Origin: a virus
Length of the DNA stretch: 30,603 bases
IMG/VR virus record: IMGVR_UViG_3300044961_001104
Location: 1 to 30,603 of that record
Direction: 5' to 3' (one strand)
Positions 1-30,603 of this stretch are shown one piece after another. How positions within the stretch are numbered: position 1 is the first letter of the stretch; the number at the start of each line of letters is the position of its first letter. The translations under genes and the position numbers were made by a program. The notes under the pieces were generated by a model, which saw nothing but the letters and a program-made list of their open reading frames with translations, was not told the DNA's origin and did no database searches.

Positions 1-9
1 AATCATAAG

Positions 10-336
10 TTAGCAAGCCTCTTGCACAAAAAGGAGAACAAAAAAATGAATACCTATCGTGTTGTAATCGGAACGAGCGCTGGCATCATCACTGATATAA
101 AAATTGTCCGCGCTAAAAATTGTGGGCAGGCTGAAACCAAGGCAATCAAAGCGATGGGCGCAGGTCAGCCAGATGGTATCCGCGCCGTGAAAGTTGAAGA
201 ACTAGATGGCGAGTTTGTCGAATAGGTAGGCTTGCTAACAAAGCGCGCACCCGACAGGGGCGGGCTGTGGCTCAAAATGAGTTATTCGGATAATTTTGTA
301 GTCTTGCGCTCTCGCCCCTGCGGGTAGCGCAGACCG
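10..336 (+). mobile_element. Integron-type gene cassette (first)
   Basis: The unit starts with TTAGCA after a G at position 9, carries one short gene (46-225) and ends with an attC-like site whose G|TT lies at 336/337. The 12 bases at 9-20 (GTTAGCAAGCCT) are exactly complementary to 228-239 (AGGCTTGCTAAC). This is what integron cassettes show, because the inverse core of a cassette's own attC is complementary to that cassette's 5' end in the circular form. The gene fills nearly the whole unit, also typical. No integron integrase is present; the integrase at the right end is phage-type. Inference from structure only. Confidence 0.6.
46..225 (+). CDS. Cassette-borne small hypothetical protein (59 aa)
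   Basis: Start ATG at 46 is chosen because AAGGAG lies at 31-36, nine bases upstream. A TTG at 22 is in frame but would precede that ribosome binding site. The 59-residue product has an alternating beta/alpha pattern (TYRVVIG, then a helix rich in Ala and Lys, then IRAVKVEEL) and no Cys pair, signal peptide or membrane segment. I do not recognise the family. It is the only gene of the first integron-type cassette and sits between the inverted 12-bp arms at 9-20 and 228-239. Its function is unknown, as for most cassette genes. Confidence 0.7.
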   Translation: MNTYRVVIGTSAGIITDIKIVRAKNCGQAETKAIKAMGAGQPDGIRAVKVEELDGEFVE

Positions 337-342
337 TTGGAG
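233..342 (+). repeat. attC-like recombination site 1
   Basis: The inverse core TGCTAAC (233-239) and the right core GTTGGAG (336-342) bracket a long imperfect stem. ACCCG-A-CAGGGGCG near 249-262 pairs with CGCCCCTGCGGGT at 313-325, leaving one unpaired A on the left arm. The outer part pairs GCGC with GCGC. The central spacer (about 265-312) is variable. Single extrahelical bases, a GTT core and a length near 110 bp fit known attC sites. The right core departs from the GTTRRRY consensus at its last base. Confidence 0.6.
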
Positions 343-348
343 AAAATC

Positions 349-579
349 ATGGAAACTTGCTTGTTTTGCGGAAGGCGAATTGCTCGAATGAAAAAAGGTT
401 ATGGTGGTTTTCGCCGCCACATGAAATCAAAAGGTGTAATTTGTTTTGGTTCTTGGATGACACCATTGCGTCAAGAAGTAGTCTTGCAACAGAAACGCAT
501 CGAACAAAAGATGCACCCGACCGATGGTGGGCTTCCCGCTTCGGACGGTTTATCTACTCCCGCCACCATCGGCGGGTAG
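349..579 (+). CDS. Small Cys/His protein in second cassette-like unit (76 aa)
   Basis: Start ATG at 349 follows GGAG (339-342) by six bases; a TTG at 337 is in frame but lies at the ribosome binding site. The N-terminus has CLFCGRR (Cys4, Cys7) followed by a basic stretch with RRHMKSKGVIC. This C-x2-C...H...C layout suggests a small zinc-binding fold. The C-terminal third runs through the second attC-like hairpin, and the stop codon is the TAG inside its conserved GCGGGTAG. The tail may therefore not be functionally selected. Family not recognised. Confidence 0.6.
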   Translation: METCLFCGRRIARMKKGYGGFRRHMKSKGVICFGSWMTPLRQEVVLQQKRIEQKMHPTDGGLPASDGLSTPATIGG

Positions 580-590
580 TACTGTGCCTG
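499..590 (+). repeat. attC-like recombination site 2 (degenerate right core)
   Basis: It shares with site 1 an AACAAA start (503-508), an exact GCACCCGAC (513-521) and an exact GCGGGTAG (572-579). The left arm ACCCG-A-CCGATGGTGG pairs with the right arm CCACCATCGGCGGGT (562-576), with one extra A at the same place as in site 1. The stem sequence differs while the pairing is kept. The expected GTT core on the right is not intact (CTGTGCCTGG), so the site is probably decayed or diverged. Confidence 0.5.
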
Positions 591-606
591 GCAGAAAAAT
601 CCGATA

Positions 607-628
607 GTATACTTACCCGCATGAACCC
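607..628 (+). repeat. 22-bp direct repeat containing a TATACT box, copy 1
   Basis: Positions 607-628 match 866-887 at 19 of 22 bases. A shorter relative beginning TATACTTAC lies at 801. In this copy TATACT (608-613) stands about 7 bases before the ATG at 621, the geometry of a -10 box for a leaderless transcript. In the copy at 866-887 the ATG has become ATA. A convincing -35 box is not visible. Confidence 0.45.
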
Positions 629-797
629 AAAAGACAAAAGGGCGTTGATCTACATCCTCCTGGCATGGAGCGTTTTCATGCTTACACCTCGAACTGATGA
701 GTTTGGTCTTTTGGTCGTGGCGCTTTTTTCGATCGTGTACATGGTGGATATATGGATCACTACCGGTCGCGATAATGAACAAAACAAGGGGCAGTAA
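621..797 (+). CDS. Small membrane protein (58 aa)
   Basis: ATG at 621 opens a 58-residue protein with two hydrophobic segments (about residues 8-22 and 28-47) separated by a short charged loop, and a hydrophilic C-terminus. There is no clear ribosome binding site. A TATACT box ends eight bases before the ATG, so a leaderless message is possible. An intrinsic terminator follows at 819-850, which supports a single-gene transcript. The size and two-helix shape would fit a small holin or a toxin-like peptide, but nothing specific is recognisable. Confidence 0.55.
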   Translation: MNPKDKRALIYILLAWSVFMLTPRTDEFGLLVVALFSIVYMVDIWITTGRDNEQNKGQ

Positions 798-818
798 GAA
801 TATACTTACTCCCGCCAC

Positions 819-850
819 GGCGCAGGTTTTTCAGCCTGCGCCCTTTTTTT
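819..850 (+). terminator. Intrinsic terminator after the 58-aa membrane protein gene
   Basis: GGCGCAGG (819-826) pairs perfectly with CCTGCGCC (835-842) and is followed by seven T residues (844-850). This is a textbook rho-independent terminator for plus-strand transcription. Confidence 0.85.
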
Positions 851-865
851 ATGCCATTTTTTCCT

Positions 866-887
866 GTATACTTATCCACATAAACCC
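866..887 (+). repeat. 22-bp direct repeat, copy 2 (start codon lost)
   Basis: This is the second copy of the repeat at 607-628, with three mismatches. It retains the TATACT box (867-872), but the position equivalent to the ATG reads ATA and a stop follows within four codons. It may serve as the promoter of the gene at 953 or be a remnant of duplication. Confidence 0.4.
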
Positions 888-952
888 ATAGAACAGAAAT
901 CCCAAGGGGGGAAGCAGCCCCCAACCGCATATTATTCAGGGAGAATAATTGC

Positions 953-1516
953 ATGAAGAAATACACGAAACAGCAAAAGAGGACCGCGGCATCGGTTTCT
1001 GGCTGCGGCATCATGGTTATCTGTTGTCTTACGATCTCATTCTTATCGTCGCTCAGCGAATCTCCTTCGTCTTCATCCCCACGCTCAGAGCAAATAACAA
1101 ATCCGCTCGCCCTGACTGCCGAAATGATCGGGATTTCACAAACCGCGGTTTCTCTCCCAACATTCACACTTACCAATTTACCAACCGCATCCGCATCCCC
1201 GACACTTGCCAGCACTGCCACGCTTGCGCCAACACTCACGCTCGCGCCGACATCCACCATCGTGTTGATCACGGTCCCGCCGGCAGGAGGATCGGGCGGC
1301 AGTGGCGGCTCTTCAGGTGGGGGATCGGGTGGTGGTGGTTCTCCCGGAGTAACACCGGTCGGCGGACCGTGCCCATGCAATGGCGACACGATGAACTGCT
1401 CTGACTTCCGCAATCAAAAAGCCGCGCAAGCCTGCTATGACCACTGCAAAAGTCAGGGCTTCGGCGACATCCACAGGCTGGACCGCGATAACGATGGGCT
1501 TGCTTGTGAAGGATGA
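953..1516 (+). CDS. Secreted or membrane-anchored Excalibur-domain protein
   Basis: This 187-residue protein starts at ATG 953 with AGGGAG at 938-943. Residues 1-12 are basic, about 14-33 form a hydrophobic signal or anchor, 35-115 are rich in Ser/Thr/Ala/Pro, and a Gly/Ser-rich spacer follows. The last 45-48 residues (NCSDF...CYDHC...LDRDNDGLACEG) match the Excalibur domain, an extracellular Ca-binding fold with a DxDxDG loop and conserved Cys. Excalibur domains usually accompany nucleases or surface proteins; no catalytic domain is present here. The T/A/P-rich linker resembles surface proteins of Chloroflexota. A role at the host cell envelope is inferred. Confidence 0.8.
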   Translation: MKKYTKQQKRTAASVSGCGIMVICCLTISFLSSLSESPSSSSPRSEQITNPLALTAEMIGISQTAVSLPTFTLTNLPTASASPTLASTATLAPTLTLAPTSTIVLITVPPAGGSGGSGGSSGGGSGGGGSPGVTPVGGPCPCNGDTMNCSDFRNQKAAQACYDHCKSQGFGDIHRLDRDNDGLACEG

Positions 1517-1684
1517 TAAACCAAGGGTATTGTTGAGGCATGAAGCTGTTGATTTACCTGCACAAATCTACAGAATTGAAGGCAAATTGGGGGGCTCCCG
1601 GATCTAAACATTCACGGCATAATAATTACATCGATCAAGCACACTGCCATGTGCGGTCGAAAATCAAAATCCAGGAGACAACCA

Positions 1685-2131
1685 ATGAACGCACCGATTA
1701 TCGAAGTCAAGAACATCAAATCCTTTGAAGCATCCGACGGCTACGCCTACTACTGCGCGGGCTATGTCAACGGAAAGCGCGCCTTCCTTGTTGAGAACCA
1801 CGGCGATGGCGGCGAGACCATCTTCACCGCGCTCGATCCCGACCTCTACCAGCTTGCCACGACCTATGCCGAAAGTTTGCCCGATGTCGAGTGCGAAGGC
1901 TTCGAGAACAAAATTCCAAGTGACCTCGACCTCCTCGTCTGCCAACTGATCGACCGCAGGGAAGAAGATAAAAAACTCCGCCGTATCTGCAAGACCAAAA
2001 CCCTCTACCGCCTGCCCGGTGACGAAGCTGGCAGGTGGCGGGTATACAACATCAAGTTCGACAAGACCGCAGAGAACATAGTCCGCTACATGCACCCCAA
2101 CGCCGAGATTGCCAACCTGCGCTTCTCATGA
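1685..2131 (+). CDS. Hypothetical protein (148 aa)
   Basis: ATG at 1685 is preceded by AGGAG (1673-1677). The 148-residue product is soluble and acidic to neutral. It has a beta-rich N-terminal half (EVKNIKSF, GYAYYCAGYVNGKRAFLV), a helical middle, and a basic-aromatic C-terminal segment (TLYRLPGD, WRVYNIKF). No catalytic motif is recognised. A strong terminator at 2151-2176 closes the transcript, so the gene forms its own unit. The 168 bases before it (1517-1684) hold no gene I can support. Confidence 0.65.
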   Translation: MNAPIIEVKNIKSFEASDGYAYYCAGYVNGKRAFLVENHGDGGETIFTALDPDLYQLATTYAESLPDVECEGFENKIPSDLDLLVCQLIDRREEDKKLRRICKTKTLYRLPGDEAGRWRVYNIKFDKTAENIVRYMHPNAEIANLRFS

Positions 2132-2150
2132 GTCCCCACCCGATCTCCCA

Positions 2151-2177
2151 AGCCTCCCGAATTCGGGAGGCTTTTTA
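2151..2177 (+). terminator. Intrinsic terminator (palindromic stem)
   Basis: A 20-bp perfect palindrome (GCCTCCCGAA/TTCGGGAGGC, 2152-2171) is followed by five T residues (2172-2176), directly after the stop codon at 2131. It separates the upstream gene from the operon beginning at 2235. Confidence 0.8.
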
Positions 2178-2234
2178 CTTAACACATCCAGCCTCTGAAC
2201 AGTTAACAAAGCAATATCACACAAGGAGGCGCAC

Positions 2235-2567
2235 ATGCCCTGTTTTTCGAACGTTCAAACAGTTTTGATCGACATCAAGAGCGTTGAGACCGCCGCCGCG
2301 GCGCTCGGCATCAAGGTCGAACGGAACAGCCCCAATGTCTTCACCCTTCGAAAAGGGAAAGAATTCATCCGCATTGAGCGCGCGCGGGAGGGCGAAAAGT
2401 TCTCCACCGTCGCGTATTCGGGCTCAAACAATTGGGACACAGAGATCATCCAGCCGCTCGTCAAGGGGTACGCGAAGGAGCAACTCAAGGTTTTCGCCAA
2501 GAAGAACGGCTACACCCTCAGCGCCGGCAGCAAGCCCGACGCCTATGTCCTGACATCGTTTAGATAA
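2235..2567 (+). CDS. DUF1257 (Ycf35)-like protein
   Basis: ATG at 2235 is preceded by AAGGAGG (2223-2229). The 110-residue protein begins MPCFSNVQTVLIDIKSVETA and continues with an AAAALGIKVE segment. It resembles the DUF1257/Ycf35 family of small proteins that open with a similar SxFT-hydrophobic-DxxxLxxAL pattern. The next gene resembles DUF2997, the usual neighbour of DUF1257 in bacteria, which strengthens the assignment. The MoxR-type AAA+ ATPase often found with this pair is absent. Function is unknown; it leads an operon of overlapping small genes. Confidence 0.6.
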   Translation: MPCFSNVQTVLIDIKSVETAAAALGIKVERNSPNVFTLRKGKEFIRIERAREGEKFSTVAYSGSNNWDTEIIQPLVKGYAKEQLKVFAKKNGYTLSAGSKPDAYVLTSFR

Positions 2568-2577
2568 GGAGACCATC

Positions 2578-2796
2578 ATGCCAAAACGACAGATCAAAGT
2601 TCAAATTCTCCCCGACGGGCAGATCAAGTTTGACAACGCCGGCAACCCCGACGAACAGCGCATCCTCAAGGAACTCGCTGAACTCGCCCAGCTGCTCGCT
2701 GGCGACCCGGAAGCCGTCAAGATCGAGAAGCACGTTCACACCCACGCGACCGCCCACACGCACACCCATGCGGACGGAACGGTGCATACCCACTAA
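2578..2796 (+). CDS. DUF2997-like protein with His-rich tail
   Basis: The 72-residue product starts 10 bases after the DUF1257-like gene, with AAGGAG upstream. Residues 1-45 (PKRQIKVQILPDGQIKFD...GNPDEQRILKELAELAQ) fit the DUF2997 pattern: a short beta hairpin around a DG turn, then a helix. The C-terminus is unusual, with nine His alternating with Thr/Ala (HVHTHATAHTHTH...HTH). This could bind transition metals. DUF2997 proteins as I know them lack such a tail. Confidence 0.6.
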   Translation: MPKRQIKVQILPDGQIKFDNAGNPDEQRILKELAELAQLLAGDPEAVKIEKHVHTHATAHTHTHADGTVHTH

Positions 2797-2806
2797 GGAG
2801 CTGACC

Positions 2807-2998
2807 ATGTGCAAAGTTCAGATCATCGTGGACGAGAGCTCTCCTTCCAGCCTGGAATTGGTCCAGCGCCTCTCTTCCATCGGGACGCTTGATCGCCAAT
2901 CCGAAGGTTTCTTCCTCGTGGAAGCCCCTGCCAAGCAGGACGTCCTTGCTGTCACTGACGAGTTTCCCGAAGCCGTCATGCGGGTGGAAACGGTATGA
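2807..2998 (+). CDS. Small hypothetical protein (63 aa)
   Basis: ATG at 2807 follows AAGGAG (2795-2800). The 63-residue protein has a ferredoxin-like beta-alpha-beta rhythm (KVQIIVDE, SSLELVQRLSSIG, GFFLVEAP, DVLAVTDEFPEAVMRVETV), which could be a small regulatory or inhibitor fold. It is not recognised as a family. It overlaps the next gene by four bases (ATGA), so the two are probably translationally coupled. Confidence 0.65.
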   Translation: MCKVQIIVDESSPSSLELVQRLSSIGTLDRQSEGFFLVEAPAKQDVLAVTDEFPEAVMRVETV

Positions 2999-3291
2999 GC
3001 AACAAACTGATCATTGTAACGAGTGGCTACGGCGGGAATACCCGCCGCCCATTCGTTCAGATTGAATCCGAAGAACTTGACCGCCCGTTGCAGATCAGTC
3101 CTGAAGAAGCCAGACAACTCGCATTGAACTTACTTCAAGCGTCCGAAGCCGCCGATCAGGACGAGTTTTTGGTTCGCTTTTCACAGGATCGTCTCGGTCT
3201 TGATATCAAGGATGCCGCCGTCATTCTATCGCTCTATCGTGAATTCAGGTCAGAAAGGAATTCCAATGCCCCGAAAAAGAATTCAACTTGA
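2995..3291 (+). CDS. Hypothetical protein (98 aa)
   Basis: The start codon overlaps the previous stop (ATGA at 2995). The product has a beta-strand opening (KLIIVTSGYGG), a middle helix (PEEARQLALNLLQASEAA) and a C-terminal helix ending in a basic Asn/Lys-rich tail. No motif is recognised. The last 26 bases overlap the next gene in another frame. Confidence 0.65.
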   Translation: MSNKLIIVTSGYGGNTRRPFVQIESEELDRPLQISPEEARQLALNLLQASEAADQDEFLVRFSQDRLGLDIKDAAVILSLYREFRSERNSNAPKKNST

Positions 3292-3688
3292 GATTGGTCA
3301 AAAATGCGTCAAATGCGGTGAGACCCTTCCCGCCGGCATGACGGCTTATAAATTGTCGGGTGAACACGGCAGCGGCTATGAGCATTATGGAAAATGTCGC
3401 GGTGTTGTTCGCGTGGAATCCGATGTCCGCAAGGAAGGATACAAAAGGGAGACCATCAACGATCTTCTCATCATCATCAAGGGTGGAAATATAAGCGAAC
3501 GGATCGATGCGTCGGAGGAGATCAGGCGGCGTTACTCTGACGCGCTGCACCACCTGGAGAAAATGACGTTCCAGGCAGAGGCGTGGCAAACGGATTTTGA
3601 AAGTCTCGCCAACGATCCAGAATACAAACCGTCTTATAACCGTGAAACGGTGGAATCCAGGGAATTCCTGAAAGGTATGGGGAAATAA
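3266..3688 (+). CDS. Putative zinc-binding protein (140 aa)
   Basis: ATG at 3266 is preceded by AAAGGAA (3254-3260); upstream in-frame starts would overlap the previous gene deeply. The N-terminal 45 residues contain KCVKCGETLPAG, then GYEHYGKC, a C-x2-C...H...C arrangement like a treble-clef or zinc-ribbon fold. The rest is helical and charged (ERIDASEEIRRRYSDALHHLEKM). Its catalytic function is unknown. The stop overlaps the next start (TAATG). Confidence 0.65.
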   Translation: MPRKRIQLEIGQKCVKCGETLPAGMTAYKLSGEHGSGYEHYGKCRGVVRVESDVRKEGYKRETINDLLIIIKGGNISERIDASEEIRRRYSDALHHLEKMTFQAEAWQTDFESLANDPEYKPSYNRETVESREFLKGMGK

Positions 3689-4014
3689 TGTGGCAGAAGA
3701 ATAAAGGGAAGTTTCATTTGCTGTTGCGCTTCAGTGCAGATCTTATTGATGGGAAATTTCTTCAGTCCGCTTGCGGCGATCAGATACAAGTGCGCCGGAA
3801 GGCACAGAGATCGTGGATCTGGGGCGAAGAGAAGATGTGTCCCATTTGCATGGGTATTTGGCGGCTTTGCTTTACATCGGTTGATGATGCAAGGCAATCG
3901 CTCAAGAATCAGACCAATATCAAAGTGCTGGAACGAGCCCTTGAGATTGCACGGCAGGCGACTTTGAAAAAAGCCATCGAGACGCGGATCAAAAAATTGA
4001 AGGGTAACTCATGA
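3688..4014 (+). CDS. Putative zinc-binding protein (108 aa)
   Basis: The gene begins on the last base of the preceding stop. The product has HLLLRFSAD and SACGDQI, then MCPICMGIW, then a lone Cys. This places His9, Cys29 and a C-x2-C at about 51-54 as a plausible zinc site. The C-terminal half is a basic amphipathic helix (LERALEIARQATLKKAIETRIKKLK). It is the second Cys-rich protein in a row, which suggests linked roles. Family not identified. Confidence 0.6.
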   Translation: MWQKNKGKFHLLLRFSADLIDGKFLQSACGDQIQVRRKAQRSWIWGEEKMCPICMGIWRLCFTSVDDARQSLKNQTNIKVLERALEIARQATLKKAIETRIKKLKGNS

Positions 4015-4682
4015 ACTACACCGTCAAGCACACAGGCATCATGTTCCAGGGGGACATGATGCTCGCTTATCTCGACAACCGCAAAAACCAAACCCGCCGC
4101 GCTAAGGGCTTGCAGAAAATCAACGAGAAACCCGACGCATGGGAACTGATTGCTGTCACGCCATACGGCGCGACATTCTCCAGCCTTGTCCATAAGAAAA
4201 CCAAAACCCTGTTTATCAAAACTCCCTACGGTGGCAAAGGCGACCAGCTCTACTTCAAAGAAACCTGGAAGATGTGGGAGCACGACTATGACGGCAAGGA
4301 CTTTCTCCACTATCGCGCCGATGACGCCAAAGTAGACCCGACCTGGTGGACAGAGGAAGATTGGACGCGTCCCGATCCTGTCTGGGCTGGCAGGTTCGAC
4401 AAGTGGCAGTCTTCCATGTTCATGCCGCGCATTTGCGCCCGCTTCCGCGAGATCCCGATCCTTCGCGTGCGTGTCGAGCGCCTTTACGACATCACTGAAT
4501 CCGATGCGGTCAACGAAGGCTGGAGCGCAGGAAACCCGTTCCCGCACTACAGCAACTTCCACGTGGAGCCGGCGCGCCAGTGGTATTTCGATCTCTTTGC
4601 AAAGATCAACGGGAAGGAACTCACAAACAAAAACCCATGGGTGTTCGTTTACGAATTCCCAAAACACGGAGCAGAAAAATGA
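4011..4682 (+). CDS. ASCH/PUA-like phage protein (223 aa)
   Basis: It overlaps the previous gene by four bases. The N-terminus MMLAYLDNRKNQTRRAKGLQ and the later PYGGKGDQLYFKETW, IPILRVRVERLYDIT and SDAVNEGW match a phage family often annotated as morphogenetic or ASCH-domain protein, with its KTQTRR and GD.L.VRETW motifs. These proteins have a PUA-like barrel thought to bind RNA or modified nucleotides. The role in this phage is not known. The C-terminus ends with a WVFVYEF strand. Confidence 0.7.
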   Translation: MNYTVKHTGIMFQGDMMLAYLDNRKNQTRRAKGLQKINEKPDAWELIAVTPYGATFSSLVHKKTKTLFIKTPYGGKGDQLYFKETWKMWEHDYDGKDFLHYRADDAKVDPTWWTEEDWTRPDPVWAGRFDKWQSSMFMPRICARFREIPILRVRVERLYDITESDAVNEGWSAGNPFPHYSNFHVEPARQWYFDLFAKINGKELTNKNPWVFVYEFPKHGAEK

Positions 4683-4855
4683 CCACCTATTACAACATCG
4701 TTATGACCCATAAGATGACCGGCAGGGTCATCCGCGACACAAGCAGCGAGTACACGAAGGAGGAAGGCAAGCAGATGATTGAAAGCTTGAAACTGGACAC
4801 GGATGACTTCTACTTCTCGCTTGAGCCTGTCCAGTATGAAACAGCGAACTCCTGA
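4679..4855 (+). CDS. Small hypothetical protein (58 aa)
   Basis: The ATGA overlap with the previous stop sets the start at 4679. The product TTYYNIVMTHKMTGRVIRDT...FYFSLEPVQYE looks like a compact alpha/beta protein with beta strands at both ends and a Glu/Lys-rich helix between. No known motif is seen. Its stop overlaps the next start (TGATG). Support is mainly the operon geometry. Confidence 0.6.
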   Translation: MTTYYNIVMTHKMTGRVIRDTSSEYTKEEGKQMIESLKLDTDDFYFSLEPVQYETANS

Positions 4856-5064
4856 TGAACGCAAATTCCTTATCCGCCGGCGACATGATCTTGATCGCCG
4901 GTCCCTGCCTTGGCTTTATGGTCGTCATCATTGGCGTGAAACTCATGCGTTGGTTCCAGCTAATCAAGGACGCCCGGAACGAATGGAAGCGCCTTCCCAA
5001 GGCTGAAAGAGAGCGCATCAACCAGGAAGCCTGGGACAGCATGTTCAATCCGGACGATAAATAG
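4855..5064 (+). CDS. Small single-pass membrane protein (69 aa)
   Basis: It starts on the last base of the previous stop. Residues about 9-33 (GDMILIAGPCLGFMVVIIGVKL) form one membrane segment, followed by a basic, then charged cytoplasmic helix (KDARNEWKRLPKAERERINQEAW). It is the last gene before the convergent terminator at 5070-5123. Function is unknown; a membrane effector of the phage is possible. Confidence 0.65.
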   Translation: MNANSLSAGDMILIAGPCLGFMVVIIGVKLMRWFQLIKDARNEWKRLPKAERERINQEAWDSMFNPDDK

Positions 5065-5069
5065 TCCAG

Positions 5070-5123
5070 AACCAAAAAAGACCTATGGATTTATCCGAAT
5101 AAATCCATAGGTCTTTTTTGGTT
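5070..5123. terminator. Bidirectional terminator, perfect 25-bp inverted repeat
   Basis: The arms 5070-5094 and 5099-5123 are perfectly complementary, with a four-base CCGA loop. The stem has A6 on the left and T6 on the right, so it gives an intrinsic terminator in both directions. It lies between the ends of two convergent operons. The minus-strand stop codon (5122-5124) is inside the right arm. Confidence 0.9.
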
Positions 5124-6549
5124 ACACATTCGCGCTTTTCAGAGCATCGCTCAAAAACGCCTGGATTTCCTTATCCCGATCTCGCGCTTCCCACAACCGT
5201 CCAGCATGAAGCATCCGCCCGTCACGGATGGCAATGGGGGAGATATTCTCCTCGTCTTCGGTATATTCGATCACCGCAATGCCCTGCTGCCACTGCTGAT
5301 CCTTCTTGCTGCCAGGCACGCGCCCGTCGATGTGGCACACGCACCCTGGGCAGAATGCCGTGAAGATCAACTCCCCGTCGTGTGTCTGCAATCGTCGCGT
5401 CACCGATTCCCGTCGGTGGATGTGCCCGAAGATCGTTGTGAACGCCGTTTTATTGGCGATCGCTTTCGCCGTATCCCCCGGACCCGACCGCACCACGTCC
5501 CCGTGTGTGTTGTATACGTTCCGGTTCAACCAATAGCCATTGTCAGGATAACCGCTTACATAGTCCACGTTTAACGTATGTAGCGCCAGCAGGCGCGGCA
5601 CGCTCATCGATGGCGGCAGTTCCATCTCATCCACAGACTTCAGCCGATACGCCTGTTTCATGTTCTGCGCGATCAAGTTCGGCATCCGCAGGTCGTGGTT
5701 TCCTTCCAGTATCTTGACCTCCGCGCCCGGCTGTGCCATACGAAACTGGGTCAACCACCACGAAGTTTCCAATAATGCCGGCTGAGTCGTCCAATAGAAC
5801 TCCGGTTCCGGCATCCAGCGGTTTGACCACTCGCTCAGGTCCAGCCAATCACCGCCCAGCGCAATATGATCGATCTGTTCCTCCTGGCATATTTGCAATG
5901 CCAGGTCGAGCGCCCGCCGGTCATGAAAGGGGATCAGTTCGGTCGTGTGCAGTGTTCGTCGAAAACCGATCTGCGGATCGTTCACGATCAGTGCCCGCTT
6001 TACGCTTTTTTTATTGGCCTTTTTCACCTTGGGCAATTTTGGAAGATCGATCTGGATGGGGGAGATCACCGGCTCGAAAGCGATGGGCACTTTTCGTCTC
6101 AATGGCGCTTCGATGTAAATGCTTGGCACGACCTTCACGATTTCGTGGTCTTTGTCCTGCTTCAACTTCAGCGCCACGTCCCATTTTTTCACCTTCGGGT
6201 TGTGCACTACGAACTCCCCGTCTGTCCCGGTCAGGCGCATAAGATGCTCGACGGTCTTGATCTGGTCGAGCACCACCACCGAGCGGATCACGCCCTCGTT
6301 TCCCTCGACTTCGAATTCCAGTTCGTCCGTGTTTTCATCCCCGATCAACGCTTGGGTCTTCTTAACGCCCTTCGAGATGTCCTCAAAGGCTTGAAAACCA
6401 AACTCCCGCTCGAATCCAGACCTCAGCGAGGAGCGGTTCATGCCCAAAAGGCGCGCAAGGTCTGTGATCGTCTTCGCCTTCCCCTCGGCGATCAGTTCCA
6501 GCGACTTTTCCAGCAAGTCCGTGAAATCGTATCTATTACTGGGGGTCAT
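5122..6549 (-). CDS. Calcineurin-like metallophosphoesterase with N-terminal HTH
   Basis: This 475-residue protein has a helix-turn-helix-like N-terminus (residues about 27-45, TITDLARLLGMNRSSLRSGF). The phosphoesterase core starts at about 185: DPQ (191-193), GGDWLD (232-237), GNHD (283-286), THGD (348-351) and GHIH (375-378). These are the five metal-binding blocks of the family, except that the first reads D-x-Q instead of D-x-H. It is the last gene of the minus-strand transcript. Nuclease or phosphatase activity on nucleic acid is likely but the substrate is unknown. The HTH suggests DNA binding. Confidence 0.85.
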   Translation of the reverse strand: MTPSNRYDFTDLLEKSLELIAEGKAKTITDLARLLGMNRSSLRSGFEREFGFQAFEDISKGVKKTQALIGDENTDELEFEVEGNEGVIRSVVVLDQIKTVEHLMRLTGTDGEFVVHNPKVKKWDVALKLKQDKDHEIVKVVPSIYIEAPLRRKVPIAFEPVISPIQIDLPKLPKVKKANKKSVKRALIVNDPQIGFRRTLHTTELIPFHDRRALDLALQICQEEQIDHIALGGDWLDLSEWSNRWMPEPEFYWTTQPALLETSWWLTQFRMAQPGAEVKILEGNHDLRMPNLIAQNMKQAYRLKSVDEMELPPSMSVPRLLALHTLNVDYVSGYPDNGYWLNRNVYNTHGDVVRSGPGDTAKAIANKTAFTTIFGHIHRRESVTRRLQTHDGELIFTAFCPGCVCHIDGRVPGSKKDQQWQQGIAVIEYTEDEENISPIAIRDGRMLHAGRLWEARDRDKEIQAFLSDALKSANV

Positions 6550-6643
6550 GTTTCCGCCCCCGGCACAGATCGAGCACCTCGTCCAGCACCACCCATGCCG
6601 CCGCGATCAACAGCATGATCGTCAGATAACGCTCCGGTGTCAT
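6536..6643 (-). CDS. Possible small membrane protein (35 aa)
   Basis: An ATG at 6643, 13 bases after the fibre gene stop, would encode a 35-residue peptide with one hydrophobic stretch (YLTIMLLIAAAWVVL) and a charged tail, overlapping the next gene by 14 bases. The ribosome binding site is weak (GGA nine bases upstream). A longer version starting at 6730 would overlap the fibre gene by 74 bases and lacks a better site. It fits the tight packing of the operon. Confidence 0.4.
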   Translation of the reverse strand: MTPERYLTIMLLIAAAWVVLDEVLDLCRGRKHDPQ

Positions 6644-6656
6644 TTCAGCGCATCCA

Positions 6657-7859
6657 CTACACACCGCAAATATCAAACGGCGAAACGCGATGACCGCCGA
6701 AATGACAAATGTTGTCATCTCCGCCATCATACGTATTAAGTGCAGAGCCGTGATTGTGCCATATAATCATTTCGACATAATCATCCACTCCGTCCAAGTA
6801 AAACCGCTGGCTTCCTCCCGCACCTGGATCGGCATTTGCAAAAGACGAGTTGGCAATGCCAACCCATCGGACAATCGTCCCATTTTTTCGAAATCCCATC
6901 CAAACCTCTTTTGCGTCCGCGATATTGACGATAGCCGCAGTGCCGTGAAACTCATACGTGCCAGCAACCAATGGGGTAAATCTTCCGTTGGCTGTGTTGT
7001 AATAGCCGTCGGTGTCTTTGTCTTCTATGTTGCAAATAATCGCTGTGTTTGTTGTATTATTGACCGAATGTGGAGTGGATTGCCGCGCCTCGAACGATGG
7101 CAGGGTTTTTCGAGATTCAAACTCACCAATAGTCTGCCAGTTGGTTGACGATGTGGCAACAAAACGTACACGGTCATTCTTTGCCTGTGTTCTATCCCAT
7201 TCGGTTGCGGCGCTGCCTCCGTTGATAGTGATACCCGTATCGCCTTTCACAATCAGGCAATACGTGTCGTCCTCCGTTGAAATTACCAATTCGATTTCAT
7301 CTTCTGCCATGCCAGCAGGAAGAACAAAATACCGATTTGCCGTCATCCCAGACACATCCAAAATGTGCCTTGTCCCCGGAACGCCTGTCACATTACCAGT
7401 CGTCACAGCAGCTATGGAATTGGTCAACCCACCACCGCCGCCACCCTCTGCCCCGTCCGCAAGCACGATCCACTGCGCGCCATTGCTGACAAAAAAAGAA
7501 TTTTTTCCGGGCAGCAGGGTTGCAACTTCCGAACCGCCGGCAGTCTTCACAGTCAGCGTGTAGCTTCCACCATTCGTGTTGACGATCAGGAAAGGATGGT
7601 TGGTCGCTCCTACAGCCGGCAAGATCACATCCCGATTATCAGTGTTCGGGTTCAGGAATTGCATCACACTGTCGTCATTAGTCAGAGTTTTGTTCGCACT
7701 CATGGTCTGCGTGTTCGCAAATTCACCCTGGGCAAGAGTCGCATATGCAAGCTCCTTCAACGCGGCTTGCAGATTATTAATATCCTCCGCAATGTTGAAA
7801 TCCTGATGATTTACCCGTGTCAAAAATGCGTCCACAATTGTTTTTATATTTACTGCCAT
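6657..7859 (-). CDS. Tail fibre / receptor-binding protein with C1q-like C-terminus
   Basis: ATG at 7859 is preceded by GGAGG; a longer start would overlap the upstream gene. The 400-residue protein opens with a helical attachment region, then repeated beta-rich segments (residues about 60-260) separated by a Gly6 linker (GAEGGGGGGL). The last ~135 residues (FTPLVAGTYEFHG, DYVEMIIWHNHG, CHFGGHRV) have the hallmarks of a C1q/TNF-like jelly roll. Such domains trimerise and bind cell-surface ligands. Likely the distal host-recognition protein. Confidence 0.75.
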   Translation of the reverse strand: MAVNIKTIVDAFLTRVNHQDFNIAEDINNLQAALKELAYATLAQGEFANTQTMSANKTLTNDDSVMQFLNPNTDNRDVILPAVGATNHPFLIVNTNGGSYTLTVKTAGGSEVATLLPGKNSFFVSNGAQWIVLADGAEGGGGGGLTNSIAAVTTGNVTGVPGTRHILDVSGMTANRYFVLPAGMAEDEIELVISTEDDTYCLIVKGDTGITINGGSAATEWDRTQAKNDRVRFVATSSTNWQTIGEFESRKTLPSFEARQSTPHSVNNTTNTAIICNIEDKDTDGYYNTANGRFTPLVAGTYEFHGTAAIVNIADAKEVWMGFRKNGTIVRWVGIANSSFANADPGAGGSQRFYLDGVDDYVEMIIWHNHGSALNTYDGGDDNICHFGGHRVSPFDICGV

Positions 7860-7860
7860 G

Positions 7861-8580
7861 CTATTCGCCTCCGATGGATAAAACTGTATTATTCGCAAAT
7901 GTGGGAGATGAACCTGGGGTTCCGATCACGCCGCCCACCATATCGACCATTGTATTTCCGGCGCCGAGCACATCCCCGTCATGCACATTTCCTGCACATC
8001 CGTTCAGGTTTGGCGCAAAAACAAGTCCGTTCCAATTTGGCACATACAACCTGGATTCATACGCATGCACCACCTCATCCGCAGACAAAACCCGGTTGTA
8101 ATAAAGGAACGAATGAACCAGGCTGTTGGCATGATTGGTGAAAGATGACCCCAATACAAACGCGGAATTTGTTCCGGTATTCAAACTCCCGGATGCCGCA
8201 GTCGAAGTGGTCACGGAGACCGGCGACCCATTGATGTAGATCGTTGGAGCATTACCGGAACTGCTCCCGTTGTATGTGATCGCAAGATGGGTCAATGTGC
8301 CGCTCGAGAATGTTGCCGATGTCGGATACCAGACCGCCGTGCTGCCGCTCCAATTCGCGAAATACGCCACGCGTCCGCTTGACCCGCCAAAATTTGCGTA
8401 GATAAATTGCCCGTCCTGCCCCGCTGCAAACGGCGCAAGACCGGCCAGCATTCCCTGCGATGGCTGGTTGGTCGGCACGATCCACAGCATCAAGCTGCGT
8501 TGAGTGTGCCCAACCACAGTAGATAGCCCGTTTGTAGCGAATTGGACCCGTTCCAGATTTGCGTTGAACAATACAGACAT
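7861..8580 (-). CDS. Tail-associated LamG/concanavalin A-like lectin protein
   Basis: The 239-residue protein shows the typical LamG/ConA-like fold pattern: SLMLWIVPT, GQFIYANFG, TLTHLAITYNGS, APTIYINGSPV, FVLGSS, SLVHSFLYYNRVLSADEV. The phrase LYYNRVLSADEV is a signature of the laminin-G type 3 jelly roll that ends many adhesins. It should bind host surface carbohydrate. Its start overlaps the stop of the small membrane protein gene by one base, and its stop lies one base before the next start. Confidence 0.75.
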   Translation of the reverse strand: MSVLFNANLERVQFATNGLSTVVGHTQRSLMLWIVPTNQPSQGMLAGLAPFAAGQDGQFIYANFGGSSGRVAYFANWSGSTAVWYPTSATFSSGTLTHLAITYNGSSSGNAPTIYINGSPVSVTTSTAASGSLNTGTNSAFVLGSSFTNHANSLVHSFLYYNRVLSADEVVHAYESRLYVPNWNGLVFAPNLNGCAGNVHDGDVLGAGNTMVDMVGGVIGTPGSSPTFANNTVLSIGGE

Positions 8581-8801
8581 CAGGCATCATTCCATTCATA
8601 GGGCGGCGCGTAAGTCGGCGGTTCCCCAGGGGTCATGCGCGGTCGGCTGGTGGGCTCGCTTGGAAGTGGTTGCGGCGTTTCCGTTTGTACGGCATCGTGG
8701 TTTGTTGGCATCACAGTTTCGATGGTCGCAAAAAAGGCCGTCGTCACAGCCACACCGAACAATGCAGCAATCATGCACAGGCAGATAATTCTCTTATCCA
8801 T
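8580..8801 (-). CDS. Small membrane protein with Pro-rich tail (73 aa)
   Basis: One hydrophobic segment (about residues 4-25) is followed by a Pro/Thr/Glu-rich extended tail (QTETPQPLPSEPTSRP...PPTYAPPYEW). The gene overlaps the upstream tail protein gene by eight bases and the downstream lectin gene by one, so it is co-translated with virion proteins. The topology suggests a membrane anchor with an outward extended arm. It could be a lysis accessory or a virion minor component. No family is recognised. Confidence 0.55.
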   Translation of the reverse strand: MDKRIICLCMIAALFGVAVTTAFFATIETVMPTNHDAVQTETPQPLPSEPTSRPRMTPGEPPTYAPPYEWNDA

Positions 8802-9513
8802 AGATCACCTGGCATTGGGTTACATAGCAGATCCCGCTTGCATTGCTCCCCACCGATGTATCCCGGTATAAGCCAATGATCACCTCGTCGTCCTTTTGCC
8901 ACGAATCAAGGTTCCCCAGATCGATGTCCAGCACGAACTTTGTTCCAGCCGTACCTGGCACGGCTTCGCTGCCAGTATTGGCATTGGCAAACGCCTTGGC
9001 GGTAACGCCGGCATCCCCATCTCCCAGCGCCGCGATCCTGACCCCAAATCCGATATTGCCACTAGTCGCCGTGTTCATGTACCCATGCACCCGGAACTTT
9101 GGAGTTGCGCCCATTTCCGATGGCAACGCCTTTTTCCACATCAGCCAACTATTGGCGCTGCTTCCGAACGATGCGCGAAACCAGTTGGGCTTCGGGCTGG
9201 ATGCGCTGCTCTCCACTTGGGAGATCCCCGCCGGTGTCACTCCGGAGATCGGCAGCATCGCGCTTGATATGGGCAGATCGATCGGCAGCTGCCCGGCGCG
9301 CACTCCCGCAGCCTGATCGCTGTCCGCGACCCAGATCGTTCCATTGCTTCCGACCGCCACCCGCGCTAATTCGGTCCCAGAACTTGCCACGGCAAGATCG
9401 CCCTTCGCCTGGTACACAAACAAGGTTTGCAGGTTTCCCGCAACATAGGTCATCTGATCGCTTGCCGACCAGACCTGCCCGGTGATTACATTAGGATGTT
9501 CATTCCACGCCAT
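8794..9513 (-). CDS. Minor tail protein (239 aa)
   Basis: The N-terminus (NVITGQVWSASDQMTYVAGNLQTLF) resembles the short attachment motif of phage fibre and appendage proteins. Residues about 95-239 form a beta-rich domain (PNWFRASFGS, KFRVHGYMN, GFGVRIAALGDG, DEVIIGLYRDTS), possibly a jelly roll. No enzyme motif is seen. It lies between the zinc-ribbon protein gene and the adhesin genes, consistent with a distal tail component. Confidence 0.6.
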   Translation of the reverse strand: MAWNEHPNVITGQVWSASDQMTYVAGNLQTLFVYQAKGDLAVASSGTELARVAVGSNGTIWVADSDQAAGVRAGQLPIDLPISSAMLPISGVTPAGISQVESSASSPKPNWFRASFGSSANSWLMWKKALPSEMGATPKFRVHGYMNTATSGNIGFGVRIAALGDGDAGVTAKAFANANTGSEAVPGTAGTKFVLDIDLGNLDSWQKDDEVIIGLYRDTSVGSNASGICYVTQCQVIYG

Positions 9514-10060
9514 TATTTTCCTCCCGCTTTTTCTTGTCCATGAACGAGCGGATTGGCGAATCCTGCTCCGCCTTCAGGTCGTCGAGGCTTTGCGACCAGT
9601 GCCAGGTTCTCCCAAGCGTAAAGCGTCGCCCTCCTATTTCAACCGCGATCAACGGCTGCATTCTCGCGATTCGTTCATACTGTGTTGGTCCGCCGATGCT
9701 CCTCATCGGTCGTTCCATCAACAACGCCATGATCGTGTTTATTTTCTGCTCGTCGGGAAACTCAACCGGCATGGCTTCATATTCGTTATCAAGCATATTG
9801 CAGTTAAAGCAGAAGAATATCTTCTCGTCCGGATCGACCGCCTCGAGCCGCCCGCAAAATGGGCATGTCGCCACCCAGCGGGAGGAATCGATCCATGCCG
9901 GGATCACATCCCCGCGCACCTTGCCGTTCCATGCGCGTTCCAGCGTTCCGTGGTTTTCCATTTGTGCCGAAAAATTGCGGATCCATTCCGCATGCGAATT
10001 GAAGTGATGGTCTCTTGCCAGCAGCCTGGCGGGGGCAATGATATTGTCTCGTTGGATCAT
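9500..10060 (-). CDS. Zinc-ribbon protein in the tail module (186 aa)
   Basis: A clear ribbon is present at residues about 66-86: CPFCGRLEAVD followed by FFCFNC. The rest is helical with basic N- and C-termini (FMDKKKREE). The ribosome binding site AGGTGA overlaps the stop of the hub gene. The position, between hub and minor tail protein, suggests a structural or assembly protein stabilised by zinc. A DNA-binding role cannot be excluded. Family not recognised. Confidence 0.65.
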   Translation of the reverse strand: MIQRDNIIAPARLLARDHHFNSHAEWIRNFSAQMENHGTLERAWNGKVRGDVIPAWIDSSRWVATCPFCGRLEAVDPDEKIFFCFNCNMLDNEYEAMPVEFPDEQKINTIMALLMERPMRSIGGPTQYERIARMQPLIAVEIGGRRFTLGRTWHWSQSLDDLKAEQDSPIRSFMDKKKREENNGVE

Positions 10061-10067
10061 GTTTCAC

Positions 10068-11573
10068 CTATGGAGCAAAAATAGTAGTAAACCCGAACGC
10101 CGAGATCCCGAAGCGCCAATACGATCCAACGTCCGGCACAGGTTCGAGCAGCAGGGTGGTCATTGTGTAATTTCGTTTCTTTTCGTACTTATGTTCAATG
10201 TGCGCTATCGAGAACGTGCTGTCACAACCAAGGATCTCCGATGTCAACCGAACGGTCCTGCCAAGGTCAAGTTTGTATTGCAGGTTTTGGTTAGGTTTGA
10301 GCGTCAGGCTTACATAATTTTTTGGCGCGGAAAGGAATTCCAAAAGAAAATCCTTGAACCCGTCCGCGCGCTGAATATTCTGGATCCACGGCACATCCAG
10401 GCGGAAATCAAGAATGTCCTCGCGTTCGCCTACATTGCTCTTTTGAAGCGGAACCTGTGATTCGTTCACGATCGGTTTTCCCAACACGGGCAATGCCCGC
10501 AAAAAACCGTTCTGTCCGCTCAGGTTGCGGACTGTCAGTTTGATGCTGTTCCCAAGTGCCTCCCTCACCACTGTGATCCCGCTTGAAATATCCGTGCCGC
10601 TCCCATCCTCCAGCGTATTGGCATCCGGGACCGGGTCGCCGATCTCTTTCGCCGGTACGACCTCGCCGTTGTAGATCAGGTCCGGAAAGAACTCATACGA
10701 TTGACCATTGTTGATCGGCACCACCTGCGGCAGGGTCCACAGGGTTTCCTCGTCCAACATCTTTCGCGGGCGCACTACTACGGTCACCAGGTTGCGCTGG
10801 ATCTGCCACGGGCTCATCACGTCCAGGCTGTCATAGATGTAATCCGCATCTGTCAGAGTCTCCATTGGCTCCTCCATGTAATAGCGGTTCTTGAACCATA
10901 GCTTTCCATCCGCTTTTATACACGCCCGACCAAGTTCAGAATGGATGACATCGAAGATCGCATCCGCTGCGCTTTGGCGGTTCACCCACCAGTACGGCTG
11001 TACATCCAGCCCCGCGTTCAGGTCCGTGCCCCACTCTTCCGGCCATCCGGCACGCCCGAGAATGATCGGAATGATCTCATCGGCAAACACGTCCTCTCGA
11101 AGTTCAACCGTGATATTTGATTTTCTCCCTCTCAGTAATTCCCACCCATCCACAGCGTCCAGTGTTACGCGCGGAATGACCCCATTCGTCGGGGTTATTC
11201 CGGAAATGATACCCGTGAAAACATTGCTCTTCACATTGTCGGGTGTCAATGCCGTAAAATTCATGCGCCGGTTTGATTGCAGCTTCCCGTATAACGGGGA
11301 CGACGTGTTGTAGGGCACATATTCCATTTCAGGATCAGCGATTTTCACCGTCAGCGTTCCGGTGTCCTCTTGTTCAAAACCATCTCCATTGGTGCGGATA
11401 TAATGCCTGCGCCCGCGCCGGATCGTGAAACTATCCAGCCTTCGCGCCTCGTTCCGTCCGGAGAAAAAACCGTTCCGTTCCCAATCAACACTCAACCCAA
11501 AAAGGGTCTGATTGATCGTATCAGACCCATAGGTGATGCTGCCCAGTTTGTGCTCACCATACAATCCAGGCAT
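10068..11573 (-). CDS. Tail hub / tail-associated protein (501 aa)
   Basis: Its start overlaps the tape measure stop (TAATG). The protein opens with LGSITYGSDTI, then beta-rich segments typical of tail hub proteins (TLTVKIADPE, KSNVFTGIISGITP, PRVTLDAVDGWELLRG), and ends with repeated short strands (VSLTLKPNQNLQYKLDLGRTVRLT). No lysozyme or peptidase motif is visible. Position immediately after the tape measure gene is where siphoviruses encode Dit/Tal-type hub proteins. The specific homolog is uncertain. Confidence 0.7.
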   Translation of the reverse strand: MPGLYGEHKLGSITYGSDTINQTLFGLSVDWERNGFFSGRNEARRLDSFTIRRGRRHYIRTNGDGFEQEDTGTLTVKIADPEMEYVPYNTSSPLYGKLQSNRRMNFTALTPDNVKSNVFTGIISGITPTNGVIPRVTLDAVDGWELLRGRKSNITVELREDVFADEIIPIILGRAGWPEEWGTDLNAGLDVQPYWWVNRQSAADAIFDVIHSELGRACIKADGKLWFKNRYYMEEPMETLTDADYIYDSLDVMSPWQIQRNLVTVVVRPRKMLDEETLWTLPQVVPINNGQSYEFFPDLIYNGEVVPAKEIGDPVPDANTLEDGSGTDISSGITVVREALGNSIKLTVRNLSGQNGFLRALPVLGKPIVNESQVPLQKSNVGEREDILDFRLDVPWIQNIQRADGFKDFLLEFLSAPKNYVSLTLKPNQNLQYKLDLGRTVRLTSEILGCDSTFSIAHIEHKYEKKRNYTMTTLLLEPVPDVGSYWRFGISAFGFTTIFAP

Positions 11574-13678
11574 TACAGACCCCTCTTTTGGAATTCCGAA
11601 CGAACTCCTTCGCGCACGAACGGAGCAAGTTCATCCTCGAACTCGCGCCGCGAAGCGGTCGAGATTCCAGGCGCATAGACCAACTGGATATTGATATTTC
11701 CGCCGCCCGCTTGAGATGGAAGCAGCTGTACCGGAATGCCGCCGCCACTTAAGGGGATCACCGCTTCCGTCCCGTGCAGCAATGCCTGATACCCGCTCAA
11801 TGGACCAGTTGCGATCCCGCCTCCACTGAACGATTGCATTCCGCCGGAAAGACCGGAAGAGCCGAATGGATTATTCGGTTTTGGTTTTGGTTTCTCGGAA
11901 GAGCCGCCCAGTATCCCGCCAAGCCCGCCACCCATCAGACCACTCAGTCCGCTGCCGATCTGCGAAAGGACCGCATTGATCTGACCGACCCATGCGGATA
12001 AGCTTGCGACGATCCCGCCCATCGCCGAATTGAGCGCGGACCTCAGCGTCCCGCCAATATTCGTAAATGGTGATGTGAACGCATTGACGATCATCATGCC
12101 AATACGAGCAAGATCGCTCACCCAGGAAGAAAGACTTGCGATCACCTCCGCCCGTTTCTGCTGGAAGATCGCTGAAAGGTTGGCTCCCATTGCCGTAAAC
12201 TGTGACGTGAACGAAGCCGCCATCTCAACAGCTTTTGCCCTCATCATGTAGACCATCCCACCCAACAGCCCGCCGACCGATGCGCCCAGGCTTGCAAACG
12301 GGCTTGTCATGGCAAGTGTCAGAATGCCGCCCATCGCTGCCGCTTCCTGAACAAGCCTGTTTTTTACGAACTCCATCGCGCTCGTGATATTGAATGCCCA
12401 GGTCTCCTTGAACGTTTCAAAATCGCCTGTAGCGGTCAATCCGCCCATGAAATCCATGAATCCGGTGCCGGCGGAAGAAAAGATGCCTTCCCAGTCCACT
12501 TCATCAGCTACGATCCCCAATCCCTCAAAAATGTTGCGAAACCCTTCGCGCACATTCAAACCAAGTTTTTCCCAATTAATGCTCTGGATGCCGCTGATCA
12601 ACCGATCACTGAGTTCGCCCCAGTTCACATTGTCGATGGAATCGCGGAACGACGCGGTAAGATCCACGAAGCCTCCCCCGAAGAATTCGGCGATCTTTCC
12701 CCAGCGCCCCTTATCGAACCATACAAGCAGCTTGTCCACCGTCTTGATCGCATTCTCTGCGAATATTCCAAGTTTTTCGCCAACGGCTTCCAGCGCTCCG
12801 CTGTCACGCAAACCTATGAATTTATCTAGTAAACCGTTCAGGTAGCCGGTCACAACTTCCACGGCAGGACCCAGGATCTTCGGCATCGAAAGCGCGAAGA
12901 CATCCTTGAACGTACTTTTCAAGCCGACCAGTGTGCGGCTCATGCGCTCCGACGCGCCGCCGAAGTTCTTTTCGGCATACTCGGCGTAATGGTTCGTGAA
13001 ATCCTCCCAGGTGATCTTCCCCTCGGCGATTGCCTTGTTGAAATCATTATGATCTTCGACGTTGACACCCATCTGTTTGCCGACATACTTCAACACGTCA
13101 CCCAGGTCAAAACCAGCCATCGCAAGCTGGCGCATGTCCAACGCAGTCACTTTCCCCTGCAAACGTACCTGCGCCAGGTTGTACGACATACGGTCGAGCA
13201 TCTCGCCCTCCGCGCCGATGCCTGCCGCCATGTTCAAGGTCGCCTGGGTGAACTTCGTGGCTTCCTTCGACGTATAGCCGAATGCCATCGCCAGACGGTA
13301 CGTGCTATTCACATTTTCCAACTGGTAGGGGGATAGAACTGCAATGCGCTCCAATTCCTTCATGGTCGCAGCCGCAAGCGGAGCTGATGCCTTGAGCGCT
13401 TCGTTCATGTCGGTAAAATCGCCGCTTTTGATAAGCTCACGCGCTTGAAGCGTGGTAAGCATCATGTTCATCTTTTGGATCTCACCTGTCGCGCCGATGG
13501 CTTCGCGCGCCATATTGCCGATCCCGCGTCCGATGCTCATGAACAACTGGCTGGTCAAGATCCCGCCCGCGATCGTGCCGATGGAACGCAAAGAATTTCC
13601 AATGCCGCCAAGCATGGAACTGGCTCCGGCGTCCCTGCCGGTCACGATGATACTCAGGCGGTATTCTTTTCCTGCCAT
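11573..13678 (-). CDS. Tape measure protein
   Basis: At 701 residues it is the longest gene here, as expected for the protein that sets tail length. The N-terminal region has YRLSIIVTGRDAGASSMLGGIGNSL and the typical TMP core with helices (ALDMRQLAMAGFDLGDVL, ITWEDFTNHYAEYAEKNFGG, SRTLVGLKSTFKDVF). Hydrophobic stretches at about 440-480 and a Gly-rich C-terminal region follow. The start ATG directly abuts the stop of the frameshifted chaperone product (13679). At about 1.5 angstrom per residue the tail would be near 100 nm, an inference from family behaviour. Confidence 0.9.
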   Translation of the reverse strand: MAGKEYRLSIIVTGRDAGASSMLGGIGNSLRSIGTIAGGILTSQLFMSIGRGIGNMAREAIGATGEIQKMNMMLTTLQARELIKSGDFTDMNEALKASAPLAAATMKELERIAVLSPYQLENVNSTYRLAMAFGYTSKEATKFTQATLNMAAGIGAEGEMLDRMSYNLAQVRLQGKVTALDMRQLAMAGFDLGDVLKYVGKQMGVNVEDHNDFNKAIAEGKITWEDFTNHYAEYAEKNFGGASERMSRTLVGLKSTFKDVFALSMPKILGPAVEVVTGYLNGLLDKFIGLRDSGALEAVGEKLGIFAENAIKTVDKLLVWFDKGRWGKIAEFFGGGFVDLTASFRDSIDNVNWGELSDRLISGIQSINWEKLGLNVREGFRNIFEGLGIVADEVDWEGIFSSAGTGFMDFMGGLTATGDFETFKETWAFNITSAMEFVKNRLVQEAAAMGGILTLAMTSPFASLGASVGGLLGGMVYMMRAKAVEMAASFTSQFTAMGANLSAIFQQKRAEVIASLSSWVSDLARIGMMIVNAFTSPFTNIGGTLRSALNSAMGGIVASLSAWVGQINAVLSQIGSGLSGLMGGGLGGILGGSSEKPKPKPNNPFGSSGLSGGMQSFSGGGIATGPLSGYQALLHGTEAVIPLSGGGIPVQLLPSQAGGGNINIQLVYAPGISTASRREFEDELAPFVREGVRSEFQKRGL

Positions 13679-14244
13679 CTACTTCTTTCCTTGGTTCTGC
13701 TGGGCGATCTGGTACATCAGCAGCATCTTCTGGACATCCTCCTCGTCCAGTTCCGCGATCTCATCCGGATGCATTCCGACATAAATGTTCGTTTGCAGGA
13801 TGTAATCGATCCATTCCGGAGGAGGCGGGTTCTGTTCACCTCCATACAAGATGTGGTCCAGAACCCGCTCCTCTAGTTTTTTGCTTCGTCTCCCGCGTTC
13901 GGATAATTGCCGGCACAGCAGGTCAAAATGAACTGAACTTCTTCCGCTGTCATCTTGTCCAGGTCATCGCTATTTTTCGGAAGCGGCAGCGGGTTGCCGT
14001 TCTCGTCCTGCCAGTTCCAATCGAGAACGCCATTGAGGACAAGCTCCAACGTCAGGTCGGCTTCCTCTTTCAGCATCTCATCGATCTGCTCCACCGTCAG
14101 GTCGGCGCGCTCGCGCACATCACCAAACATGATGAAGCGCCTGGCTTTCTGCGCCGCACCATGTAAGATTCGGCGGAAAACCACATAGGAGCCTTCGCCC
14201 TGCAATTTGGGCGTCTCGATGCGCTTGTTCGTAATTCGCGGCAT
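13679..14244 (-). CDS. Tail assembly chaperone, -1 frameshift product (about 188 aa)
   Basis: Minus-strand AAAAAAC (plus positions 13876-13882) sits in the phase GCA-AAA-AAC, immediately before the TAG stop of the short form. A -1 slip there opens a second reading frame of 65 codons (LEERVLDHILYGG...PPPPEWIDY...MLLMYQIAQQN) that ends at the TAG at 13679-13681, exactly before the tape measure ATG. This is the gpG/gpGT arrangement of lambda-type phages, in which the extended form helps recruit tape measure and tail tube subunits. No independent start is needed for the second frame. Confidence 0.8.
13873..14244 (-). CDS. Tail assembly chaperone, short form (123 aa)
   Basis: The zero-frame product has a basic N-terminus, an acidic helical middle (LTVEQIDEMLKEEADLTLELVLNGVLDWNW) and ends at TAG right after the slippery heptamer. 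The location between tail tube and tape measure genes, with a frameshift extension, identifies it as the gpG-like chaperone despite no obvious sequence match. Such proteins bind tape measure during tail assembly and leave the mature virion. Confidence 0.8.
   Translation of the reverse strand: MPRITNKRIETPKLQGEGSYVVFRRILHGAAQKARRFIMFGDVRERADLTVEQIDEMLKEEADLTLELVLNGVLDWNWQDENGNPLPLPKNSDDLDKMTAEEVQFILTCCAGNYPNAGDEAKN
13876..13882 (-). promoter_or_regulatory. Programmed -1 ribosomal frameshift slippery site
   Basis: The heptamer A_AAA_AAC on the minus strand is read in the correct phase by the chaperone gene. It is followed directly by UAG, which favours pausing and slippage. The downstream frame is open for 65 codons. 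Confidence 0.8.
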
Positions 14245-14254
14245 GACGCGCTCC

Positions 14255-14698
14255 CTATGTGATCGTGGACTTGGTCAGCTTGCTCACCACAATGGTGAAC
14301 TCACTGCGCAGCGGATCGCCGCTTTCAACTTCCTGTCCGGGATACGGATGGGTCTTCACGTACCCCGCATCGGATGTGTAGAGGCGCTGCCCGCTGGCTC
14401 CGCCGCGGGGCGAATAACGGATCATTGTCTCGGTCGCGTTCTCGTAAGCATCGCCGAGGACGGTATAAGCCTCGCCCCCTGTTTCAGAGTATTTCACCCT
14501 CACCATGATCTCGAGCTCACCGCGCTTTCCTGCGCCAAGAGTGGGGGTATCGTTGGATGCATCGAAAAACGTACCAATCTCACGGTCTCCACCCGAAACG
14601 TTAAGCGCGTTGGTCACACCGCTGGTGTTGATCCAGTTCGCGCCTCCGTCAACGGAGATCTCGATCTTTGCATTACGAAAAGTCAATCCAGTTGTCAT
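14255..14698 (-). CDS. Major tail tube protein
   Basis: The 147-residue beta-rich protein (GLTFRNAKIEISVDGGANW, GELEIMVRVKYSETGGEAY, LRSEFTIVVSKL) lies directly upstream of the tail chaperone and tape measure genes, the usual place of the siphovirus tail tube gene. The length and strand pattern fit. The ribosome binding site (GGAG) precedes the ATG at 14698. Function is assigned by context and fold pattern, not by a catalytic motif. Confidence 0.7.
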   Translation of the reverse strand: MTTGLTFRNAKIEISVDGGANWINTSGVTNALNVSGGDREIGTFFDASNDTPTLGAGKRGELEIMVRVKYSETGGEAYTVLGDAYENATETMIRYSPRGGASGQRLYTSDAGYVKTHPYPGQEVESGDPLRSEFTIVVSKLTKSTIT

Positions 14699-14708
14699 CG
14701 TTCACTCC

Positions 14709-15038
14709 TTACGGAAGGCGGACAGCCGCCACAGTGAGCGACGTCACACCGCTATATCCAACGGCAACCAAGCCGCTGGCATTGTTGAATATCGAAGGTT
14801 CGAAGGGACCGATCAGCCTCTCCTCGCCGGCATCGCAGACCACTTCCGGGTTTGCAATATCCACGCCGCCGATCTTTCCGGGGGTGGTGAAGGTCAGCGT
14901 GATGTTTCCGCCGGAGCCGTTCTTGACGTGGAAGAATGTGCGACCATCGTTTTTGAATGTGTCGCCTCCGCCGGCAGCCGAAGCAAATGTCTCTTCGAGC
15001 CCGCTGATCGCAATGTTTTGAACTGTAATTTCAGCCAT
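14709..15038 (-). CDS. Phage structural protein, Ig-like/decoration type (109 aa)
   Basis: The sequence (ITVQNIAISGLEETFASAAGGGDTFKN, RTFFHVKNGSGGNITLTFTTP, GLVAVGYSGVTSLTVAAVRL) matches a type of small phage beta-sandwich protein that carries a GD.F.N.GRTF..VKNG motif. I know these from several actinobacterial and other siphoviruses, where they are virion proteins of unclear place. Here it lies just before the tail tube gene in transcription order. Confidence 0.65.
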   Translation of the reverse strand: MAEITVQNIAISGLEETFASAAGGGDTFKNDGRTFFHVKNGSGGNITLTFTTPGKIGGVDIANPEVVCDAGEERLIGPFEPSIFNNASGLVAVGYSGVTSLTVAAVRLP

Positions 15039-15056
15039 AGTTACACCTCGTTTGAT

Positions 15057-15317
15057 TTATTCAGGTTCAGCGGTTATCCGTTGAACCAGTCCATCCGCCA
15101 GCAGCTTTTGAGCCTGGCTGGGGGTCAATGTAAGGGTCTCGCCCTTCTCCGGATAAACGCCGGATTCCAACAGATAAATCGATCCGGTTTCACCGATCAT
15201 GAGATACAGATCAGTTTCCGGAGCCGCAACGATCTCGGGTTCTTCGTTCACGACCGGGGCTTCTTCTTCAGCTTCGGTCGGAAGTTCTTCTTCGTATTCA
15301 TATTGTTTTCTAGCCAT
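15057..15317 (-). CDS. Small acidic protein (86 aa)
   Basis: ATG at 15317 has GGAGG six bases upstream; a TTG at 15323 lies too close to that site. The N-terminal half is a Glu-rich disordered stretch (YEYEEELPTEAEEEAP). The C-terminal half (YLMIGETGSIYLLESGVYPEKGETLTLTPSQAQKLLADGLV) is a compact fold with a final helix. The gene overlaps the upstream stop by eight bases. It resembles small head-tail or scaffold-like proteins of phages, but no family is certain. Confidence 0.6.
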   Translation of the reverse strand: MARKQYEYEEELPTEAEEEAPVVNEEPEIVAAPETDLYLMIGETGSIYLLESGVYPEKGETLTLTPSQAQKLLADGLVQRITAEPE

Positions 15318-15771
15318 CGTCAACCTCCATAATGACCGGGATGGTCTCGGTCAGGTAATAAGCGCCGCTGTCGTTCAGCATGTCGAACTGGCTTTCGCCC
15401 TGGCGCGAAACGGACATCCATTCGTTCGCTTCCGATTGCATATCCGCCAGCAGCAGCGCGCGGGATATTTCCAATTCCAGCCGGTCGAGCATGTCTTCCG
15501 CCATTTCAGGCGTCCATGCCGTGTCGCTTTGCAGGGAGTACAGTGTCACCAGCCGAACCGAAAAGGCAAAACTGTTGTCATACAGCACGGGCGACATGCG
15601 CTTGCGGTCCGTCGGCGCGCTGGTGACTGCCACCATTGGTGATTGCAGTTTCGTGATCGCCGGCATGTAGGGCAGTACCACTTTTGGTACGGTTGTGACC
15701 CGCGCGAGAAACCCTGCCAGTCGTTTGCGATACACGCCGCGGTCGGCGATTAATAGGTCAGGCAGGGTCAC
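15310..15771 (-). CDS. Tail completion / tail terminator-like protein (153 aa)
   Basis: The alpha/beta pattern (FSVRLVTLYSLQSDTAWTPEMAEDMLDRLELEISRALL, then YYLTETIPVIMEVDD) and the place after the HK97 gp10-like gene fit tail terminator or completion proteins, which cap the tail tube and join it to the head. It overlaps its upstream neighbour by four bases. Assignment rests mainly on gene order. Confidence 0.6.
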   Translation of the reverse strand: MTLPDLLIADRGVYRKRLAGFLARVTTVPKVVLPYMPAITKLQSPMVAVTSAPTDRKRMSPVLYDNSFAFSVRLVTLYSLQSDTAWTPEMAEDMLDRLELEISRALLLADMQSEANEWMSVSRQGESQFDMLNDSGAYYLTETIPVIMEVDDG

Positions 15772-16163
15772 GGAATACTCCGTAGCGCAGAAGCCATTCC
15801 GATGGCTGCTGCGCGGTCACCATGCTCACGGTAGGTGCGTTCATAAAAAGCATGACTTCCGCCTCGCGCGTGTTCCGCCGGACCATAAACCGCAGTGCGT
15901 GCGCGCGACCTTGGGTTCATTGCGCCTTTGTCGATGCTGATCTCCAACGACGGCGAACCGAAGAACTGGCGGTAGATCATGCGATGGCTGGCGCGCAGCG
16001 CTCCGGTATCCACGTGCGTAACGATCGTGGCACGGCTGTGCAAATAAGCGCCGGCAGCGCGCACGCCCTCTCCCAGAGGTCCGCCGGTTCTCAACGCGCG
16101 GATCATCTGCGCATTGTGCCGTTGTGCTTCCTGAAGTCCTTTGATATCGAATCGAAAATTCAC
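15768..16163 (-). CDS. HK97 gp10-like head-tail connector protein
   Basis: The 131-residue protein has the family hallmarks: an N-terminal helix (GLQEAQRHNAQMIRALRTGG), then a region AGAYLHSRATIVTHVDTGALRASHRM equivalent to the conserved P.DTG.LR.S motif, and a late HA.FYERTYREHG matching the common H..f.e.g. Proteins of this family form the neck between capsid and tail in siphoviruses. Confidence 0.8.
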   Translation of the reverse strand: MNFRFDIKGLQEAQRHNAQMIRALRTGGPLGEGVRAAGAYLHSRATIVTHVDTGALRASHRMIYRQFFGSPSLEISIDKGAMNPRSRARTAVYGPAEHARGGSHAFYERTYREHGDRAAAIGMASALRSIP

Positions 16164-16165
16164 GC

Positions 16166-16540
16166 CTACCTCACGAACAGCGAATCCGGCTCGACATTCG
16201 CCTGGACTTCATTCACAATCAGCACCAAGAACGGATCGCTGATGCCCCACAGATTTGCTTCGGTGATCGGATATTCGACCCCGTCCAGGACGAGCGTGTC
16301 GCCCTTTTCGATGTCGTACGTTTCGAAGACCATCACCTGTTTGCGGTTGATCATCGCGCCGGAAAGCGGTTGCGGGCGGATCGAGCTCACCACGGACGAC
16401 TCATCGAGTGACATCAGCGGCGTGCAGGGCACACCGGTCAGGTGTGCCGCAGGTAACGCCGTGGTGCCCGTGCTCGCATCGAGCGCGACGCGCTTGATGT
16501 CGCAGGTCTTGGTCGCCATGTGGCGGCGGCTAGGATTCAT
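16166..16540 (-). CDS. Head-tail connector / stopper-like protein (124 aa)
   Basis: ATG at 16540 overlaps the previous stop by eleven bases and has GGAG five bases upstream; an ATG at 16519 lacks such a site. The beta-rich C-terminal half (KQVMVFETYDIEKGDTLVLDGVEYPITEANLWG) resembles phage head-closure proteins with a D.l...g..Y.V pattern. The place between connector adaptor and gp10-like gene agrees. The first 40 residues are basic and of no clear meaning. Confidence 0.6.
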   Translation of the reverse strand: MNPSRRHMATKTCDIKRVALDASTGTTALPAAHLTGVPCTPLMSLDESSVVSSIRPQPLSGAMINRKQVMVFETYDIEKGDTLVLDGVEYPITEANLWGISDPFLVLIVNEVQANVEPDSLFVR

Positions 16541-16970
16541 ACTTCTCCGCGAAATTAAGTGAGATTGTGCCTGCCTCGAGCAATCCACTTCCAAATCCGT
16601 ACAATTCCGCAAGCTCACTACGCTTACGGTCGATGTCACTATCCAGATCATCCGCGAATTGCGAGAGCTTCTCGGTCAACTGTCCGGCGGTAATGTCATG
16701 CCGACCCCAGCGCCCTTTGATGCTCAAAAGAAGCCTGTACTCTGCTATGTCAATCAGCTTGTCAAGATCATCGGTCACCGTCGCAAGATCGCTGTTCGAT
16801 ACGGAAGACAACGACGCGACCGTGCCGCCGCACTGACGCACGGCATAACCGATGGAACTGTTCAAGTCCAGGTTCGATCCGCTGAATAACAGCGACATAT
16901 TGACCGCTTCCATTCTGCTCTTTTGGCGGGATACCAGTTCGGCTTCAACATCTGCGCGAGTAATGGTCAT
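16530..16970 (-). CDS. Head-tail adaptor-like protein (146 aa)
   Basis: A helical protein (ITRADVEAELVSRQKSRMEAVNM; LATVTDDLDKLIDIAEYRLLLSIKGRW; LTEKLSQFADDLDSDIDRKRSEL) that lies first after the capsid block in the connector cluster. Small helical adaptor proteins bound to the portal occupy this gene position in many siphoviruses. No diagnostic motif was recognised, so the name follows context. Confidence 0.55.
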   Translation of the reverse strand: MTITRADVEAELVSRQKSRMEAVNMSLLFSGSNLDLNSSIGYAVRQCGGTVASLSSVSNSDLATVTDDLDKLIDIAEYRLLLSIKGRWGRHDITAGQLTEKLSQFADDLDSDIDRKRSELAELYGFGSGLLEAGTISLNFAEKYES

Positions 16971-16992
16971 TTGGCGTTATCCAGATAAATCT

Positions 16993-17023
16993 ACAAAAAC
17001 TGGGCGGGAGTTGTCTCCCGCCC
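16993..17023 (-). terminator. Intrinsic terminator after the capsid gene block
   Basis: On the minus strand GGGCGGGAG pairs with CTCCCGCCC (plus positions 17015-17023 and 17002-17010) around a four-base loop, followed by AGTTTTTG. It lies between the 86-residue protein gene and the connector genes, so it would limit read-through from the highly expressed capsid block into the tail genes. Confidence 0.75.
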
Positions 17024-17028
17024 GTGTC

Positions 17029-17289
17029 TTATTGCTTCTTTCCGCGGCGGGCGGGAGCCACTTCGGGCTCAGCCGTTTCGGAATTACCTTCAGCTTCAAC
17101 GACTGCTTCCGGTTGCGCTTCAGAGGTGGGAGCCGGTTCGGCATCAGCCTGTTCGGCATCAGCCTGTTCGGCATCAGCCGATTCGGGCTCGGAGACGATC
17201 CCCAGTTTCGCCTCGATGCGTGCCAGCCGGTTGTCGATACTCTCGAGCACACGGACTTCACGCAGGGCAAGTGCTGCTTTGGATGCCAT
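17029..17289 (-). CDS. Small acidic repeat protein next to capsid gene (86 aa)
   Basis: An N-terminal amphipathic helix (REVRVLESIDNRLARIEAKLG) is followed by an Ala/Glu-rich tail with three copies of a five-residue unit (ADAEQ, ADAEQ, ADAEP) and ends in a basic RRGKKQ. The repeated unit is encoded by three 15-bp tandem repeats at 17137-17181. Its place between capsid gene and terminator suggests a capsid accessory or assembly role. No family is recognised. Confidence 0.55.
   Translation of the reverse strand: MASKAALALREVRVLESIDNRLARIEAKLGIVSEPESADAEQADAEQADAEPAPTSEAQPEAVVEAEGNSETAEPEVAPARRGKKQ
17137..17181. repeat. Three 15-bp tandem repeats
   Basis: The unit TTCGGCATCAGCCTG occurs at 17137-17151, 17152-17166 and, with the last base changed, 17167-17181. 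It codes on the minus strand for the Ala-Asp-Ala-Glu-Gln units. Length could vary by slippage. Confidence 0.8.
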
Positions 17290-17300
17290 GTTTCACCGCC

Positions 17301-18380
17301 TTAGCGCGCCAGGCTTGCAGGCACGCTGTATGTGCCGCCATTGGCGACTTCAAGGATGAAGCCGTTCAGACGGTTGACAACGCCCATGCCGAAGCGCCAC
17401 ATCCATTCACTCTTTTCGAGCGGGAACAGATCGGACTGTTTGATCAGGCGTAGATCGGAGGGGAGACCGGTCGAAGGCGGATCGATGCGCTTTTGCAGCG
17501 GCTTCTCGTACGAGGGCGCGAGGCTCAGCGAGTAGGTCGCCGGCAGATCAGCCCACTTTACGACCCAAACCCCATGCATACGACCGATTACCTTGCCGGG
17601 GACGCCGTCGGGAATGCCAACCAGGCGATCCGAAAGACCGCCGGGGACGATGCGCGGATCGTTGACTTCCTCGAACAGAGCAAGCCCTGAGACCTTGGCG
17701 ACCATGTCGGTGGAAATGAAGACCAGCCCGTCCACTTCATCGGGATAGCGGGCGACCAGCTTGTCGGCATGCCACTTGATCGGGTCATTGGAATCGCTGA
17801 TGCCGGAAACGGCATAACCCGCCTCGCCATAGTGCTGTGCTTCGGCGAGATCATCGGCGCCGGGCAGGGGCGGATAATATGTCCCGTCTTGGTTGGCAAG
17901 CGTTTTGATACTGAGCGTGCCGTTGACGATGTCATCGTAGTTGTAGGCGGTGTTATTAAAGAGCGCCTTGAGGATCTCCTTGCGCAGGGTCCTGCGGGCA
18001 GCGTTGCCAATCTCAACAACTTGGCGGTCCACATCTGCAATGGACGTGTATGCCATCTCAACAAACGAACCGCCGAGCGCGTCGCCGAATTGGAAGATGG
18101 GCAGCGCCACCATGTATTCGGCTTTGAACTTCTGCTCGGCAGCGCGAGCCATACCGCCCTGCGTCTGCAATTCGCGGTTGCCCGGCAGTCTGTAGGTCCA
18201 TTGGTGCTTGGTCGTGGTGGTTTCCACGAAAAGACCGGTGATACGGTTGAGACTTTCGTTCAGGCGGGCGCTGTATTCGTTGATCGCTTGAAAAACGGTT
18301 TCCTGACCGACTTCATTGACAAGAACACTGTCAGCGTCATCGATGTCCAGGATACCGGCGATTGTGGTAGGTGCTGGCAT
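17301..18380 (-). CDS. Major capsid protein
   Basis: The 359-residue protein follows scaffold and decoration genes, as usual. It has a helical N-arm (VFQAINEYSARLNESLNRI), an extended segment, a spine-like helix (DRQVVEIGNAARRTLRKEILKALF) and a C-terminal beta region (GVWVVKWADLPATYSLSLAPSY; MGVVNRLNGFILEVAN) in the order expected of an HK97-fold capsid protein. Direct motif evidence is limited; size, order and a nearby strong promoter support the call. Confidence 0.8.
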   Translation of the reverse strand: MPAPTTIAGILDIDDADSVLVNEVGQETVFQAINEYSARLNESLNRITGLFVETTTTKHQWTYRLPGNRELQTQGGMARAAEQKFKAEYMVALPIFQFGDALGGSFVEMAYTSIADVDRQVVEIGNAARRTLRKEILKALFNNTAYNYDDIVNGTLSIKTLANQDGTYYPPLPGADDLAEAQHYGEAGYAVSGISDSNDPIKWHADKLVARYPDEVDGLVFISTDMVAKVSGLALFEEVNDPRIVPGGLSDRLVGIPDGVPGKVIGRMHGVWVVKWADLPATYSLSLAPSYEKPLQKRIDPPSTGLPSDLRLIKQSDLFPLEKSEWMWRFGMGVVNRLNGFILEVANGGTYSVPASLAR

Positions 18381-18382
18381 GG

Positions 18383-18820
18383 TTATTCTCCTTCGCCTTC
18401 AGGCTCAACGAACTGGGTGATCCAGTCGAATTCGACATAAAGGATCTTGGTCAGGCTGTCGTTGGTAAAAACCGAAACACGCCCGCACGGAACCGGAACG
18501 GTCCCAGCCGCGGTGTCGAGTTTTCCAACGGTATCGCTCAGGAAGACCTGGGCATCATAGGCAAGCCCGGAAATGTCGAAGCCTCCCAGGTAACCGCGCT
18601 TCATGACAGAAACGGTGTTTCCCTGGCGCTTCACAACGATGCCGCGCGCCTGCTCCTTGCCTGTATCATTTGCATCCGCCTTGGCGGCTTTGCCGGCGGA
18701 ATTCACATACACAACATCGCCGACTTCCAGTTCCTCCGCGATGCGAAAATCGCGGATCTCTGCGGTCTCGGCGAAGACCACGTTCAAATTACGGGTGCTA
18801 TCAAGAGCAACAACGGTCAT
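18383..18820 (-). CDS. Capsid decoration-like protein (145 aa)
   Basis: The beta-rich protein (LEVGDVVYVNSAGKAAKADAND, ARGIVVKRQGNTVSVMKRGYLGGFDISG, YDAQVFLSDTVGKLDT) has the short-barrel pattern with a GDVVYV strand and VFLS..VGKL seen in small decoration or cement proteins (DUF2190-like). It lies between scaffold and capsid genes. A binding role on the capsid surface is inferred. Confidence 0.65.
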   Translation of the reverse strand: MTVVALDSTRNLNVVFAETAEIRDFRIAEELEVGDVVYVNSAGKAAKADANDTGKEQARGIVVKRQGNTVSVMKRGYLGGFDISGLAYDAQVFLSDTVGKLDTAAGTVPVPCGRVSVFTNDSLTKILYVEFDWITQFVEPEGEGE

Positions 18821-18836
18821 GGTTTACTCCTTAGAG

Positions 18837-19583
18837 TTAGAGTGATTCAAAAATTGGTTTATCGTCCTCGTCGTCTTCACGACGGCGCGAGCCGGACGAC
18901 TTGAATTTGGATTTGGTCTTTTGCTCAGGGGGCGTACCCTTGAACTTTTCGGTATTGGTCATCCTGCCTTCTTCAAGCAGGAACGGTTTGGCTTTTGCCA
19001 GAGCGTTGAGCGCTTCTGGAACACCTGTGACCTTGCCGTCCTCATCCATCGTGATATTCGACCCGCTCGCTTCGAGCAGAATGACAACAGCGTCGAGCGC
19101 ATCCTCGCGGAATGCGGGGCGGACAACCTTGCCATCATCGCTCTTGGCTTCCCTGCCGGCTGCGACCTTGATCTCCGTGTGGATGATGCGTTTCTGCATC
19201 GCTTCCATCGCGGTTTTATGGTCGGTTTCCAGCTTGTCAGCCTTCTCCTGCGCCTTCTTCGCTTCGTCCTGCGCCTTATCAAGCGCGGACTTCTGCGCGT
19301 CCTCGGCTTCCTTCTTCGCCTTCACGTAAGCGTCGAACTCTTCCTGGTCCTTTACGCCCAGGGCTTCCCACAATCGCTTGCGTTCAGCTTCCTCGGCGCG
19401 CTTGGCGCGTTCGGCAAACTTTTTGTTCAGTTCGGCTTGCCGTTTCTTTTTCTCGTCGTCTCCGGCGTTACCCTCGCCTTCAGGTGTGTCATCGCCTTCT
19501 TCCTCGGTTTCAGCAGTGGAAGAGCCTCCGCCTTCATCCGGTCCAAAGACAAAAATGGGTTGACGAGTTATGTAAGAAAACAT
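18837..19583 (-). CDS. Capsid scaffolding protein
   Basis: The 248-residue protein has an acidic Gly/Ser-rich N-terminus, a long charged coiled coil (residues about 45-140, KKKRQAELNKKFAERAKRAEEAERKR), a DUF4355/gp20-like C-terminal part (PAFREDALDAVVILLEASGS, then VTGVPEALNALAKAKPFLL) and a basic-acidic tail. This is the standard make-up of scaffolding proteins of siphoviruses. It is the first gene after the promoter at 19727-19754 and the leader element at 19647-19707. Confidence 0.8.
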   Translation of the reverse strand: MFSYITRQPIFVFGPDEGGGSSTAETEEEGDDTPEGEGNAGDDEKKKRQAELNKKFAERAKRAEEAERKRLWEALGVKDQEEFDAYVKAKKEAEDAQKSALDKAQDEAKKAQEKADKLETDHKTAMEAMQKRIIHTEIKVAAGREAKSDDGKVVRPAFREDALDAVVILLEASGSNITMDEDGKVTGVPEALNALAKAKPFLLEEGRMTNTEKFKGTPPEQKTKSKFKSSGSRRREDDEDDKPIFESL

Positions 19584-19607
19584 GGTCGAATTTTCCTTCC
19601 CGCCTGT

Positions 19608-19622
19608 TTCCGCAGGCGTCCG
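19608..19622 (-). promoter_or_regulatory. Small hairpin next to the scaffold ribosome binding site
   Basis: On the minus strand GCCTG-CGGAAA-CAGGC forms a five-base stem just upstream of GGGAAGGA, the ribosome binding region of the scaffold gene. The coordinates are approximate within a few bases. It may affect translation but could be incidental. Confidence 0.35.
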
Positions 19623-19646
19623 TGTGAGATTCCCGCTTTAACGCAA

Positions 19647-19707
19647 AACCGGGGCAGCGAACCCTGAAAAAGGTTCACTGCCCCGGAAGTCTGTGTCTCG
19701 GTCGGGC
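19647..19707 (-). ncRNA. Repeated 61-nt leader RNA element, copy A
   Basis: The element is 59/61 identical to 24726-24786. Read on the minus strand, CCGGGGCAGUGAACCU pairs with GGGUUCGCUGCCCCGG in a 16-bp hairpin, preceded by a constant GCCCGACCGAGACACAGACUU. It starts about 13 nt after the predicted transcription start and precedes the scaffold gene. The two differences from copy B keep the pairs (G-C against G-U, and U-G against C-G). A U-run after it is short (UUUU). An antitermination, attenuation or RNA-stability function is inferred. Confidence 0.7.
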
Positions 19708-19726
19708 GTATTTAGTTGACTTGGCT

Positions 19727-19754
19727 ATGATAGCACAAATATTCTGTTTGTCAA
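19727..19754 (-). promoter_or_regulatory. Sigma70-type promoter for scaffold/capsid genes
   Basis: On the minus strand TTGACA (plus 19749-19754), a 16-base spacer and TATCAT (plus 19727-19732). The -35 is a perfect consensus, the -10 matches five of six. It begins right at the stop of the head morphogenesis gene and drives the scaffold-capsid block. Confidence 0.75.
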
Positions 19755-20615
19755 TTAAAACGCATTTGCAGGGTCGCGGTCGGGAGAATTTCCTTTGGCG
19801 CGCTGATCAAGAAAATAACGCGCTCCGTCCTGCATCTTTGCGGTGATGCCATCATCGAACTCAGCCAGATACAACACTCCCGAAGTCCGGCAATACCAAT
19901 GAAAACCCGGCCAGTCCACATAATCGGCAAAGCGGGGAGTACCAGTCAGCCAGAACGGTTTGTGCATTGGCTGAACCTGCCCATGTACCCGCAGACAGCA
20001 ATCCGTTGTCCGCATATCCAAGGCTGCCACTGCCTGCTTCTGAAAATCCAAACCGCCGGAATAATAGCCGGTCCACCAATCGAAGGCATCCCAAAGCAAG
20101 CCGGTCATCCAGAACACGATCAACCCGCCAAGCTCTCCGCCGGAACCAAGGAAGCCCGAACGATCGTCATCGCCGAGTATCTCCTCGTCGTCCGAATTCA
20201 TCAACACCATCGTCCGAATTCCAGCCCGCTTTTTATCCACGTCCGCAAGCACAGCATCCAAAGCGCTTTGGGATTTTTCAGATAACATCATAGAAACTTG
20301 CGCCGGATCGGGAGACACGATCCCATAAAAACGCATCTGACGCGCGCTTTCCTCCGCGCCGGCTTCCTGCGCCTTCGAGAAGATCGCCGCGGTCTCCCTA
20401 CGCACGGTTTCCCGGAACTGGAGCATTACATCATCAACTGCTGCCAGCGGGATGTGCTCCTGCAATGCGGACTGTAATGCCCGCCTTGTATTCCGGAAGG
20501 CGGTCGTCACGAACCCGCGCGGATGCGCGCGAGTCCCGACGTCTGCGATCAGGTCGCCGATGGTGTCATTCGCCTTGACGCCCGAGCGGACGGATTGTTT
20601 CAACGGATTAGGCAT
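19755..20615 (-). CDS. Head morphogenesis protein (SPP1 gp7 / Mu gpF-like)
   Basis: The 286-residue protein has a helical N-terminal half. The C-terminal half has the family signature: FQKQAVAALDMRTTDCCLRVHGQVQPM, then FADYVDWPGFHWYCRTSG, equivalent to the conserved D.RTT..CR..HG.. and the later H..CRs segment. Such minor head proteins bind the portal and help DNA retention or ejection. It follows the portal gene, the normal order. Confidence 0.8.
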   Translation of the reverse strand: MPNPLKQSVRSGVKANDTIGDLIADVGTRAHPRGFVTTAFRNTRRALQSALQEHIPLAAVDDVMLQFRETVRRETAAIFSKAQEAGAEESARQMRFYGIVSPDPAQVSMMLSEKSQSALDAVLADVDKKRAGIRTMVLMNSDDEEILGDDDRSGFLGSGGELGGLIVFWMTGLLWDAFDWWTGYYSGGLDFQKQAVAALDMRTTDCCLRVHGQVQPMHKPFWLTGTPRFADYVDWPGFHWYCRTSGVLYLAEFDDGITAKMQDGARYFLDQRAKGNSPDRDPANAF

Positions 20616-20633
20616 TCTGTCTCACGAACCGTA

Positions 20634-22229
20634 TTATTGGTCATTCTGCCGGCGCCCAAATCGATTGGTCTGCGGCGGAAGCCGGCTTCCCTCCATGGCT
20701 GATTCCAATGCCGCCATGTGTGCTTGATACTCGGGAGAGTTTTTCACCTTGGCGATTTGATCTTCGGTCCATCCCTGCTGTTCCAAATAAACCAGCATAG
20801 GAATGCCGAACGATTTGGCTGCCTTTGCCACCGTCCAGAATTCCTTATCGCGTTCCAGGTCATCCATCGGGTCTTTGCTGAAGACCGGCCGGTCTCCAAT
20901 GGTGTGATCCAGCGCGCCCGCGTAATAACTTTCCAGTGTGATTCCATCGAAACCGTCGTACCCGCGCCAGCCGCCGATGGACATTGCCATTTGTTGCGCG
21001 CGGACAAGGGCATCGTCATAGTTCGGGCGGCGCTGCAAGACCTTGTCCTCTGCGGGTCCGCGGTTGATACGCAGCGCCCTCCCGCTGATCTCGCCTTTCA
21101 CATTGTGCATGTCCGCATTGAGTTCGGGATAATCCCGCTCGATGTCGGAAAGGATGTCCTTGATATAACTTGCGGCATCTGCAATGGAAATATCGGCTAC
21201 CAGGGCTTTTGCATCTGAGCCAGCCGGACCATACAAGGCAGGTACTTCCTCCCGGCTTGGTTGGGGATTACCACTGGTGCTTTCCTCTCCTTGCACCTTG
21301 GGCTGTCTGGTCGGCTTGTTGACGCCCGAGAACAGGAAGGGCGGATCGACATACTTGCGTACCTGGTCTGATAGTTTGCTTGCCAAGTCATCCACCTCGC
21401 GGAACTTTGGCAGACCGGACAACAACTCCGAGAAGCCCCAATCAAGTCCAACATCATTGTGCTGCAGCACGACCATCGGAACAAAGCCGTAAGGCACTCT
21501 CCATTCTGCGCTGTCGTCATCCCAGGCATACAGCTTGTCGTTGAGATAGGTTTGATAATAGACGTTATCGTCACCCTTTTCACGGAACGCGATCTCGCGA
21601 TACAAGACCTTTCCGTCGCCGCGTCCGGGACGTGGGTCTTGGCGCATTTCCTCGATCACATACCCCTTTACGTTCCCACGTGAATCGAGCGTCAATTCCG
21701 CCAGCACGGACGGTTGGATGGGTTTCAAATAAACCCGCCCTTCATCCGGCTTGTCCATGATCTTGATCACACCATCCCCCATGATTGGTGTCCAAAGTGA
21801 CAGAACATCCTTTTTGATCTGCCAATTCGACCATCTCCATATCTGCGAAATGGCTCGGCGCAGCATGTCATTCTCCGTGATGATCGGAAGCGCCGACCGC
21901 GTCTCCGATCCATCTCCTGCATCCTTGTCGAGCTTGCCGCCGAGCAGGTGTCCCTTCCAGAATTCGCCCAAACGATAGGCGGGATTGTAGACGCCGCGCG
22001 TATGACGATACATCCCATAATCAGATTTATATTTTTGAGAGAACAGGTGTATCTTGGAGTAGGCATTATTTTCATACATTGCCCACATGATCGCATAGCG
22101 GAGTTTGCGCGCCTCGAAATCCGTAAAGTTGCTGTCATCCAGCAAATTCACGCCCATCATGCGCTCTTGAAAAGCCTTGTATCCTGCCATCGTAGCACTC
22201 CATAGTCGTGTAAAGAAATTATCGTTCAT
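20634..22229 (-). CDS. Portal protein
   Basis: The 531-residue protein lies directly after the large terminase gene and before the head morphogenesis gene. Portal-like features are the N-terminal region (FEARKLRYAIMWAMYENNAYSK), WRWSNWQIKKDVLSLWTPIMGDG, a WRVPYGFVPMVVLQHND strand, and a long helix (FREVDDLASKLSDQVRKYV) like the portal stem region. It forms the dodecameric vertex ring through which DNA is pumped. Confidence 0.8.
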   Translation of the reverse strand: MNDNFFTRLWSATMAGYKAFQERMMGVNLLDDSNFTDFEARKLRYAIMWAMYENNAYSKIHLFSQKYKSDYGMYRHTRGVYNPAYRLGEFWKGHLLGGKLDKDAGDGSETRSALPIITENDMLRRAISQIWRWSNWQIKKDVLSLWTPIMGDGVIKIMDKPDEGRVYLKPIQPSVLAELTLDSRGNVKGYVIEEMRQDPRPGRGDGKVLYREIAFREKGDDNVYYQTYLNDKLYAWDDDSAEWRVPYGFVPMVVLQHNDVGLDWGFSELLSGLPKFREVDDLASKLSDQVRKYVDPPFLFSGVNKPTRQPKVQGEESTSGNPQPSREEVPALYGPAGSDAKALVADISIADAASYIKDILSDIERDYPELNADMHNVKGEISGRALRINRGPAEDKVLQRRPNYDDALVRAQQMAMSIGGWRGYDGFDGITLESYYAGALDHTIGDRPVFSKDPMDDLERDKEFWTVAKAAKSFGIPMLVYLEQQGWTEDQIAKVKNSPEYQAHMAALESAMEGSRLPPQTNRFGRRQNDQ

Positions 22230-22236
22230 GTTTCCT

Positions 22237-23697
22237 CTACGTTGTTCCGCGATACCCTGAAAGCGGGTTATCGCTCAATACCGTTGTGGTCATGCCATCA
22301 TCCTTGCCAGCCCAGATCGCCAGAGCCCACGCCCAGAACATGTCGGCATGATGCTTCTCGTTTTCAGCCGTGTCATACACCGAGTTCTTCGCCGCCGTGA
22401 CCTTTCGCCTTATCGAGTGGATCTGATAAGAGAGATCGCGATCGAGCGGGATCGGAACTTCGCCCCGCTGCGCCCGCAGTTTTGCCTCCACAGCCCAGAG
22501 TTCCTTTGTCTCGTTCGTAAACGTCACGCCTTCGGCGTTCGGGTGCTCGGCGGATAGTTTCTCCGCCATCTGCATTCCGATCCCGTTGCGGTCGATCAGG
22601 AAGCGTATGATTGGGAGTGTGTTCAACATGCGGGACGCAACGGCTTTTTGCTCCTCGAACTCCACGCGTTCCAATGTGACGTGGAAACGATAAGGCAATT
22701 GGTTCACGTATGAGTCTTTTCCGAGCAGTATGATCTCGGTCGTATCACGTGTTCGTCCGATGTCCATTCCGCCGACAAATGCCTGCTCGATCTTCGAATC
22801 CACCACCGCGCGGGCAACGTTGTTTATGGTCTGCAATGCCTGGTCAACGCCTTTGGCACGGAAGTACAGGAGTTTCTCCTGCTGTGCCAGCAATTGATTG
22901 CGCTTGATCAGTTCCCAGTCGATCCACGAAACCGCCTCATCCAGCCAGGCGCATTCATATTCTTGCTGGAAATCCTCCAACGGCATATTCTCGTAAATCT
23001 GCCGAAGACGCTCTGTTCCAAATCCCCTCACCCGTTCATCCGTTGTCATGGCGGATGCCAACTGATTTGCTGTCTTTACGTCCCGGCTCATTGCGCCAAC
23101 GCTCCACCAGGGGATCGAAGCCCTGGCATAGCCTGGATACTTGCGCAGCGCCTCCGTGTAGATCTCCCAAAAGGTCCCGCGCGCGCCAAGGGGCGATGAA
23201 CCAATGCGGACGAATCCGCCCTTGGTGATGGCGGGCAGCGCCGACTGGTAGATTTCCTTGTCGCTGGGATAATGTGCAAACTCATCCAGATAGATGTGAG
23301 CCTTTGCCTTCCCGCGAACTGGTCGGCAGGGATGAGAGAGCAGGCGGCTACCGTTCTGAAATTCCAGTTCGTAGGCATTGTCCTTGATCAACTTCGGTCT
23401 CGCCTCCGTATCGAGCGCCTCGATCACCTGTTTGGCATACCGGATCTTTTCCGCAGCCTCCTCCTGGTTGATCGAGACAAAGATATGCGGCGTGCGCGGA
23501 TTCATACTGGCGGACGCAACCGCTTCCGCCGATGCCAGCCATGACCAGCCGACCTGGCGCGCCTTCAGTTCGATCGCAAGCAAGGATGTATTATTAAGGT
23601 GCTTTAACTGAAACGTCTCCCAGCTGGCATCGGGATCGCCGACCGCCTCCGGGAGATTCAGATACTCGATAAGAAAAGCAAGGGTGGGAGAGAGCAC
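22237..23697 (-). CDS. terL: Terminase large subunit
   Basis: The 486-residue protein has an ATPase domain with Walker A-like KARQVGWS (residues 46-52), Walker B IYLDEF (135-140) and coupling motif GSS (166-168). The RNase H-like nuclease domain has acidic residues in GGMDIGR (D312), LIDRNG (D369) and HHADMFW (D452). All essential residues of the DNA packaging motor are present. The overall form is closer to the Mu gp28-type terminases than to lambda gpA. It ends eight bases before the portal gene. Confidence 0.9.
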   Translation of the reverse strand: MLSPTLAFLIEYLNLPEAVGDPDASWETFQLKHLNNTSLLAIELKARQVGWSWLASAEAVASASMNPRTPHIFVSINQEEAAEKIRYAKQVIEALDTEARPKLIKDNAYELEFQNGSRLLSHPCRPVRGKAKAHIYLDEFAHYPSDKEIYQSALPAITKGGFVRIGSSPLGARGTFWEIYTEALRKYPGYARASIPWWSVGAMSRDVKTANQLASAMTTDERVRGFGTERLRQIYENMPLEDFQQEYECAWLDEAVSWIDWELIKRNQLLAQQEKLLYFRAKGVDQALQTINNVARAVVDSKIEQAFVGGMDIGRTRDTTEIILLGKDSYVNQLPYRFHVTLERVEFEEQKAVASRMLNTLPIIRFLIDRNGIGMQMAEKLSAEHPNAEGVTFTNETKELWAVEAKLRAQRGEVPIPLDRDLSYQIHSIRRKVTAAKNSVYDTAENEKHHADMFWAWALAIWAGKDDGMTTTVLSDNPLSGYRGTT

Positions 23698-23698
23698 A

Positions 23699-24085
23699 TT
23701 ATTTCATATTTCGGTTTATTCGCAGGGAATGCAGTTCGCTTTCCAGTTCGATGATCTTGAGCGCCTGGGTATCCGCCTGCACTGATAACTCCGCCACCTT
23801 TCGTTTTAGGGTAGCGTTCTCCTGGTTCTTTTCTTCCACCGAAATGATCAGCTTCTCCATCTCTCTCTCGAGCGCATACAACTTGTCGTACAACTTCTTC
23901 TCGCGCTCGGCGGCTTCATCCAGCATCTTGCGATAGATGTTGATCGCCTCCGCCTTCGCCTTTTCTGTGTTCGCCCGGTTGAGCTTAGAGACGACAAACC
24001 AACCGCCAATGGTCAAAAGGCTGGTTGCAAAAAAACCAAGAATATATTCAGTAAGCTGTAGGATCTGCTCGGGTGACCATTGCAT
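23699..24085 (-). CDS. Membrane protein with coiled coil, spanin-like topology (128 aa)
   Basis: One N-terminal membrane segment (about residues 11-34, TEYILGFFATSLLTIGGWFVVSKL) is followed by a long charged coiled coil (NTEKAKAEAINIYRKMLDEAAEREKKLYDK...LESELHSLRIN). This topology is that of an inner-membrane spanin or a LydA/holin-partner protein. It sits between the holin-like gene and the terminase and ends one base before the terminase start. No endolysin is adjacent. Function is inferred only from topology. Confidence 0.6.
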   Translation of the reverse strand: MQWSPEQILQLTEYILGFFATSLLTIGGWFVVSKLNRANTEKAKAEAINIYRKMLDEAAEREKKLYDKLYALEREMEKLIISVEEKNQENATLKRKVAELSVQADTQALKIIELESELHSLRINRNMK

Positions 24086-24108
24086 GATTCGGGTCCGCGG
24101 GGTGCGCA

Positions 24109-24135
24109 GGGTGCGCGGATTTTAACCGCGCACCC
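24109..24135. other. Hairpin between the holin-like and spanin-like genes
   Basis: GGGTGCGCGG (24109-24118) pairs with CCGCGCACCC (24126-24135) around ATTTTAA. No T-run follows on either strand, so it is not a standard terminator. It lies in the short gap between two minus-strand genes and may affect RNA stability or the next gene's translation, whose ribosome binding site is weak. Confidence 0.5.
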
Positions 24136-24159
24136 CGATATATCCAATCAAATTCTCTA

Positions 24160-24699
24160 CTAGCCGCTCTCGGTGAAACCGCTGAAATCCGGCTTGATAT
24201 CCGAGACTTCCACCATGACGCCCTCACCGGCTTTGCGTCCGGAGTTCGAGAATCCGATACCGGGCAATCCAGCCAGAACGCTTTCATGCCACTTGCGCGC
24301 CACGAGCAGATTGTAGGCAAGCGCAATGAAACTTGTGAGAATGGTGGCGGCAAGACCGGCATTTTCATCAATAACCGGGATCAGGTCGGCGCGGTTGGTA
24401 AGCTGCAAACCGACCAGAAGAACAGTTGTGATGGTCTGGGTGACGAGGGTCCAGGCGCTGGCGGAGCCGTCCGGGAACCAATCAGGCTTTACCTGCTTGC
24501 CGACGTTGATCAGCGCGGCGAACAGGAACGCGATGCCGGCGAGGTTCTTTCCGGTCTCGAACAGATCGGGAAGTGACGGGAGATCAGCCTCCTGCGTGGC
24601 AGGAACGACTTCCTGAGCCGCATAGGTTGCGGTCATGGGCGTGAATGCCAGTACGGCAAGCAGGAGAAAAACGAACAGAAACTTGGTCGAGCGATGCAT
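24160..24699 (-). CDS. Holin-like membrane protein with signal peptide (179 aa)
   Basis: The N-terminus is a signal peptide-like segment (KFLFVFLLLAVLAFTP) with an AxA-type cleavage site (ATYA-AQE). Three further membrane segments follow at about 53-68, 85-101 and 115-134. The AGGAG ribosome site precedes the ATG at 24699. It is the first gene after the promoter and leader element at 24726-24827 and stands before the spanin-like gene. A holin or pinholin role is possible but unproven. Confidence 0.55.
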   Translation of the reverse strand: MHRSTKFLFVFLLLAVLAFTPMTATYAAQEVVPATQEADLPSLPDLFETGKNLAGIAFLFAALINVGKQVKPDWFPDGSASAWTLVTQTITTVLLVGLQLTNRADLIPVIDENAGLAATILTSFIALAYNLLVARKWHESVLAGLPGIGFSNSGRKAGEGVMVEVSDIKPDFSGFTESG

Positions 24700-24725
24700 G
24701 GGTTACTCCTTTTGGGTTTAAATAG

Positions 24726-24786
24726 AACCGGGGCAGCAAACCCTGAAAAGGGTTCACTGCCCCGGAAGTCTGTGTCTCGGTCGGGC
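24726..24786 (-). ncRNA. Repeated 61-nt leader RNA element, copy B
   Basis: The element is 59/61 identical to 19647-19707. On the minus strand CCGGGGCAGUGAACCC pairs with GGGUUUGCUGCCCCGG (16 bp, with GU wobble pairs). It begins about 26 nt after the predicted transcription start and precedes the holin-like gene. The 3' flank differs from copy A (GGUUCUAUUUAAA), so only the element itself is conserved. Confidence 0.7.
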
Positions 24787-24818
24787 TGTGTTATTTCGCG
24801 AAGCTATTCGTCGGAAAA

Positions 24819-24827
24819 ATTATATCA
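24819..24827 (-). promoter_or_regulatory. Extended -10 promoter for the lysis-like/packaging genes
   Basis: On the minus strand TGATATAAT, a perfect extended -10 (TGnTATAAT), lies immediately after the stop codon of the 72-residue protein gene. No clear -35 box is seen upstream, which extended -10 promoters do not need. Confidence 0.65.
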
Positions 24828-25046
24828 CTACGTCTTTTTCTTTTCTACTTTCGGGCGGATTTTTACATGGAGATCGATCTCATGCACGTCGCCATCCCGC
24901 ATGGTAACTGTTACAGTGCCCCATCCTGTCCTGTTCCGGATCTCCATCAGGTAGCCCGCGATCTCAAGGATTTCCTGCCGGATGCACTCATCGACAAAGA
25001 TCGGTTTCTTGTCTTGGCTTAATTCATCTGTATTGTTCATGGTCAT
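24828..25046 (-). CDS. Small hypothetical protein (72 aa)
   Basis: The ATGA overlap with the stop of the upstream gene sets the start at 25046. The product has an acidic N-terminus, a helix (DECIRQEILEIAGYLMEIRN), two strands (WGTVTVTMRDGDVHEIDLHVKI) and a basic tail (RPKVEKKKT). It resembles small nucleic-acid binding or regulatory phage proteins but has no clear family. The stop codon touches the promoter that follows. Confidence 0.6.
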   Translation of the reverse strand: MTMNNTDELSQDKKPIFVDECIRQEILEIAGYLMEIRNRTGWGTVTVTMRDGDVHEIDLHVKIRPKVEKKKT

Positions 25047-25576
25047 GGTTTCAATGCTTCCACGATCATATCCTTGACCTGCTCCCATCGCTCATTTCTG
25101 ATCTGCTCGATGTCCTTCTTTACTTCCACTTCACCGCTCAAATTCACGTTCAGCGTTTCCGGCTTTCCGATCCCAGCCATTTTGTCCACGCGTTCCTGCG
25201 CTTGCAGGATGACCTTCAAATACTGGTCTGCTTTGTCGGGGTTCTCGATGGTCTTTTTCCAGGCGGCAGCCTGAACCCGCGTGTATGTTGCCAGGCTGTC
25301 TCCCATGAGACTTTCCAACTTTTCCAGAGCTGCGGCTTTCCAAAGATCGCGAACCCTGCGGATGTCGCGCTTTGCCGTCGCCAGTGAGACCTTGCGATCC
25401 TTGGCGATCTCCCATGCAGGTTTTCCGTCCAGCATGAGCTCCGCCACCAGCGCCAGACGTTTCAGGATCTCCGGATCATCCTGCCACGCAACGGACTTTT
25501 TGCCCTTGCGGGTACTCTTGGCGCCGCGCTTGGCGGGGTCGGGTAGTTCAACATTCGAAAATCCTGATCCTGTCAT
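25043..25576 (-). CDS. Small terminase-like HTH protein 2 (177 aa)
   Basis: A basic N-terminus (KRGAKSTRKGKKS) is followed by a helix-turn-helix (LMLDGKPAWEIAKDRKVSLATAKRDIRRVRDLW), a coiled region, and a C-terminal part ending KDIEQIRNERWEQVKDMIVEAL. The C-terminal segment resembles that of the upstream neighbour (IR-x-x-RWE-x-VK). HTH plus oligomerising helix upstream of terL is the plan of small terminase subunits. Which of the two neighbours acts as TerS is unknown. Confidence 0.65.
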   Translation of the reverse strand: MTGSGFSNVELPDPAKRGAKSTRKGKKSVAWQDDPEILKRLALVAELMLDGKPAWEIAKDRKVSLATAKRDIRRVRDLWKAAALEKLESLMGDSLATYTRVQAAAWKKTIENPDKADQYLKVILQAQERVDKMAGIGKPETLNVNLSGEVEVKKDIEQIRNERWEQVKDMIVEALKP

Positions 25577-25584
25577 GGACTCAT

Positions 25585-25626
25585 CCTATAGGCTCGTCTG
25601 TTAGTTTATCAGAAAAAGACTATAGG
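25585..25626. repeat. Paired CTATAGG boxes between the two small-terminase-like genes
   Basis: CTATAGG occurs at 25586-25592 (inside palindromic CCTATAGG) and again at 25620-25626, 34 bases apart, in a 53-base gap between the two HTH genes. The spacing could suit protein binding on one face of DNA. It may be chance. Confidence 0.35.
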
Positions 25627-25629
25627 ACT

Positions 25630-26058
25630 TTATTCATCAAGGATCCCTGCCAGCTGCTCCTTTACAGACTCCCAGCGTTTATCCCGGATCACGTTGATGT
25701 TGCCAGCCATGATCTCGCCTTGCAGGCTGATCTCCGTCTTGGCATCCAGCCCCAGCAGCCTTGAACGCCGCTCGCTGATCTTCAAGAAGCGGTCTATCGC
25801 GAACAGACTGCCTTTTTTCACATCCGGCCAGATCGCTTTCAATGCCTCGTCCAGCCGGTTCAATTCAAGGATGCGCAAGTCGCCGGCTGGCTCTTGCAGT
25901 GTCTTCTTCAAAGCCGATTTGATCGCATTGTATGCCCCGGAAGCCGACTTGTATCCAAGCACCCTGGCAATATCGTCGTACGATGTCCCTGCCTGGCGGA
26001 GTTTCAAAGCCTGGGTATGCTTGTCCAAGGCTTTTATCTGTTGTGAAGTAGAGCTCAT
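25630..26058 (-). CDS. Small terminase-like HTH protein 1 (142 aa)
   Basis: An HTH near the N-terminus (ALKLRQAGTSYDDIARVLGYKSASGAYNAIKSALK) is followed by an amphipathic helical part (LRILELNRLDEALKAIWPDVKKGSLFAIDRFLKISERRSRLLGL). The C-terminal segment NINVIRDKRWESVKEQLAGI parallels that of the next gene. This is the common design of small terminase subunits. Its start lies 11 bases after the methyltransferase stop. Confidence 0.65.
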   Translation of the reverse strand: MSSTSQQIKALDKHTQALKLRQAGTSYDDIARVLGYKSASGAYNAIKSALKKTLQEPAGDLRILELNRLDEALKAIWPDVKKGSLFAIDRFLKISERRSRLLGLDAKTEISLQGEIMAGNINVIRDKRWESVKEQLAGILDE

Positions 26059-26069
26059 TTTTCACGACC

Positions 26070-27134
26070 TTAATTCACAACCTTGCCAAGGATTTCGCTG
26101 CGGATATGCAGCGCCAGTGCGCGCATCATCAACGGCGGCACGGAGTTCCCGATGCGTGCCCACTGGTCCTTGAACTCCCCGATGAACTGAAAATCAGCAG
26201 GGAATGAACCTGCCCGTTTCAACATCGGGATGCTTAGCAGACCAGGCTTTTCCCAGTGGCAGATACCCGATCCTGATTTGCCCAGCGTTGTCTTTGTGAT
26301 TGTTGGGAAAACCCGATAGGGAGAAGCCTTCTGCGTATTGAAATAATTGCCTTTGGGGTGCACGGTCGAAAACGACTTCCCAGGCTGGCATCGGTTCCAG
26401 AGTTCGATCAACTCAGGCTTTTCCAAAATGAGCAGATCGTCGGTCGGCAGATCTCCGATTGCCTCGATCGCAATCGTCGGCAGCGTCTCAGCCTTAGGGT
26501 GTGATGGTGGGATCTTCAAATCCTTGCGTACTCCGATGAAGATCATGCGCTGGCGTCCCTGTGGCACGCCGAAGTACCTGGCGTCCAGAAGACGCGCGCT
26601 GACCTGGTATCCGCATGCCCGAAGTTCACGAATGATCTCGGCAAAGATCAACTTCATCTTGCCTTTCACCATGCCGCTTACGTTCTCCATCACGAAGACC
26701 CTCGGTTTCAGACCTTTCAGCAGCCGCGTGAATTCCCGGAACAACTGGTTGCGCGGATCATCCAGCATGCGCTTGCCGGCAGTTGAAAATCCCTGGCATG
26801 GAGGCGACCCGTCGAACACATCCAACTCCCCAGGTTTCAGGTTCGTAAGGCGCAGCACTTCCTTCACCGTCAATTTGGAAATGTCGCCCTGATACACCGG
26901 CACATTAGGAAAATTCAAGCGGAACGTTTCCGACGCATTCTTATCCCACTCCACTGCCAGCAGCTCATGAAAACCAGCCATCGAATAACCGAGGGATGAC
27001 CCGCCGCATCCCGCGAACGTCGAGATCACGGTCGGCGCGTCCTTTTTCTTCCTTCGAAGATGGTCCTGCCAGCAGGCTTCCAGCCATTGCGGATAGTCGG
27101 CTACTTTGGAAAGGCGTGACCGCACTTGGGGCAT
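26070..27134 (-). CDS. C5 cytosine-specific DNA methyltransferase
   Basis: The 354-residue protein has all key motifs in order: I TFAGCGGSSLG (residues 39-49), IV SPPCQGFS with catalytic Cys113, VI MENV (149-152), VIII QGRQR (192-196), and X RIGNSVPP (327-334). The target-recognition region lies between VIII and X. It would methylate cytosine at C5 in the phage or host DNA. No cognate restriction enzyme is seen, so it is probably a solitary enzyme for protection or regulation. It overlaps the ParB-like gene by 34 bases. Confidence 0.9.
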   Translation of the reverse strand: MPQVRSRLSKVADYPQWLEACWQDHLRRKKKDAPTVISTFAGCGGSSLGYSMAGFHELLAVEWDKNASETFRLNFPNVPVYQGDISKLTVKEVLRLTNLKPGELDVFDGSPPCQGFSTAGKRMLDDPRNQLFREFTRLLKGLKPRVFVMENVSGMVKGKMKLIFAEIIRELRACGYQVSARLLDARYFGVPQGRQRMIFIGVRKDLKIPPSHPKAETLPTIAIEAIGDLPTDDLLILEKPELIELWNRCQPGKSFSTVHPKGNYFNTQKASPYRVFPTITKTTLGKSGSGICHWEKPGLLSIPMLKRAGSFPADFQFIGEFKDQWARIGNSVPPLMMRALALHIRSEILGKVVN

Positions 27135-27622
27135 GAAATCATCTCCACTTCGCTTGCAACCCCTTCGTCGTACTCCCTGAATTCAGGCGGGATGACATTG
27201 TTCTTTTGTGCGAGACCGGCGAGGAACTCCATCACATTCTGGTCGTCCGTGTTCGTCAAAGCGAGCAGTTCTTCCAGCCTCTCGTTATCCGTCTGAGCCA
27301 TCGCCGCGATCGGGTCCAGCATGAGCAGCGCCTGGTATTCCTCCTCGGGATTCAGGTCCACCTGCTTATACGGGACCTGCGTGTCCTCGCCCTTTCTCAT
27401 GGCAAGAATGATGCGGTCATGACCGTCGATGAGGTGACCGGTACGCACGTTCTCGATCACCTCATCGATCCATCCAAGCGTGTCAAGAGACCCTTGCAAG
27501 GCGCGTTCCTGCATGGCGGTATGAATGCGGAAATTGTATGGATTTGCAAGAAAGTCTTTCGCCGGCTTCTCCCCATGTGAAACAATACGATTCAACCAAA
27601 TAATCTTTTTGGCTTTTGGCAT
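27101..27622 (-). CDS. ParB/Srx-like nuclease-domain protein with C-terminal zinc motif
   Basis: ATG at 27622 is preceded by AAAGGG. The 173-residue protein carries a ParB N-terminal-like fold: NPYNFRIH, LQGSLDTLGWIDEVIEN, then GHLIDGHDRIILAMRKG (DGHDR at 66-70), followed by helices. The C-terminus ends in CPKCGHAFPK, a zinc-ribbon half. In phages such proteins are often encoded next to DNA methyltransferases, as here. Their role is DNA binding, nicking or NTP-linked control; not plasmid partitioning by necessity. Confidence 0.75.
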   Translation of the reverse strand: MPKAKKIIWLNRIVSHGEKPAKDFLANPYNFRIHTAMQERALQGSLDTLGWIDEVIENVRTGHLIDGHDRIILAMRKGEDTQVPYKQVDLNPEEEYQALLMLDPIAAMAQTDNERLEELLALTNTDDQNVMEFLAGLAQKNNVIPPEFREYDEGVASEVEMISCPKCGHAFPK

Positions 27623-27691
27623 AAGTATCCCTTTCTGTGATGTGGGCTGCGATGATAAAGAGTCATCAGGATGGCTCTTTCGGGATGCGGC

Positions 27692-27721
27692 ATTGTAGCA
27701 CAGAAATTCTATTATCCACAA
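27692..27721 (-). promoter_or_regulatory. Probable promoter for the ParB-methyltransferase genes
   Basis: On the minus strand TTGTGG (plus 27716-27721), 18 bases, TACAAT (plus 27692-27697). The bases around the -10 (TGTGCTACAATGCC) resemble those of the scaffold promoter (TGTGCTATCATAGCC). It is about 70 bases before the ATG at 27622. Confidence 0.55.
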
Positions 27722-27754
27722 GCCTTACTTTTTCGAGCGCGAACAGTTATATGG

Positions 27755-27945
27755 ATGAGCTCATAAAGACGGAGAAACTTATCCACCTTGCGCGCGAACC
27801 GTCTCAAAACAAACCGGGGAAGGTGAAAAGCCGAAGGTCACGGCGTCATAAAAACCCGCTGCCGGAGCGTAGAAGGCAAAGACCCCTTGCAAGCCGTGAC
27901 CATGTGCGCACACGGTCTGAAAGCCGAGAAGGGGTCTTTTTTTTT
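27755..27945 (+). ncRNA. Possible plus-strand structured RNA with terminator
   Basis: The gap 27623-28033 has no gene I can support. Its plus strand holds several complementary pairs: AGACGG (27767-27772) with CCGTCT (27799-27804), CACCTT (27784-27789) with AAGGTG (27820-27825), GGTCACGGC (27836-27844) with GCCGTGACC (27893-27901), and a final terminator. Several of these pairings exclude one another. The 5' end is a guess; a weak TATATG box is near 27750. This may be a small RNA or only the tail of a longer transcript. Confidence 0.35.
27878..27945 (+). terminator. Intrinsic terminator, plus strand
   Basis: AAAGACCCCTT (27878-27888) pairs with AAGGGGTCTTT (27929-27939), with inner complementary bases (GACC/GGTC), and nine T residues end at 27945. 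It acts on plus-strand transcripts although no plus-strand gene precedes it closely. Confidence 0.7.
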
Positions 27946-27956
27946 GAAAATTAAAT

Positions 27957-27995
27957 AGAGAAACCCAGGGTGAGGGGGGCACCCTGGGTTTCTCT
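27957..27995 (-). terminator. Strong 16-bp hairpin, likely terminator for minus-strand transcripts
   Basis: AGAGAAACCCAGGGTG (27957-27972) pairs perfectly with CACCCTGGGTTTCTCT (27980-27995) around AGGGGGG. On the minus strand it is followed by ATTTAATTTT, a fair but imperfect U-run. It lies 39 bases downstream of the 57-residue membrane protein gene and would end the first minus-strand gene group. Confidence 0.6.
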
Positions 27996-28033
27996 GGCGG
28001 CTATTATATTCAAATCAAATGGTTTGTCAATAT

Positions 28034-28207
28034 TCAGTTTTTCGACATCGATATTACAGATGCCAGAACCGCTATGATCAGGAAGAAAACCCACATACCC
28101 CACGAAAGCGCGTCGGCTGGAATATTGCGGGTGAGCAGCGCCCAGGCTTCTGCAAATACAGAAGCCCATCCGATGGCAGCAAGCAGTTGGGATGGTTTGG
28201 TGAACAT
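28034..28207 (-). CDS. Small membrane protein (57 aa)
   Basis: ATG at 28207 is preceded by AAAGGA at good spacing. The 57-residue product has two hydrophobic segments (LLAAIGWASVFAEAWALL and WGMWVFFLIIAVLASVISM) and ends in Ser-Lys-Asn. The gene is short and easily missed. The two-helix form fits a small holin or an assembly-associated membrane peptide. It is the last gene before the hairpin at 27957-27995. Confidence 0.65.
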   Translation of the reverse strand: MFTKPSQLLAAIGWASVFAEAWALLTRNIPADALSWGMWVFFLIIAVLASVISMSKN

Positions 28208-28226
28208 GTCTGTCCTTTCTGAAATC

Positions 28227-28505
28227 TTATCGATACAACTTCACAGCCCGATGACTGATCCAGCGCCAGGCACGGCGCAGTCTGATCGCCCAGGTCGCCC
28301 ATGAGTGGCAATACCAGCAAAGCACGGTCAGGTCTTCATCGGGCTCATTCCCGAGGTTCTTGTACGAAACATGATGCACTTGCAGCCGGCGTGTCTCTCC
28401 GCAAAGCTGGCATCGATGTCCAGCCCTTCGGAGAGCGCGCTGACGTCGTTGCCGCCAGGCGGGAGAGGAGATGTAAAAAAGATATTGCGGGGAGAAACGT
28501 CTCAT
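28227..28505 (-). CDS. HNH endonuclease
   Basis: The 92-residue protein has a complete HNH core: CQLCG (Cys32, Cys35), VHHVSYKNLG (His44, His45, Asn50), and CWYCH (Cys63, Cys66), the zinc-stabilised beta-beta-alpha fold. Small phage HNH proteins of this kind work with the terminase in packaging in HK97-type phages. Here it is separated from terL by about 4.5 kb but is on the same strand. Confidence 0.85.
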   Translation of the reverse strand: MRRFSPQYLFYISSPAWRQRRQRALRRAGHRCQLCGETRRLQVHHVSYKNLGNEPDEDLTVLCWYCHSWATWAIRLRRAWRWISHRAVKLYR

Positions 28506-28759
28506 GTCCTGCGGCGCATCCTCTCTCCACGCCGGCGGTATCGGCGAAGATGGATTTCACGACCGCGCATCCTTTTCAAAATAACTGCCAGACGCACATG
28601 CACGTCCAATGGGCGGCTGATAGCCCTGGCTGTTTTCAAAAAATCGATCACCAACTTGTTGCACGCGTCTGCGAATTGGCGAAGGGCGTCTGCCATTGCC
28701 CGGATCGCATTTTCCAGTTCTTGATCGGTCGGTGTCCAGTTGGGCGGCGTCCAGTTCAC
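28502..28759 (-). CDS. Small basic protein (85 aa)
   Basis: The GTG at 28759 overlaps the VRR-NUC stop (GTGA) and has GGAGG four bases upstream, so it is preferred to the longer frame that would overlap that gene. The product starts with WTPPNWTPTDQELENAIRAM, has helices with a lone Cys, and ends in a strongly Arg-rich tail. The tail suggests nucleic-acid binding. No family is recognised. Confidence 0.65.
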   Translation of the reverse strand: MNWTPPNWTPTDQELENAIRAMADALRQFADACNKLVIDFLKTARAISRPLDVHVRLAVILKRMRGREIHLRRYRRRGERMRRRT

Positions 28760-29190
28760 TTTGCCTCCATGCTCATATAAAGCGCAAAGATACTCATTGC
28801 CTCTTCTGCGCCGTAGCATACTTCGCCCAGACCACCAGAAGCGTTCACAGCCTCCAGAAAACGGGATTGCTCGGGAGACACGGCGTCGGCGTCGTTCCGC
28901 TTATCCAGCGCCTTCAACTCGATGGCGAGATAGGCGTACTCTCCGCGCGGCTGCAGATACAGGATGTCAGACACGCCGGGCTTCATTCCCTCCCGCTTGA
29001 ACTTGTTGATCAGCGCATACGGGTTCTTGCCGCCGACCCACAGACCATTGGGAACGGAAAAGAGCAAGTCGTCCGCGAAATCATCGCGGTGCATATATTT
29101 GAAGCGGACCTCAGCGAAAAAATTCGCCTGCTCCTCATGCTCGGAGATCCGCATCTTCTTTACCTTGTACTTCGGTTTTGGTTCGCTCAT
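28756..29190 (-). CDS. VRR-NUC domain nuclease
   Basis: ATG at 29190 has GGAG six bases upstream and overlaps the previous stop (ATGA); further upstream starts would overlap that gene. The 144-residue protein contains GVSDILYL (Asp75), YLAIELK (Glu91, Lys93) and SPEQSRFL (Gln108), the PD-(D/E)XK-type core of VRR-NUC nucleases. Standalone VRR-NUC proteins are common in phages and cut branched DNA in several studied cases. The natural substrate here is unknown. Confidence 0.85.
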   Translation of the reverse strand: MSEPKPKYKVKKMRISEHEEQANFFAEVRFKYMHRDDFADDLLFSVPNGLWVGGKNPYALINKFKREGMKPGVSDILYLQPRGEYAYLAIELKALDKRNDADAVSPEQSRFLEAVNASGGLGEVCYGAEEAMSIFALYMSMEAK

Positions 29191-29348
29191 TTGAGACTCC
29201 ATTCGACCGACCCGTCCCAAAACACGGTGGCTCTGTAACGCCGGTGGTCGTTTCCGACGTATGGCGATGCCCACCAGCCGCGGCGTACGGCGAGCACGTG
29301 GATCCATCCAGCCAGATAGTCCAGTCCCAATATGGTTGTGAGAAACAT
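29187..29348 (-). CDS. Small hypothetical protein (53 aa)
   Basis: ATG at 29348 is preceded by GAGGTGA. The 53-residue product starts with a mildly hydrophobic helix (LTTILGLDYLAGWIHVLAV) followed by a Trp/Arg-rich part (RRGWWASPYVGNDHRRYRATVFWDGSVEW). Its stop overlaps the start of the VRR-NUC gene (ATGA), and its start lies two bases before the end of the upstream gene. Coupling and ribosome site support it despite its size. Confidence 0.6.
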   Translation of the reverse strand: MFLTTILGLDYLAGWIHVLAVRRGWWASPYVGNDHRRYRATVFWDGSVEWSLK

Positions 29349-29350
29349 GG

Positions 29351-29620
29351 TCACCTCTTCTTGATGGTTATCTTTTTCCCCGACGGCTGATCGGGGTCAT
29401 ATGAATGCGGTCCCTGGCGCGCAGCTTTCAGGATCTCCAGGGCGCGTTGTATGCGATTGTCCGCATAATTCAACGCATCCTTCAGGACGCGAATGATTCC
29501 CCAAAGAACAGAGATCACGTCCTCCAATGCGGCAATGGTCGAGTGTGTGTGTCGTTGTTGTGTGTGTTGGTCTCGAGGTGCCTTTTTTTTCTTGCTTTTT
29601 GGGCACGTCTTTTGTGTCAT
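29351..29620 (-). CDS. First gene of the minus-strand cluster, helical basic protein (89 aa)
   Basis: ATG at 29620 is preceded by AAAGGAG. The N-terminus is Lys/His-rich (KSKKKKAPRDQHTQQRHTH), followed by an amphipathic helix (AALEDVISVLWGIIRVLKDALNYADNRIQRALEILKAAR) and a basic tail. It may bind DNA. It is the promoter-proximal gene of the minus-strand cluster, diverging from the integrase. Confidence 0.65.
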   Translation of the reverse strand: MTQKTCPKSKKKKAPRDQHTQQRHTHSTIAALEDVISVLWGIIRVLKDALNYADNRIQRALEILKAARQGPHSYDPDQPSGKKITIKKR

Positions 29621-29709
29621 TTATTACTCCTTTCAATCCTTTTTTCTTTTTAAAATCGCCTGTTTGGGAAACGTTGGTTCCCGAAAAAAAATGTTACAGG
29701 AGAAGAACA
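29621..29709. promoter_or_regulatory. Divergent regulatory gap between the integrase and minus-strand genes
   Basis: The 89-base AT-rich gap contains GGGAA-ACGTTGG-TTCCC (about 29667-29684), a short inverted repeat that could be an operator, and T-rich tracts. Promoters for both directions are expected here, but no box pair is convincing. Confidence 0.35.
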
Positions 29710-30603
29710 ATGCAGTACCATAGACGTATGCGGAAATTCTTTTATCTTCCGCAAAGAACAAAACAGATGAAAAACTTACTCCTATCAAAAGCGATCGATG
29801 GTTTCGTTTTGGCATGCCTGGCGAGGAGACTTTCGCCGCATACGCTCGATGACTATCAGCGCACCTTGAAAAGGTTCCTCGACCACGTGGGCGACATGCC
29901 TATCAACCAGGTGAAAAGCACACAATTGACCGCCTTTTTAGCGTCCAGGAATGTCGGTAAAAAAACATTGTTGAATTACCACATTGCCCTCTCTGCTTTG
30001 TGGACGTGGGCATTGCGCGAGGGGTACGTGACCAGCCATATCGTCCGGACAGTGGATAAACCAAAACCAAGCAAGGTTGTGATTCAACCGTTCACGGATG
30101 TGGAGGTTAGGGCGCTTTTGCAGGCAATTCGATATGCGCCGGACCGGAACCGCGCTCTTATACTGGTTTTGCTGGATACGGGCGCGCGGGCATCTGAAAT
30201 ATGCAATCTGAAAAGGGATGACATTGACCTTGCATCGAGGCGGTTGAAGGTTGTCGGAAAAGGGGACAAGGAAAGGTTTTTACCGTTTTCCCCTCGCACT
30301 GCCTCCGCTTTGTTTTCCCACCTGGCAACAACGGACGGAGATCCGTTCAAAATGGGGCGCACCGGATTGGCTCAGTACCTGCGCCGGTTGGGAAAGCGAG
30401 CCGGCGTCAAAAACACACATCCGCATCGTTTTCGTCATACGATGGCTGTGACCTGGCTGCGCAACGGAGGCGACCCTTATACACTTCAGGAGGTCCTTGG
30501 GCACTCAACCATGGATATGGTCAAGAATTACATCGCATTGGCGCAGGTGGATCTGGATGAAGCCCATAAACGCGCCAGCCCGGTCGAAGGGTGGAAGTTG
30601 TAA
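29710..30603 (+). CDS. int: Tyrosine integrase (phage/XerCD type)
   Basis: ATG at 29710 has CAGGAG seven bases upstream. The 297-residue enzyme has an N-terminal SAM-like core-binding domain (residues about 20-110) and a catalytic domain with Arg160 (TGARASEIC), Lys184 (VGKGDKER), His239/Arg242 (HPHRFRH), His265 (LGHS) and the nucleophile Tyr274 (MVKNYIAL). The full catalytic set is present. It lacks the extra helix typical of integron integrases and an N-terminal arm-binding domain of lambda type, so it is closest to small phage or Xer-like recombinases. It would integrate the phage. Ends at the last base of the window. Confidence 0.9.
   Translation: MQYHRRMRKFFYLPQRTKQMKNLLLSKAIDGFVLACLARRLSPHTLDDYQRTLKRFLDHVGDMPINQVKSTQLTAFLASRNVGKKTLLNYHIALSALWTWALREGYVTSHIVRTVDKPKPSKVVIQPFTDVEVRALLQAIRYAPDRNRALILVLLDTGARASEICNLKRDDIDLASRRLKVVGKGDKERFLPFSPRTASALFSHLATTDGDPFKMGRTGLAQYLRRLGKRAGVKNTHPHRFRHTMAVTWLRNGGDPYTLQEVLGHSTMDMVKNYIALAQVDLDEAHKRASPVEGWKL

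Follow-up and report, generated by a model that had tools for sequence, protein, structure and literature searches.

An integron-type gene cassette probably carried by an Anaerolineales-type phage, and related cassette arrays in other phage contigs

Organization of the locus

The sequence analysed here (the window) spans 30,603 bp and is catalogued in a viral collection as IMG/VR record IMGVR_UViG_3300044961_001104. Its main features are as follows:

1–9, plus strand: bases left of the first core, AATCATAA followed by G; not the R' end of an attC site (the family has CC before GTT)
9–15, plus strand: left core GTTAGCA, cut expected between 9 and 10
10–336, plus strand: predicted gene cassette 1, 327 bp, starting with TTAGCA and ending with the G of the core that follows
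46–225, plus strand: ORF of cassette 1, 59 codons (59 aa), AAGGAG upstream
233–342, plus strand: attC1, 110 nt; R'' 233–239, L'' 243–253, extrahelical A 254, L' 320–330, R' GTTGGAG 336–342
337–588, plus strand: probable remnant of a second cassette
349–579, plus strand: ORF in the second cassette, 76 aa, running into attC2
499–588, plus strand: decayed attC2, with the basal stem retained and the GTT of the R' core missing
2235–2796, plus strand: two ORFs, the closest phage genes to have counterparts in a related phage; their products are 39% and 66% identical to proteins of G001
22237–23697, minus strand: terminase large subunit, 83% identical to that of prophage G391, 69% to G001 and 53% to G019
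29758–30603, plus strand: Xer-like phage integrase, not IntI, ending at the last base of the record

The first-pass annotation had described a G↓TTAGCA left boundary (the arrow marks the cut), a 59-codon gene and a 12-base complement between 9–20 and 228–239, and all of these are present. The left core is complementary to the inverse core at 233–239 and the arm reaches 12 nt, GTTAGCAAGCCT (9–20) being the perfect complement of AGGCTTGCTAAC (228–239). No other 12-nt GTT-starting inverted repeat with a start-to-start spacing of 100–600 nt occurs in the window, and 0.01 would be expected from resampled sequence. Cassette 1 has the typical traits of integron cassettes: it is bounded by G↓TT, its 5' end is complementary to its own inverse core, and the 327-bp unit carries one short ORF in attC orientation. 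Its attC shows paired R''/R' and L''/L' boxes with an extrahelical base, and the hairpin ends with CCGTTGG at 334–340. On either strand, 226–345 folds better than each of 200 shuffled versions (z −3.3 and −3.7).

The 59-aa protein had no family match in Pfam, PHROGs or NCBIfam and no relative in viral contigs or in 301 host-order genomes. A single-sequence structure model predicts a beta-beta-alpha-beta arrangement (pLDDT 77.9); a structure search returned nothing at E ≤ 0.001, and the protein weakly resembles small uncharacterised phage proteins (best E 0.038). A blastn search of 1–620 against phage and plasmid collections returned chance matches only, and Rfam gave nothing at gathering scores in the window (loose E-values gave sub-threshold miRNA/sRNA noise only).

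To the right, a 1.65-kb gap separates the cassette region from the first phage genes with homologues. The integrase at the far end scores 158.6 bits with NF040815 (cut-off 220) and 63.6 bits with TIGR02249; as the latter value is far below the cut-off of 265, its identification as IntI was rejected, and no intI gene was identified in the window by profile search. Several other elements were seen along the way. Just right of attC2, ahead of small genes, the sequence GTATACTTA(C/T)CC(G/A)CAT(G/A)AACCCA is repeated at 607–639 and 866–898, and 953–1516 encodes a protein that looks secreted and carries an Excalibur calcium-binding domain at its C terminus (E 2.5e-7). A perfect 25-nt inverted repeat with a 4-nt loop lies between convergent genes (5070–5123), and two 82-nt G+C-rich palindromic copies, 85% identical, lie between minus-strand phage genes (19647–19728 and 24726–24807); this element looks like a repeated terminator.

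The attC family

The viral collection was scanned with a 21-base pattern for Chloroflexota attC ends. The strict pattern was found in 43 stretches, nearly all of which share a common plan upstream. From this pattern and from terminase-related viral loci came the 112 attC sites, 52 of which, none from the window, were aligned to train a covariance model, R1. Being trained on viral sites of this family that were found with this pattern, R1 is not a model of classical attC sites. The GTT core and the R''/R' boxes are conserved in the family, and CC directly precedes the GTT core in all 52 aligned sites. The stem covaries: 144 cells are changed on both sides versus 44.5 in shuffles, and the covariation score is 0.362 as against 0.116 for shuffled (0/500) and 0.04–0.09 for slid alignments. 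As a negative control, 605,512 bases from 37 other viral loci yielded no R1 match at E ≤ 1.

The attC search that the first-pass annotation had proposed, run here with R1, scored both of its hairpins. The first, described there as attC-like, about 110 bp long, with an unpaired A and a GTT core, corresponds to attC1 and gives 66.3 bits (E 1e-16). The second (499–588, in the segment 343–620) gives 21.6 bits (E 4e-4) and is 74–77% identical to attC sites at three other loci (L062, L040 and L072). It is thus an attC site by R1, but a decayed one that lacks the GTT core and does not close a clean unit. All further R1 matches in the window have E values of 0.3 or worse.

In integrons, the cassette's own 5' end completes the attC site in the free circle. 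A match of 9 nt or more between a cassette's 5' end and its inverse core occurs in 97 of 132 consecutive viral attC pairs, compared with a mean of 5 and a maximum of 14 in 1000 shuffles; about 183 of the 203 viral attC matches entered this test, cut, duplicated and some odd or weak ones being left out. Because 97 of the 132 viral pairs show the match, the 12-nt complementarity in the window is best read as a trait of the attC family, slightly longer than usual. This rule is broken in the segment at 337–588, where the inverse core of attC2, ATCGAAC, mismatches the 5' end GTTGGAG. Since the core is also lost, we interpret this segment as a remnant, so that cassette 1 is the only clean cassette unit in the window. 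The product of the 76-aa ORF has a weak zf-BED match (E 0.011, below the cut-off).

Link to chromosomal integrons of Anaerolineales

In species genomes the 21-base pattern was found in 117 stretches, and 62 of the 80 that were listed carry the names of Anaerolineales, Anaerolineae or other Chloroflexota. The chromosomal attC set was drawn from 67 of these 80 loci, leaving out 13 with non-Chloroflexota names; the other 37 of the 117 loci lay outside those listed. The family is present in 37 of 101 host-order genomes. IntI above the TIGR02249 cut-off was detected in 12 of 14 attC-bearing genomes versus none of 14 control genomes, and R1 located sites of the family in the sequence upstream of intI at 11 of the 12 chromosomal IntI loci. 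All these sites are on the strand opposite intI, which is oriented divergently from the array in 11/11 cases. The first cassette starts 139–252 nt from the intI start in 10 of the 11 loci, after a sequence like ATAAAACATA followed by G↓TT, which is likely to be attI. In the attI regions upstream of intI (L252–L256), TATACAGC/GCTGTATA motifs recur along about 70 nt and may be binding sites for a regulator or for IntI.

The attC sites of the window belong to this Anaerolineales integron family. Its chromosomal members, known from MAGs, share with the viral sites the stem, the bulged A and the CC-GTT core, as well as the 5'-end rule and a similar attI core, and differ in attC length and in the uniformly divergent intI. 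Given the R1 score, the covariation, the linkage to IntI and the 5'-end rule, the proposal that 10–336 is a complete integron-type cassette is well supported, and we regard it as a genuine gene cassette of the Anaerolineales type.

Cassette arrays in other phages

Such arrays are found in other phage contigs. A terminase was recognized by profile in 16 of 40 attC-bearing viral records, and in several the array lies well inside the contig. In G449, for example, TerL is 1.7 kb away from it and each contig end more than 9.9 kb. In G019 seven attC sites lie between the terminase genes and homologues of window genes; the phage-side end of this array contains a C-terminal fragment of IntI (20908–21186, L201; TIGR02249, 101 bits). 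G001 has attC sites at its ends, and its 127-bp terminal overlap (1–127 and 59518–59644) is exactly an attC, which points to a circular phage or else to an assembly break at an attC that occurs more than once. G444 (38,245 bp), read as circular from another 127-bp terminal overlap, encodes a terminase (TerL), portal, major head protein and tape measure, and its array of four attC sites (17056–19020), which includes a DNA methyltransferase cassette, begins right after the portal gene; a profile search found no IntI in it. One of its sites (17910–18019) is the closest relative of attC1, with 89.6% identity. Near-full-length matches to attC1 were obtained by blastn at nine loci, all viral, and at no genome locus.

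The phage arrays with attI-like leaders are mostly without intI: IntI above the cut-off was found in two of 42 attC-bearing viral records, a third scoring just below it (257 vs 265 bits). Divergent IntI genes were noted in G442 (859–1908, L269), G462 (15043–15987, L272) and G437 (40413–41348), and in at least G442 and G462 the gene points the same way as the array, as opposed to the divergent chromosomal intI genes (11/11). The tree of IntI sequences, which has one frameshifted row and weak forks, supports only the divergence of the viral IntI.

The lengths of viral and chromosomal attC sites differ. Among complete sites obtained with a common selection pattern and measured with a single viral-trained model (R1), 169 of 212 chromosomal sites are 128–133 nt long compared with 38 of 197 viral ones; for chromosomal sites adjacent to IntI the count is 32 of 33. 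These samples comprise 197 of 203 viral, 212 of 224 chromosomal and 33 of 37 IntI-adjacent sites, cut, partial and duplicate rows having been dropped. The 110–111-nt class to which attC1 belongs accounts for 16 of the 197 viral and none of the 212 chromosomal sites, and a few such sites occur in other host-order genomes, e.g. two in G113. These figures are suggestive of a separate viral attC pool, with the qualification that the viral contigs may stem from hosts other than the sampled genomes.

The 5' end was located for 123 viral cassettes; in 97 it comes after an attC end, unlike in the remaining 26. IntI can insert cassettes at G↓TT outside arrays (attG or secondary sites). The leaders of the phage arrays differ from such arbitrary sites and are attI-like: scored with a matrix of ten chromosomal attI cores, the left contexts of 17 of 19 leading cassettes fall in the top 1% of 8,339 GTT sites in seven phage records, the 19 having been chosen after inspection from the 26 non-CC contexts by dropping five altered-attC-like ends, one duplicate listing and the window. 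The best-scoring site in the seven records is the start of the G444 array. In the window, the 8 nt left of the first core rank in the top 5.6% of GTT sites when in register, i.e. are not attI-like, and rank in the top 0.04% in a post hoc comparison with one base removed. Bases 1–9 may represent the tail of an attI-like site plus one additional A.

Origin of the cassettes in the window

We consider it quite probable that cassette 1 and the decayed second cassette lie inside a temperate Anaerolineales-type (Chloroflexota) phage that carries cassettes on which the host IntI acts in trans. The phage itself would make no recombinase for them. The chromosomal IntI of the host would instead fold the attC bottom strand, cut at G↓TT, and insert or remove cassettes where the phage offers a docking site, either attI-like or a secondary G↓TT; the phage would then carry them from host to host. 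The cassettes may be of benefit to the phage.

The position of the prophage boundary bears directly on this reading. The closest relative found is a prophage fragment on contig 376 of the host-order genome G391, which can be aligned to the window over 21.1–30.6 kb. Its integrase, 66% identical to that of the window, adjoins a tRNA-Pro 3' half, beyond which host genes begin. An intact tRNA-Pro(CGG) is located at the end of another G391 contig, and the stretch that the two share is nearly identical over about 90 nt. Hence, the integrase end is the prophage edge in G391. No tRNA and no copy of the G391 att core were found in the window, and its first 6 kb contain no T-arm motif. Because the opposite junction should carry a tRNA and the window has none, the left boundary would lie beyond base 1 and the cassettes inside the prophage, provided that the window phage, like its G391 relative, integrates at a tRNA. 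Cassette 1 is therefore probably phage-borne, a reading made from a record that starts at base 1 of the window.

Some points weigh against this reading. The sequence before base 1 is absent from the record, which places the left prophage boundary outside the window, and attC sites are present in only two of 31 records with related terminases and in none of the 15.8 kb scanned in the closest one, G391. The 8 nt ahead of the first core, too, fail to score as attI in register. The 475-aa protein of the window (5122–6549) was not found in G391, so that the left half of the G391 prophage was not located; a partial R1 match (33 bits) turned up on another contig in the search around G391.

Alternatively, the cassettes could be host DNA, with the prophage beside a chromosomal array and the left end of the window representing host flank. 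The array does lie at the extreme left of the record, whose right end falls exactly at the integrase stop codon, as in a trimmed provirus, and 37 of 101 host-order genomes carry the attC family. We nevertheless judge this origin unlikely: in G391 the attachment site is the tRNA-Pro beside the integrase, i.e. at the opposite end, the window has no tRNA, and both the length class of attC1 (16/197 viral vs 0/212 chromosomal) and its full-length blastn relatives (nine viral loci, no genome locus) point to viral sequences.

It is very improbable that the phage integrase targets attC and that the phage inserts into arrays. In its favour are the placement of integrase and cassettes at opposite ends and the kinship of Xer-type recombinases with IntI. 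Against it, the G391 integrase sits at the duplicated 3' end of tRNA-Pro, none of the 19 viral loci from the integrase search is among the attC-bearing records, and an R1 scan of 18 of them (L229 left out) gave no match. The tRNA-Pro att in G391 largely refutes attC as the attachment site. A phage repeat or terminator family merely resembling attC is just as improbable and was rejected as a terminator-only reading: stable hairpins 3' of small genes also serve as terminators, yet this family has conserved GTT cores and R''/R' boxes, neighbours intI in 11 of 12 chromosomal integrons (an attI-like core being 139–252 nt from the intI start in 10 of 11), and follows a 5'-end rule that would be pointless for a terminator.

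On the question raised in the first-pass annotation, whether the phage picked up cassettes or inserted at a cassette array, the evidence favours acquisition by the phage, because the G391 integrase uses tRNA-Pro rather than attC and other phages carry internal arrays. Its statement that such cassettes are uncommon holds for phages in general (43 strict-pattern stretches) and does not extend to the Anaerolineales-type phages.

Relation to known systems and implications

Cassettes in phages have been described before: Qi et al. (2023; PMC9892861) report integron parts in 21 phages, with five of six tested phage attC sites recombined by IntI1 and one cryptic Shewanella prophage with a CALIN led by an attI site. 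Those phages resemble the ones described here in having attC sites and cassettes without intI. Their differences are that the main text of that paper names no 'chloroflex' or 'anaerolin' phage among the 21, and that the arrays described here are shared by many Anaerolineales-type phages, have attI-like leaders and differ in attC length from the chromosomal sites. A study of sludge (PMC12772301) mentions phage sequences near an integron-linked sul4 in a Chloroflexota MAG. Among open-licence papers we found none that describes arrays of this sort in phages of Chloroflexota. The apparent novelty is a phage cassette pool that has attC lengths of its own and attI-like docking sites in front, mostly without an integrase.

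A broader proposal, which we advance tentatively and with slightly less than even confidence, is that Anaerolineales phages possess dedicated integrase-less platforms, each made of an attI-like site and an array, that would be served by the host IntI in trans and hold a virus-specific cassette pool, with distinct attC length classes and a DNA methyltransferase cassette among its members, this pool moving among unrelated phages; the window would be a small, partly decayed example. Taken alone, the window is a modest case, and its weight comes from the recurrence of the pattern in other viral contigs. Chloroflexota are common in soil, groundwater and sludge. If the proposed traffic is real, phages would carry cassettes between hosts in such settings, a testable route of spread outside plasmids and transposons, and if phages keep attI-like docking sites for loading by the host, integrons would be a gene-capture device common to bacteria and viruses.

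Follow-up and report, generated by a model that had tools for sequence, protein, structure and literature searches.

The window, meaning the whole stretch of 30,603 nucleotides analysed here, belongs to a phage or prophage, as it encodes a tyrosine integrase (29527-30603) as well as packaging, head and tail genes. On the minus strand, a holin-like membrane protein (24160-24699), whose homologues also stand behind the leader described below in the related loci L062 and L064, precedes the large terminase subunit TerL (22237-23697), the portal protein (20634-22229; weak SPP1_portal match) and a Mu F-like head protein (19755-20615). Further downstream on this strand are a scaffold protein (18837-19583), a cement/decoration protein (18383-18820; weak match) and the probable major capsid protein (17301-18380). 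A Pfam scan gave no match for the last of these, which is assigned by its position after the scaffold and cement genes and by its homologues in relatives.

Named phages are distant from the window, with a top TerL identity of about 34%, and its closest match among bacterial genomes is an Anaerolineales MAG with a TerL identity of 83%. The host group, Anaerolineae (Chloroflexota), is therefore deduced from relatives. A related prophage is also carried by the cultured Ornatilinea apprima P3M-1, and the leader-bearing viruses as a whole appear to infect Anaerolineae bacteria. No exact match to the window sequence was found in IMG/VR, and a bait search with the portal protein returned one relative.

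Two copies of a 61-nucleotide leader lie on the minus strand, and a search of the 30,603 nucleotides yielded no third. Copy A (19647-19707) precedes the scaffold and capsid genes, and copy B (24726-24786) precedes the holin-like gene, TerL and the portal gene. The initial annotation had reported 59/61 identity between the two and had placed each one behind a sigma70-type promoter and ahead of a late-gene block; the sequence comparison and a promoter scan confirm both statements. Specifically, the promoter of copy A (19727-19754, minus strand) reads TTGACA-16-TATCAT, with 11/12 matches, and that of copy B (24819-24847, minus strand) has an extended -10 element, TGATATAAT, and a weak -35 element. 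The distance from the -10 element to the leader is 19 nt for one copy and 32 nt for the other.

Each copy forms a single hairpin, as previously described, but its stem comprises 17 bp on folding and not 16 bp (19649-19686 in copy A, 24728-24765 in copy B; minus strand). Folding of the minus strand gave -33.8 and -33.7 kcal/mol, with z-scores of about -5.4 against shuffled sequences. Both base differences do preserve pairing, one changing C-G to U-G at the loop end and the other G-U to G-C in the stem. A T-rich tail follows both hairpins, and both are listed by a terminator scan with a terminator-like score, the U-tracts being weaker in these two copies than in relatives. The sequences flanking the copies are unrelated; therefore, the element itself is the conserved unit. 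Its selection as a unit, claimed from the same observation, was borne out by relatives in which the leader stands behind promoters of these gene blocks and shows compensatory changes.

The leader in related mobile elements

Terminase relatives of the window contain repeats of like design, in which a promoter is followed by a constant sequence, a terminator-like hairpin, a U-tract and a gene. Pairs of promoter and terminator numbered 43 on the terminase strand versus 13 on the opposite strand, with duplicates counted in. The leader was searched for by motif first and then with a covariance model built from 12 leaders, the structure of which consisted of the terminator stem only. This covariance-model search of related genomes, a check of the kind that the initial annotation had proposed, recovered more leaders behind promoters, with compensatory changes in their stems.

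About 20 related Anaerolineae elements (phages, prophages and islands) carry the leader, in up to four copies per genome and mostly ahead of packaging and scaffold/capsid genes. Copies were found in L003/L138, L035 (L165)/L170, L036 (a and b, both in the prophage of Ornatilinea apprima P3M-1), L044 (a and b; L171/L167), L062, L020, L015/L143, L032 (two), L064 (two), L034 and L183. L080 carries three strong copies and a degenerate one, the leader of L120 is identical in three genomes, and the matches include the islands L182, L187 and L189. The genes behind the leaders encode holin-like/TerL, TerS-like, scaffold and capsid, prohead-protease-like and lysozyme-like proteins, several of these names being our interpretation of the sequences. 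The earlier proposal of a cis-acting RNA leader common to late-gene blocks is thus upheld by promoter context and by the compensatory changes in relatives.

Matches at E ≤ 1e-4 occurred in 12 of 400 Anaerolineales genomes, some covering just the hairpin, so the leader is an uncommon trait of mobile elements rather than a household RNA. Host genomes without these mobile elements yielded no copies in the covariance-model search. A fixed-pattern scan returned 24 stretches, one of which (L120) was a genuine leader, and an Rfam scan of the leader found no family above the gathering score. In the 12 aligned leaders, the terminator helix is paired in 97.6% of cells, and the hairpin is free to vary in its loop and upper stem. 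A U-tract follows the main hairpin in most relatives, and the distance from hairpin to start codon ranges from 7 to more than 60 nt.

Covariation of an alternative 5' stem-loop

The element starts with four bases, the box GCYY, that are complementary to RRGC within the 5' arm of the terminator stem, and the helix that the two can form is referred to as P1. In the window, the box is GCCC (19704-19707 in copy A, 24783-24786 in copy B) and the arm, which also belongs to the terminator 5' arm, is GGGC (19680-19683 and 24759-24762, respectively), all on the minus strand and recognised by the covariation of box and arm. The constant 5' part had been described as lying outside the stem and as a possible binding site for a protein or another RNA. 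It does lie outside the hairpin stem, but it is not free, and the suggestion of a binding partner came near the mark: it pairs with the hairpin's own 5' arm. Both this complementarity and the terminator-like nature of the hairpin with its T-rich tail had been overlooked at first reading.

In the 12 aligned leaders, P1 is paired in 48/48 cells, versus at most 67% in slid controls. Among 23 leaders, 83/92 cells are Watson-Crick pairs versus a shuffled mean of 68.0, and none of 300,000 shuffles reached 83, a statistic inflated by the relatedness of the leader sequences, which are not independent. Inclusion of G-U raises the count to 91/92; of the 23 leaders, several were identified downstream of the protein gene discussed below or beside known copies, and the expected pairing guided the placement of the box. 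For the first 18 leaders alone, p is about 1e-5. The MAFFT alignments A3 and A5, whose 3' ends are misaligned, were excluded from the counts.

P1 occurs in four main states, namely GCCC:GGGC, GCCT:AGGC, GCTC:GAGC and GCTT:AAGC. Compensatory change is found even between copies within one genome (L003/L138, L171/L167 and L165/L170): in the phages of L003, L044 and L035, the first copy has GCCC:GGGC and the second GCCT:AGGC. Sequence changes that retain pairing within one genome were also seen in L080 and L013. The upper stem consists of YG:CG, a bulged base, which is A in 21/23 leaders, and two further pairs (P3), the first G-C or U-A and the second G-C, A-U, U-A or C-G. The second pair of P3 is the most variable and is paired in 20/23 leaders, versus 12.9 in shuffles, and none of 100,000 shuffles matched it; the first is paired in 23/23, a value reached by 60 of 100,000 shuffles. 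In these counts the upper-stem register of L143 and L032 was set by hand.

The terminators of L020 and L036b have an A-C mismatch at the RRGC bases, and those of L062, L044b and L080a a G-U, with perfect box pairing in each. When the nascent RNA is folded, box and arm pair in most leaders at about -4 to -10 kcal/mol, and when the whole leader is folded, the terminator forms at about -20 to -40 kcal/mol. The spacing of box and arm is held at 16-20 nt, whereas the distance from the -10 element to the box varies from 6 to 43 nt, as expected of an RNA unit and not of a promoter-bound DNA site. That the element is an RNA switch is well supported, and its 5' part probably presents a bulge and a loop to a protein.

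A small alpha-beta-beta protein beside the leader

Directly upstream of copy B, a gene on the minus strand (24828-25088) encodes a small alpha-beta-beta protein of 86 amino acids, a candidate antiterminator on account of its linkage to the leader, its predicted fold and a link to DUF2292. Relatives occur in other leader-bearing phages; the family members comprise 60-90 amino acids, and in most of these phages the gene immediately precedes the first leader. AlphaFold predicts a helix followed by a beta hairpin and is confident in that core, for which fold searches against PDB and BFVD returned no useful match.

A profile built from six seeds was run on 41,100 open frames from all loci. It added members in L003, L044, L062, L020 and G013 (L220), nearly all directly before a leader; the proteins of L032 and L064 appeared in the second iteration only, with weak scores, and are less certain. 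At E < 0.01, the six-seed search found the protein in 8/11 leader-bearing terminase loci versus 0/80 leader-free loci, counts that carry no phylogenetic correction and that are a fairer measure of the linkage than the Fisher p of 7e-11, for which the profile includes the members. In L015 the gene lies elsewhere on the contig, beyond the locus, and in L034 the contig ends near its expected site. As an independent test, the profile search over 400 genomes led to the new loci L232, L233 and L234, in each of which box, spacer, arm and terminator lie immediately behind the gene, unlisted by the RNA model.

The family appears to be related to the uncharacterised DUF2292. The L233 protein matches this Pfam family (PF10055) at 27.2 bits against a cut-off of 22 bits (E 2.9e-6), and the L220 protein falls just under the cut-off. 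The 86-residue protein of the window and most phage members match no family model in Pfam, PHROGs or NCBIfam. OscA in NCBIfam is a name related to DUF2292. The parts of the literature consulted mention DUF2292 only in passing and give no RNA role for it. One genome from the genus Ornatilinea has no standard DUF2292 gene.

The small viral protein is likely the trigger of the switch. Alternatively, a host factor or a different phage protein could open the RNA switch, with the small protein hitchhiking in the late module, which we consider unlikely. Linkage of protein and leader does not equal function, and each occurs without the other: the islands L202-L204 have the leader and lack the protein, their whole genomes giving no match at E ≤ 0.01, and L235 and L241 have the protein with no leader found behind the gene. 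However, the linkage holds in very divergent phages and predicted three previously unseen leaders, and a host factor fits poorly with the lack of leader copies in host genomes free of these elements.

A proposed late-operon switch and its alternatives

In our judgement, the 61-nucleotide elements are probably attenuators of late operons, opened by an RNA-binding antiterminator that is encoded upstream. Transcription would start at the sigma70-type promoter and pass through the box GCYY, a stretch of 16-20 nt (usually GAC-YG-A-GN ... N'CCG) and RRGC, which would form part of the 5' arm of the strong terminator stem. The nascent RNA would first fold into P1 (GCYY:RRGC), a 5' bulge (usually GAC), P2 (YG:CG), a bulged A and P3. 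Unless the stem-loop is held, the 3' arm would displace P1 and the terminator would form, close to the promoter, and the late genes would therefore stay off. A timed factor that binds the stem-loop would keep RRGC from the terminator, and the polymerase could then read through to the packaging, head and lysis genes. As P1 has only 4 bp and is much weaker than the terminator, a stabilising factor must be assumed, and the most likely one would be the protein of 60-90 amino acids encoded directly upstream of the first leader. Actual termination, the stem-loop as the 'on' state and binding of the protein to it are what we infer from the computed leader family, its gene context, the covariation of both stems and the protein linkage.

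A comparable arrangement is known from BglG, SacY and LicT, whose RAT site, a protein-held stem-loop about 30 nt long, shares sequence with the 5' arm of an intrinsic terminator, so that the two structures cannot form together. The stem-loop of the leader likewise overlaps the terminator 5' arm, as the covariation of P1 and P3 indicates, and would be protein-held, but its sequence and bulge pattern differ from those known for RAT. Unlike BglG, with its CAT-RBD plus PRD, the candidate has 60-90 amino acids, and several leader copies per genome serve phage late operons. Neither the window proteins that were scanned, a part of its frames, nor the small protein family contain a CAT-RBD or PRD domain. 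In lambda, the regulator gene Q lies just upstream of the late promoter pR'. The candidate gene has a Q-like position in the window, L003, L035, L044, L062, L120, L233 and L234, where it would act as the regulator. The Q/pR'/tR' system also has a terminator close behind the promoter, and its late genes are off until the factor acts (PMC6606751). However, lambdoid Q binds promoter DNA and the sigma-paused polymerase (PMC6606751), whereas the conserved element here is an RNA whose paired bases covary and which recurs at separate late promoters. Scans of Pfam, PHROGs and NCBIfam found no Q homologue; because neither this nor CAT-RBD/PRD was found, the leader is filed under neither type.

Other roles for the element are considerably less probable. 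The hairpin could act in translation or RNA stability, protecting late mRNAs at their 5' end or binding a repressor, with termination uninvolved. Strong 5' hairpins can indeed stabilise mRNA, both window copies have tails with few U residues, and the hairpin of L036a immediately precedes the start codon. Nevertheless, the U-tracts of most relatives, the variable distance to the start codon and a covariation partner, the box, that lies outside the hairpin make this very unlikely.

The initial annotation had drawn an analogy to the put RNAs of phage HK022, in which case the transcribed element would modify RNA polymerase to ignore later terminators. HK022 putRNA consists of two coexisting stem-loops within about 70 nt and modifies the polymerase at early promoters with no dedicated protein (PMC9378689). 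Both are phage leader RNAs close behind promoters near the starts of long operons, present in two copies per genome and tied to termination control. The leader, however, has one stable hairpin, itself terminator-like and followed by a U-tract in most relatives, and a mutually exclusive 5' stem that competes for the same strand; its loop and upper stem are free to vary, packaging, head and lysis genes lie behind it instead of early genes, and a candidate phage protein stands alongside. The analogy is therefore not supported, put RNA was set aside by structure and gene class, and a put-like action is highly improbable. Least credible is that a DNA operator or a mobile repeat was copied to both promoters: the near-identity of the window copies does suggest recent copying or gene conversion, and a GC-rich inverted repeat could bind a dimer, but the orientation is fixed relative to the gene, the promoter distance is variable, and both ideas were dropped because the stems found within a single genome (L003/L138, L080, L013) differ in sequence yet still pair.

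The timing of late genes is well understood in a small number of enterobacterial phages and barely in those of Chloroflexota. The attenuator reading, if true, would add another design of late antitermination, composed of an RNA switch and a tiny protein, and would point to a role for DUF2292-like proteins. It offers a defined leader, an adjoining candidate regulator and precise compensatory mutations to test. More tentatively, in a reading that we hold to be slightly less likely than not, a small DUF2292-like RNA-binding antiterminator may open several leader copies at once, which would be a new class of phage late-gene control, and the protein-less islands would be phage satellites that listen to the late signal of a helper. 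If L202-L204 are satellites, the leader would let them answer the late factor of a helper, and it would provide a means of finding satellites that have a regulator in common with their helper. The island L202, integrated between ends that are tRNA-like on our reading of the frames, carries the leader together with integrases, a CI-like repressor, a TerS homologue and a putative replication gene. L203 and L204 carry an integrase and DnaD-like replication genes.

Variants of the leader and islands without the small protein

The related locus L080 contains a fourth copy of the leader behind the small gene (positions 1905-1953). This copy is degenerate, with GTCT:GGAC as its box-arm pair, and a pair that is invariant elsewhere is altered here. 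L202, L203 and L204 are integrase and replication islands of Anaerolineales genomes, which carry the leader and lack the small protein. The L202 island additionally encodes a TerS homologue.

Leaders of similar design and further leader types

Locus L013 harbours two leaders (8668-8781 and 14105-14219) that follow the design of the RNA switch with a different sequence. The leader is constant between them, while the stems are unlike and the pairing is kept. GGCAT:ATGCC is a possible 5-bp box-arm pairing. A search for relatives of the small protein at these two leaders found none. Another leader type also follows promoters and consists of a small hairpin and a GGGTCA/GGGTTA-like stretch followed by a strong terminator; it occurs at L039 3762, L069 5507 and L013 4015 (minus strand). 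In L015, short upstream genes are preceded by a two-hairpin leader that ends in GGAGGT and occurs four times (3596-3702, 3843-3958, 5014-5135 and 5827-5936), and pairing is kept despite differing stems.

Hairpins with a constant loop and an inverted repeat

Hairpins of a second conserved type have distinct stems and share the loop TGCCCCCCTC; most sit directly at the transcription start of a TATAAT promoter. They are found in the window (28030-27957, minus strand), L013 (7776-7815), L004 (minus strand), L031 (around 5105) and L161 (around 712). The promoter of the window copy is a perfect TTGACA-16-TATAAT. Behind this hairpin lies a second long stem, AAAGACCCCTT ... AAGGGGTCTTT (27950-27880, minus strand), and this region could encode a small RNA. 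Elsewhere in the window, a perfect 25-bp inverted repeat with a 4-nt loop separates convergent genes (5070-5123); it has T-runs on both strands and is probably a two-way terminator.
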